Both the position numbers and the translations under genes were made by a program. A DNA stretch of 50,710 nt from a virus. Position 1 is the first letter of the stretch; every line of letters starts with the position of its first letter. Location: positions 1 through 50,710 of the IMG/VR virus record IMGVR_UViG_3300042868_009269. One strand, written 5' to 3'. The notes under the pieces are model-generated. The model had not been told where the DNA came from and did no database searches. It saw only the letters and a list, made by a program, of their open reading frames with translations. This document shows, piece by piece, positions 1 to 50,710 of this stretch.

Positions 1-60
1 TAAGCCTTCTAGAAGTGCTTCCTTAGTTGCTGACCAGTTGCTTTCAAATAAATTTGCCAT
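1..60 (-). CDS. 23: Major capsid protein, N-terminal 20 residues only (partial, gp23-like)
   Basis: A minus-strand reading frame starts with ATG at 60-58 and runs off the left edge of the window; the visible residues are MANLFESNWSATKEALLEGL. It lies directly downstream of the scaffold gene gp22, where T4-like phages always carry the major capsid gene gp23. The start is supported by an AGGAG ribosome binding site about 10 bases upstream, overlapping the end of the gp22 gene. In T4, gp23 starts with a propeptide that the prohead protease gp21 removes, so these residues are probably part of that propeptide. Identity rests on gene order, because the visible part is too short for a family match on its own. 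Confidence 0.7.
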   Translation of the reverse strand, partial: MANLFESNWSATKEALLEGL

Positions 61-73
61 TTCTTAACTCCTA

Positions 74-1183
74 TTATCTCGAAAGTCCGGCTAGTTTGCG
101 GATTTGTTCTAATTCAACGACATCCGCGTTGTCATCGGCCTCTGTCTTAACAACAGATGCCTTATTACCAGTGTGCTCTTTAGTCACTGATTCTGTTAAT
201 GTCTTTTTAACTCTTGATGTTTCACCATCTAAAACGCTAGGAAGATACTTGTTAAAGGTTTCTTCTAGCTTTTCTGTTTTAACACTTTCGAGTAAATCAG
301 ACATAATTTCTTTCTTCTCTTTGCCTAGTGGACGCATTAACTCGTCAAGTTTCTCTTTACGAGCATACTTGTCTTGTGAAATGCGTAACTTGCTTTCTGT
401 TAGCTTAACTGTTTCCTCACGGGCAGCAATTTGCTCTACAGCTTCAGCAAGATCTTTTTTCACTTCAGCTAACTGTTTCTGGACCTTTTTGATTTCTTTT
501 GCTTCGTTTAAGTGGCTTACACCAAATTCACTTGCAAATGCTTCAAAAATTCTACGTCCAAAATCGTTCTCGCGAGCCGCGGTGATGTCATCACGGAATG
601 ACTTAACTTCTTCGCTGATAACCTTATTAATGGTTGTCTCGACTGTGTTAGCAGCCTTACGAATGAAATCTTTCTTCGCTTCAACAAGCTGACGCTTGCC
701 TTCACGAACCATTTTGACCTTCTGCTCAACAAGTGCTTTCTTGTCTTCGTGGAACTCTTTGAGTTCTTCTGCTAGCTGTTCTGTAACAAAATTATCTAAT
801 TTTGCTACATGTTCAGCTACACGACTACGGTCTGCACGTAGTTCCTTAACTTCCTTTGCAACGGTTGCTGTTACAAACTTGTCAAGTAGTTTAGCGTGTT
901 CACTTACGGCCTTGCGATACTTAACTCTTTCTGCTGCGAGTGCTTTCTTATCTTCAGCTAATTCTGCAATTTCAGCTTCAACTTTAGTTGTGATAAAGTT
1001 ATCAACAGCTTCTACGATTTGATTTTTATCATGCTCGTAACGCTGTGCAAACTCTTCACGAAGTTCTGCTGTTAATTCTTCTTTAGCTTCAGTAAGACGT
1101 GACTCCCAAGCTTCTTGAATGGTTGAACGAGCTTCTTCCGATAGCCCAGCACCTTCAAGTAGTTCATTAAATGTCACTGCCAT
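74..1183 (-). CDS. 22: Prohead core scaffold protein (gp22-like)
   Basis: 369 residues, almost entirely charged and helical, as expected of the T4 gp22 internal scaffold around which the prohead shell assembles and which the protease later destroys. It lies between the protease gene gp21 and the capsid gene gp23, the T4 order. Residues about 55-185 look like three to four copies of a roughly 40-residue coiled-coil repeat, recognisable by DNFIT, DKFVT and DNFVT followed by a charged helix containing DKKAL or a variant. Residues 225-300 form another K/E-rich coiled coil. The start ATG at 1183 begins MAVTFNELLEG and lies 13 bases after the gp21 stop codon. Identification is firm from order and composition; sequence similarity in this family is usually low. 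Confidence 0.85.
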   Translation of the reverse strand: MAVTFNELLEGAGLSEEARSTIQEAWESRLTEAKEELTAELREEFAQRYEHDKNQIVEAVDNFITTKVEAEIAELAEDKKALAAERVKYRKAVSEHAKLLDKFVTATVAKEVKELRADRSRVAEHVAKLDNFVTEQLAEELKEFHEDKKALVEQKVKMVREGKRQLVEAKKDFIRKAANTVETTINKVISEEVKSFRDDITAARENDFGRRIFEAFASEFGVSHLNEAKEIKKVQKQLAEVKKDLAEAVEQIAAREETVKLTESKLRISQDKYARKEKLDELMRPLGKEKKEIMSDLLESVKTEKLEETFNKYLPSVLDGETSRVKKTLTESVTKEHTGNKASVVKTEADDNADVVELEQIRKLAGLSR

Positions 1184-1196
1184 AGTAGTCTCCTAC

Positions 1197-1823
1197 TTAC
1201 CTTAGTTTAAGTTCTTGAATCAAGCCAGTGATAGCTTTCATCAAATGCTTTTCTGCACTTTTTTCGTGTGTTACTGCGGCTGCTGCTCTGTGAATAGCTT
1301 CGCCGCCTCTCATATTGAATAAACTTTCATAGATTGTCTTTGGATATGCATCTGGCGCACTGGGCTGGGCCACAATGTCTACAGTAATAATGTCGAAATC
1401 GCTTACGCGACCACTTTCGTTAACATTACCACTACCACGACTACTAACGCCCAGTTTTGCTCCTGCCTTTAATAAAGCTCTCGCAATATTTCCCATTGGT
1501 GTATCTATGATTTTTAATTTACCCATTCCGTTTGAACCGTCACAGTGCATATCAGTAATGATATGACTTACACGGTCTAGATTGATTTGAAGCTCTTCTG
1601 GGTGGTCTAATTCGCCCAACACAGTCTCACCTTTGCCTAATCTAGTTCTTACGCTTTCAACAGCACGCTGAATTTCACCTTTTGGATATACTCGACCATT
1701 TTGGTTTTGTACATCACCTTGGATGAATAATCCCTGCATAAACAGTTCTTTACCGTCTTCGCTTTCCATGAGCTTGATACCGCCCATTTCTGCGTTTATA
1801 AATTCGTAAAGTTTACGTGCCAT
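1197..1823 (-). CDS. 21: Prohead core protease (gp21-like)
   Basis: 208 residues, close to T4 gp21 (212). This serine protease is packaged in the prohead, where it removes the scaffold and trims the capsid protein before DNA packaging. The likely catalytic histidine is H74 in GELDHPE and the likely nucleophile is S127 or S128 in GVSSRGSG; both motifs are typical of the phage prohead protease fold shared with herpesvirus assemblins. The N-terminal half carries the usual QNGRVYP motif. It is encoded 18 bases downstream of the acidic core protein and 13 bases upstream of gp22, so translation is probably coupled across the block. Confidence 0.93.
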   Translation of the reverse strand: MARKLYEFINAEMGGIKLMESEDGKELFMQGLFIQGDVQNQNGRVYPKGEIQRAVESVRTRLGKGETVLGELDHPEELQINLDRVSHIITDMHCDGSNGMGKLKIIDTPMGNIARALLKAGAKLGVSSRGSGNVNESGRVSDFDIITVDIVAQPSAPDAYPKTIYESLFNMRGGEAIHRAAAAVTHEKSAEKHLMKAITGLIQELKLR

Positions 1824-1841
1824 TTTCCGCTACTCCTACAA

Positions 1842-2621
1842 TTATGCCTTAGGTGCATTTACCTTGGCTGGCTTAATGCCGATGTTGCTTGTAGGTGTGT
1901 GGTCTTTTGCTTTGTTAGCGCCTGCATTTCCTGCGCCGCCATCTTTAGCTTTTACTGGGGCACCGGTTTCCCAACCTGCCTTGTGTTTGGCTACTGGTGA
2001 TGTGCTGTTTGAAGCATCAGCAATTGGTGCCTTTGGGGCAGCAACTTTATTGCTTAAATTTGTAGCTTCTTCAACAACTTCACTGTCTTCGTCAGCGTCT
2101 TCGTCGAGATCGTACTCTACTGAGTCCATCATCTCGTCTTCATCGCCCATAACGTCGTCGCCAGCTTCTAGATCAGCCATGTCAGCGTCGTCCATGCCCA
2201 TATCAGCATCGTCTTCGCCTGACATTAGCTTTTCGAATTCTGCACGTAGGTCTTCTAGCTCTGCTTCTAGGTCGTCAACCTTATCTTCTAGGTCTTCGTC
2301 GCCTTCGCCTTCTTCTTCGCCTTCTTCGCCTTCTTCGCCTTCTTCTTCGTTAAAGCCGGCTTCATCTGACGTAATTTCATTTTCGTCAGCAAGGATATCA
2401 TTTTCAAAGTCATTGCTCTGATCAATAGTTTCTTCAACAGCTTCTTCATCTTCGCTGTCTACTGTTTCCTCAACTTCCTCTTCGGCTTCGTCAAGCACAC
2501 GCTCATATTCAGTGCGAGCCTTAGAAACTACATATTCATGTAGCATTTCTTCAGCCTTTGCGTTGTCTTCAGCTAAAAGGAGTTCGAGAATCTGTTCTAG
2601 TTTAGTACGTGATTCTGACAT
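1842..2621 (-). CDS. Acidic prohead core protein (gp67/gp68 position)
   Basis: 259 residues from the ATG at 2621. A longer frame with a TTG start at 2633 exists, but the GGAGG ribosome binding site at about 2627-2631 favours the ATG. The N-terminus (MSESRTKLEQILELLL, then a helix with AEEMLHEYVV) resembles the internal core protein found before gp21 in aquatic T4-like phages. The middle (about residues 50-185) is extremely acidic, with runs of Glu and Asp, and the last 70 residues are rich in Ala, Lys, Pro and Gly. T4 carries the small core proteins gp67 and gp68 at this position; this one is larger. It is likely an internal scaffold or core component degraded by gp21. Exact equivalence to gp67 or gp68 cannot be stated. 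Confidence 0.75.
   Translation of the reverse strand: MSESRTKLEQILELLLAEDNAKAEEMLHEYVVSKARTEYERVLDEAEEEVEETVDSEDEEAVEETIDQSNDFENDILADENEITSDEAGFNEEEGEEGEEGEEEGEGDEDLEDKVDDLEAELEDLRAEFEKLMSGEDDADMGMDDADMADLEAGDDVMGDEDEMMDSVEYDLDEDADEDSEVVEEATNLSNKVAAPKAPIADASNSTSPVAKHKAGWETGAPVKAKDGGAGNAGANKAKDHTPTSNIGIKPAKVNAPKA
2302..2349. repeat. Short tandem repeat encoding the Glu-rich run of the core protein
   Basis: Imperfect tandem copies of a 9-base unit (CCTTCTTCG on the plus strand) encode alternating Glu-Glu-Gly on the minus strand. Such slippage-prone tracts can change copy number in frame, so the length of the acidic region may vary between related phages. Confidence 0.7.
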
Positions 2622-2806
2622 TGTGGCCTCCAATATATTGATTTACGAACAGAAACGGCAACAGCCATATCTGTCTACATTAATACTTAGTGTTAAGTGG
2701 AGTTTTATGTATGATTATGATGTGATTTTGACTCTTTTTGTGTCAAAATGTATTTGATCCGGATATTTAGTAGCACAATGAATAATATTTTGTACTGTTT
2801 TAAGTA
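2622..2806. other. Untranslated gap in the head gene block, with one hairpin
   Basis: A 185-base gap between the 66-aa gene and the acidic core protein gene, in a block that is otherwise nearly gapless. It holds a perfect 8-bp inverted repeat, ATTTTGAC/GTCAAAAT (2725-2732 and 2742-2749, 9-base loop). On the minus strand there is a weak late-promoter-like ACTAAATA at 2771-2764, two mismatches from the GATAAATA seen elsewhere. It may be the leader of a separate transcript for the core, protease, scaffold and capsid genes, which are needed in larger amount than the portal. Confidence 0.45.
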
Positions 2807-3007
2807 TTAAATTCCGGCTTCTTGTGCAGGTGCAGCGTACATTACTCGCACAAACTTATTGTGTTCAATTTCTTCGGCACGCTTGATTTCGCGAACTTTT
2901 CGTAGTTTGTTAAGCTGCTCAAGGGTAAGCTTTGGTTTACGAGTATCGCCTTTGTTTCGACGCTGCCATGAGTCATTCTCAGGGCTATAAAATTCATTCA
3001 AACGCAT
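2807..3007 (-). CDS. Small basic head protein after the portal gene (unknown; gp67 position)
   Basis: 66 residues, rich in Lys, Arg and Glu, with a helical middle (LTLEQLNKLRKVREIKRAEE). Its ATG overlaps the gp20 stop codon by one base (TAATG), which indicates translational coupling to the portal gene. T4 carries the small prohead core gene 67 at this place, so a core role is likely from position. The sequence alone does not prove it, because gp67 of T4 is acidic at its C-terminus and this protein is basic. Confidence 0.65.
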   Translation of the reverse strand: MRLNEFYSPENDSWQRRNKGDTRKPKLTLEQLNKLRKVREIKRAEEIEHNKFVRVMYAAPAQEAGI

Positions 3008-4728
3008 TATACATTACCCCCTGGTGGTGTAACTGGGCCGCCCGGTGGCGAAACAGGGCCAGCGCCAAGATCTTCTGCTCCTGGTTCTAGCGGCTCAATA
3101 TTATCTAAGCTTGGTTCCATAGCTGTATTTACCGCCGCATCAGTTGCTGCTCGTATTCCGATATTTTTAAGACCAATCATTTGATCAGTGTCAACAAACT
3201 TTTCGTATCCATTTTCAGCACGCCATAGTGCTTCGTTTTGTTTCATTTCATCTTCAGTTAAACCTAGATACTTCTTAAGTTTAAACTGATTTGAAAGATG
3301 TGGAATACTTTGTACCTGGCTGTAAAGTGTAGCTCGTTCTGCATCTATTTGTAGTTCTCTATAGCTGCTGAAGTTCATCGGAGGAGTAAATCTAATTTTA
3401 AACTCGCTCGGATCTATTTCTATTCCTCTGTGTTTGAGGAACATCTTAAATTCAAAATCTAAATCTTCTTCTACCTGCTTTTGTAAACGCTCTACATAAC
3501 GAGCAAAACGATATTCTTGAATGTATGCAATGCCTACTTTACCGTCGTTGTACATAGCACTACCATCTTCAGGACCCGATGGCAAATAACTGCTAGGAAT
3601 TCGTAAACCTCGAAGTAGCTTGTTGTTAAAATATCTTAAGTCATCAATTTGACCTAGATTTTCGCCACCTGGTAATGTGTCAACTTTACTGCCTCTGCCA
3701 TCTGCGGTTTGAGCAAAGAAGTAATCTTCCAACATGCTCATTGGATTATATGCAGCATCAGTTACACCGCTGCCGTTTGCACCCTTGTTGGGTACACGCT
3801 TTTGCTGTACTTCGTACTTTACCTGTTCTAGGTACTGGCGTGCTTTATGCGGAGGCATGTTACCTACGTCAATAAAGAACACACGACGTTCTGGCGCACG
3901 GTGAACACGATAGATAATAATACTATCTTCTAGCAGTTCTTTTTGTTTGAATACTTTAAAGATTGGCTCTAGGATACTTACACCAAATGGCCAAGCTGTG
4001 TCCATACCTTCTGTTAAGCTGATATGCACAACATGTCTTGCATCCACAGGTGAACCTTGATCGCTACCACTAATAGCACCTGTTAAGTAATTGCTGGTAG
4101 TGGTTGCTACAGGACTCATTACACCTGTTAGACCTTGACCACTGCCATAGGGTCTAGCATGTAATGACGCTGTATCAGTTGCAGTTAGTTCTTGTAAATT
4201 TTGTTCTAGATTTTTGATGAAGTACGTTTCAATCTTTTTGCCTTCACTTTCATTGACAATTACTTTTTCAATGTTAGCAGGGTCAACCCAGTATAGTTCA
4301 TATGTTTCTGGATCGCGAATAAAGAATTGATCGCCGTACTTAATGCTGTTACGAAGAATACGAAATGCACGTTTGTGGAGTTGGTTTACACTACACCATT
4401 GTGTAAGTGTCTTTAACAATATCTTTTGTTCAGTATCGCTGGGTATACCATTATAATCAAGCATCATAGGTAGACCAGTACTCTCATCTTCTTGAGTACC
4501 AAACTCAGCAATTGTGTCTAGAGCAGCGTTAATTTCCAAGTCCTGATCCATTTGATCGTACTGGATATAACGCATAAGGCGATTAGGTGAGCCAGCATAC
4601 ACTTCTGGTAGCCAACTGCTGTATCTGCTTGTAGTACTCATCCCGTAATGGCCGCCGCCTGTTTTAGGCTGTACATTAAGTGGTAAACCACTGTTGTCAA
4701 CGGGGGTAAAGTGTTTTCTCCAGCTCAT
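3007..4728 (-). CDS. 20: Portal vertex protein (gp20-like)
   Basis: 573 residues, slightly longer than T4 gp20 (524). The portal is the dodecameric ring at one head vertex through which DNA is packaged and ejected, and it nucleates prohead assembly. The N-terminal part (SSWLPEVYAGSPNRLMRY, then DLEINAALDTIAEFGTQ), the central RVHRAPERRVFFIDVGNMPP and GSKVDTLPGGENLGQIDD, and the conserved SYLPSGPEDGSAMYNDGK segment are hallmark gp20 stretches widely used as a marker for aquatic T4-like phages. The C-terminal 40 residues are rich in Pro and Gly and more variable. A late-type GATAAATA lies 28 bases upstream of the ATG, and an AAGAGAG ribosome binding site precedes it. Confidence 0.96.
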   Translation of the reverse strand: MSWRKHFTPVDNSGLPLNVQPKTGGGHYGMSTTSRYSSWLPEVYAGSPNRLMRYIQYDQMDQDLEINAALDTIAEFGTQEDESTGLPMMLDYNGIPSDTEQKILLKTLTQWCSVNQLHKRAFRILRNSIKYGDQFFIRDPETYELYWVDPANIEKVIVNESEGKKIETYFIKNLEQNLQELTATDTASLHARPYGSGQGLTGVMSPVATTTSNYLTGAISGSDQGSPVDARHVVHISLTEGMDTAWPFGVSILEPIFKVFKQKELLEDSIIIYRVHRAPERRVFFIDVGNMPPHKARQYLEQVKYEVQQKRVPNKGANGSGVTDAAYNPMSMLEDYFFAQTADGRGSKVDTLPGGENLGQIDDLRYFNNKLLRGLRIPSSYLPSGPEDGSAMYNDGKVGIAYIQEYRFARYVERLQKQVEEDLDFEFKMFLKHRGIEIDPSEFKIRFTPPMNFSSYRELQIDAERATLYSQVQSIPHLSNQFKLKKYLGLTEDEMKQNEALWRAENGYEKFVDTDQMIGLKNIGIRAATDAAVNTAMEPSLDNIEPLEPGAEDLGAGPVSPPGGPVTPPGGNV

Positions 4729-4755
4729 AATGCTCTCTTGTTAAGTAACTTAGAC

Positions 4756-4763
4756 TATTTATC
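4756..4763 (-). promoter_or_regulatory. Late promoter octamer GATAAATA for gp20
   Basis: On the minus strand this reads GATAAATA, one base from the T4 late promoter TATAAATA. In T4 the octamer covers about -13 to -6, so transcription would begin near 4750 and give a leader of about 22 bases before the gp20 ATG at 4728. Confidence 0.65.
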
Positions 4764-4824
4764 TATTACTTATAAGATGTCATGTGCTAAAAGTTTTATT
4801 TTGATTTAGCCTTCGATTGCAGCG

Positions 4825-7800
4825 TTATTCCTCAGCAATCTTAAGACCACGTAATTGTATCAGAGATATAAATGGATTTATGGTGTCACGAAAATGATTA
4901 TTCAACCGAGTTAATTCCGATTCTATATCGCGCATTTTTTCGTATGGGTTGTTATATTGCATAGTATTAGCTGCTGTGTTTACTTGATCAGCAGGTGATT
5001 GTTGTCCTGTTGCTGATGTTCTAGCAGGTTGTTCAGGTACAGCAGCGTATCCTGCCATACCTGCATTGAATGCCATAGTAGCTTGTGCAGCTTTTAATAA
5101 CTTTTCAGAATCAACTTTGTCAGCAAAATTGTTTAATACTTTAATGATATTTTCTGTGTCGTCTTGCTTACCAGTAAAGGCATCGAACGCTCTTGTAAAA
5201 AAGTTACTAGATGTTAAACTTGCAAAATCTCGTAATGCTGTTGTTAATGCACTAAATGTTGTTGATAATTTGTCAATTTTATCAATTGGCATAGAAGTAA
5301 TTTTTTCTGCCAATTCTCCTAGATATTGAGTAGTTATAGGAAGTTTTAAACCTTCAACATTTAATCCTGTAATAATAGTAAGCAGTTGTCGGAAACGATT
5401 ATTAACATTATCAACAAACGCTACTCTGATGCCTTGAATTGTAGTAAACATTGCTTGTAAAGCAGGATTAAATGTTGCTAACCCCCTTGATATGTTAGCA
5501 ACTGAAGTCTTATTAAACTCTGTTAACGCAGCCGAAACTGCTCTAATATGTTCAGGATCCATAGCCATTGCAGCTAGACCTTCTTGTTGTAATAGTTGTT
5601 CTTTAGTTGCAGCAGCTACTTCAGTACCGCCTGCTTCAGCTTCATCATCATCAAAGAAACCGCCAATCCAGTTTCCTGCCATATTACCTAAACTAGCACC
5701 AATGGCTACGCCAACAGGGCCGCCTAACAATCCGACTGCGCCGCCAACAACACCGCCAACAACACCGCCAATATCTTCACCTTTCATTTCTTCGCCGGTT
5801 AAATATGCCTTGCCTACATCATATGCATCTTTACCTACCATTGCGGCGGCGCCGATACCGCCGGCTGCGGTAAGCGCTCTGCCTGCTAGTCCTGAGCCTG
5901 GAATTGCTTTTAATGCACGGCCACCGGACTCTAATATGCCGCCACCGCCGCGCCTGCTTAACCCATAAGCACCTGTTGCTGCGGCTAATAAACCGCCACC
6001 TGTTGCAGCGCCGGCTGCGGTTGTTGCAGCAGTTGCGGCAGGAGCCGCTATCGCAGGTAAAGCTGAACCTGTCATTACCCATCTAAGTAAACTGGTAACG
6101 CCTGCTGCTAGTGCAGACTTTGCTGCGGATGCTGCAAAAAGTAAACCAATTCCCATTGCTAGTGCATCAATTACTGCCGGAGAGGAAAACAGTGCTGATG
6201 CTGCTGCTTTAGCAGTTTCTGTTAACACATGTATGATACCAGGTAATGCTTTTGCAAATAGTTTCTTTGCAGCATTTGCTAGTTTTTCACCAAATGTATC
6301 GCCTTTGAGATCGTCTATAAATTCAGAAATATCTGTTAAAAATTTATCAATATTAACAACAAGCATGTCAATAAATTGTCCTACACTGTCGCCTGCTCGG
6401 TTAATGTTAGGAAAGAATTTTCTCATAAAGGAATCAGCTATTTTTGTAAGACCATCATACAAAGTTTCTGTGACTGATTTTTGCCTTAACGCGGCAATTC
6501 TTTGAGCTTTTTCCTCATTGCTTAAATTTTTATCAGCATTTATAGCCGCTTCTCGTTGCTTGTTATGTTCTTTTAAATCGTTACCCGACAATGCAAATTC
6601 ATCAAGCATTTTGGTTAACGGTTCAGCAAACTGGCCCAGTACATTATTTCTAACTGTGGTAAACGCACCCGAAAGTCTATTCAATTGATTTTGAAAGTTT
6701 ACTCCAGCTGTAACCATTGCGTCATTTGCTACTGCGACTGTCTTAAATGCTTTTTCTTGATCTGCTGCACTTTTTGCTGCGGCAGTTCTTGCACTAATAA
6801 CCATCGCAGCAGCAGCATTACCTGACTGGGCTTCATATTGCAATGCTCGAACTGTTGCATCGTCAATAGCAAGAAGACTTCGATTAATTCTTCTTATTGA
6901 TCCTTCACCATCGAGCTGACCTTTCTGAATTTCTTGGCCTATTGCCAAAGTATCATTATATAAATTGCCAACTAGTGGGCCGAGACTTGCAATAGAGTCA
7001 AGGAAAGGATCCATGATAGGTATCGGGGCGGCGGCTGCATTTAACAATCCTTTTGTTAGTGACTCATATGAGCCGGGTATTGCTGCTGCTGCACCTATCA
7101 TAAGATTTAGTTCAGCATTTAATCGCTCACCCTTTGCTCCGGAAAAACGCATCATAAGTGCATCAATGTTAGCATTATCTTGGAAAAAGTCTTTTTTGGA
7201 ATCGTTAATATCTTTCATTGAACGACCCATTACACTAGAAAATCTCTGTGTTTGTTTTATTGATTCTTCAACCGTTTGCCTATTCATTGCAGTTAGCTGA
7301 AAATCTTGAGCCAACCCACGCTGTCTAATACTCACTTCTTCGGCAGCAAATTCTGCTGCTTCGTCTAGTGTCAATCCTAAGCTAGCTGCAAATGAACCAG
7401 CATTAGCTATCCCCGAAATAAACTTTGCAAAATTAGCTTTACCCAACATTGCACTAGCTTGCCCAAAACTAGTAAGTAAGCTAGCAGCTTCACCTGCACT
7501 CATACCTAAACGAGTTAATTCAGCAACTGCATCTTGTGCTTCTGTGCCGCTAGCGCCTGCGCCACCTAAACCGCTTTGAGCAAGGCTTCTAAAAGCTTCG
7601 CTGGTATCCATAAATGTTTTGTACATTAATCCAGCACCGGCTGCTAGTCCAACAGTTGCAGTTTTAATAGCAGCAGTTAGAATATTGCCACCTGAAACAA
7701 ATGTATCTCGCATGTCTTTACCTACACGATCAGCAAAATTTTCTCTAAATGATTTTAATGCTTTTACTTGCTTGTCAGAGGTAACATTAAGAACCCGTTC

Positions 7801-8031
7801 AAGTTCTTCGGTTTGTTTTTCAGATGCTGACTTTCCGGCTTTAGCAGCTTCGTTAGTCGCTGTTAGAAGTTTTTCATATGCTTCTGCTTGTTTTGGATTC
7901 ATTTTACCCAAAGCTTGTACACTTTTTATAAGTTTTTCTTGAGTAGAATCTAAAGCAAATCCAGGCAGCACTAGTCTACTAGAGTTACCGTCGCTGTCTA
8001 CGATTTCTACAGTGTATTTGTCAGTGGCCAT
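4825..8031 (-). CDS. Probable tail tape measure protein
   Basis: 1,068 residues, begun by ATG at 8031. Long, mostly helical and Ala-rich, with a large central hydrophobic Gly/Ala region (about residues 600-790, including GGVVGGVVGGAVGLLGGPVG), the usual make-up of tape measure proteins that fill the tail tube and set its length. It lies beside the gp26-like gene pair at 8130, in keeping with the usual link between tail assembly chaperones and the tape measure, although here the two are divergent. T4's own tail-length protein gp29 has 590 residues, so this one predicts a longer tail if it acts the same way. No enzymatic motif was seen. Identification is by composition, length and position rather than by a diagnostic motif. 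Confidence 0.75.
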   Translation of the reverse strand: MATDKYTVEIVDSDGNSSRLVLPGFALDSTQEKLIKSVQALGKMNPKQAEAYEKLLTATNEAAKAGKSASEKQTEELERVLNVTSDKQVKALKSFRENFADRVGKDMRDTFVSGGNILTAAIKTATVGLAAGAGLMYKTFMDTSEAFRSLAQSGLGGAGASGTEAQDAVAELTRLGMSAGEAASLLTSFGQASAMLGKANFAKFISGIANAGSFAASLGLTLDEAAEFAAEEVSIRQRGLAQDFQLTAMNRQTVEESIKQTQRFSSVMGRSMKDINDSKKDFFQDNANIDALMMRFSGAKGERLNAELNLMIGAAAAIPGSYESLTKGLLNAAAAPIPIMDPFLDSIASLGPLVGNLYNDTLAIGQEIQKGQLDGEGSIRRINRSLLAIDDATVRALQYEAQSGNAAAAMVISARTAAAKSAADQEKAFKTVAVANDAMVTAGVNFQNQLNRLSGAFTTVRNNVLGQFAEPLTKMLDEFALSGNDLKEHNKQREAAINADKNLSNEEKAQRIAALRQKSVTETLYDGLTKIADSFMRKFFPNINRAGDSVGQFIDMLVVNIDKFLTDISEFIDDLKGDTFGEKLANAAKKLFAKALPGIIHVLTETAKAAASALFSSPAVIDALAMGIGLLFAASAAKSALAAGVTSLLRWVMTGSALPAIAAPAATAATTAAGAATGGGLLAAATGAYGLSRRGGGGILESGGRALKAIPGSGLAGRALTAAGGIGAAAMVGKDAYDVGKAYLTGEEMKGEDIGGVVGGVVGGAVGLLGGPVGVAIGASLGNMAGNWIGGFFDDDEAEAGGTEVAAATKEQLLQQEGLAAMAMDPEHIRAVSAALTEFNKTSVANISRGLATFNPALQAMFTTIQGIRVAFVDNVNNRFRQLLTIITGLNVEGLKLPITTQYLGELAEKITSMPIDKIDKLSTTFSALTTALRDFASLTSSNFFTRAFDAFTGKQDDTENIIKVLNNFADKVDSEKLLKAAQATMAFNAGMAGYAAVPEQPARTSATGQQSPADQVNTAANTMQYNNPYEKMRDIESELTRLNNHFRDTINPFISLIQLRGLKIAEE

Positions 8032-8063
8032 TCAGAAAATCCATTATATACAGTTTTTATGAT

Positions 8064-8071
8064 GATAAATA
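8064..8071 (+). promoter_or_regulatory. Late promoter octamer GATAAATA for the gp26-like gene
   Basis: GATAAATA lies 58 bases before the ATG at 8130. By analogy with T4, transcription would start near 8077. It faces a similar minus-strand element at 8098-8105. Confidence 0.65.
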
Positions 8072-8097
8072 TGTGGAGCGGATATGTATCATACATA

Positions 8098-8105
8098 TAT
8101 TTATC
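8098..8105 (-). promoter_or_regulatory. Late promoter octamer GATAAATA for the tape measure gene
   Basis: TATTTATC on the plus strand, hence GATAAATA on the minus strand, 66 bases upstream of the tape measure ATG. The predicted start near 8092 lies beyond the opposing plus-strand start near 8077, so the two transcripts would overlap at their 5' ends. Confidence 0.6.
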
Positions 8106-8129
8106 TACTTAATTAACAGGAGTTTTAAT

Positions 8130-8981
8130 ATGGCTAAAACAAATAATCCACTGAGTGGTTATTTTAGAGCACCAAAGCTGTACACCAAGTTACCCAGTGG
8201 TGGACGCTTTTACACTGACGACATCGTCGAACTGGGAGAGAGTCGCGAAGTTGCAGTGTTTGCTCTTACTGCTAAAGACGAAGCAATTCTCAAAAACCCT
8301 GATGCACTACTAAACGGCGAAGCAGTTTCACAAATCATTAAGAGCTGTGTGCCTGCTGTACAAAACCCAAGAAGAATGATGAGCAGTGATATCGATACAC
8401 TGCTAGTGGCCATCCAAGGTGCTACATATGGCGACGACATTGACGTAAAAGGTAAGTGCCCTGAATGCGGCGCTGAATGTTCTGGTATTGCCAGCGTTGA
8501 GGGCGCACTCGAAACAATGAACACATTGGAAGAATCATACTCGTTTGAAACAGCAAGCGGACTAACCATCGAAGTTAAACCGTTTAGTTATGATAGTACT
8601 ATTAAAGCCGGCATTGCAAATTTCCAAAGTACTCGCAGTTTACAGAGCTTGTCTGCTATCACAGATGAGTTAGAACAGCTTAAAGCATTCAACAGCAGCT
8701 TTGTTCGTATGGCCAAAGTCAATTTTGATCTTGTGGTAGATTCTGTTGCTAGTATTCGAGGCGCCGGCGAAAATGAGCAGGAGTTTGTGGTAACAGATTC
8801 AGATCAGATCAGAGAGTTCTTAGAAAATTGTGAAACCACAATCGGCAAAGAAATCGAAAAGACCATTGAGAAGATCAGCAGAATTGGCGTTAACAAGAAA
8901 GTCCAATTAGAGTGTGACGAGCACGGCGCATTTGAGCAGGAGGTTGGCTTCGACCCTGTAAATTTTTTCACAGCTTCCTAA
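8130..8981 (+). CDS. 26: Baseplate/tail assembly protein, T4 gp26-like
   Basis: 283 residues from the ATG at 8130; an upstream GTG in the same frame (8073) lacks a ribosome binding site, whereas AACAGGAG stands 7-14 bases before 8130. The N-terminal part (LYTKLPSGGRFY, then VAVFALTAKDEAILKNPDALLNG) matches the T4-type baseplate family that includes gp26 of the baseplate hub. A zinc-site-like CPECGAEC sits at residues 110-117, and a second Cys/His cluster (LECDEHG) near residue 262 suggests a bound metal. The gene ends just after a slippery run of T residues and is followed by a -1-frame extension (see the CDS at 8969). The pair resembles tail assembly chaperones that make a short and a long form. 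Confidence 0.85.
   Translation: MAKTNNPLSGYFRAPKLYTKLPSGGRFYTDDIVELGESREVAVFALTAKDEAILKNPDALLNGEAVSQIIKSCVPAVQNPRRMMSSDIDTLLVAIQGATYGDDIDVKGKCPECGAECSGIASVEGALETMNTLEESYSFETASGLTIEVKPFSYDSTIKAGIANFQSTRSLQSLSAITDELEQLKAFNSSFVRMAKVNFDLVVDSVASIRGAGENEQEFVVTDSDQIREFLENCETTIGKEIEKTIEKISRIGVNKKVQLECDEHGAFEQEVGFDPVNFFTAS
8963..8969 (+). promoter_or_regulatory. Candidate -1 ribosomal frameshift site (T TTT TTC)
   Basis: Read in the gp26 frame, the bases are T|TTT|TTC, a canonical X XXY YYZ slippery heptamer, only three codons before the gp26 stop at 8979-8981. An overlapping second heptamer, A|AAT|TTT, lies at 8960-8966. Slippage by -1 leads straight into the open frame that ends at 9202. Lambda G/GT and P2 E/E' use comparable sites for their tail chaperones. 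Confidence 0.65.
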
Positions 8982-9202
8982 CTTCAGCTGAGCCTGAAGA
9001 GATTGTTGCATATTTAGGCTCACTAAAAAAGGGAGCAGAAGAACTTCAAAAAAACCTAACAGAACTAGTCATATATAGTGGTGGTTCGTTTTCGTGGACC
9101 GAAGTATGGCACATGAGTCACAGTGAACGAGAAATGGCAGTTAAAGTACTTAACGATTATAGTAAAGCCAAAGCAGGAAAATCAGCCACAGAGTGGATGT
9201 AG
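8969..9202 (+). CDS. C-terminal extension in the -1 frame, gp51-like / tail chaperone 'T' part
   Basis: 77 codons in the -1 frame relative to gp26, stop at 9200-9202. The product after slippage would read HSFLTSAEPEEIVAYLGSL and continue with a helix and a SWTEVWHMSHSEREMAV segment, resembling the C-terminal part of tail assembly chaperones and the small gp51-type hub assembly protein of aquatic T4-like phages. The frame is open only from 8936. It has no ATG, GTG or TTG before the ATG at 9113, which would leave just 29 residues, so normal initiation cannot make it. A fusion to gp26 by -1 frameshift, about 357 residues in total, is the simplest explanation. The alternative is a non-canonical start such as ATT. 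Confidence 0.65.
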   Translation, partial: HSFLTSAEPEEIVAYLGSLKKGAEELQKNLTELVIYSGGSFSWTEVWHMSHSEREMAVKVLNDYSKAKAGKSATEWM

Positions 9203-9226
9203 TAGATTACCTAAAAAAATATAAAG

Positions 9227-9255
9227 AAAAAGCAAGCGTAATGCTTGCTTTTTTT
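9227..9255 (+). terminator. Rho-independent terminator after the gp26/gp51 genes
   Basis: An 11-bp perfect stem, AAAAAGCAAGC (9227-9237) with GCTTGCTTTTT (9243-9253), a 5-base loop and a run of seven T. It begins 25 bases after the -1-frame stop codon at 9202, which also supports that frame as the true end of the gene. Confidence 0.85.
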
Positions 9256-9869
9256 ATGTCTGCAATAATGTAAATCACGCTATATATTTTGCATCATGGT
9301 ACACCTAGCTATATACGCTTATCCCTACAACAATTAGTAGACACTTCGTGTCTTATCTTACTGCATTCATTCACTTCGTTTCACTACGCTCATTCATTTG
9401 TAAGATATGTTTTTATTTGTTTTATTAATTACGAAGTTATCACGATAGTGGAGCCATAGTTCACCCGTTACAGGGTGAACAAAAAATAAAGCGTCATCAC
9501 GATGAGCTTCACCATCTCCAACCCGGGTGCTGTTAGGAAGCAGAGCGCCTTCTCTCCCCATACACTACCGTCACTTGTATTCGCTCGGAAGCTGATATAA
9601 TCTAGTGGAGTTTGATTATACCAACCAGCGGGTTGCTTTTTCTCAGTGCCCGCATTCTTTTAATGCCATAACGTTGTTTGCATCTTGCCGACTGCATTCC
9701 AGATCTGACGCCGTAACGAAATCGCTACGAAGACTCAAGGAATCCGATTTTTGGCCTCGGTTGGGCGGTGCAGTGCCTTATGTAAATGATTTAAACGAGG
9801 ATTGAGCTATGCTCTGTGCTTGCCAGGTGTGTGTAAAACTGCCATATGATGCCATGTTTGTATATGTAA
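9256..9869. other. Long stretch without a convincing gene, rich in inverted repeats
   Basis: 614 bases between two convergent operons, in a genome that otherwise wastes little space. I see no tRNA and no credible protein. A 66-codon GTG frame at 9605-9805 has no ribosome binding site, and its Arg/Ser-rich product resembles nothing I know. Inverted repeats present: GACAC/GTGTC (9340-9352), ATCTTAC/GTAAGAT (9355-9361 with 9400-9406), GTTCACCC/GGGTGAAC (9459-9480) and TATAATC/GATTATA (9596-9620). The segment 9500-9800 looks richer in G+C than the neighbouring genes. It could be a structured RNA, a replication or packaging site, or the remnant of a lost element. Confidence 0.5.
9459..9480. repeat. 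Perfect 8-bp hairpin in the gene-free stretch
   Basis: GTTCACCC, six-base loop, GGGTGAAC. It is followed on the plus strand by a run of A and preceded on that side by no T tract, so it is not an ordinary terminator for either direction. It is the strongest local structure in 9256-9869. Confidence 0.6.
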
Positions 9870-10292
9870 TTATAGTCTTTTTAGTGCTTCACGCAGGATT
9901 TGTGAACCGCCTACTCTAACGTTTATAATGCCGTTGTAGTACTCGTCTGTTTCCAAAACCTTGCGCTCAAACTGCTCTCTAGCTTCTAAATAACTGGCTA
10001 CGCCCCTGCTGGGGCAAAAGTACAGTATCTCTCGAATAAAGTGTTCAGCACCTAAACGCAGAACATCTTCCTTCAAATGATCATTACTGCCCCAATAGTC
10101 GCGCCAGTCACTTTCCACTGAGCTGCGTCTTTTGTTCTTTTTACCTTTTAGTGGGGGGCGTGTTTTTTTAAATCGAGCTAACTTTTTACCAACGTATTTT
10201 CTATCGTCAGTAAGGTTAGTGATCAAATAAACAAACGCTTCCGTACCTTCAGGTAATTCGTTTACTGTTTGACCTTTATATATCCAGCTCAT
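9870..10292 (-). CDS. GIY-YIG-like nuclease-family protein
   Basis: 140 residues. The N-terminal part contains a two-strand signature, FVYLITN (residues 20-26) and KYVGKK (32-37), in the place of GIY and YIG, as in a group of small proteins common in aquatic T4-like phages. A basic stretch (KKTRPPLKGKKNKRR) follows, then a WRDYWGSN motif and a C-terminal helix with YLEAREQFERKV that could supply the acidic active-site residue. The family contains homing endonucleases and repair nucleases. It is the last gene of the gp55-gp47-gp46 operon, 45 bases after the preceding gene. Whether it cuts DNA is uncertain, because the usual catalytic Arg is not clear by eye. Confidence 0.65.
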   Translation of the reverse strand: MSWIYKGQTVNELPEGTEAFVYLITNLTDDRKYVGKKLARFKKTRPPLKGKKNKRRSSVESDWRDYWGSNDHLKEDVLRLGAEHFIREILYFCPSRGVASYLEAREQFERKVLETDEYYNGIINVRVGGSQILREALKRL

Positions 10293-10337
10293 CAGTGTAT
10301 TTAAACTACTGCAAACTGCAATATAAGGTATTTTGAA

Positions 10338-11117
10338 TTATCGTACTTCTACTCTGTTAATATAGCAGTTATTTGCTATTTTGTCAAGATCAGGCGAACC
10401 AATAAGTTTGCCTAGACAAATATGTCCGATAGCAAGACGCTTGTCATTTAACTCATATGGCAATTTATTTGCTATAGGCATTAACCAACGTTTTACCTTT
10501 TTTATAATATCGTTAGAATTGATTGCATATTGATTAGGTGCAAACCAAGCTACACAATCATTCTTTAATAAACTTGTGGGAATTATGTGCTCCTTTGGAA
10601 TATTTGCATCTTTATCGTAGAACAATTCTAAAATGTGCTTTCCTACATGAGGATAATTCATGTATAAATGATTTGTTAATCTTGTGGGAGTAAACAAATC
10701 ATAGTCATTATCTTCTAATGGTTCACCAGGATCCTGGTGAGAAAATAAAAAACGTTTGTTTTGGTATCTGGTTATATCTTCTAAATGGTGAAGATGATAA
10801 TTGAACATACTCAATACTTGTCGTAATTCGCCTGAAGTATTTTTAACTAGATCTGGAAAGTTAATGTGCAGTTGGTTTAAATCGTCAGCGTTATTAAACT
10901 GCCCTGGCATTAACTGTTTGATATGTTCTATAGATTCATCTAACTTTGCTTGCACAGAATCTACAGTTTCACCAAAGTTATAAAATTGTGTACGACTTAA
11001 AAATTCAAACTCTGTTGTTTGAAATCTCTGCCAAATGCGTTCTGCTACCCTATGGTCAAACAGCTCATATGTTAACGTATATTCAGCATTATGACCTAAT
11101 ACAATATCAATTAACAT
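10338..11117 (-). CDS. Unknown protein encoded after gp46
   Basis: 259 residues from the ATG at 11117, overlapping the gp46 stop by 11 bases. A GTG at 11150 would add 11 residues, but its purine-rich stretch lies directly against the start codon. I recognise no domain with a known function. The first residues (MLIDIVLGHNAEYTL) are hydrophobic but not a signal peptide. Features seen: an acidic and aromatic central part (SRTQFYNFGETVDSVQAKL), a YHLHHLED segment, and a WFAPNQYAINSNDI stretch near the C-terminus. Operon position suggests a role in DNA metabolism or the early programme; that is inference only. Confidence 0.75.
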   Translation of the reverse strand: MLIDIVLGHNAEYTLTYELFDHRVAERIWQRFQTTEFEFLSRTQFYNFGETVDSVQAKLDESIEHIKQLMPGQFNNADDLNQLHINFPDLVKNTSGELRQVLSMFNYHLHHLEDITRYQNKRFLFSHQDPGEPLEDNDYDLFTPTRLTNHLYMNYPHVGKHILELFYDKDANIPKEHIIPTSLLKNDCVAWFAPNQYAINSNDIIKKVKRWLMPIANKLPYELNDKRLAIGHICLGKLIGSPDLDKIANNCYINRVEVR

Positions 11118-12888
11118 ATTCAGTATCAGTGTTGTAGCTGGTAAAGCCACCTTCTTTGATAACGGTTAATACGTTGTTAACACGACCAACAAGCTCTTCT
11201 TTGTGACTAATTAGGAAAATGTTTTTATGCTGTTCTCGATTCATTTTCTTTAGAATAGCAAGACTGTTTTCAACACCCATGGTATCCATTCCGCTATCGA
11301 TTAACTCGTCAATGCACATCAAGTTCATGGGTCGATTCAAGCTCTCGTAAATATCACGGAATGCCCAGCTTAGGCTAAGAATAAGTCTGTTACGCTCACC
11401 TCGGCTCAAATTGTCAAAATCTAAGTCGCGACCATACTCAGTAATCTCAACACTTAGATCGCTGTTAAACTTAACGTCATGCGGCAAACCAATCTTGTCC
11501 AAGTAGTAAGCAAGACGATGATTTAGGTAGCTGATGTTTTGATCAATGATACGCTTCCGAATAAAGCTATCTTTACTGGTTAATAGTTTGTGTAGAAACT
11601 CTTGATGTTCCTTGCGATCAGTTAAATCATTAATGTAATCCCATGTGATATCTTCGAGACCTGTGTTTCGTAGCTGCTCAACTTGTTCAATATATGGATT
11701 TGTTTCTTCTAACTTTTCAGCGTACTGGGTTGCTAGTGTATCTAGATTATGTTTGTGCTCTAGCGCACTTTCTAGATCATTATAATATGTATCCGCTTCG
11801 TCTGCAATATCTGCATACTCGCTAAGTGCAAGTATAAGCTCGTTAATACGGATTTCAATATCGTCGTGATACTTTTGTTCTTCTGCGATCTTGTTAACTA
11901 ACTCGCGAGTATATTCTTCGTGTGTGCTAAGATGTGCAGTGCCTTGACCGCAGGCTGGACACATACCTTCCTGTGCTTTTTGTAGATTAGCTTTTAGCTC
12001 GTCTAACTTTTTCGCACTACGATTAAAGCTAGTGTCGCTGCGATCTTTTTCTTTTACTAGAACAGTTTTAGTGTCATTCAGTTCTTTTACAGTTTGATTG
12101 TGCTTGTGATTAGTAATTTCTTGCTCGATGTTAATTTCGCTTAATGTGCTAATAGTTGTAGCCATATCAGCAAGTTTATCGCTTTTGGTCTTCCCCCAAG
12201 CTTTGCCTCGCAGTTCGATATCACTTATATTTTTTTCAATACGTTCGTTACTAGACTTCACTGCTGCAATGCGTATTTCTTCCTCTTTGATACTATCCTT
12301 AGTATTTTTGAGAATTTCTTTAAGCAGGTCAGCTTTTTCACTCAGCTCTGTAATGCCCAGCAACTGTTCAATCATGTTGCGCTGGTCGTTAGCCTTCATC
12401 GCTAGAAACGGTTCTGTGTAAGTATTCAGCGCAATGATATGCTTAAACATTTCATGCGGGAAGCCCACAATCTTTTCAATTTCTTTTTGTGTCTCGCGAC
12501 TATCACCTTGTGCATCATCGTCTTCATTACTTGCATCGCCGTTATCACTTCCGTCTACGATAAGACGCAGGACATTAGGCTTGCGGCCGCGCTCAATTCT
12601 ATATTCCTTACCGTTGATATCAAAATCAACTGTAACAAACATATTCTTGCCGTTGGTCTTGTTAATCAAGTTATCCTTGCGGATGTTAGTTAATGCCTCG
12701 CCATAAAGCGCATAACTGAGTGCATTGATGATAGTGGTTTTGCCAGTACCGTTCCTGCTACCATCTCCTCCCATGTCTAGGTTGTGTCCTAGCACAAGTG
12801 TTAGGTTGCAGTTGTCAAAATTTACAGCCTGTGTTTGTGCGCCAATACTCATAAAGTTCTTGGCTGTGACATTTTTAATTTTAAGCAT
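11107..12888 (-). CDS. 46: Recombination nuclease ATPase subunit (gp46, SbcC/Rad50-like)
   Basis: 593 residues. The Walker A loop GSRNGTGKTT is at residues 43-52, a long coiled coil follows, and the zinc-hook motif CPACG is near residue 309. The ABC signature LSRGERNRL is near residue 490 and the Walker B/D-loop LMCIDELIDSGMD near 523. With gp47 it forms the complex that resects DNA ends for recombination-dependent replication and helps degrade host DNA in T4. Its start codon overlaps the gp47 stop by one base (TAATG), so the subunits are translationally coupled. Length is close to T4 gp46 (560). Confidence 0.96.
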   Translation of the reverse strand: MLKIKNVTAKNFMSIGAQTQAVNFDNCNLTLVLGHNLDMGGDGSRNGTGKTTIINALSYALYGEALTNIRKDNLINKTNGKNMFVTVDFDINGKEYRIERGRKPNVLRLIVDGSDNGDASNEDDDAQGDSRETQKEIEKIVGFPHEMFKHIIALNTYTEPFLAMKANDQRNMIEQLLGITELSEKADLLKEILKNTKDSIKEEEIRIAAVKSSNERIEKNISDIELRGKAWGKTKSDKLADMATTISTLSEINIEQEITNHKHNQTVKELNDTKTVLVKEKDRSDTSFNRSAKKLDELKANLQKAQEGMCPACGQGTAHLSTHEEYTRELVNKIAEEQKYHDDIEIRINELILALSEYADIADEADTYYNDLESALEHKHNLDTLATQYAEKLEETNPYIEQVEQLRNTGLEDITWDYINDLTDRKEHQEFLHKLLTSKDSFIRKRIIDQNISYLNHRLAYYLDKIGLPHDVKFNSDLSVEITEYGRDLDFDNLSRGERNRLILSLSWAFRDIYESLNRPMNLMCIDELIDSGMDTMGVENSLAILKKMNREQHKNIFLISHKEELVGRVNNVLTVIKEGGFTSYNTDTEYVN

Positions 12889-13904
12889 TAAACTTCTAAT
12901 CCATGATAGATATCAATTAGCTTTTGTGCATTAATTGTGTTAGATTCAATCGTTTGTAATTGCTGGATAACAATCTGGTCCACACTTTCAAACTTGATTT
13001 CCCCACCCTCAAATTCCTGCTCATCATCTTTCACAGGAATTAGTTGTAGTTCTCTAACACCGTACTGCTCTGCAAACTTTTCTTTGATAAAATTTGCTTC
13101 TTCGTAGCTGATACTGATGTTTAATTTTACACGAGCATGGGTGTATTTGTCAAGTAAATTCGCATGGTTGTCAATAAGATCGGTTAGTGTAACTACCTTA
13201 AACTTCGGACAGTCAGGCCAATTAACATACACTGGTTCTTCGTCCCAAGTTAAGAACATCGCACCGCGGTCGTTGTCGTCAACGTCTGCATAATTGTGCG
13301 GAAACGCATTGCCAATATAGTGAATGTTGTTTTTGTACTGACGCTTGTGGAAGTGTCCGCTGAACACATATTCAGGGCCAGTTAAATGTTCGGCACTGAG
13401 CCCACCGTGATCAGGCATTTCCACCATAGCATTCATTTTGAAGTAGGGTAACTCTAAATGCCCAAACAAGTATTTAACTTTAAGTTTACTAACATTCTTC
13501 CACTCGTCAGCTACCAGCCATGGCATAATAGCAACATCATCTTGTACAAAATGTTCATCTACCATAACAACATTAGCTAAGTCGCGGGCATACTCAATGC
13601 TGTTTAATTCACGCTTGTCTTTGTAGTACAAGTCGTGGTTACCAGTAATAAAGTATACCTTTTCAAAGTTATCGTTTAGTTTCTTAAGGTCTTTGATGCT
13701 GGCATTCATTGTGGCAACATTAACGCTGGCACGATGGTGACTCCAATCACCTAAGAAGATGCAGGTTTCTGCTCCTCGAGCTTTTGCCTCTGCAATAAAC
13801 CAATCTACGAATCGGTGACAGTCATCTAAGTGAACGCGGCTGTTTTGCTTTAGTCCGTAGTGTATGTCAGTAAAGCAAGCCGCTGTTTTGAACAGCTGAC
13901 TCAT
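12888..13904 (-). CDS. 47: Recombination nuclease subunit (gp47, SbcD/Mre11-like)
   Basis: 338 residues, the same size as T4 gp47 (339). The metallophosphatase motifs appear in order: DIHYG (13-17), GDWSHHR (52-58), GNHD (88-91), GHLE (148-151) and GHFH (183-186), which bind the two metal ions. It is the nuclease partner of gp46. The first bases overlap the end of gp55 by four (ATGA), and the last base is shared with the gp46 start. This makes a tightly packed gp55-gp47-gp46 operon. Confidence 0.96.
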   Translation of the reverse strand: MSQLFKTAACFTDIHYGLKQNSRVHLDDCHRFVDWFIAEAKARGAETCIFLGDWSHHRASVNVATMNASIKDLKKLNDNFEKVYFITGNHDLYYKDKRELNSIEYARDLANVVMVDEHFVQDDVAIMPWLVADEWKNVSKLKVKYLFGHLELPYFKMNAMVEMPDHGGLSAEHLTGPEYVFSGHFHKRQYKNNIHYIGNAFPHNYADVDDNDRGAMFLTWDEEPVYVNWPDCPKFKVVTLTDLIDNHANLLDKYTHARVKLNISISYEEANFIKEKFAEQYGVRELQLIPVKDDEQEFEGGEIKFESVDQIVIQQLQTIESNTINAQKLIDIYHGLEV

Positions 13905-14779
13905 TGTTCGTCGTACTCTTCAAACGATGGCTTTTCTGCCTCTGCGCTTTCTCGCAACGCTTTAATTTCTGCTTCGTGCGCCATTTGACGCCCAAAGCTT
14001 GGCAAGTGACCGTGTTCAATGAGAATGTCATCACGGATAACTTGATTACGCTTTTCTAAGTTTAATACACGAGTAAAACTGTTGTTCACTGCGGCTGTGT
14101 AGTAAGCAAACGGGTTGTCGCTTTTTGCTTCGTTAAATTGTAGACCAACTTGACTTAGCTGCACCAATGCTTGGCCGCGCATTTCGTCAACATATGTATA
14201 GCCTCGCCAGTTACTGCGATGACTGTAGCGTTCAACAAGCTTGAGGAACATGGTTCCTAGCTTGTTAGTAATCTTGCCATGATCAACACAGAAATTACCG
14301 TTACTTAGACTGCCCTGCCAATGACTACGAGCCACTTCTTTTAGTTCGCCATTCTGATAAGCATACTGCTTATATGGAGGGAAATTTACCCGACTCTTTT
14401 CTTCAGCTTCATTCTTTGGATTTTTCTTACGACCGAACTCTTCAGGAATATGTTCGTATGTCATTACACGGAAAACAACATCATCGTCGTTGATGTCAGA
14501 CACATTAACAGCAAAGTCTTTTTGTTTGGGCTTATTTTTATAATCTCTAGTATTATGATGCAGCATTGCTTCTGCATACCCCTCGCTTTGGATACGATTA
14601 GCTTTGTTTTCTTTTGCTTGCTTTAGTGCAGTTTTGTTAATTTTTTTAACATCATCCACAATAAGATCATACATGTCGTATTTGTCATCTTCAAGATAAC
14701 AGAAGCTCATTTTACTTTTGTGTATCTCTTTTAGGATGTCTTTATTGTTTAAATAGTTAACCTTTTTTATTACAGTCAT
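13901..14779 (-). CDS. 55: Late-transcription sigma factor (gp55-like)
   Basis: 292 residues, longer than T4 gp55 (185). The C-terminal half carries the recognisable sigma region 2-like part: TKLGTMFLKLVERY-type helix (here ITNKLGTMFLKLVERYSHR), YTYVDEMRGQALVQL, then NPFAYYTAAVNNSFTRVL and the basic LEKRNQVIRDDIL. In T4 the protein binds RNA polymerase and recognises TATAAATA late promoters together with the sliding clamp and gp33. The first 130 residues are lysine-rich and not typical of gp55. The ATG at 14779 is preceded by TAGGAGT and by a strong sigma-70 promoter (14804-14831), so it would be made from host-type transcription before late genes are switched on. Confidence 0.88.
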   Translation of the reverse strand: MTVIKKVNYLNNKDILKEIHKSKMSFCYLEDDKYDMYDLIVDDVKKINKTALKQAKENKANRIQSEGYAEAMLHHNTRDYKNKPKQKDFAVNVSDINDDDVVFRVMTYEHIPEEFGRKKNPKNEAEEKSRVNFPPYKQYAYQNGELKEVARSHWQGSLSNGNFCVDHGKITNKLGTMFLKLVERYSHRSNWRGYTYVDEMRGQALVQLSQVGLQFNEAKSDNPFAYYTAAVNNSFTRVLNLEKRNQVIRDDILIEHGHLPSFGRQMAHEAEIKALRESAEAEKPSFEEYDEQ

Positions 14780-14803
14780 GTAAACTCCTATAGTGTAACC
14801 ATT

Positions 14804-14831
14804 ATTATATACTATAACTTATCATTGTCAA
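14804..14831 (-). promoter_or_regulatory. Consensus sigma-70 promoter for the gp55-gp47-gp46 operon
   Basis: On the minus strand TTGACA (14831-14826), 16-base spacer, TATAAT (14809-14804): both boxes match the consensus. The start is expected near 14797, 18 bases before the gp55 ATG, with an AGGAG ribosome binding site between them. Confidence 0.88.
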
Positions 14832-14882
14832 GTGAAATCGTACCGGAATATCGAAAACATTAAAGTATGTGTTAATGATAGT

Positions 14883-14890
14883 GATAAATA
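14883..14890 (+). promoter_or_regulatory. Late promoter octamer GATAAATA for the tube cap/hub cluster
   Basis: GATAAATA on the plus strand; transcription is expected near 14896, about 16 bases before the ATG at 14912, with AGGAG at 14901-14905 inside this short leader. Confidence 0.7.
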
Positions 14891-14911
14891 TTGATGTAAT
14901 AGGAGAATGTT

Positions 14912-15829
14912 ATGCCATTTTTGCCAAATGCACAAAGAGCGTTAGTTTCGAGAGTAGAAGGATTTGCAGGTCAAGCCCTAGGGAAAATTAATAATCCGAT
15001 ACTTCGCGGCGCAGCAGGACAACTGCTGGATAATTTGTTACCTGGTTTTGGCGGCGGAACGCCTAATTTTGGTGATAGCGTATTTAGAGAAACATTTAAT
15101 AATCGAGTAGAAGAAACTGTGCAAGCAGCAACTGAACAAGCGGCTACAATACAGGTAAACACAATAAGAGCTAAAGACGGTAGTTTAGTTGAACCGTTTG
15201 ATTGGAGGGCTAGATTGCGTCCTAAAAACGGCGGCATAGACAGATTTTACGGAAGATTAGATAACGCCGACGGGAACGCTGACTATTTGCTAAAACCGTT
15301 AGAAGAATCTAACGGCATAGTATGGCAGTATACTCCTACAATCTTTATGAGCGGCAGTGCTGAATACAACGAAGCATTGATGCAAGGCATGAATTATCCT
15401 ATCAATACGTTTATTAGTAGTAGACCACCAGATATTCCGATTACTGCGGATTTTAGTGCCAATGATATCTATGAAGCTAGGTATCTACTAGCTGTTATGA
15501 CGTTTTTAAAAATCTGTACTAAAGCGGCATTCGGTGATGATGCTGTTGCTAGAGGAAGAGCAGGAACACCGCCTCCGGTATTATTGTTTGAGTATTTAGG
15601 CGATCACGGATTTAACAAGGTTCCAGTAGTAGTAACTAACTGGAGTATGCAGTTACCTGATAATGTTGATTATGTGCCAGTGGTTGTAGGAGGTAAAACA
15701 ACATATGTTCCTACCTTAACTAACATTATGATTAACTTGAAGCCACAATATACCCCACATAAATTACGTAGAAAGTTTAGCGTAGAAGCAGTAACTAATG
15801 GAATAGCATATAAGGACGGATTTATCTAA
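14912..15829 (+). CDS. Baseplate tail tube cap / tube initiator (gp48/gp54-like)
   Basis: 305 residues. The segments EPFDWRARLRPKNGG, WQYTPTIFMSGSAEYN and PVVVTNWSMQLPDNVDYVPV are typical of the T4-type proteins that cap the baseplate hub and start tail tube growth. T4 has two related proteins, gp48 and gp54; only one is seen here, and by eye I cannot say which it corresponds to better. The Gly/Ala-rich N-terminus (residues 1-90) may interact with the tape measure. The stop codon overlaps the gp53 start by one base. It is the first gene of a late operon that runs through gp53, the hub protein and the spike. Confidence 0.78.
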   Translation: MPFLPNAQRALVSRVEGFAGQALGKINNPILRGAAGQLLDNLLPGFGGGTPNFGDSVFRETFNNRVEETVQAATEQAATIQVNTIRAKDGSLVEPFDWRARLRPKNGGIDRFYGRLDNADGNADYLLKPLEESNGIVWQYTPTIFMSGSAEYNEALMQGMNYPINTFISSRPPDIPITADFSANDIYEARYLLAVMTFLKICTKAAFGDDAVARGRAGTPPPVLLFEYLGDHGFNKVPVVVTNWSMQLPDNVDYVPVVVGGKTTYVPTLTNIMINLKPQYTPHKLRRKFSVEAVTNGIAYKDGFI

Positions 15830-16143
15830 TGCCTAAACTAAGTTTTAAAAAAGATAGCTTTCTTCGCAATGCTGGATTTCTAGATGATACTTTTTTAGAC
15901 GTTAATAATTTACCATCGCTACCTCAAAACGTCAATGATGAGCCTTATGTAATTAATGCTATGTACGACGAAAGACCCGACTTACTAGCGTATGAATTAT
16001 ATGGTAGTACTAGGTTATGGTGGGTATTCACACTTAGAAACCCTGATCTATTAAAAGACCCGATTAGAGATTTTAAATCAGGGCTAACAATATTTTTACC
16101 CAGTGCAGATAGTGTCAATATTGTTTCAGGTAGAACCACATAA
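15829..16143 (+). CDS. 53: Baseplate wedge protein (gp53-like)
   Basis: 104 residues. The core YDERPDLLAYELYGSTRLWW followed by VFTLRNPDLLKDPIRDF is the conserved part of gp53, which joins neighbouring wedges when the baseplate assembles around the hub. T4 gp53 has 196 residues; this is a short version without the extra C-terminal part, as is common in aquatic relatives. It is coupled on both sides by TAATG overlaps. Confidence 0.88.
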   Translation: MPKLSFKKDSFLRNAGFLDDTFLDVNNLPSLPQNVNDEPYVINAMYDERPDLLAYELYGSTRLWWVFTLRNPDLLKDPIRDFKSGLTIFLPSADSVNIVSGRTT

Positions 16144-19100
16144 TGGCAGAAATTAAATCTCCTAAAATATATGATCCCTATTTGGGAGAAATGTATGGTA
16201 ACATACTAGATCAGTATGACAACCCTGCGTATAATATCAGACTATACTTAAAACCAGAAGGAAATTCAACAGCGCAAGCACCAGCAGACAGTACATCACC
16301 GGGCACTCAAACTAGCACCGCCGCAGGCGATTCTGCTAGGAGCGAACAACCAACAGCAGCACCTCAGACTAGAAGTGTTGCTGATAAAAAGACTGTTGTT
16401 TTAGCACAAACAGGTGTAACTGGGGTGCAAATCGATGACCTTGAAATAGAGACAGCTAACCAAAACGATCACAGCCACAAAGCCCTAAAAGGCTCTTTTA
16501 CTATTATTCAACCGGGAGGCGCAAACTTTCTAGATCAAATTCAATGGGCTAGACAATACCTAGGTGCAAATGAAGATCAGATGAAAAGTTTTGATTTCCC
16601 GCTGTACCTAGACATTAGTTTTACAGGATACGATTCCGATCCAGATAATAATGAAGAAGGCGGCGACATAACTCAGCTAATTGATACAGTTACATATAAA
16701 ATTCGAATTACAAAAATTGGAGTCACATTAGATAATACAGGAAGCCGTTATTCTTGTGAATTTACTCCAGATGAAGTTGTAGGTTTTGCAGATGAAATTT
16801 ATAAACTTCCAAAGAATATAACTATTCAAGGTTCAACAATTACAGAATTTTTAAAAGGTGACACCGGATTAGAAACAAAGTATAATGAAGCATTAAAGGC
16901 ATTATCAACAGAATACGAATTTGCAGATCAAATAGAATTTAACTTATCTGCACTATTATCAGCAGGGGAGAAAGCACCGTTATCAACAACTGGCGCGATT
17001 CCTGAAAAGTTATATATTAAAGACCAAAGTATTCCTACACTCAGTACGGATCAAACTGTGGAAACAACTACGGTACCTGTGTTTAACGGGGAAGTAAGAC
17101 CTCTTCGAGAAGTACGAACAGAAGCAGCAGCAGCACAAGACGCAGGTAATCAACCTGAAAAAATTATTCCTGGTGCAATTTTAACACTAAAAGAAGGCAA
17201 CAGCATTTACACAGTGTTAGCACAGGTATTATCTATGAATAAAGAATTTCAAGATAGGGCTTCTAGGTTGAAGGATTTGAATAATCCTGGTAGTAATAAA
17301 GTAGATGACAATCAAACATTTGTTGCATGGTTTTCTGTACACTGCGAAATTCAAACAATAAGTTGGGATAAAAAACGAAACAAGTATGCAAAAAAATATA
17401 TCTACACTCCGTACTTGCTAGAAGATATAAGAAGCGATGTTGCTCTAACCACAAGAGAATCTGATTTTTTACTCGAAACCGGTAATGTGGCCTCTATGGA
17501 AAATGTGAAGATTACTGCAATTGCGACTAAACGATTACAAGATTTGTATAACACCAAAGCCTTGTGTAAATCTTATTTTTATACTTTTACTGGATTAAAT
17601 GATCAGATTATTAATTTAGATATTGATTATAATCATGGTATTACTATGTTAGTGCCACCAAAGGGAGGATTTGCAGGAGACTATTCTGTTACAAATGCTG
17701 CTGCTGTGAGAAATAGTAAAAATACAAATGAAGATACTACCGGAGATACCCAAAATAACTCAGCAAGAGAACGGAAAGAACGAGAATCATTAGTAGGGTT
17801 GTTTAATAAAATACGAGGTATTGCAGATGATATTAACACTGTGGCAACTGCAATAGGTCGAGCACCAGATGAACTAGCTGGTATTTTAAATGATGCTACT
17901 GGTGCGTCAGCTAGACGCCTAGCAGAAAGTTTAGACGCTGCTACGATTAGTGCTTTGGCACGGAGCCAGGTTAATGACGGCAGAGATCCTGCTGATACTC
18001 GCACAACCAACACCGAAATTACAGTGACCAGTTTTGGTCCCTACACTCCTGAAGTTAGCGGAAATCTATACGCAGAAGATTTTGTTCAACCCGACAGCGC
18101 ACTAACTCAAGAAGAGTTGACTGCCGCAGGATTAATACCTACTACTACACCAACTGGTACACCACCGAATCAAGTTCAATCAAGAAGTGTGCCTAGTCCG
18201 CTGAACGGTATAACCAGTGATGGCCCTGCCAGCGTGATGATGGGGTATCTTTACCGATCTCGAGAAGGTTCAGGATTCATGTTAAAAATTGAGATGACTG
18301 TGCGAGGAGATCCTTACTGGTTACCTTATACAAGCAGCGGAAAGTTTGAATTTGGTAAACCCACACCAGACAGCACAGCTCTCCCGGCTCAAAAAAAGAA
18401 CTATTTTTTGCTAACAATCGGTACGCCTAGAACATATGATTACAACATAGATGACGAAGACAACAACACAGGCTATTGGAGCGAAAAGAGTACTAGCGGG
18501 GTCTTTAGTGGGTTGTACATGCCAGCCCGTTGGAAGCATAGATTCAGCGGAGGAATTTTTACAACAATATTAACTGCATCTAAAGAACAATCAGTGCCAC
18601 TACAATGGATCAGACCCGTTGCGCCTGGCGATACTCCGCCCAACTGGGAAGATATACTTAAAGATCAGGATGTTGAAGCCGTACTTAGAGCTGTTGGTGT
18701 ATCTAATGATCAAATTGCTTCTAGTGAATTTGGGCCTGGTGACGGTGATACCGAAGATGGCGATGGTCCTAGTACCTACACTCCTGCAGGCGCAGGCGAC
18801 GGCGAATGGACCAAAGATCAACCGTTCTTAGACGAAGTTGATAGATTAGCTCGTAAATATGATATAGATGCAAATGACTTACTCGGTCTTATGGAGAATG
18901 AATCGAGATTGAGTCCCAGCATCGTAAATTCCATTGGATGCACTGGGTTAATTCAATTCTGTCCAGACAGGCCCGGGCTATCTTATAAAACCCTCGGCGG
19001 TGAGCGAGTGCTGCTTGCAGATTTAGGAAGAATGAGTAGAGCAGAGCAAATGAAATATGTAGAAAAATATTTTGACCAAGTAGGTTTGCCTAGAGGTGCA

Positions 19101-19322
19101 ACAGCGGCACAGCTATACACAGCAACATACTTGCCTGCATATGTGAACAAAAATCCAAATTTTGTTGTTGCAAGGGAAACCGGACCAAATGACGCCGGAG
19201 TAGTAGCACCTAAAACTTATACTCAAAACAGGCCACTTGATGTAGAGCTCCCCAAGGGCGAAATTACTATTCGAGAATTAGGTACAGTAATTGCGAATGC
19301 ACGTCGAAGAATAGGATTATAA
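16143..19322 (+). CDS. Baseplate hub protein fused to a lytic transglycosylase domain
   Basis: 1,059 residues. The N-terminal part (residues 1-70) has a PYLGEMYGNILDQYDNP segment and a low-complexity linker. Residues about 85-500 include VLAQTGVTGVQIDDLEIET, FTGLNDQIINLDIDYNHG and, after another linker, GFMLKIEMTVRGDPYWLPY (near 715), a hub-like arrangement that makes a T4 gp27 equivalent likely. The last 170 residues are a lytic transglycosylase: LLGLMENESRL with probable catalytic E920 next to S921, then SIVNSIGCTGLIQF and MKYVEKYFDQVG. This domain would cut peptidoglycan as the tail tube goes through the cell wall. It lies between gp53 and the gp5-like spike, consistent with a hub component. 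Confidence 0.8.
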   Translation: MAEIKSPKIYDPYLGEMYGNILDQYDNPAYNIRLYLKPEGNSTAQAPADSTSPGTQTSTAAGDSARSEQPTAAPQTRSVADKKTVVLAQTGVTGVQIDDLEIETANQNDHSHKALKGSFTIIQPGGANFLDQIQWARQYLGANEDQMKSFDFPLYLDISFTGYDSDPDNNEEGGDITQLIDTVTYKIRITKIGVTLDNTGSRYSCEFTPDEVVGFADEIYKLPKNITIQGSTITEFLKGDTGLETKYNEALKALSTEYEFADQIEFNLSALLSAGEKAPLSTTGAIPEKLYIKDQSIPTLSTDQTVETTTVPVFNGEVRPLREVRTEAAAAQDAGNQPEKIIPGAILTLKEGNSIYTVLAQVLSMNKEFQDRASRLKDLNNPGSNKVDDNQTFVAWFSVHCEIQTISWDKKRNKYAKKYIYTPYLLEDIRSDVALTTRESDFLLETGNVASMENVKITAIATKRLQDLYNTKALCKSYFYTFTGLNDQIINLDIDYNHGITMLVPPKGGFAGDYSVTNAAAVRNSKNTNEDTTGDTQNNSARERKERESLVGLFNKIRGIADDINTVATAIGRAPDELAGILNDATGASARRLAESLDAATISALARSQVNDGRDPADTRTTNTEITVTSFGPYTPEVSGNLYAEDFVQPDSALTQEELTAAGLIPTTTPTGTPPNQVQSRSVPSPLNGITSDGPASVMMGYLYRSREGSGFMLKIEMTVRGDPYWLPYTSSGKFEFGKPTPDSTALPAQKKNYFLLTIGTPRTYDYNIDDEDNNTGYWSEKSTSGVFSGLYMPARWKHRFSGGIFTTILTASKEQSVPLQWIRPVAPGDTPPNWEDILKDQDVEAVLRAVGVSNDQIASSEFGPGDGDTEDGDGPSTYTPAGAGDGEWTKDQPFLDEVDRLARKYDIDANDLLGLMENESRLSPSIVNSIGCTGLIQFCPDRPGLSYKTLGGERVLLADLGRMSRAEQMKYVEKYFDQVGLPRGATAAQLYTATYLPAYVNKNPNFVVARETGPNDAGVVAPKTYTQNRPLDVELPKGEITIRELGTVIANARRRIGL

Positions 19323-19362
19323 TCTATGACACAACAACATATTCACACAGGGGTTATTAACA

Positions 19363-22077
19363 ATGGCTAGGCACAGAGCAGCAAATCCAAATATACCCAC
19401 TACAAGAAATTACCTTCAAGAACAACAACAAGAAACTAATCCGCTGTACGGATTATATAAGGGTGTGGTTACCCGAACCGACGATTATACTCGTTCAGGT
19501 AAAATACAGGTGTTTATTGCAACACTAGCAAAAGACACCACTTTAACCGACGGATTAGCAACCTGTGCATGGACCAGCCCGTTTGCAGGAATAACACCAG
19601 TTGCAGGCCTAGGTAGGAACATAGAAAAATACGAAGAAACACAAAAAAGCTATGGCATGTGGATGGTACCCCCCGACATTGGCAATGAAGTTCTTGTTGC
19701 ATTCGGCGATGGTAATATTTTATTTCCTTACATAATTAGCTGTGTTTTCCCAAATACTTTAGGTTATATGATCCCAGGTATGGCCTCGGGTAAAAGTTAT
19801 GGCGCACCCGATATTGCAGTGCCAGTGGCTGAAAAAAATACAAAAGATGCAAAAACAACTCACAATGATGCTAATAGACCGATAGCACCGTATCTAGCAA
19901 AGAGCATTGTTGAGCAAGGATTGATCAATGATCCTATAAGAGGCGCCGGAACAGCAAGTTCGAGACGAGAAGCCCCCAGTATGGCATTTGGTATTCTAAC
20001 ACCTGGACCGCTAGAAGCAAATTCTCCCGGTACGAACACAGAGGTTCCCACTAACAGAACTGGTGGACACCAGTTCATTATGGATGACCATCCTAGCAGT
20101 AGAATGATCCGATTACGAACTGCTGGCGGCTCACAGATAATGCTAGATGACACTACTCAGTCTATCTACATGATTAATCAAAATGGTAAAGGTTGGGTAG
20201 AAATTAATAAACTAGGTGAAGTTAATGTATATGCCGAACGCGGAATAAATTTTCGCACCAAAGGAAACTTTAACATCCGAGCCGATCAAAGTATTAATAT
20301 AGAAGCCGGCCAAAATATTCAGATTCGTGCAGCAGGTGATAATGCCGAAGGCGAGTACCTTGGTCCACCAGAAAAACAAGGGCTAGGGGCTAAAGGCACC
20401 GGCGGTAGTATTTTCTTAGATGCCGCCGCAGATATAAAACAATATGCTGATCAAAACTTTGGCATTACTGCCTATGGCGGAGGAATCGACCTTAGCGGTG
20501 CCGGAATGTTAAAAGCAACCAGCACTGCTGGTATACATTTAGTTAGTAACACAGGGCCTATCGCGATACAAACTCCGTCTGCACTATCATTGAAGGCTAA
20601 CACAACTATTGGTATCGAAGCTTCCGGTTTTACAGCTATAAAAGGAAAACAGGTTCACCTCAACAGTGCTGAGCCTGTTATAGTACCGGGACTAAAGGCA
20701 GAAGGTCCATCGCGCCTCGGTCTGACAGGCCTCGATGATGTGCCTGCTGCAACCCCAAAATTTGATTTAGAGGCAGCACTAGCAGGTAAAAGTGCTATGG
20801 GCGATGGCACACGCTTCGGTAAAGCCGACACAATAAAAACCATTGTAGGGAAACTAATTACTGCTGAACCTTATATAGGACATGGTACAGGTGCTAAACC
20901 TGGTTTTGATGAACCTATAGTAGCAGCATCTGATACTGCAACAAAAGATCTACCACCGGAGTCGTCCACAAAAGATGGTTTCCCGGATGACGCACAAACT
21001 CCGGGTAGCTCAAACGCAGGCGTTGGTTATGATGACAGTAACGGTAATCCGTTAACAGCAAGAGCAAAATCTGCGGTAGATTCCGCAACAACTAGGGCAG
21101 CAGGCGGGCCCGCCGCCCGCGCACTAAATAGAGCTGCTGGCGCTGCTAGCGCAGGTCTTGCAAATCTTCGGAACGCTATTCCAAGATATGTAAATGTAAA
21201 TGCTATTAATGATTTCCGTGCTGCTGTAGAACAAGAAATCAATGAAGTGATGAACCAAAGCGCATTTATTGCTGCTATTAGGGCACAACTTCCTGACATC
21301 CGCTTCCCAACTACGAATGTATTGCGACAGCAAATTTTAGCAGGTATAAAAGAATTAAGAGAATTAGAGTATCAGCTAAGACAGTTTAGTTTAGACAGTC
21401 TAGGATTGCCAATTGATTTAAATATTCCTGCTATTCGAGATATGCAAAATCAAATTAATGGCGTACTGGCACAAGCCAGAGACGGTTTAGATGCTGTTAA
21501 CAGGTTAAAAGAACTAGGTATCGAAGTTATAAACGATGCAGGCAGTTTAATCTATAGAGATTCTCTGGGTAACACACTAGTAGACTTTAGCAACGGCGTC
21601 GGCCCAGTTGCTAGTTCACTAGCCATTCAAAGCGAAGTAGCAAGAACGTACAATAACATTAAGAGCGCAATTACTGTGCCAATTAACAACAATCAAGCTC
21701 AAGCATTAGCAGCGTTTGCAAGAGACATCGGCGCTGAAAATTTTAGAAACAGTAATGTCCTAGATGCACTTAATGCAGGTAAGTACAGCGAAATACCTAG
21801 ACTAATGGCACAATGGAGTTTAGGTCCTCCAGTTGGCGCAACTACTCCTACTCCTAGAAATAATTTAGTATATAGACAAGATTTAAATGATGCAAGATAT
21901 TTCCAAGGACAAGTATTTCAGAGTCCTGACAATCTCGATATTGGGCCACCAGAAGGAACGAACGCAGGCGGCCTGACTGCTAGAGAAATGGGCAACATTA
22001 TTAAATCTAGACGTGAAGAATTTAACGCTGCTAACGTTGTTGGCCCAACAGAATATTACGGTGGTCCAGGTAGATAA
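19363..22077 (+). CDS. 5: Baseplate hub spike (gp5/VgrG-like) with degenerate lysozyme-like C-terminus
   Basis: 904 residues. Residues 25-125 form the OB-fold-like part (GLYKGVVTRTDDYTRSGKIQ). Residues 215-450 are the spike: HQFIMDDHPSSRMIRLRTAGG, then repeated short strands (GINFRTKGNFNIRADQSINI and similar) typical of the three-stranded beta-helix that pierces the outer membrane. After a flexible linker, residues about 705-825 resemble a GH24 phage lysozyme: YRDSLG at 731-736, then NNNQAQALAAFARDIGAENF and LDALNAGKYSEI. The place of the catalytic Glu is taken by N724/D725. In T4 gp5 the lysozyme lies before the beta-helix and is active. Start ATG at 19363. Confidence 0.85.
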   Translation: MARHRAANPNIPTTRNYLQEQQQETNPLYGLYKGVVTRTDDYTRSGKIQVFIATLAKDTTLTDGLATCAWTSPFAGITPVAGLGRNIEKYEETQKSYGMWMVPPDIGNEVLVAFGDGNILFPYIISCVFPNTLGYMIPGMASGKSYGAPDIAVPVAEKNTKDAKTTHNDANRPIAPYLAKSIVEQGLINDPIRGAGTASSRREAPSMAFGILTPGPLEANSPGTNTEVPTNRTGGHQFIMDDHPSSRMIRLRTAGGSQIMLDDTTQSIYMINQNGKGWVEINKLGEVNVYAERGINFRTKGNFNIRADQSINIEAGQNIQIRAAGDNAEGEYLGPPEKQGLGAKGTGGSIFLDAAADIKQYADQNFGITAYGGGIDLSGAGMLKATSTAGIHLVSNTGPIAIQTPSALSLKANTTIGIEASGFTAIKGKQVHLNSAEPVIVPGLKAEGPSRLGLTGLDDVPAATPKFDLEAALAGKSAMGDGTRFGKADTIKTIVGKLITAEPYIGHGTGAKPGFDEPIVAASDTATKDLPPESSTKDGFPDDAQTPGSSNAGVGYDDSNGNPLTARAKSAVDSATTRAAGGPAARALNRAAGAASAGLANLRNAIPRYVNVNAINDFRAAVEQEINEVMNQSAFIAAIRAQLPDIRFPTTNVLRQQILAGIKELRELEYQLRQFSLDSLGLPIDLNIPAIRDMQNQINGVLAQARDGLDAVNRLKELGIEVINDAGSLIYRDSLGNTLVDFSNGVGPVASSLAIQSEVARTYNNIKSAITVPINNNQAQALAAFARDIGAENFRNSNVLDALNAGKYSEIPRLMAQWSLGPPVGATTPTPRNNLVYRQDLNDARYFQGQVFQSPDNLDIGPPEGTNAGGLTAREMGNIIKSRREEFNAANVVGPTEYYGGPGR

Positions 22078-22078
22078 A

Positions 22079-22106
22079 AAAATGGCAGCATTACTGCTGC
22101 CATTTT
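22079..22106. terminator. Bidirectional terminator between the spike gene and the small-gene cassette
   Basis: AAAATGGCAGC, six-base loop, GCTGCCATTTT: an 11-bp perfect stem flanked by A and T tracts, so it can end both the plus-strand late operon (stop at 22077) and the minus-strand cassette (stop at 22123). Confidence 0.85.
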
Positions 22107-22122
22107 AGTTCAATTGCTGAAC

Positions 22123-22377
22123 TTACTTAGCCGACTTAACCAGCCGCTCCATATCATACAGCTCTTGCGGGACGGTATGATTATCGTATCGGAAGTTACC
22201 GGTAAGATTAATGGTATCAAATACTGCGTACTTCTTTGTTACGCTGTCATACATACCCATTGTAATAAACCGCTTGCGCTGTTCATACATCTTGTAGAAG
22301 CGATCGGTTTTATTTTCCTTGTTATACGCTTCTGCCTTGGCACAAATTTCATCAAACTTCTGTGCAATTTTTCTCAT
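22123..22377 (-). CDS. Small unknown protein, last gene of the inserted cassette
   Basis: 84 residues from the ATG at 22377 (MRKIAQKFDEICAKAEAYN); an in-frame GTG at 22389 would add four residues. Highly charged, with a helical N-terminal half and a YAVFDTINLTGNFRYDN segment that suggests a small beta part. No family recognised. It has its own sigma-70 promoter at 22436-22464 as well as possible read-through from the genes upstream, and it ends at a bidirectional terminator. Confidence 0.75.
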   Translation of the reverse strand: MRKIAQKFDEICAKAEAYNKENKTDRFYKMYEQRKRFITMGMYDSVTKKYAVFDTINLTGNFRYDNHTVPQELYDMERLVKSAK

Positions 22378-22412
22378 TGTTGAGACCACTCTTTTGTTAA
22401 GTTGAACATAAT

Positions 22413-22430
22413 GTAGTTATTACTAACTAC
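22413..22430 (-). other. Hairpin at the predicted 5' end of the 22377 gene's transcript
   Basis: GTAGTTA/TAACTAC, a 7-bp stem with a four-base loop. The -10 box at 22441-22436 places the transcript start near 22430, so the RNA would begin with this stem. 5'-terminal stems often protect mRNA from decay. Confidence 0.5.
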
Positions 22431-22435
22431 ACCTT

Positions 22436-22464
22436 ACTATACTATTCTACGCTTTAAATGTCAA
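22436..22464 (-). promoter_or_regulatory. Sigma-70 promoter inside the cassette
   Basis: TTGACA (22464-22459), 17-base spacer, TATAGT (22441-22436) on the minus strand. The -35 box overlaps the last codons of the 156-aa gene. It gives the last small gene separate expression. Confidence 0.82.
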
Positions 22465-22924
22465 TCGAAACTTTATCGTTGACAAATACTTTTAGTGTAC
22501 GCTCGTTATCCTGCAAGCTAAATTGTAAATTTTTAACTTGCCCTATGTCACGAGTATACGACCGACCGTTTTCGTCGATCACTTCAAAACGATTCACACC
22601 CTTCATTTTTTCTAAGTCAAGCCCGTCAAAAATGATATTGTGCAGGGCCATGTATCCGCAGTCCATGCCAGCGCCATACATGCCAGGATCAAATCCAAAC
22701 ACATCGTATAGCGCATAACGATAGGTACCACGATCCGTTACTTCGGCACGATACATACGCTTGATCACAGCATAAAACGCATCTTCGCGTTCTTTCTCGG
22801 ATAGCTCATTCCACCAAGTGTCATTGTCGTGTTCGTAGAGTTTACGACCACGCTCCATTTCTTCACCTAGTTCAGCTAGCGCAGTTAGTGCTGCTTCACG
22901 TTTAGCTTTTTCTTCTTCATTCAT
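22454..22924 (-). CDS. Unknown acidic protein
   Basis: 156 residues. The N-terminal third is a charged helix (EEEKAKREAALTALAELGEE) followed by DTWWNELSEKEREDA. The middle has YALYDVFGFDPGMYGAGMDC, an aromatic and Gly-rich stretch that looks structurally conserved, and the C-terminal third looks like beta strands. I recognise no function. The start overlaps the end of the 73-aa membrane protein gene by eight bases, so the two are probably co-translated. Confidence 0.78.
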   Translation of the reverse strand: MNEEEKAKREAALTALAELGEEMERGRKLYEHDNDTWWNELSEKEREDAFYAVIKRMYRAEVTDRGTYRYALYDVFGFDPGMYGAGMDCGYMALHNIIFDGLDLEKMKGVNRFEVIDENGRSYTRDIGQVKNLQFSLQDNERTLKVFVNDKVSIDI

Positions 22925-23138
22925 CTTGCCGACCTACCATAGATGATAGTCCGACATCGTTGCTCAAATCACCGTCAAAATCACCAATGTCCATAATTGA
23001 CTTATAGGCGCGAGTTGCGGCATATGCAACAATACCAGTAATGCCAAACACAGCAACAAACGCCGCTGTCTTTAGTGCTTGTTCTTTAGATACCTTCTTC
23101 AATGTCTTCCCTTTCTGATACAACAAACTTGTCGCCAT
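22917..23138 (-). CDS. Small membrane protein (unknown)
   Basis: 73 residues with one clear transmembrane segment, TAAFVAVFGITGIVAYAAT, at about residues 24-42, preceded by a basic stretch (KGKTLKKVSKEQ). By the positive-inside rule the N-terminus would be cytoplasmic and the acidic C-terminus outside. The ATG at 23138 lacks a ribosome binding site and lies two bases after a hairpin. A TTG 12 codons later follows GGGAAG and could be the real start, giving 61 residues. The gene overlaps the preceding one by 53 bases from the ATG. A role at the host membrane during infection is possible but unproven. Confidence 0.7.
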   Translation of the reverse strand: MATSLLYQKGKTLKKVSKEQALKTAAFVAVFGITGIVAYAATRAYKSIMDIGDFDGDLSNDVGLSSMVGRQDE

Positions 23139-23559
23139 CTACTGTAATATTTACAGTTGGATGCATACTTGCACGAACATAATCTCGTCCACCATCAATC
23201 ATGCGTCCGTCTTTTTCAACATAGTCATGCCGATAACGACTTACAATAACCTCACCGTCGCTTGTGGGAATACCTGCAATTAGGTCGCTGAATGCACTAC
23301 TGGCTTCTGTGATATACACACTACCAGAGCCTTCACCGCTGTACGGATCAGTTTTAATAAACATACCAAAGTAATGGGTATGGCCTTTACTGGTATCTGG
23401 ATTAGGTTGATAGAACACATCTACCGGGCTGTCATTCCAACCACCGCGACTGTTTTTGGTAGCCCAATATCCCATGTATTTGGCGCCATACTTTTCTTCA
23501 ATCTTGCGGATACTGTCCTTTTTAAACCAGTAACCATTTTCGGGAATCTTTACAAACAT
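23086..23559 (-). CDS. Unknown protein, first gene of the inserted cassette
   Basis: 157 residues. It starts MFVKIPENGYWFKKDS and contains many Tyr, Trp and Gly residues in short beta-like segments (MGYWATKNSRGGWNDSP, HTHYFGMFIKTDPYSGEG). No signal peptide and no known motif. An AGGA ribosome binding site precedes the ATG, and a sigma-70 promoter lies at 23591-23619. It heads a minus-strand transcript of three or four small genes in the middle of the late baseplate cluster, so it is likely expressed early, before the structural genes. Confidence 0.78.
   Translation of the reverse strand: MFVKIPENGYWFKKDSIRKIEEKYGAKYMGYWATKNSRGGWNDSPVDVFYQPNPDTSKGHTHYFGMFIKTDPYSGEGSGSVYITEASSAFSDLIAGIPTSDGEVIVSRYRHDYVEKDGRMIDGGRDYVRASMHPTVNITVDGDKFVVSEREDIEEGI
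23141..23157 (-). other. Hairpin directly before the 73-aa gene start
   Basis: ACTGTAA, three-base loop, TTACAGT: a perfect 7-bp stem inside the upstream coding region, ending two bases before the ATG at 23138, where a ribosome binding site would normally be. It could couple translation of the membrane protein to ribosomes finishing the upstream gene. Confidence 0.45.
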
Positions 23560-23590
23560 ATGCTATGTCCTGATGTTAAACACTAATGTA

Positions 23591-23619
23591 ACTATAACAA
23601 CCTTTTTGAAATTTGTCAA
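23591..23619 (-). promoter_or_regulatory. Sigma-70 promoter of the small-gene cassette
   Basis: TTGACA (23619-23614), 17-base spacer, TATAGT (23596-23591) on the minus strand; the start is expected near 23584, about 25 bases before the ATG at 23559. It is the same type as the promoters at 22436 and 14804. Confidence 0.85.
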
Positions 23620-23661
23620 GACCTATTTTGAGCGGTAATTAAAACAGTATTTAATTTTTTT

Positions 23662-23669
23662 GATAAATA
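23662..23669 (+). promoter_or_regulatory. Late promoter octamer GATAAATA immediately before gp25
   Basis: GATAAATA is followed by only five bases before the gp25 ATG at 23675. With T4 spacing (octamer at -13 to -6) the first transcribed base would be the A of that ATG, giving a leaderless message. It would drive gp25, gp6 and the giant gp7-like gene. Confidence 0.7.
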
Positions 23670-23674
23670 TTGTT

Positions 23675-24049
23675 ATGGCAACATTCAAAGGATTTACCAC
23701 ATTAGACAGGGTAAAAGCCCCGTTTACTATAACAGATCAAGAGCTAATCAAGCGAGATTTGCTTAACGAATTCTACACCAAAAAAGGTGAGAGAGTAATG
23801 CGTCCTAATTTTGGTAGTATTATTTGGGACTTACTAATGGACCCTAATGATGTAACATTAAACTCAGCGGTTACTAAAGATATAGAACGAATAGTTGCAA
23901 AAGAGACACGAGTCCAGCTAATAGATCTAACAGTTTATACAGCAGATCACGCAATTTCAGCTGATATACAATTAAGATATCTGCCATTCAACAATGTTGA
24001 CAGTTTATACTTAATTTTTGAAAAACAGATTAATGAAGGTATAGAATAA
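23675..24049 (+). CDS. 25: Baseplate wedge protein (gp25-like)
   Basis: 124 residues (T4 gp25 has 132). The family core is present: RDLLNEFYTKKGERVMRPNF with GSIIWDLLMDP, then VTKDIERIVAKETRVQLIDL. gp25 sits with gp6 in the inner baseplate and starts sheath polymerisation; it is among the best-conserved contractile-tail proteins, also found in type VI secretion. MATFKGF is the natural start. No ribosome binding site precedes it. The stop codon overlaps the gp6 start (TAATG). Confidence 0.95.
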   Translation: MATFKGFTTLDRVKAPFTITDQELIKRDLLNEFYTKKGERVMRPNFGSIIWDLLMDPNDVTLNSAVTKDIERIVAKETRVQLIDLTVYTADHAISADIQLRYLPFNNVDSLYLIFEKQINEGIE

Positions 24050-27000
24050 TGGCGATAGTTAATAGACAGAATAATCTCTTTGCTGCCGAAGATTGGACAG
24101 TAGCATATAAAGCCTATAGTCAAGTAAACTTTCAGGCATATGATTTTGATTCTATTCGAACATCGCTAGTTGATTATGTTCGGACCAACTATCCCGAAAA
24201 TTTCAATGACTATATTGAAAGCAGTGAATTCATTGCTATCATTGAAATGCTTGCGTACCTTTCACAATCACTTGCTTTCCGCATGGACTTAAACAGCCGC
24301 GAAAACTTCTTAGAAACTGCTGAACGTCGCGACAGCGTATTCAAGCTAGCTCGCATGTTAGGCTACAATCCAAAGAGAAATATACCTGCTAGCGGTTTAA
24401 TGAAGCTGTCTGGAGTTAGAACCACTGAGACTATCACTGACAGCCAAGGCAATGATTTAGGTAACATCAATATCTTTTGGGATGATGCGAATAATCCTTT
24501 AAGCTATGAGCAATTTATTACTGTGATTAATGCTGCAATGAGCAGTGCTAATAGATTTACAGCACCAGTAAAATCTGGTGTACTGGGTAATATTCCTACA
24601 GATTTGTATCAGTTCAATACCCCAATTACTGCACCGATTACATATAATTTTAATATATCATCAGATGGTTCTGCACGAACCTTTAATGTTATTAATCCAG
24701 ATTTTATTGATAACGGTTATTTCTTCGAACGTCATCCAGATCCGACTAACCTGTTTAACATCATTTATAGAAACGATGGTTTAGGACTTTCTAGCAAAAA
24801 CACTGGATTCTTTGTGATGTTTAAGCAAGGTAATTTGCAGTTTAAAGATTTTGACTATACGTTACCTCTACAAAATAGAGAAGAAATCGTTAGCGAGCTA
24901 AACATTAATGAAATTGATGTATTTCTACAAGAAATTAATACAGCAGGACTTGTTCTTAACAAGTGGGACAAAGTACCAAATACCGTCGGGCAAACATTAA
25001 ATTATAACAGCGTTTCAAAAGGCACTAAAAATTTATATGCAATTGAAAATGTAGATAACGGTGGCATCAAGCTAAAATTTAGCGATGGTAACTTTGGTAA
25101 CATACCAAATGGTGTGTATAGATTATGGTACCGTACTAGTGATCCTTCTCGCTATGTTATTCAACCTGAAAACGCAAGAAATCTTTCTATTGTGGTGCCT
25201 TACGTTGACAAGCAAAATAGAAATCAAGCGTTAACACTTACATTCAAACTTGAATATCGTGTCAATAACAGTTTGCCTGCTGAAAGTTTAGGTGCTATTA
25301 AGCGTAGAGCACCACAAGTTTATTATACGCAGAATCGAATGGTGTCTGCTCAAGACTATAATGTGTTTCCATTAAGCCAGAGCAATAACATTTTAAAACT
25401 TAAAGCAATCAATAAGACTCATGCAGGCCATAGTCGTTATATAGATATCAACGACCCAACAGGTACATACCAAAGCCTCGATACGTTTGCTAAGGATGCA
25501 ATATTATTTGTTGAAGATAGTAACGACAGTGAATCTATTGTTATTAATGATAACACAACACCGCGCGAAGTGGTTGTTGGCATTTTACCAGAAGTACTTA
25601 AAAAGCAACGCATAAACAATTTTGTTTACTATGGTCTCAGAAATAATTGGACTGCTTTCCAGGAAAACAAGTTTACTGTGAGCAACTTGAACATACGTTG
25701 GGAACCATTACCTGCTGACGCTCAAGGCGACACAGGTTATATGACGGAAACATTTAGTTCAGGCACACAGGTAGTGATGCTGAACATTAATGACCGAACA
25801 AGAATGTTTAAAGAAAACTGTTTAGTTAAGTTTGTTAACTCGAACGACTTGTCAGACTACAAGTGGGTGAGAGTTATTAACATTGAAAACAACGGCGCAC
25901 TAGCTAGCGGCTTAGTTACCAGTGTTGGCCCATGGACATTAAGTGATACTGTGGGCCGCGGCTGGTTAGCAACAGAAGTTATTGTATCGCTGAGAAAACT
26001 ATTTACGGTTGGTGAAGCAGACGCTATTCAAACCGAAATTAACAATCGAAGAACATTTGGTTTAGGCTACGATTTATATGCAGATTCGTGGTATGTTATT
26101 GCAAACAAGGATTTAGACAAAACAGGAACATTTAATGTTGCATATGAAAAAAACACCGCTGGCCAGGGATTAGACGCTAGTTGGCTACTGCTAATGGAAT
26201 ATTTTCCTATTAACACATTTAGCTATAGATATAACTTAACCTCACGTGGGCAAAACTATGTTGTTCAAAGTAAAAACGATCTTAAGTTTTATAACATTAA
26301 AAATGTTAAAGTGTTAGATAACGACAATAAAAGCGCAAAAGATAAAATTACATTTACTACTATTAATGCTAAACCGTTTAATAATGACACGTTTGAGTGG
26401 CACAAAGTGGGCACAAATGATTTTCGCTGGAGGAACACATCCACCGGTGCAACATACATACCAAGAACGTATAATCCTGGAATCGTGCTTAAGACACGAG
26501 ATACAAAATGGTTTGATGTAAATGTGTACTGGAAAAGTAATTTTGGCTTAATGAAGCCAAGAGGCAATGTAGCTAATACAGCAGATACTGCAACCGGTAA
26601 TCAATATGTCAGTGAAGCAACTGTGTTGTTGGCAACATTGTTTGATACCGGTGAGCTAGAATCACAAACATTATTTGTTACCATTGCAAACAACTCGGGT
26701 CAAATTAATAAAATTCCAAGTCGTATTACTATACCTTTTAACAGCACAACATTTGGTGGTAACATCATTGATCCCGCTACAGGTAATATTACATATAGGT
26801 TATCTTCCAATGCCGGAACATCGTTGCTCGTATTCAGTGGTAATGCTAATTGTTATAGCTACGGCACAACTGGCTTTTCCAATGTTGATACTAGTGTAAG
26901 CGGTAGACTGTTTTTAGCTAACGCTAATGTGGCTGCACAGACTGGCAATTTAATATATAATGACTTACAATTAAACAGATACCATTACTCAACTGATAGG

Positions 27001-28212
27001 ACCAGTGCTGTGAGCAGCGATAAAATCCTTGTTGACTATGTACAAAATAAAGAAAGACTGGACAGAGAAATTGAATGGGAAATCTCAGATGTATACAAAT
27101 ACAACGATGGTTATGTTGATCCAAGAAAAGTAATTGTTGCTCCTATTGACAGCGACAGCGACATGGTTCCAGATCGTCCGCTACAGTTTAAAGAATATGT
27201 ATACGATAAAAATATTCAAATATTTGAATACTATACTGATTTCGATGGTTATACCTACGATAGGCCTACACAAGGTGTAATTGCAGATTTTAGAAAAGAA
27301 AACACTATTAGATTTGATATTTCAGCAGATACGATAATTAGTGAGAGTTATGCTAAGGGTTATACGTTGGACGTATTAAATTGGTTATTTGCAAAAGACT
27401 TTACAACAGCATCTGTAGTTGAAAACGATCAAGGTAAAGCAGCTGGATTAAAAGTATATGCTGAAGCAGAAAATAAGGTGTATTTAAATACACCAGACAG
27501 CACAAACATTAATCGTGTACAATTAGTTGAGACTAACGACTTCTTTGTAAAAGTTGGCCGCGGTCCAACTCAAGACACGTCACAACCTTTGCAGCAAGAT
27601 TCAGTTATCCGCTGGCAGCATGTGGCGCCTAAAGATGTGCGGATCGATCCGAGTATTAGTAACGTAGTTGAGATGATTGTGTTAACTACTTCTTATTATA
27701 ATCAAGTTAAAACATATCTAAGACAGCCAGGAATGTCAAACTTCCCGTTAGAGCCAACTAGCTCTGAACTTGCAATTGAATTTGAAGGGCTGAATGAATA
27801 TAAAAGTGCAAGTGATACTATTGTCTATCGCAGCGCAAAATTTAAATTATTGTTTGGACTGTATGCTGAACAGTCGTATCAAGCTAAATTTAGAGTGGTA
27901 AAACTAAGCAACAATATCAGCGACAACGAATTAAAATCCCAGATAATTACGGCGATAAATAACTACTTCGAAGCAGAGAATTGGGAGTTCGGAGAAACAT
28001 TCTACTTTACAGAATTAAGCTCATATATTCATCAGCGTTTAGGCAGTGCAATAGGAAGTATTGTTATTGTTCCTAAAAACACTTCAGGCGCATTTGGAGA
28101 TATGTTCTCAGTAAAAGCAGAACCAAACGAATTGTTTGCAAGTACAGCAACAGTAGCAGACATTGAAATAGTAGAAAAAATAAGTTCACAAACATTAAGA
28201 GCTGATCGTTAA
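24049..28212 (+). CDS. 6: Baseplate wedge protein (gp6-like), enlarged
   Basis: 1,387 residues, about twice T4 gp6 (660). The N-terminal 130 residues are clearly gp6-type: YDFDSIRTSLVDYVRTNYPE, IAIIEMLAYLSQSLAFRMDL and AERRDSVFKLARMLGYNPKR. The C-terminus (NELKSQIITAINNYFEAENW, FYFTELSSYIHQRLGSAIG) also matches the family, where the helical part dimerises and joins wedges into the inner ring. The extra length lies in the middle (about residues 450-1150), rich in Asn, Thr and aromatic residues and beta-like, presumably additional surface domains. It is coupled to gp25 and followed 16 bases later by the giant gp7-like gene. Confidence 0.92.
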   Translation: MAIVNRQNNLFAAEDWTVAYKAYSQVNFQAYDFDSIRTSLVDYVRTNYPENFNDYIESSEFIAIIEMLAYLSQSLAFRMDLNSRENFLETAERRDSVFKLARMLGYNPKRNIPASGLMKLSGVRTTETITDSQGNDLGNINIFWDDANNPLSYEQFITVINAAMSSANRFTAPVKSGVLGNIPTDLYQFNTPITAPITYNFNISSDGSARTFNVINPDFIDNGYFFERHPDPTNLFNIIYRNDGLGLSSKNTGFFVMFKQGNLQFKDFDYTLPLQNREEIVSELNINEIDVFLQEINTAGLVLNKWDKVPNTVGQTLNYNSVSKGTKNLYAIENVDNGGIKLKFSDGNFGNIPNGVYRLWYRTSDPSRYVIQPENARNLSIVVPYVDKQNRNQALTLTFKLEYRVNNSLPAESLGAIKRRAPQVYYTQNRMVSAQDYNVFPLSQSNNILKLKAINKTHAGHSRYIDINDPTGTYQSLDTFAKDAILFVEDSNDSESIVINDNTTPREVVVGILPEVLKKQRINNFVYYGLRNNWTAFQENKFTVSNLNIRWEPLPADAQGDTGYMTETFSSGTQVVMLNINDRTRMFKENCLVKFVNSNDLSDYKWVRVINIENNGALASGLVTSVGPWTLSDTVGRGWLATEVIVSLRKLFTVGEADAIQTEINNRRTFGLGYDLYADSWYVIANKDLDKTGTFNVAYEKNTAGQGLDASWLLLMEYFPINTFSYRYNLTSRGQNYVVQSKNDLKFYNIKNVKVLDNDNKSAKDKITFTTINAKPFNNDTFEWHKVGTNDFRWRNTSTGATYIPRTYNPGIVLKTRDTKWFDVNVYWKSNFGLMKPRGNVANTADTATGNQYVSEATVLLATLFDTGELESQTLFVTIANNSGQINKIPSRITIPFNSTTFGGNIIDPATGNITYRLSSNAGTSLLVFSGNANCYSYGTTGFSNVDTSVSGRLFLANANVAAQTGNLIYNDLQLNRYHYSTDRTSAVSSDKILVDYVQNKERLDREIEWEISDVYKYNDGYVDPRKVIVAPIDSDSDMVPDRPLQFKEYVYDKNIQIFEYYTDFDGYTYDRPTQGVIADFRKENTIRFDISADTIISESYAKGYTLDVLNWLFAKDFTTASVVENDQGKAAGLKVYAEAENKVYLNTPDSTNINRVQLVETNDFFVKVGRGPTQDTSQPLQQDSVIRWQHVAPKDVRIDPSISNVVEMIVLTTSYYNQVKTYLRQPGMSNFPLEPTSSELAIEFEGLNEYKSASDTIVYRSAKFKLLFGLYAEQSYQAKFRVVKLSNNISDNELKSQIITAINNYFEAENWEFGETFYFTELSSYIHQRLGSAIGSIVIVPKNTSGAFGDMFSVKAEPNELFASTATVADIEIVEKISSQTLRADR

Positions 28213-28227
28213 AAGGTGTATATTTAG

Positions 28228-31200
28228 ATGAGCAACAAAATCTATAAAAAACTTCCGGTAGTACTACAAACTACAGCAATCAAAAACTTTTTTGAAAGCA
28301 CCGTAGAGCAACTGTTTAGTAAAGCAAACGTAGAAGTAGTATCGGGATATATAGGTTCTAAATCAAGTGCAGATGTAGGCATTACAGGGTACATAGCTGA
28401 ACCCAACAACGATAAAGCACGTTATGCATTATCCCCTGTGGTAAACACTATCAACTACACTACCAAAGAAAGTGAAGACTTTATTTTCTTTGACGAGTTA
28501 ATTGATATACTATCTACATACGGTGTTGATACTTCCAATCAAAACAAAATTTTTGGTGCAAACTTTAACAGTTTTGTGCCACCCATTGAACTTGATAAGT
28601 TTGTTAACTATCAAGAATACTACTGGTTTCCGGATGGACCAACAGTTATCCCTGTTGCAGGAACACTGGAAAATCCTATCGATATTGACCGTGATATTTT
28701 AGGTAAACAATATTACACACCTGTAGGCGGGAAGCCTTTTAGAAATGGCATGGTTGTCCGCTTCACTGGTCAATACGTAATTCCTAGCAGTGAATTAGAA
28801 ATTGATTATATTGTTCAGGGCGTGGGGCAAGGAATTTATGTTGTACCGAGACGTAATCAATTCCAAACTGTGTTTTCAACACCAGTGGATGCGCCATACG
28901 ACGGTTCATTTTTCCCTCTTAATCACCCAGACATTGCACACCAAGCTGGTAATGTTTCTAGTGTCACAGTTGTAAGTCAAGGCATTGGATATGTAAATCC
29001 AACGGTTAGCATAACAGGTTCTAACGTCAATGTTGCAGTAGCAACAGCTAACGTTGCAGCAAACGGTGCAATCACAGGGATTGCTGTTAGTGATGCAGGC
29101 CGCGGCTACACTAAGTTTGTTAACGTTGAGCTAGCTGATATCAATATTACATATGATATAGACACCGCAAATATTTTTACTGGAAGCAGTAATGTAGTTG
29201 TTACAGCAGATATCTTCCTAACAGAAGATCCTGCTAATGTTAGAATTGGTCAAGGTATTAACGGTATTGCTAGCGGCATTGTGTCTAAGAAGTTTGATAG
29301 CGCAGAAGTAGAGGGCTACTTTGGTACATACTTAACAGTTCCTACAGCAAATGTGAACCCTACAACAGGAACGTTTACATATCCAAATCACGGACTAGCT
29401 ACCAATGACGAAGTTGTTTATGACGCCGGTGGCAGCACACCTATTAGTAACATTCTTATCGGCGGAAGATATCAGGTATTAGTTGTTGACTCTAACAGAT
29501 TTCAACTAAAAGAACTTGGTAATATTGTAACATCATCTCCAGGTGACACTGGAAATAATAGTCAAGGCTTTATTAAGAAATCAACCACATTTACTGTAAC
29601 AGCAGTAAACGATGGCTCATTAACAGCAGGTATGATGTTACATCATGCAGATCTTGTTTATAAAACTAAGATCGTTTCGCAACTTAGCGGGTCAACTGGC
29701 AGCACAGGAACTTATAAAGTTGATGTTGAAAATAACACGGTTCATACCTTCCCTGAAACATTTACAGTCAAACCAACTGTTGTGTTATCGCAAGCTGTTG
29801 AACTAGAACGTAACTCTGTAATTGCAGCATCTGAATTAACTTTTGCCGGCAGAGATTTTCTTGCAGAAGTTAACTATGAATGGCAAGGGACTCCTGCAAC
29901 AGGTAACTTAACTATTTCTGGTACTACGCTATCTGTAGCTAATCTAACTACCGGCAGCGGCACAGTTAAAGTAGGAATGGTTCTTTCAGCATCAGGTATA
30001 TTACCGCATACTATTATTGTAGCAGGATCAGGTAGTACATGGACAGTTAACAAAGCGCAAACACTTGCAACAAGAGAATTTACCGGTTATCCTGCAGGAT
30101 CACGCTTAGGTATTAATCCTGCTAACGGTGAATACTATCTAATGGGCGGGCAATGGTCATTTGATAAAAATGACATGGATGACGATGAGTTTGATGGTGA
30201 CTCACTATGGGATGCAGGACTAAACGCTAGCCCACCAGAATATTTAACAGTACAGCGCGGCGCCGAAAACAAAAATATTTGGAGCACAATTAACTTTTGG
30301 TATCATCAAGATAACTTCAAAGATGCCGGCATGCAATTACCAAACAGACGTTTCCGCGCAGAACGACCAATCATTGAATTTGATCGCAGATTAGAACTTT
30401 ATAATCATGGTAAACGCGGCGTTGGTAGCGTTATAGTTGCATGTACGCAGTACACAATTGACGAAGTAATAGGAATGCCAACAGGAGTGTTGATTGACAG
30501 CACACCCATTGAACGACAAACTATTATCTTCCCAAATGAACAGCCTGATATTGCAAAATATGTTTATGTAGCTTACACAGATTTGAGCACAGAAACAATT
30601 ACTGTTGTTAGAGCCCCACATCCAGAACTAAACCCTATTGGTGCAGTTGACGGTGATTTTAACTTTGTGCCTTGGGAATTAAATGTTGATGATGTAGTGC
30701 TAATTCGCTCAGGTGCTGAAAATATTGGCACTGAATATAGATTTACGCTTGCAGGGTTAGTACTATGTCAGAGAAAATTAAGTGCTAACCAAGCTCCACT
30801 GTTTAATTTATATGATACAGCCGGTGTCTACTTAGGGGACGAAGGAAAATATCCAAACAACAATTTTGAAGGTAACAAAATTTTCTCCTATGCTTTGGGT
30901 ACTGGTGTAGAAGATCCTGTACTTAAATTCCCGCTATCATGGATTGGTTTTAAAGCCAGCAGTGAAATTGAATTCTCTGTGGACATGGCTGAAGCAAACT
31001 ATTTGCACAACTATCAACCATTTGGCGGAAATCAAATAAGCACAGCAGGATATAAATTTTATAAGTTAGCGCTCAATGGCGAGCATGAATTACTATCAAT
31101 GATGGTACCTTCGGACCAACCAGCACGTCAACGATTAGTATCAACTTACACCATTGATAGATTTGATGTTGATAACGCTCGCAGAGAGTTTTGGATCGGG

Positions 31201-34200
31201 TGCGTACCAGATCTAAGATCAGACAGCAGTTACGACGTTGATGTATTTGTAAATGGTATTAAACGTACTGACTGGCAGTACGGGGTATTCGGCGCCGGGT
31301 ACATTGTATTTGATAGATTTGATCTTTCAAACAGGGATTTCATTGAAATCAACGCATTTTCTAGCGCAGGCCAATTACTAGTAAGTGACAAAGCTATTAG
31401 TAAATTCGAACTTCCACTAAGTTGGAAAACTAATGTTACTAACGAAGAAATAACAGCTATATCATCACCTGAGTTTACGCAACACTTTAAAAACTACATG
31501 GAGCGTCAAGTAGGGTTTGAAGGTGATGCGCTACAAGTTAATAATTTCTCAAGCACACCTAAAGATGTAGCATATGCTACAGATATTGTTGTTACTGATC
31601 AAGACGTAATTTTAGGCGCATTACTATTAGACGATCAGCCACATAATCTAGTAGATGCTATTAGATTCAACGCTGAAGAATATATGAAGTATAAAGCACG
31701 ATTAAAGAAAGAAATCAGTGCATATTACACATTATTTGACACTAACGGTCTTTCAAACGAATTTATTTTAGAAAAAGTATTACAAAATATTATTTCTTTT
31801 AGTGTTGGCCGCGAAGTGTTCAATAGAACATATGTAATTCCGTATGGCGATAACTATCTTGAAGAACGCTTTGAAATTAACGATGTAAACACTACTGAAT
31901 TTGTATCATCTAATTTTACTGATCTAAACAAGATTGAAAACAGCTTATTAGTATATCATGTTAATGCTGATACATTTGAAACAACACTGTTAAATGTTGA
32001 CAAAGATTATATCATTACCAATTTTAATCCTATCGCTATTGTATTAAACGGTGTTAACGTTGATCTAGATGATGAGATAGTTTTAAAACTTTATAACGAA
32101 GAACGCGATAGCGCACAATGCCCGCCTACTCCAAGTATGTTAGGTATCTATCCGCTATTTGAACCTAGAATTGAAATTGATAATAGTTTTCAGACACCTG
32201 TTCAAGTACTTGTGGGGCACGACGGCAGTAAGACTACACTATTTGGCGACCGCCGTGATGAAATATTACTTGAGTTCGAAAAGCGTGTGTTCAACAGTGC
32301 TAAGGCAGAATTTAGATCTGCTAATGCACTACCAGAATTAAACATCTATACACTAAAACCCGGCGCATTTAGAGAAACTGGATATACAACAACTGAATGG
32401 TCAAGTTTGCAGCGATACTATTTTTCAAACTGGTCTGTTACAAATAAAATTGATTATGTAACAAATGAATTTTACAGTGATAGCAACGAGTGGACCTGGA
32501 ACTATCGTGGAAACACTGATTTACCAGGTCACTGGAGAGGTTGGTACGAGCATTACTACGATACAGTAAGGCCGCATACTCATCCATGGGAAATGCTAGC
32601 ATTCTTTGAAAAGCCACTATGGTGGGACAGTCAGTATGGCACAGACTACAGCAGTGCTAACACTGCTATGTGGGATGACCTAGAAGAAGGAATCATCCGT
32701 AGTGGTGCTAGAGAAAATTTAACTGCTGATGCATATTTAATTAATAATCCTTATCGCAGAGAAGGCTTGCATCTTGTACTACCGGTAGATGATAATGGTG
32801 AGCTAAAGACTCCTAAAGATATTATTACCACTGGCACAACAACTAAAACATTGGTTTGGGCAAACAGCAGAGCAAATGTAACAGTAGGTAATTTTCATAC
32901 TTCTTCTAGTCTAAAATCAAATACTTTATTAACCGTAAATGGTTTAAATGTAACTTATAGCAACAGCAATATCTATATTGCTGGACGTAACATTACTAAC
33001 CATACAGTTGATGTTGAAACTAACGCTGTTGGATTTGGACCAATTGAAGAACAGGATGTGTCCTACAACATTCCAAACGTTAACCTAAATCTAGTATCTA
33101 GTTCTCCAACAGCTATGCCTAATTATGCTGTAGCTGTTCTAGTTAACGGGGTTTCTCTGTACACGCCCAAGTCAATTAAGAGTTGGGATGACCAAGGTGT
33201 TTGGCACTATAACAACGGCACTATTGATGATTATAACGAACTTGCTACATTCAGCCATAGTACCGTAGGCGGATTATTCCACTATCACGCAATTACCCCA
33301 GATGTAGTTGGGCTAACAGCAGGTGTTGTTGAAGAAGACGGCGCACTAAAATGGGACAGCACAGAACATAGTCCTATAGTTGGCTGGGCATTCGATGGCC
33401 TCCCAATTTACGGTCCATATGGTTATATTGACCCTGAAGATACCACTAGTGAAATTGTTAACATTAAAAGTCCTTGGGTATTACGTCAAGGTACACGATC
33501 AGTTGCCCCTGGAGGTGCATATACTGGTATGTTTGTTGAGGACTACGAAATTGACGCAACAAAATCAGGACAACCAGGCTATACAAATCAGTTCAACTTA
33601 CGCTACGGGTTCACCCCAGATAGTCCAGCTACTAAAATTCGATACTATGTTGTAACTGTGGATAATGCTGGTAAGCCGATGTTCCCATATGCAACAGGCG
33701 GCGGCTATGCTACTCACAGTTCATCAACTAAAACATGGGCCGGCCAGTACTATGCAGCAGGGCAAGAAATTGTTACAAATGTTTATGATACAGATGGCAT
33801 AACAATCTTAGACACATTACCTGGTCCAAATACATTAAGTCGCGGTACATTTGATGCTGACGCTACTCCTGCACTAACCAGCACATTACAGATTACGTTT
33901 GGCACAACAGATGCAAGAAACGACAGCTGGAAGTTTGGCGACGGCGCACCTGCAGAAAATGCATGGAAATACTCAGAAGCATATCCGTTTGCTGTAACCG
34001 AAGCACTATTACTAGCAAGACCAGGTAAGTTTGCTACAGAATTTGCTAATCCTACAAAACTTTACAGACCAGCAGCAAACAAAAAATACAAATTATCAGT
34101 TAACTCAAATTATCCATGGATCTTTACATCTGCCACAGATTTTGAAATTCACGGCGATAAAGATGTTAACGGTAACTTCATTACCAACATTGGTTATACC

Positions 34201-37200
34201 CAATTTATTAACTCATGGTTACGATTCCAGGGTCTGTCACCAGAGAGCGACTTCATTACTAAAGTACGCAGCCTAAATACTAAACTTGGTCATAGAATGA
34301 GTGGCTTTATTGACAAAGACACTATGACTTTACGTACTGACCAGTACAGCAATGAAGGTAGTGCTACTAGCTTAATTATTCCTCAAGAAAACATTACTGT
34401 GAACATTCATAGTTCGCCATATAAGTCAAGAAACTTCTATAGCGGTGTTATAATTGAAAAGACTTCTGAAGGACATAAAGTAAGAGGATATGATAAAAAT
34501 CTAGGTTACTTTACTACACTACAAAGTGATAAGAATAAAGGCAGAGAGCGCATCAGTGTTGGCGGTACACCCGCACAGTTTGTTGACTATTCACAGAATA
34601 CTACGTATAAAGAAGGAACCATTGTACGCTACAAGGGTGCTTACTATTCTGCAAGAGAAACATTTAAGACCGGTACTACTTTTGAAACTGCTAAGTGGAG
34701 AAGATTTGGCGCACTGCCACAAATTGGTGCTGCTACCGGTACGCTATATCAGCAAACAACAGGCAACATTATCAAAGTTGATTACGAAACAGTATTTGAT
34801 AACACTGAAGATCTTTTTGACTTCTTAATTAGTTTAGGAAGATATCAAGAATCACAGGGTTATACATTTGGTAACTTTGATGAAACTATCGGTGAAGTAC
34901 GTGACTGGGCGTATGCTGCAAAACAATTCTTGTTCTGGACCACAGGTGTTTGGGAAATTGGTAACACATTAGAACTTAGCCCAATGGCTAATAGTGCTAC
35001 TTTTGTTGCCCCACGCGGTTTTATTGCAAAAATTAACAGAACAGATCGTTCACAGTTTAACATTGTAAACCAGAATGGTGTTGCAATCAATCCCACAGAC
35101 TGTGAGATTGTACGCCAAGATAACACTATTGAGATTGTGCCACCAGAAGGTGAGCAAATTTATGGTGTTGTACTCTTTACTAAAGAAATTGAGCACGCAT
35201 TTGTTGTAGATAATGTTACACAATTTAATGATGTTATTTTTAACCCTGTTATAAATCAGGGACACAGTAGATTAAAGATCAAAGCGACTAGAACAGCAGG
35301 TTGGGATGGTAGATTCTTAAGTCAAGGTTTTATTATTGAGGGCGACAGCTTAAAGCCAAACTTAGATAATATGGCGGAAAGCCTAGGCCGTTACCACGAA
35401 CTAGGTTTTATTCCTGTAGAAAAACAACTATACGAAGCAAGTCGAGCAGTTTTTGGTTTTGAACAGAAACAATACTTAACTGAACTAGATATCATCGATG
35501 ATCAGCAATATGATTTTTATGCAGGTATGTTGCAAAGCAAGGGTACAACTGGTAGCCTAGAAAGAATTGGCACGGTTGTACCGGCACTGTCACGCTCGCC
35601 ATCAAGTGAGATTAATGTTTACGATGAATGGGCGTTACGTGTAGCTGACTTTGGTGACACAAATCAGGATCAAGCAATTGAACTAAAATTTGATAAAATT
35701 GATCAAGTGCAAGATCCACAATTGTTTACTCTTGCTTTCCCGGAAGATACAACCAACATTGTAGAAAAAATTGAAGTACTAGAGCGCAAGCACAAATATT
35801 TCAATGTTCCACAAATTATTGTTTCTGCACCAGTTCTTAGCAATGGTGTTAGAGCCACAGCGGAAGCAACACTTAACAGTGCAGGAGAGCTTGGTGCAAT
35901 AACTGTAACAAATCCAGGTTCAGGTTATGGTGAAATTGTAGGCGTAACAGTTATTGCAGGTGAAATAGTTGTTGACTTAGATGAAACAGTTTTTGACACT
36001 GTTCGTGCATACAGCACAGCCTATATTAGTACCACAAGTGCAAGTCTAACAGGTAATTTATCAATTACTGATTTTTCAACTACACTTGCTGCAAATGCAC
36101 TAGTGGCAAACAAAGGATACGTGATTACTGCCCCGGGCACAACAAACTTTACTTTATTAGGTGCAGCAAATAATAACATAGGAACAGCATTTGTTGCATC
36201 AGCTACAGGTACAGGTACAGGTACAGGGGAAGTTAGTAATGTAACAACCACGGTTAATCTATCAACTGGAATTTCAAACATCAACAGTCTAGTTAACGCT
36301 ATTAACAGTGCAAACGCAGGCGTTACTGCTATTGCTATTAGAAGTGATGTACTTGACGGCGGCAATGCTACGGTTGACAAATATACACTAGAACTAAGAG
36401 GTAACGGTTTTACTATTAACAGTGCCGATGCTAACTTACACCTAAATTCCGCGGTCAATGTTTATCAAAATGGCGTAAACTATACTACCACAGTAGGTAG
36501 CGGCTACCGTTACGAGCCACGCCAACGCTACGGATTTGAAGTAGCAAATAATACCGTAAAGGCAGATATTACTGTTAGTGTTAATAATACAACTCTAGGC
36601 GACGCATTTTGGGATTATGATGCAGGTGATAGATGGCAAATTACCACAGCAGCAGTTGTTGATCAAAACAATCCACTAACTGTAATTCTAAACAGCGGAA
36701 TTGTTAACGGTAATACAACTATTGCTAATGAAAATTACACAACAATTAGCAACAACAACTATCCTTTTGTAGATGTTTATGTTAATGGTGTATTGATCCA
36801 AAATAGACCAGAAGAAACAGTGTATACACTCACTGCATCAACAGTTGAGTTTGCTAATATCTCATTACTGCCAACTTCAGTTCTAACATCACTGCCTAAT
36901 CCTGCTACAAAGACATCTCGCTTTGTGCTAGCAAGTCAGTCGAACGTGTTTGTAGTAGAAAAGGGTACAATTGACTTTACTAATGCATACACGGGTGATG
37001 TTACTGGAAGTACGTTAAACATTAAAGTTGAAACGCACGATCATATTGCAATCAAACTTGGTACAAGACGTAATTACGAAATTACACCTGATGCAACTGA
37101 CGATGATATTATTTTAATTGATATCGATGATTCGTCGCGTTTTCTTAGAAAGCCCACTGGGAGCAGAGAGAACAAGCTATGGCCAACATTAACTAATGTT

Positions 37201-40200
37201 AATTCTTATGGATTAACCACAGAAAAATATGCTACAATTCCAAATGCAGGTTACGTAAACCCTGCAAACGTTAACTTTATGGCATATGATATTGCTAGCT
37301 TACCTGACTTGTTTGACAATACAGTTATTATCAAGCCAGCTGGTGGTAGTTTGATTCATATGGCTGAAGATGAATCTAAAAATTGGAACGTATATAGACT
37401 ACAGTCCATTGGTTCTGGAACATCTTTCGTAGAAAATAAACCTGGAAGTAACGAAGCAGTATTATACACTGACAGAAGTTTATTTGCTTACTTAGATACA
37501 AACTTAATTGGTAACGATAATACATCTAAATACATGGATTATTATCTAACCCTAAAGAATGCAAACGTAAGTGATAATGTTGTTATATGGACTAACGAAA
37601 CAATTGTACAGCAGAAGAAAACCTTAATTAAAGATCCTCAACCACCTAAGATGATCGAAGCTAGAATTAAGAGCATCGGACCTCATCCGGAAAGTTTAAT
37701 TACGATTCAAAATATTCTACCTGTATCCTCAAAAGTATATCGAGGAGCAACTGCGAGTGCTTCAAGCCCAAGCAATGTTGTTACAATTTCGGGTATTACT
37801 AACTCTGATATTCGTAACGGTGATGCAGTACAGTTAGTTGCAGGTGAATCAACTGATTACACCTTTAACGCTAATGTGATTTTTAATAGCGTAGGTAATG
37901 TAACCATTGGCAGTGCTAACATTACATTCGTAACAGCGCCTAGTTTTGTAACATTACTATGTGATGGCGACAGCACTGCTAATGGTAACATTTACTATGT
38001 AAAGAGTAAGAATGTTAGCGCAAATACCTTTGTAATTGAAAGTGATTATTTTGAAGATGCAAATGTAGTATCTGGGTTAGGTAATGTGCGCTATATTACA
38101 TCAACCTTTGTTAGCTATGGTAATATATCAAATCATTATATAGCATCAAATGCTACTACTAATGCGTTTACTATTGAACTACCTGGAGTAATTGAAAAAA
38201 CTGCTACATTTAACGGTTCTATTACTGGTACTGTGCTAACAGTTAACACTGTAGCAGGCGGAGTTCTAGAAAGAGGGATGAGTTTAAGTGGCGCAGGAAT
38301 AGCCGCAGATACGGTTATTACTTCTGGTAGTAACTTATCATGGCTTGTTTCTAACAGTCAAACGGTTGGTAATGTTACTATTACTGCTACTAGACCAAAC
38401 GTTATTGATGTTCGACATATGAACTTAACTAAACTAGTAACAAGTTCAGCGCATAACTTAAATCCTGGTGATGTTGTTAAGGTTTATGCTAATGCATGGA
38501 CTGGAGCATATTCAATTGTTTCTGCACCTGAAGCAAATACTGTTATTATTTCGTCTCCGTATACCACTGATGACAAAATAACTGGTACTATTGTTAGAAG
38601 AGGTATGCAGATTAAAACTACTGATCCACATGGTATCACAAAGAGTTCTGTGGATCTAAACAAACGTGTTGCTGTACACTTTGCAACACCAAAAATTTAC
38701 AACAAAGTTTACAGAATTACTTCTGTAGGCAGCGATACTATCAACGTATTAGATGACTTTGCTGTTAACGATACAACAAGTGTATATTTTGATGTTGCTA
38801 GTGGCTTTGCAAATATTAGTGCGAACACATTTACAATTGCAAGACGTCCAATACTTGCTGCAACTACGGTGCTGTATGCGTCAAATACTCAACCTGTTAT
38901 GGCAGGTGATTATTATATTAACGAAAACTTATCAAATACAACAATTACCTTTAAGAATACTATTCTCAGCGAAGATGCTAACGTCTCTACTGGTTTTGTT
39001 ATTATTAGGGAACCAATCTCAACAGACTTTAGATATCCAGTTCTTACCACAGTTGATCATACCAAAGTAACTTTAAACAACTCTGTTATCAACATCGGTA
39101 GCTACAATAACCCGGAGGGCATGATTGAAAGTATTAATCGTGCAATTAGGCTAAGAAGATCTGCTGTTACACAAGATAGAAGCGGAAAGCTTAATGTATC
39201 GTTTAATATGTTAAATGACTTTAAGACTCCAGTTCGCATTCCGGATACTGATATTAAAAGTACAGCAAGCGAGATTCACAATTACGGGCCATATGTGAGA
39301 GATGAACAAGCTTTAACTGATTTAGTAGGTAATTCGAGTCCGGTAAAAGTTGCAGGTGAAATGAAAATTTCTGATGCAGCAGAATATCAACGAGATGCAG
39401 AGTTTGATACAGGACCTGTATATGTAGGCCCGCTCAAAGGTATGCGTTATACTGATTCAAACGGTGTATTGTATTATTGGGACTTAACACTACGCAAATA
39501 TATTCCAAACTACGAAACAGTTAGCGGTACAGTTGCGCCAGGCTTAGCATTTGCGTTAGAGCAAGATACAAGTATCAGCGACGGCTCAGAGCCAGCTAGA
39601 AATACTGATACCGATCTTGGAAACAGTGAAGATTTAGATAATGCTGTTAAGAAACCGTCAATACCACGCGGACACAGCGACGGTGCTAAAGTATTAACAA
39701 TTATTCCTGGTACAGCAGAATCTAATCCAACCAATCCCGCTACTAAAGCTGTTAAGTGGTCCGAATATGATATGAATGAAACTGTGGTTTACAGTTCAGT
39801 TACATACTCGCGTTGGAGACTAAAAACTAGTGAAGTATGGCAATTCGAAGTTTATGAAGCTGTACAAAACAATGCAGGTACTGTGTATTATGTACTTGTA
39901 GATGTTGTGCCAGCTGATTTACCTTTTGCATACGATTATTTTGCTACTGTAAGTGCATACAACGGCTTTAACGGTTTAATTACTGAAACTGTATATTACA
40001 CGATTGGCGGTACCGATTCATCTGCATCAGCTGGTATTAAATGGGCCGCGGACAGAAATGATCGAGCTAAGAACTTTAAGTATATTGAAATACCCCCAGT
40101 TGAGCCTGCGTTCTTTGTTGGCAAGCAGATTATTTCCGAACCATTTGCTGTAAAAGGCGGCAATGGCACCCAAAAGTTAGCTAACTTTGGTTTTATGCCT

Positions 40201-43200
40201 AAGGATATTATTATTGGCAGTCCGTCATCCGAAGAAGAAACAATTATTCTAATTACTACTCCGGGACATAATTCATTCTTTATGTGGCAACCAGGTGTAG
40301 CACCAGGTAAATGGGAACCAGCCGCAGAAGGCCCGGGCCTATTACCGGGAAGCGCAGGCGCCGATGTTGCATGGGGATTTGGCCGAGGATACTACTCAGC
40401 TGGTGACAATCATGTTCCTGATTCTGTAATATTTGGCGATGGCTTTACCGATTATGACCCTGACGAACATACGAATCCGTATCCTGGTTATAATCAAAAC
40501 GGATGGAGTACTCGACAAGCACGATTTAAGTACGGTAAAGAATTCAGTGTGTATCCAGTACAATCGCCTGATTCAGGGTTTGCATACTTTGATGACAATG
40601 TTGATACACCTGAAGATCAAACTAACACTAAGATTCGCGCAGATGAAGTGTTTGTAGCCTGCTTCTGGACGGAACCGCATACATATGTGAACCAAATGAT
40701 TGGTTTTGACTACAATAATGCTGACAATGATGGTAATCCGACACCTGTTTACAAAGATTATGAAGGTACAATTGCACGAGTCAAATACATTCGCTTAACA
40801 GAACTACCAGCTGATGCAGTATTACGTAGACCAATTGCTGATACAGGTTGGGGTGGTAAAAGATGGCGGAACGTTATTACTGACGAGGTCCTACTACCAG
40901 GTGAAACCCTACCAGAAGGTTACGCAGGCCCAGAAGGTTATGGAGCATTTGCTCCGGATCAAACGTTTGGCAGCGGATCAACCGGTGATGAAGATGAACG
41001 ACCTAGATATGATGAAGTACGTACAGGAGTAGCACCTCGTGCTGCTACACAACGCATTGGCCAGATAGGATTGGGTGCAGGGTTCGGAAGAGGCACACCC
41101 ACTCCCTACAGCGCAGTCACTCTAGTTGATGAGCGTAATTTAACATCCCCTGCACCAGTGTTAACTGGTGGTGTGTTAGCAGATCTACCAAGTGCGTGCG
41201 ATGCCCGCGCACCAAATCCAGTCCCGCCCCGTAACGAAATAATGGGTGCATGTACTGTAAGACCAACTGTTCCTAAAACAAGTCTCTTAACTGAAAAAAC
41301 AGATGCGGTCGGGGTCGATGAAACACATGTTATTAATATTCAAGGTAAACATCCTTTCTTATTAATCTTTGACTTCTCATACAACGACGCCGCTGGTACT
41401 AAATCTGTTAATGGTATTACAATTGAGCAGTCAGACACACCTGACTTTAAGACTGTAACACGATATGTTATCGACACACAAGCAGATCCTTCGACTTTAG
41501 CTGAAACTAACGGCAGTCAGATTGGTCGCTACGGGTTTGATACTATTCCAGGATTGAATACTATCATTTACAAGCCAGCTGAAAATGCGTTAGGTGTATT
41601 GACTCAGCGAGTGATCGAAAATCCGTTGAACAAGTTTGCTAGCGATAGAACTATTGCTGCAACAGCAAAGCACGCCACATCTAATAAAGTTTTGGGTGTT
41701 AGTGGTTTTGGTTTCCTAAATAGAACAATAGATTGTACGCAAGGACAATATGTAAGAATTACTGTATCTAAGGGTAGTGCTAATAAAACAGGCAAATATG
41801 CACTGTTCGTTAGATACTTTGCTGATGCACCTAACGAAGTTGACGTTGCATTAAATGAGATCAACGTCGACAACTGTATGGAATCACCTTCTAGAGCATA
41901 CAAAGAAGGCGGTATTATAACTGGTTACACATTTACTAGGAGTCGAAGTAATGGTATCTTTACCTCGTTGGCTGGCGCAGGCGCCGGAGCAGCATTAGGT
42001 GTTGGGATAGGTGCCCTTGCTGCCACCACAATATTCGCCGCCTCCGCAGGCGGCGTAGCAGGAGCCGCGGCAGGCCTCATCGGTGCAACAGGTGGTTTTG
42101 GCGTAGTAGTAGTTGGACTTGCAATTATTGGCGGACTGATCGGCAGCTTATTCAAGAAGAAGAAAGGTGAAGGCGCAGGCTACTTTGGTTCATGGAAGAA
42201 GAAAACAAGTACATTTGGCTTAAACGAAGATAATATTTACTTCCCGTACAGCCGTCCGACACAGGGTATGATTACAGGCGGCGTTGATAGAGAAGCGTTC
42301 GTTGGTGGTGGTGCTAAACAAGTTCAGCAAGTTAGATTAGGCATATTAGAAGGCGGCAGAGTCACTGAATATTCCACAACTGAATTTAAGGGTTATTTCT
42401 TTGCACCTAAATCAGGTACTTATAACTTTGAAATGGAGTCAGATGACGGCTCATGGCTTTGGGTATCTCCAAAGGACGACTTATCAGGTGACGAATACTA
42501 TAAGTCGGACGGCGGCCATCCTGAGCTTGGTAATAAAAACTACACATGGCAAAATGCTATAGTTAAAAACGGCGGCCTCCACGCAAACAAAAAAGCTACC
42601 GGCAGCATTTACTTAAAGGGCGGCGGGTTGTACTTTGTCCGCGGCATTTACGGTAACGGTCAAAAAGACGGTAACTTTAGTGTCAGCATCAAGGGACCAG
42701 ATTACAGTGGTGCATTACAATTTGCAAGCCGCAGTTGCCCCGAAGACGATTGCGGAAAATTCCGCGCAGGAGAAATGACAAACTTAGATCCTGTGATGAG
42801 GGCCGTTATGCAACGCCTCTGCCCAGATACAGCAACATTTAATCCTGCATCTACACCAGCTGGTGTTGCACCCGGCGGCGGCAGCGTTGCTGGCTACGGT
42901 GATATCAACGTTAACAGTGAACTATATACTGGCGGCAGCCGCGATTACGCCGGATGGAATAACTATCGCGCAAACTTCTCAGGCTACAGTCAACAGGGCC
43001 TAACTGGTTACAACTTTATGCCAGCTAGCTTTAAGACTCCTATCAGAAAGCAAGTTGTTGATCCACAAAAATATGGCTACTCAGAATCATTAGACAGTGG
43101 CCGATATGTTAATGCAACAAGTCAGCGTGTAACTGGTGGCTTTACTATTCCTCTAGCTAAAAAACTAACTGTAGTTTCTAGAACTTCTACACCGCTTAGA

Positions 43201-46200
43201 AGCTACGAAATAGTTGATCAGCCATGGTATAGACCAAATACTAAAACACTAGGTAATTTAAATCAAACACTACGTAATATTAACTATGCTCCTAAGCGAA
43301 TTGGTACATCTGTAACACTAAATGGTGTTCCGGTAAACAACATTACCACTGATGCTAACTCAGTAGACGCTGACAACAGTGTAACAATTACTACGCTCAA
43401 TGAAATCCCAGCTACATTTGTAACTAATACCAATGATGTTGTAGATTTAGGTACTACTGCCTCGATACCTGTTGAAGACGGCTTGCTAGACTCTGACAAT
43501 ATCACATACACAAGAGTACCAACACTTAATATTACTCCGCTAACATACAATTCAGCTGGCGACCTTGTACCAGCTGGACCAACAGCAGTAACAAATATTT
43601 ACAGGCCTACCCCGGAAGTCTTAATTGATGGAAGAGATCTTGCTACAGTACCCGCAGGAACAGAGTTATTTTTTAATGATGCACGAGTATTATTTGTTGC
43701 TGGAACAACACCACGAGACATTGCTACTCAAATCAAGTGTAATCAATCAGGTGTCGACGCACAAGTACAGAAAAATCCAGATGGCATAGAAAGTCTAAAA
43801 ATTAGATCATGTAGCGATACCGCAATTGCAATTAAAAACGGCTGCGGCGGCGGCACACTAAAGCGTGTAGGCGACTTCCACGTTGTTCGCGGTTTTGAAC
43901 AAACAACAACCACTACTAACACTGAAAGTTGTAGTTCAAATGCTACAGTGTTAGCACCAACAACTGGTTATGCAGCCGGCAACATTGGCGAAACACCTGT
44001 AGCACAATATACATTATATGATTGCAGTGGCAATACAACTGTGTTTACTAATGATGAAGATGAAATTTCTATAACAACAGGCGCTGTTCTACCGAGCACG
44101 ACTATAACTACTACAGTAAGTTCAACATACCAAAACGGTGGTAGTGGTTATCAAATCGGTGACAGACTACGCTTAATTGGCGGTACTCCTACTAACAATA
44201 CCAGAGGCCCTATAGGCAGTATCTGTGTAAACGTAGCAGGTGCTGGCTACAACAACCCGGCTAACCTAAGAATTAGCTTTGGCGGTGACAACAGTCCAGG
44301 TACTGGTGCAGCAGCAGAAGTAACAAGTATCGATGAAACCAACGGTTCAATCACCGGTGTCAGAATGCTTAACTACGGTATCGGGTACGATGTAAAAAAT
44401 CCTCCATCAGTAACCGTAACTGACATCAGTCCGCGTGGACCAGGTGCGTATCTTACTGTTGACGCAGCTGACTTGCAGGGCTTAACCTACTCCTATAATA
44501 CTATCATAGAAGTTCAAAATCATTCAGTTATTGATAATAGCATAATTGCATCAGGTTCAACATTCTATCGTGTAGTAGCTAACAGCATTGTGCTAGGCGC
44601 AGTTACAACAGTTAACGCAGCTAACGTTAGCAATTACACATTCACTGATTTATTAAATGATACTGATGCGTTAACTATCAACGTTGCTAATGCGTCACTA
44701 ATCAGCGGTAAGATCGTTGAAGGTGGTGTAATCACTCTACTGGTAACAGGTGACGGAACCGCAGCTGGTAACACTGTACAGAGTTATTTAAACAATGTAG
44801 CATTTACTGTTGATAGTGTTAGCGGTGCAACAATTACAATTAAAGACTCGTACTTTACTGCTAACGTTGTGTCAAACATCAGTGTACTAGAATTTAGCTT
44901 AAGAGAACCTATTGAAAGTGCTGTTGCAACTGGGGCATTGAGAAAAATCGCAGATCAACGTATGCCACTTGTACCAGCAGAATTAAGTGCTAAAGTTGGT
45001 GTTGTTGATATAACAAGTAGTATTGCCGATACAACAGACAGCAACCCTGGCGACTCTTTTGCATTCATTAAAGGATACAAGTCACTGGCAGGTCCACTGC
45101 GTGTTGCTAAATTTATTGTAACTGGCGTCGACGACAACGGTGCTATTACAAGTCTACGTGTTATTGACAGAGGCTTGTACAAAGTATTCCCAGCAGATTT
45201 AACACAGGGTATTCCACTAGAATATGACTATGACTTGTTAGGTCTACCAGCCTTTGCTAACAGTAATAATCTAGGCATAGCAGATCCTTCGGACTCAAAT
45301 AATACTCCATATGGTCAAAACCATCCTGAGTATGGTGGTACTGGAAATAATTCAGTACCACCATTCATAAACGGTAAGCATCCTAATATTATTAAAAAAT
45401 CCGACGGAACTAGACAATCTATACAATATCCAGAATTTAAATACGATGCTGTGTCAAAGACATGGGCACCATATACTGGTTCACCAGGCGCATACGATCC
45501 GCAAACTTCTATCGATATTGGCGGCCAACGTCTAGCTAAACAATATGCTATAGTAATTGATCCGTTGGATCCTGATTTTGGAAATTATGCAACACCATTA
45601 CGTGTTGCAGGCGGTACTGGTGCTCGCGTATTCTTAACCGCAGACGACGTTCCTGATTGCTCAGAAAAAGGCCGTGCTAAAGAAGATCTTGGATTACCTG
45701 ATCAGGTAGTCGAAATTGATGTACCCAAAACACTTGCTGATGCATTAAACAACGCACTCGCAGGCGCTGGCTACCTACCTGAAGACATCGCATTTAGACC
45801 AATTCCTGCAGCCCCGGGTGTTGGCAAATTGAATCTAGTAACAAGTTATCCTAGTATTAATATTGACACAAACACACCTGGGTTCCCAGAAAAATTAGGA
45901 ATCGAGATCGGTGACTATAATGTTGGAATGTTGTGTATTGAAGCAGAATTTGTAGAGCCAAACTTATCCGACAGCCAGCTGGCTAAGGAATACGAAAATC
46001 TATACGAATCAGGACCATTCGGTCTGCTGTCGCAAGAAGACATTGCAAAATACACAACCACTGAAGCTCTTGCAGCTCAAGCAGCACCCCCAACTATTCT
46101 TTCACTATTGTGTGTTGACTCAATTAAAACTGACGGACCAATTATCCCTGATCCAGAGAAATATGTATCAACTAGATTAAATCCTGAACTACAAAACACA

Positions 46201-49200
46201 GGGTTTGGAGCAGATGGTGGCATAACATATGTAAGAGAATACTATAAGTATGACATTAGAAATATTTTTGGAAACACAGTAACACTACAAGGACAAAAAA
46301 ATCAAAATGTAAATGTGTTTGTGTTCGAAAGTCAACGCTATAACAATGTATCTGACTACAATGAAAATAAAATTTATCTATCAGATCTGGAACAAGACGG
46401 AGATGAATTAGCTAATGTTTGGATTGACCAATACGTTAACTTAGATCCGGCTAATATCTCAATGCCTGATTTTACACCAGGTGGCTGGGCATATTTGGAA
46501 AACGGCACACCACAACGTTGGCAGACCCCTATGGTCGATACCAACTATGTTAAGAACGCACTAATGTATGATCCGGATACTGGTAACAAGACTGTGCAGT
46601 TTGATCTATGGGATCCGTTTAAAGGTGTACTACCTGGATTCATTCAAAATGAAATTCATTATATTGCTGAAAACGATCCGGTAAACTATAATAATGCTCG
46701 CACACGATTTGGTGTTAATAATGTTGGTAAGGTATGGTGGGACACTAGCACTATCAAGTACATGTGGTACGAGCAGGGTTCAAACCGCGAGCGTTGGGTT
46801 AACTGGGGTCGCACTTTCCCAGGCAGTGCAGTCACTATTTGTGAGTGGGTTGAAAGTAAGGCACTTCCGCAGAACTGGAACGGTAACGGAACACCGCGCT
46901 GGCCGGACAAGTATATTGCTGAAAGACGAATTGATCCTGAAACAAGCAAGTATGTAACTTACTACTATTATTGGGTACAAAATAGAACTATAGTTGACGG
47001 CAGAGCTACACGTAGCTTAGGCCGCCAGTTTGACACTGAAACAATTGCACGTTATATTGCTAATCCAGTTGGCTATGGTTTAACAATGGCTAGCTTTATT
47101 AGCGATGAGAGCTTTGTACTACATAATGTTTCACAGCATATGAAAGAAGAAAATGTAATACAGATCAATGTTTCTAGAAATACTACCAGTGATGGTATTA
47201 AACATACCGCATGGAAATTGGTTCGCGAAAACGACAATAATAGTATTATACCAGAACACATCAGCGAAAAACTAATTGATAGTTTATGCGGCGAAAATGC
47301 TATAGGCCAGCAGGTACCTGATCCAACCTTAAGCGAAGTTGAAAAATACGGCATCGCCTTCCGACCAAGACAAACACTGTTTAATGATGTTAAGGCAGCT
47401 CGTAGAACATTCCGATCAGTGGTAAATGAATTATTACGAGATTTGAAACTTGAGACTCAATATTCAAGTTGGGATGCAACATTGCCTGACACACTAACTT
47501 ATTTAGAACGTGTAAATTGGTACGAAGTTGAAAGAGTAGACACTTATCGCAACACTAAAATTAGATATGATAACAGTTACAAGCCTGTGTTCAATGTTGG
47601 TAGTGTTGGTGAATTATACACACTAAAGAATTTACCAGACGGGGCAGTTATACAAGTTAAGTCTGCAACTTCTGATAGACCTCAACTTTGGATCTATGTT
47701 GCATCGGAAAATAATTTCAAACTAATTAGCATTAAAAATGAAACGTTACAAATTAAACCAACAATAATAACAGCTGGCCGTCCAGGCACAGTTGCATACG
47801 AATTGCGTATCTTACTAAACATCCTAAGAAATCCGATCTTTAACGATATCGGGCTATGGAATAAAGTGTTCTTTGAAATGTTAAAATATGCATACACTGA
47901 ACAACCTCAGTTAAGTTGGGCATTCAAAACTTCTTATCTATATATTGAGAAAGACGAGGAAGATTTAATTCCTACAGTTGGATTTAGACCAGATAATTTT
48001 GCTCGTATTATTGAATACATGAACGAAGTTAAACCGTTCAGTGCTAAGATTCGTGAATACAGAGACGGGAAGCGACCACCAATTGAAACTATTGGTGCAA
48101 CAATGGTTAGTGACTTTGATAAACCACCATATATCGATCGCGAGCTAGGCGTTGTACGTGTACTAGATGACTTTAGTCAAAATGATGCTAACATCATGTT
48201 CTTTGACAATGCTTATAGTAATTACTTTAGCATTACAAACAAAGGTGATAGTGTATTTAGACACAATAATACTACATTAGTATTTGATCGAACAAACTAT
48301 CAGCTAACACAGTTTGGTCATAATGCAAGCACAACACCAATTAATTTAAGTATTGCTAGAAACATTGCTAATTTGAACCAAATGACAGAAGCACAGATTA
48401 CTGCTAATGTTCAAATGAGAGCAATTGACAGAATATTTAAGTTTGACTCAGAAGTTAGATTTGCATTTGCTGCTGAAGTAAGCACTCATTATAATGATAT
48501 TACAGCCGGCTCTAATACCAGCATTACAACTAATGCTACGGTATTGTATGACATTATCAATTCAGGTAACTTAGCTGTTACATTAAATCTTGTAAAAGAA
48601 AAAGTTGGTGGCGGATGGAGAGGCGAAACTATTGATGCTAATGTGTTTAGCAAAGTAGTGTACGGCCTAGATCCAACAACTACATTCTTAACTAACTTTG
48701 GTTGGGACACTGATGCGTGGGATGCATATGGGTTTGATCGAAGTGTTGAAGTAACTAACTACGAAGGTATCTTTAGTGAACTAACACAGGGCAATATCAC
48801 ACTAAGACGCAACAACGAAACCTACGAAGGTTTTGACGGTGCAACATTTAAGAAGATTCTATACGGTGAAGAACGCCCAGAAGAAATGGTAATGCTTGAT
48901 CCGTTAGAAAGTCTAATCATAGATGTTTACACTAGCCCTTATGCTAGCGGCAACACTAGCACAACTCCTGTAACACCAAGTGCAGTTGCAGTACAATACC
49001 GAATGCATCAGAACTTGTTTGGTGATACCGAGTTTATTAGAATTTCATCTAATAAAACTGCAACAGTAACATCAAACGTTTACACATATTCAACTGAAAT
49101 TACAGTTGATGATGCAAGCGTATTCCAGACACCACGCCCGGGCGATCCAGGTGTAATTTGGGTAGGCACTGAGCGTGTGCTGTATGAGCGTAAAGATGGA

Positions 49201-49911
49201 AACACATTTAGCCAACTAACCAGAGGTAGTGTAGGTACTAGTGTACAGGATCACTTAATCAAAGACATTTACAATAATGATGTAACGATTACTGTAGTAG
49301 AAGGATCTGAAGAAGAAACATTTAACAGACTAGATACAAACCGTGCAGTTTGGTTAGAAGTTGGTTCTGAATTTTACACATATGAAACATACAATGTTTC
49401 TACTGTAGCTTATGCTAATGTTGCATATGCAGAAACCGGAAATGCAAATTCGTTTGCAAGAGCAAACATGGCAGTTTCTTCAGCTAATGCTACTGTAGGT
49501 GCAAATCAGTTAACACTTACAACTGCTGCAAATACCATCGCTCTACTAAATCAGGGCGAGACAGTAGCTATTACTGCTAATGGTAACTTGCTAACAGCAG
49601 AAGGCACGAGCTATACAGTATCATATGCAAGTAATGTTACATTCTTCTACATCAAGGATATTGACGGGGCCAACAACACAATTACTGTAGAAGATGACCT
49701 CTTTATGCAAGATGGTATGTGGGATTATCATGCATTTGATATCGATCCGCTTGATGAAAATATTGCGCCAGTCCTAAACGGTAACGTAACAGTAACCTTA
49801 GAAATTCCTACACTTAATGCAGGCGCAAACACTGCACTTAGCTTGGCAGACGTTGCTAACGCAGACTATGCTAATACTGAAAGCTTAATGAAATTCATCC
49901 ACGGAATTTAA
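28228..49911 (+). CDS. 7: Giant baseplate wedge protein (gp7-like), 7,227 residues
   Basis: One uninterrupted frame of 21.7 kb after gp6, where T4 has gp7 (1,032 residues). N-terminus (residues 1-240): FVPPIELDKFVNYQEYYWFP and nearby motifs resemble the gp7-like protein of aquatic T4-like phages. Gp7-like core parts recur at about 1930-2450 (YAAKQFLFWTTGVWEIGN) and 6120-6720 (LWDPFKGVLPG; WNKVFFEMLKYAYTEQPQL). Between them lie many inserted modules: GxGY beta repeats (about 240-310, 2530-2580, and several from 5350), copies of a GTxLxV...GMxLxG unit (about 560, 3332), a YHYH domain (1534-1735), a carbohydrate-binding-like segment (2119-2163), GTTNFTLLGA...GTGTG (2637-2669), a hydrophobic Gly/Ala segment (4576-4641) and a PA14-like domain (4702-4829). 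It is likely structural, at the baseplate periphery. Confidence 0.85.
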   Translation: MSNKIYKKLPVVLQTTAIKNFFESTVEQLFSKANVEVVSGYIGSKSSADVGITGYIAEPNNDKARYALSPVVNTINYTTKESEDFIFFDELIDILSTYGVDTSNQNKIFGANFNSFVPPIELDKFVNYQEYYWFPDGPTVIPVAGTLENPIDIDRDILGKQYYTPVGGKPFRNGMVVRFTGQYVIPSSELEIDYIVQGVGQGIYVVPRRNQFQTVFSTPVDAPYDGSFFPLNHPDIAHQAGNVSSVTVVSQGIGYVNPTVSITGSNVNVAVATANVAANGAITGIAVSDAGRGYTKFVNVELADINITYDIDTANIFTGSSNVVVTADIFLTEDPANVRIGQGINGIASGIVSKKFDSAEVEGYFGTYLTVPTANVNPTTGTFTYPNHGLATNDEVVYDAGGSTPISNILIGGRYQVLVVDSNRFQLKELGNIVTSSPGDTGNNSQGFIKKSTTFTVTAVNDGSLTAGMMLHHADLVYKTKIVSQLSGSTGSTGTYKVDVENNTVHTFPETFTVKPTVVLSQAVELERNSVIAASELTFAGRDFLAEVNYEWQGTPATGNLTISGTTLSVANLTTGSGTVKVGMVLSASGILPHTIIVAGSGSTWTVNKAQTLATREFTGYPAGSRLGINPANGEYYLMGGQWSFDKNDMDDDEFDGDSLWDAGLNASPPEYLTVQRGAENKNIWSTINFWYHQDNFKDAGMQLPNRRFRAERPIIEFDRRLELYNHGKRGVGSVIVACTQYTIDEVIGMPTGVLIDSTPIERQTIIFPNEQPDIAKYVYVAYTDLSTETITVVRAPHPELNPIGAVDGDFNFVPWELNVDDVVLIRSGAENIGTEYRFTLAGLVLCQRKLSANQAPLFNLYDTAGVYLGDEGKYPNNNFEGNKIFSYALGTGVEDPVLKFPLSWIGFKASSEIEFSVDMAEANYLHNYQPFGGNQISTAGYKFYKLALNGEHELLSMMVPSDQPARQRLVSTYTIDRFDVDNARREFWIGCVPDLRSDSSYDVDVFVNGIKRTDWQYGVFGAGYIVFDRFDLSNRDFIEINAFSSAGQLLVSDKAISKFELPLSWKTNVTNEEITAISSPEFTQHFKNYMERQVGFEGDALQVNNFSSTPKDVAYATDIVVTDQDVILGALLLDDQPHNLVDAIRFNAEEYMKYKARLKKEISAYYTLFDTNGLSNEFILEKVLQNIISFSVGREVFNRTYVIPYGDNYLEERFEINDVNTTEFVSSNFTDLNKIENSLLVYHVNADTFETTLLNVDKDYIITNFNPIAIVLNGVNVDLDDEIVLKLYNEERDSAQCPPTPSMLGIYPLFEPRIEIDNSFQTPVQVLVGHDGSKTTLFGDRRDEILLEFEKRVFNSAKAEFRSANALPELNIYTLKPGAFRETGYTTTEWSSLQRYYFSNWSVTNKIDYVTNEFYSDSNEWTWNYRGNTDLPGHWRGWYEHYYDTVRPHTHPWEMLAFFEKPLWWDSQYGTDYSSANTAMWDDLEEGIIRSGARENLTADAYLINNPYRREGLHLVLPVDDNGELKTPKDIITTGTTTKTLVWANSRANVTVGNFHTSSSLKSNTLLTVNGLNVTYSNSNIYIAGRNITNHTVDVETNAVGFGPIEEQDVSYNIPNVNLNLVSSSPTAMPNYAVAVLVNGVSLYTPKSIKSWDDQGVWHYNNGTIDDYNELATFSHSTVGGLFHYHAITPDVVGLTAGVVEEDGALKWDSTEHSPIVGWAFDGLPIYGPYGYIDPEDTTSEIVNIKSPWVLRQGTRSVAPGGAYTGMFVEDYEIDATKSGQPGYTNQFNLRYGFTPDSPATKIRYYVVTVDNAGKPMFPYATGGGYATHSSSTKTWAGQYYAAGQEIVTNVYDTDGITILDTLPGPNTLSRGTFDADATPALTSTLQITFGTTDARNDSWKFGDGAPAENAWKYSEAYPFAVTEALLLARPGKFATEFANPTKLYRPAANKKYKLSVNSNYPWIFTSATDFEIHGDKDVNGNFITNIGYTQFINSWLRFQGLSPESDFITKVRSLNTKLGHRMSGFIDKDTMTLRTDQYSNEGSATSLIIPQENITVNIHSSPYKSRNFYSGVIIEKTSEGHKVRGYDKNLGYFTTLQSDKNKGRERISVGGTPAQFVDYSQNTTYKEGTIVRYKGAYYSARETFKTGTTFETAKWRRFGALPQIGAATGTLYQQTTGNIIKVDYETVFDNTEDLFDFLISLGRYQESQGYTFGNFDETIGEVRDWAYAAKQFLFWTTGVWEIGNTLELSPMANSATFVAPRGFIAKINRTDRSQFNIVNQNGVAINPTDCEIVRQDNTIEIVPPEGEQIYGVVLFTKEIEHAFVVDNVTQFNDVIFNPVINQGHSRLKIKATRTAGWDGRFLSQGFIIEGDSLKPNLDNMAESLGRYHELGFIPVEKQLYEASRAVFGFEQKQYLTELDIIDDQQYDFYAGMLQSKGTTGSLERIGTVVPALSRSPSSEINVYDEWALRVADFGDTNQDQAIELKFDKIDQVQDPQLFTLAFPEDTTNIVEKIEVLERKHKYFNVPQIIVSAPVLSNGVRATAEATLNSAGELGAITVTNPGSGYGEIVGVTVIAGEIVVDLDETVFDTVRAYSTAYISTTSASLTGNLSITDFSTTLAANALVANKGYVITAPGTTNFTLLGAANNNIGTAFVASATGTGTGTGEVSNVTTTVNLSTGISNINSLVNAINSANAGVTAIAIRSDVLDGGNATVDKYTLELRGNGFTINSADANLHLNSAVNVYQNGVNYTTTVGSGYRYEPRQRYGFEVANNTVKADITVSVNNTTLGDAFWDYDAGDRWQITTAAVVDQNNPLTVILNSGIVNGNTTIANENYTTISNNNYPFVDVYVNGVLIQNRPEETVYTLTASTVEFANISLLPTSVLTSLPNPATKTSRFVLASQSNVFVVEKGTIDFTNAYTGDVTGSTLNIKVETHDHIAIKLGTRRNYEITPDATDDDIILIDIDDSSRFLRKPTGSRENKLWPTLTNVNSYGLTTEKYATIPNAGYVNPANVNFMAYDIASLPDLFDNTVIIKPAGGSLIHMAEDESKNWNVYRLQSIGSGTSFVENKPGSNEAVLYTDRSLFAYLDTNLIGNDNTSKYMDYYLTLKNANVSDNVVIWTNETIVQQKKTLIKDPQPPKMIEARIKSIGPHPESLITIQNILPVSSKVYRGATASASSPSNVVTISGITNSDIRNGDAVQLVAGESTDYTFNANVIFNSVGNVTIGSANITFVTAPSFVTLLCDGDSTANGNIYYVKSKNVSANTFVIESDYFEDANVVSGLGNVRYITSTFVSYGNISNHYIASNATTNAFTIELPGVIEKTATFNGSITGTVLTVNTVAGGVLERGMSLSGAGIAADTVITSGSNLSWLVSNSQTVGNVTITATRPNVIDVRHMNLTKLVTSSAHNLNPGDVVKVYANAWTGAYSIVSAPEANTVIISSPYTTDDKITGTIVRRGMQIKTTDPHGITKSSVDLNKRVAVHFATPKIYNKVYRITSVGSDTINVLDDFAVNDTTSVYFDVASGFANISANTFTIARRPILAATTVLYASNTQPVMAGDYYINENLSNTTITFKNTILSEDANVSTGFVIIREPISTDFRYPVLTTVDHTKVTLNNSVINIGSYNNPEGMIESINRAIRLRRSAVTQDRSGKLNVSFNMLNDFKTPVRIPDTDIKSTASEIHNYGPYVRDEQALTDLVGNSSPVKVAGEMKISDAAEYQRDAEFDTGPVYVGPLKGMRYTDSNGVLYYWDLTLRKYIPNYETVSGTVAPGLAFALEQDTSISDGSEPARNTDTDLGNSEDLDNAVKKPSIPRGHSDGAKVLTIIPGTAESNPTNPATKAVKWSEYDMNETVVYSSVTYSRWRLKTSEVWQFEVYEAVQNNAGTVYYVLVDVVPADLPFAYDYFATVSAYNGFNGLITETVYYTIGGTDSSASAGIKWAADRNDRAKNFKYIEIPPVEPAFFVGKQIISEPFAVKGGNGTQKLANFGFMPKDIIIGSPSSEEETIILITTPGHNSFFMWQPGVAPGKWEPAAEGPGLLPGSAGADVAWGFGRGYYSAGDNHVPDSVIFGDGFTDYDPDEHTNPYPGYNQNGWSTRQARFKYGKEFSVYPVQSPDSGFAYFDDNVDTPEDQTNTKIRADEVFVACFWTEPHTYVNQMIGFDYNNADNDGNPTPVYKDYEGTIARVKYIRLTELPADAVLRRPIADTGWGGKRWRNVITDEVLLPGETLPEGYAGPEGYGAFAPDQTFGSGSTGDEDERPRYDEVRTGVAPRAATQRIGQIGLGAGFGRGTPTPYSAVTLVDERNLTSPAPVLTGGVLADLPSACDARAPNPVPPRNEIMGACTVRPTVPKTSLLTEKTDAVGVDETHVINIQGKHPFLLIFDFSYNDAAGTKSVNGITIEQSDTPDFKTVTRYVIDTQADPSTLAETNGSQIGRYGFDTIPGLNTIIYKPAENALGVLTQRVIENPLNKFASDRTIAATAKHATSNKVLGVSGFGFLNRTIDCTQGQYVRITVSKGSANKTGKYALFVRYFADAPNEVDVALNEINVDNCMESPSRAYKEGGIITGYTFTRSRSNGIFTSLAGAGAGAALGVGIGALAATTIFAASAGGVAGAAAGLIGATGGFGVVVVGLAIIGGLIGSLFKKKKGEGAGYFGSWKKKTSTFGLNEDNIYFPYSRPTQGMITGGVDREAFVGGGAKQVQQVRLGILEGGRVTEYSTTEFKGYFFAPKSGTYNFEMESDDGSWLWVSPKDDLSGDEYYKSDGGHPELGNKNYTWQNAIVKNGGLHANKKATGSIYLKGGGLYFVRGIYGNGQKDGNFSVSIKGPDYSGALQFASRSCPEDDCGKFRAGEMTNLDPVMRAVMQRLCPDTATFNPASTPAGVAPGGGSVAGYGDINVNSELYTGGSRDYAGWNNYRANFSGYSQQGLTGYNFMPASFKTPIRKQVVDPQKYGYSESLDSGRYVNATSQRVTGGFTIPLAKKLTVVSRTSTPLRSYEIVDQPWYRPNTKTLGNLNQTLRNINYAPKRIGTSVTLNGVPVNNITTDANSVDADNSVTITTLNEIPATFVTNTNDVVDLGTTASIPVEDGLLDSDNITYTRVPTLNITPLTYNSAGDLVPAGPTAVTNIYRPTPEVLIDGRDLATVPAGTELFFNDARVLFVAGTTPRDIATQIKCNQSGVDAQVQKNPDGIESLKIRSCSDTAIAIKNGCGGGTLKRVGDFHVVRGFEQTTTTTNTESCSSNATVLAPTTGYAAGNIGETPVAQYTLYDCSGNTTVFTNDEDEISITTGAVLPSTTITTTVSSTYQNGGSGYQIGDRLRLIGGTPTNNTRGPIGSICVNVAGAGYNNPANLRISFGGDNSPGTGAAAEVTSIDETNGSITGVRMLNYGIGYDVKNPPSVTVTDISPRGPGAYLTVDAADLQGLTYSYNTIIEVQNHSVIDNSIIASGSTFYRVVANSIVLGAVTTVNAANVSNYTFTDLLNDTDALTINVANASLISGKIVEGGVITLLVTGDGTAAGNTVQSYLNNVAFTVDSVSGATITIKDSYFTANVVSNISVLEFSLREPIESAVATGALRKIADQRMPLVPAELSAKVGVVDITSSIADTTDSNPGDSFAFIKGYKSLAGPLRVAKFIVTGVDDNGAITSLRVIDRGLYKVFPADLTQGIPLEYDYDLLGLPAFANSNNLGIADPSDSNNTPYGQNHPEYGGTGNNSVPPFINGKHPNIIKKSDGTRQSIQYPEFKYDAVSKTWAPYTGSPGAYDPQTSIDIGGQRLAKQYAIVIDPLDPDFGNYATPLRVAGGTGARVFLTADDVPDCSEKGRAKEDLGLPDQVVEIDVPKTLADALNNALAGAGYLPEDIAFRPIPAAPGVGKLNLVTSYPSINIDTNTPGFPEKLGIEIGDYNVGMLCIEAEFVEPNLSDSQLAKEYENLYESGPFGLLSQEDIAKYTTTEALAAQAAPPTILSLLCVDSIKTDGPIIPDPEKYVSTRLNPELQNTGFGADGGITYVREYYKYDIRNIFGNTVTLQGQKNQNVNVFVFESQRYNNVSDYNENKIYLSDLEQDGDELANVWIDQYVNLDPANISMPDFTPGGWAYLENGTPQRWQTPMVDTNYVKNALMYDPDTGNKTVQFDLWDPFKGVLPGFIQNEIHYIAENDPVNYNNARTRFGVNNVGKVWWDTSTIKYMWYEQGSNRERWVNWGRTFPGSAVTICEWVESKALPQNWNGNGTPRWPDKYIAERRIDPETSKYVTYYYYWVQNRTIVDGRATRSLGRQFDTETIARYIANPVGYGLTMASFISDESFVLHNVSQHMKEENVIQINVSRNTTSDGIKHTAWKLVRENDNNSIIPEHISEKLIDSLCGENAIGQQVPDPTLSEVEKYGIAFRPRQTLFNDVKAARRTFRSVVNELLRDLKLETQYSSWDATLPDTLTYLERVNWYEVERVDTYRNTKIRYDNSYKPVFNVGSVGELYTLKNLPDGAVIQVKSATSDRPQLWIYVASENNFKLISIKNETLQIKPTIITAGRPGTVAYELRILLNILRNPIFNDIGLWNKVFFEMLKYAYTEQPQLSWAFKTSYLYIEKDEEDLIPTVGFRPDNFARIIEYMNEVKPFSAKIREYRDGKRPPIETIGATMVSDFDKPPYIDRELGVVRVLDDFSQNDANIMFFDNAYSNYFSITNKGDSVFRHNNTTLVFDRTNYQLTQFGHNASTTPINLSIARNIANLNQMTEAQITANVQMRAIDRIFKFDSEVRFAFAAEVSTHYNDITAGSNTSITTNATVLYDIINSGNLAVTLNLVKEKVGGGWRGETIDANVFSKVVYGLDPTTTFLTNFGWDTDAWDAYGFDRSVEVTNYEGIFSELTQGNITLRRNNETYEGFDGATFKKILYGEERPEEMVMLDPLESLIIDVYTSPYASGNTSTTPVTPSAVAVQYRMHQNLFGDTEFIRISSNKTATVTSNVYTYSTEITVDDASVFQTPRPGDPGVIWVGTERVLYERKDGNTFSQLTRGSVGTSVQDHLIKDIYNNDVTITVVEGSEEETFNRLDTNRAVWLEVGSEFYTYETYNVSTVAYANVAYAETGNANSFARANMAVSSANATVGANQLTLTTAANTIALLNQGETVAITANGNLLTAEGTSYTVSYASNVTFFYIKDIDGANNTITVEDDLFMQDGMWDYHAFDIDPLDENIAPVLNGNVTVTLEIPTLNAGANTALSLADVANADYANTESLMKFIHGI
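32826..33430 (+). other. YHYH-type domain inside the giant protein
   Basis: Residues about 1534-1735. The signature LFHYHAI (FHYH at 1684-1687) and SPIVGWAFDGLPIYGPYGY (1715-1733) match the YHYH domain found in secreted bacterial and some phage proteins. The His/Tyr cluster suggests metal binding; the molecular function is not established. Confidence 0.75.
36205..36228 (+). repeat. Hexanucleotide tandem repeat in the giant gene
   Basis: Four copies of ACAGGT (the last ACAGGG) encode a Thr-Gly run at the end of a GTTNFTLLGA module. Being a multiple of three, copy-number changes would keep the frame. Confidence 0.8.
41953..42150 (+). other. Hydrophobic glycine-zipper segment inside the giant protein
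   Basis: Residues 4576-4641: about 65 residues almost only Gly, Ala, Val, Ile, Leu and Phe with small-residue spacing (GAGAGAALGVGIGALAA, then GFGVVVVGLAIIGGLIG), closed by FKKKK. It looks like two membrane-crossing helices in a hairpin, unexpected in a baseplate protein. Confidence 0.75.
42331..42714 (+). other. PA14-like carbohydrate-binding domain inside the giant protein
   Basis: Residues about 4702-4829, directly after the hydrophobic segment. GYFFAPKSGTYNFEMESDDG followed by SWLWV, and later GGLYFVRGIYGNGQ and DGNFSVSIKGPD, follow the PA14/GLEYA pattern seen in adhesins and glycosidases. A role in binding cell-surface sugars is plausible. Confidence 0.65.
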
Positions 49912-49937
49912 AAATTATGTACTACTTTAAAAAAAGT

Positions 49938-49945
49938 GATAAATA
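49938..49945 (+). promoter_or_regulatory. Late promoter octamer GATAAATA for the 49981 gene
   Basis: GATAAATA followed by AACGT and an ATG (49951), the same spacing as at gp25. It would let the downstream fibre-region genes be transcribed without crossing the 22-kb giant gene. Confidence 0.65.
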
Positions 49946-49980
49946 AACGTATGTTAGACAAAGACGAAGGCAAAGAGAAT

Positions 49981-50601
49981 ATGCAAGAGCAAAATACTCA
50001 AAAAAATAAGCCAGATGATGTTGCGGGTATTAACCTAAGTGGGCATATCCTAATTCGTGACAAAGAAACAGGCGAAGAACTCATCAACAAGCGTAATGCT
50101 ATTCATTACGGCAATATGGCTAACTTAATTGCTAATGCATTAAACAATGCACAAGGTGCTTACGTTCATTATATGGCATTTGGAAACGGCGCTACCAGCG
50201 TAGATACAGCAGGTAGAGTTATTTACAAATCACCCCGTGTGAGTGAAGCATATGAAACTGGTGCCAATCTGTACAGTAGAACTTACTATAAGATTATCTC
50301 AGCTGATACTGAAACAGACAAGATTCAAATTATCCCTGGGCCGAGTTACACTGATATCAAAGTAACCTGCACACTAGGATATGCTGAACCCAGTGACCAA
50401 GACTTATTTGACAGCAGTACAACAAACGAAGGCGACTATATTTTTGATGAGCTGGCGCTGTTTAGTTATCCTAGCGATCCAACAGACGACACGCCCATTA
50501 ACACAAGTACTATGTTAACACATGTTGTTTTTCATCCTGTACAAAAGTCACAAAACAGAATTATTGAGATAATCTACACTGTCAGAGTACAGTTGAGCTA
50601 A
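49981..50601 (+). CDS. Conserved-looking structural protein (unknown), before the tail fibre gene
   Basis: 206 residues from the ATG at 49981, preceded by AAGG ten bases upstream. An ATG at 49951 would add ten residues and would then be leaderless from the promoter at 49938; a GTG at 49936 lies inside the promoter and is unlikely. The N-terminal part, INLSGHILIRDKETGEELIN followed by NAIHYGNMANLIANALNN, and the AFGNGATSVD segment look like a virion protein seen next to baseplate and fibre genes in aquatic T4-like phages. The rest is beta-rich. A role in baseplate or fibre attachment is inferred from position only. Confidence 0.75.
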   Translation: MQEQNTQKNKPDDVAGINLSGHILIRDKETGEELINKRNAIHYGNMANLIANALNNAQGAYVHYMAFGNGATSVDTAGRVIYKSPRVSEAYETGANLYSRTYYKIISADTETDKIQIIPGPSYTDIKVTCTLGYAEPSDQDLFDSSTTNEGDYIFDELALFSYPSDPTDDTPINTSTMLTHVVFHPVQKSQNRIIEIIYTVRVQLS

Positions 50602-50621
50602 CATTATTTGAGGGAATAAGA

Positions 50622-50710
50622 ATGCCATATACATTTAATAACAGTGACGGGAGTGTTTCAACAACAGTTGCTGACAGTACGATAGATACCAGCAGCTATG
50701 CGTTAGCATT
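50622..50710 (+). CDS. Start of a probable tail fibre/adhesin gene (partial)
   Basis: The frame opens with ATG at 50622 after a GAGGGAATAAGA ribosome binding site and continues off the right edge. The first residues, MPYTFNNSDGSVSTTVADST, resemble the start of long structural/fibre proteins found downstream of the baseplate genes in aquatic T4-like phages. It begins 20 bases after the preceding stop, so it is probably in the same late operon. Function is inferred from the N-terminus and position. Confidence 0.6.
   Translation, partial: MPYTFNNSDGSVSTTVADSTIDTSSYALA

Follow-up and report, generated by a model that had tools for sequence, protein, structure and literature searches.

The question raised by this locus is whether one gene of the T4 gp26 family gives rise to two proteins, a short one that ends at the stop codon of its own frame and a longer one that continues in the −1 frame. 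The window, i.e. the whole stretch of DNA analysed here (50,710 nucleotides of the IMG/VR virus record IMGVR_UViG_3300042868_009269), carries a gp26 homologue of 283 aa on the + strand (8130–8981), with an ATG start at 8130 and a stop codon at 8979–8981. The 0 frame ends in GTA AAT TTT TTC ACA GCT TCC TAA, in which the canonical slippery heptamer T_TTT_TTC (8963–8969, + strand; codons TTT TTC in frame 0) is located three codons before the gp26 stop and is overlapped from upstream by another in-frame heptamer, A_AAT_TTT (8960–8966, + strand). The −1 frame extension, designated TAC-C (8969–9202, + strand), encodes 77 aa, reading FFHSFLTSAEPEEIVAYLG...KSATEWM, followed by a stop at 9200–9202. Its first ATG is found at 9113, which is +150 nt from the heptamer, with no ATG, GTG or TTG before it. 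The position of the heptamer, the length of the open −1 frame and its lack of an early start codon were all noted in the first-pass annotation of this DNA, and the sequence agrees with it on each of them.

The 283-aa product is assigned as the putative short form of a tail assembly chaperone (TAC-N) on the basis of its matches to PF12322 (T4_baseplate; 4.6e-16, 59.6 bits against a curated cut-off of 24.5) and to phrog_150 (baseplate hub; 2.8e-20), as well as the Foldseek matches of its model to other models of the T4-like gp26/gp51 family. By tblastn, homologues are detected in jumbo phages of the RaK2/121Q/PA5oct/Atu_ph07 kind, with about 27–38% identity, and the gp26 of those jumbo isolates that were aligned is 27–39% identical to that of the window. 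Searches of the PDB by sequence and by fold returned no relative of gp26. In the AlphaFold models the body of gp26 is confident, the slip site lies within a disordered C-terminus (pLDDT about 25), and the −1 tail is helical. Searched alone, the tail gave nothing significant in Pfam (PF12322 included) or PHROGs, and it shows a weak structural match to the Moogle “tape measure chaperone” (E 2.2, TM 0.60). A protein search of the window returned this single gp26-like gene and no separate gp51-type gene with a PF12322 domain of its own.

The same arrangement is found in all 14 of the jumbo phage isolates examined (SCTP-2, Vibrio 2.275.O, Phosso, PA5oct, Atu_ph07, 121Q, RaK2, CBB, GAP32, Munch, XaC1, Hallingskeid, BF and XbC2), in which an in-frame T_TTT_TTC precedes the gp26 stop by 1 to 11 codons and is directly followed by a homologous −1 tail (FFR..LL..PEEI...). 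Protein-level conservation of the −1 tails begins right after the heptamer, upstream of the annotated starts; the extension of PA5oct has no start codon anywhere, and that of RaK2 has none before +96 nt. The slip regions of the cyanophages S-PM2 and P-SSM2 read CT TTT TTC GCA TAA and GT TTT TTC GTA TAA, respectively, with gp51 in the −1 frame and then a large ORF, and T_TTT_TTC is also present in Vibrio phage ValKK3 and Stenotrophomonas phage Bhz51, with T_TTT_TTT in phiN3. In Bacillus phage SP-15 (L016, 3977–4916), a gp26 homologue is positioned between the tube gene and a large tail ORF and has a T6 run at the same place, with the tail-like ORF (FER motif) in the +1 frame, so that the two could be joined only by a shift of +1 or −2, unless the sequence contains an error; no close relative of SP-15 was found in which its +1 frame could be checked.

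Among metagenomic loci from IMG/VR, 80 window-like (48–98% identical) and 80 cyanophage-like, an in-frame slippery heptamer together with a homologous −1 tail was found in 160/160, a count that does not represent independent events because the loci are related and partly redundant. The heptamer is T_TTT_TTC in 150 loci (71 of the 80 window-like and 79 of the 80 cyanophage-like ones) and T_TTT_TTT in one cyanophage-like locus, whereas the remaining nine, all window-like, have A_AAT_TTT without T_TTT_TTC. Given the amino acids and the local codon usage, the codon choice T-TTT-TTC has a chance of about 0.12 per sequence. The tails of two cyanophage-like loci (L161 and L180) are short, the available sequence ending at or near that point. 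Loss of the heptamer in close relatives, which the first-pass annotation had named as a point against frameshifting, does occur in the nine loci (L044, L055, L056, L072, L074, L075, L077, L083 and L093), which read AAT TTT TCC as a result of a T-to-C change (TTC to TCC), yet the overlapping A_AAT_TTT and the −1 ORF are kept in each of them. Conservation of the heptamer and of the frame relation, which the first-pass annotation had proposed to look for, is thus found in isolates and metagenomic loci alike, and with slip site and −1 ORF both preserved throughout the relatives examined, their coincidence is, judged by sequence comparison, more than chance.

The manner in which the −1 frame has diverged adds to this. 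Pairwise substitutions in the window-like set, counted over the 126 nt that separate the slip region from the window’s first ATG, amount to 1190, 790 and 2454 at codon positions 1, 2 and 3 of the −1 frame, respectively, the distribution of a frame that codes for protein and is entered at the slip site. The interval from 30 nt before the heptamer to 60 nt after it is free of ATG, GTG and TTG in 59 of the 80 window-like loci. The cyanophage-like loci frequently do have a start codon there, and in Phosso, Atu_ph07, 121Q and many cyanophages an ATG overlaps the stop codon of gp26 or lies close to it. An independent start in relatives was another observation that the first-pass annotation had held against frameshifting; a start near the junction is indeed present in some of them, but the heptamer is kept there as well. 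Given that such starts occur in many relatives, especially cyanophages, some of the tail could therefore come from coupled initiation.

The RNA directly 3′ of the slip site is structured. The relevant element, a probable stimulator (8973–9024, + strand), contains a predicted stem of 8989–8998 paired with 9013–9022 (TGAGCCTGAA / TTTAGGCTCA; inverted repeat I4). Compared with a null in which the same −1 peptide was kept and its synonymous codons were resampled, the window RNA has z values of −2.4 to −3.5, depending on the stretch (p 0.01 or less), and the 45–52 nt that follow the heptamer rank first or close to first in stability within the neighbourhood. The mean z was −3.1 in 59 cyanophage-like sites (78% with p<0.05) and −2.2 in 49 window-like sites. 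RNAalifold found no consensus structure shared by these 49 window-like and 59 cyanophage-like sites, and the structure is therefore conserved in position, not in sequence or register; S-PM2 and P-SSM2 have hairpins at the same place that are different and equally good. Because of that RNAalifold result, the case for a stimulator rests on the stability of each sequence relative to synonymous resampling, and it is on this ground that the downstream structure would stimulate frameshifting. A perfect Shine–Dalgarno-like AGGAGGT is present inside gp26 at 8938–8944, 18 nt upstream of the heptamer, in the window and in the close relatives viewed. It was considered as a −1 stimulator of the dnaX type and dropped, its 18-nt spacing to the heptamer being too long; the corresponding spacing in dnaX is shorter. 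Taken together, the two in-frame slip sites, the nine relatives, which would frameshift on A_AAT_TTT only, and the hairpin that is kept in place but not in sequence might represent a natural series that shows turnover of slip site and stimulator with the frameshift retained, a reading to which we would give somewhat less than an even chance.

The −1 frame is followed by an intrinsic terminator (9227–9259, + strand; AAAAAGCAAGC-GTAAT-GCTTGCTTTTTTT, inverted repeat I1), with arms at 9227–9237 and 9243–9253 that are complementary at 11/11 positions and a T run thereafter. It begins 25 nt after the −1 frame stop, and the strong terminator described at that distance in the first-pass annotation is hence borne out by a perfect 11-nt inverted repeat with T’s. 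The matches that Rfam gave around it were all below threshold. Further downstream, at about 9330–9410, the window is non-coding and contains a small hairpin (AGACACTTCGTGTCT), the core of which (GACACTTCGTGTCTTATCTTACTG) is retained 3′ of the chaperone gene in every close relative and was not found repeated within the window.

The relationship to T4 indicates what the −1 tail corresponds to. In T4, gp26 (208 aa) and gp51 (249 aa) each cover the whole of the PF12322 model and are, for that reason, paralogues, with gp51 consisting of a gp26-like protein and a C-terminal extension fused in frame. It is this extension that the −1 tails resemble: phrog_634 is common to residues 147–246 of T4 gp51 and the cyanophage −1 ORF, and the cyanophage-type −1 tails align with the gp51 C-terminus by hhalign (E 2e-8, probability 95). 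The window-type tails match the cyanophage tails in profile comparison (3e-5, probability 72), while their direct profile match to T4 gp51 is weak (E 0.0028, probability 11, in the MxPxER register), and the proposed homology between the window tail and the gp51 C-terminus would accordingly be carried by the cyanophage intermediate. The “gp51-like tail” of the first-pass annotation is therefore an apt name for the C-terminal domain, but T4 gp51 itself is a gp26 paralogue that carries this domain. The number of PF12322 copies follows the same division, with one in every searched phage that has a −1 slip site (SCTP-2 falls below this model) and two in T4, Melville, PhT2 and phiAS4, whose gp26 ends without a TTTTTT slip site; the gp26 ends of T4 and Melville keep FF, which is coded TTC TTT.

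From these observations, the window gene is very probably a tail assembly chaperone made in short and long forms by −1 frameshifting, and the earlier proposal that a −1 shift joins gp26 and the tail into a pair resembling lambda G/GT is strongly supported by the comparative evidence. The most serious competing explanation, although an improbable one, treats the −1 ORF as a small gene in its own right, which reinitiating or coupled ribosomes would translate from a separate and perhaps non-standard start close to the end of gp26. It would fit with the annotation of the −1 ORF as such in databases and with the ATG that Phosso, Atu_ph07, 121Q and many cyanophages have at or near their gp26 stop, but it leaves the 59 of 80 window-like loci with no start from −30 to +60 nt, the PA5oct extension with none at all, and a protein conservation that starts directly at the heptamer, upstream of the annotated starts; moreover, relatives that do have an ATG still retain the heptamer. 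Slippage of the RNA polymerase on the T6 homopolymer, which would yield the same protein product as ribosomal slippage, is marginally less probable still. The nine relatives that have only T5, followed by CC, keep the −1 ORF, ribosomal frameshifting is typically accompanied by structured RNA 3′ of the slip site, as seen here, and known transcriptional slippage usually needs longer runs.

Two further explanations dispense with slippage altogether, and each is very improbable. One is that a sequencing or assembly error in the T6 run has split what is really one gene. Such homopolymer errors do occur: Stenotrophomonas phage IME-SM1 (L198) has five T’s at the slip site as compared with six in its near relative Bhz51 (L200), by which the annotated gp26 is lengthened and the tail shifted to another frame, and the public record probably carries a sequencing error in this homopolymer. 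However, the T run and the frame relation recur in well over 100 separately assembled contigs and isolates, and the 0 frame ends within a few codons in nearly all of these; for the clade of the window, an error in the T6 run, considered in the first-pass annotation, is refuted by the relatives L002–L008. The other is that the T run and the open −1 frame are incidental and that the short gp26 protein is the sole product, against which stand the coding-type substitutions in the −1 frame, the presence of the slip site and tail in 160/160 loci, and the homology that links −1 tails with the C-terminal part of T4 gp51, which is encoded in frame.

In the frameshifting model preferred here, most ribosomes would stop at 8979–8981 and produce the 283-aa, gp26-like short form (TAC-N), while some would slip back by one base on T_TTT_TTC (8963–8969), and possibly also on A_AAT_TTT, aided by the RNA structure just downstream. 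The slipped ribosomes, in a proportion that would be the smaller one, would then read on to 9202, giving a minority long form of about 357 aa (TAC-NC) that includes the 77-aa domain, which is modelled as helical. If the roles are like those of lambda G/GT, the tape measure protein would be coated by the short form, and tail-tube subunits would be brought in by the long one. T4 would obtain the same two products from duplicated genes, namely 26 for the short form and 51, the in-frame fusion, for the long one.

A tape measure gene next to such a chaperone had been put forward in the first-pass annotation, and a large gene does adjoin, but it is divergent and is not recognized by family searches as a tape measure gene. 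It encodes a 1068-aa putative tape measure protein (4825–8031, − strand), so named on the basis of its length, composition and position; family searches of its product yielded no significant match and no tape measure identification, and no homology was found between it and the presumed counterpart in Phosso. A large ORF follows directly, or after a small ORF, in S-PM2, P-SSM2, SP-15 and ValKK3. Elsewhere in the window, one + strand ORF (28228–49911) extends without interruption over 7227 codons, more than two fifths of the whole length, and has a repetitive sequence resembling that of structural proteins.

With regard to known systems, phage lambda gpG/gpGT consists of a short and a −1 frameshifted long tail chaperone, as is proposed for the window. 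The lambda G/GT genes are co-directional with the tape measure gene, an arrangement from which the window differs in that its large neighbour is divergent. T4 gp26 (TAC-N) and gp51 (TAC-NC) belong to the same family, PF12322, as the window gene, with two divergent genes in T4 as opposed to one gene with a −1 site in the window. S-PM2 and P-SSM2 share with the window a single PF12322 gene, T_TTT_TTC, a predicted downstream hairpin and a −1 ORF (about 57 aa in these two cyanophages), but differ from it in that an ATG is often found within or beside the hairpin and the large ORF directly follows in the same direction. In the myovirus TAC of Pakpunavirus/Andersonviridae, the stop codon of the first ORF is likewise preceded by a T-rich −1 site that is conserved, the motif of which, GTTTTT, is unlike that of the window (PMC12846349). 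The G-T frameshift has been described as conserved among long-tailed phages “except T4” (PMC5009743), and gp51 as essential and of unknown function (PMC3004832).

The first-pass annotation knew of no report of such frameshifting for T4-like phages, which does not hold: to judge by passages in two papers that cite Vladimirov, Gautam and Davidson 2022, these phages are covered there, the PRFect paper stating that in some T4-like phages a short gene exists beside a long fusion gene (PMC10885494), and the other referring to slippery poly-T sequences in the TAC-N genes of T4-like phages (PMC12846349). Going by those same passages, the principle of the frameshift in the window was already known, and the window is an unusually clear new example of a frameshifted TAC and not the discovery of the principle. 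The article itself (Virology 2022, 566:9–15) reportedly finds frameshifting conserved in several T4-like groups, with T4 using genes 26 and 51. What may be new beyond it is the depth of the clade around the window, the overlap with A_AAT_TTT together with the nine losses of T_TTT_TTC, and the RNA structure as measured against synonymous recoding.

The frameshift tail is routinely entered in databases as a hypothetical gene of its own, as in several of the public records compared here, or is missed; in PA5oct (L012, after 4849) and RaK2 (L017, after 2349) the −1 extension is unannotated. The natural slip-site variants and the hairpins provide testable material. The comparison independently supports the answer of the 2022 study, as it is conveyed by the papers citing it, that frameshifting is widespread in the T4 supergroup and that the two forms in T4 come from duplicated genes.
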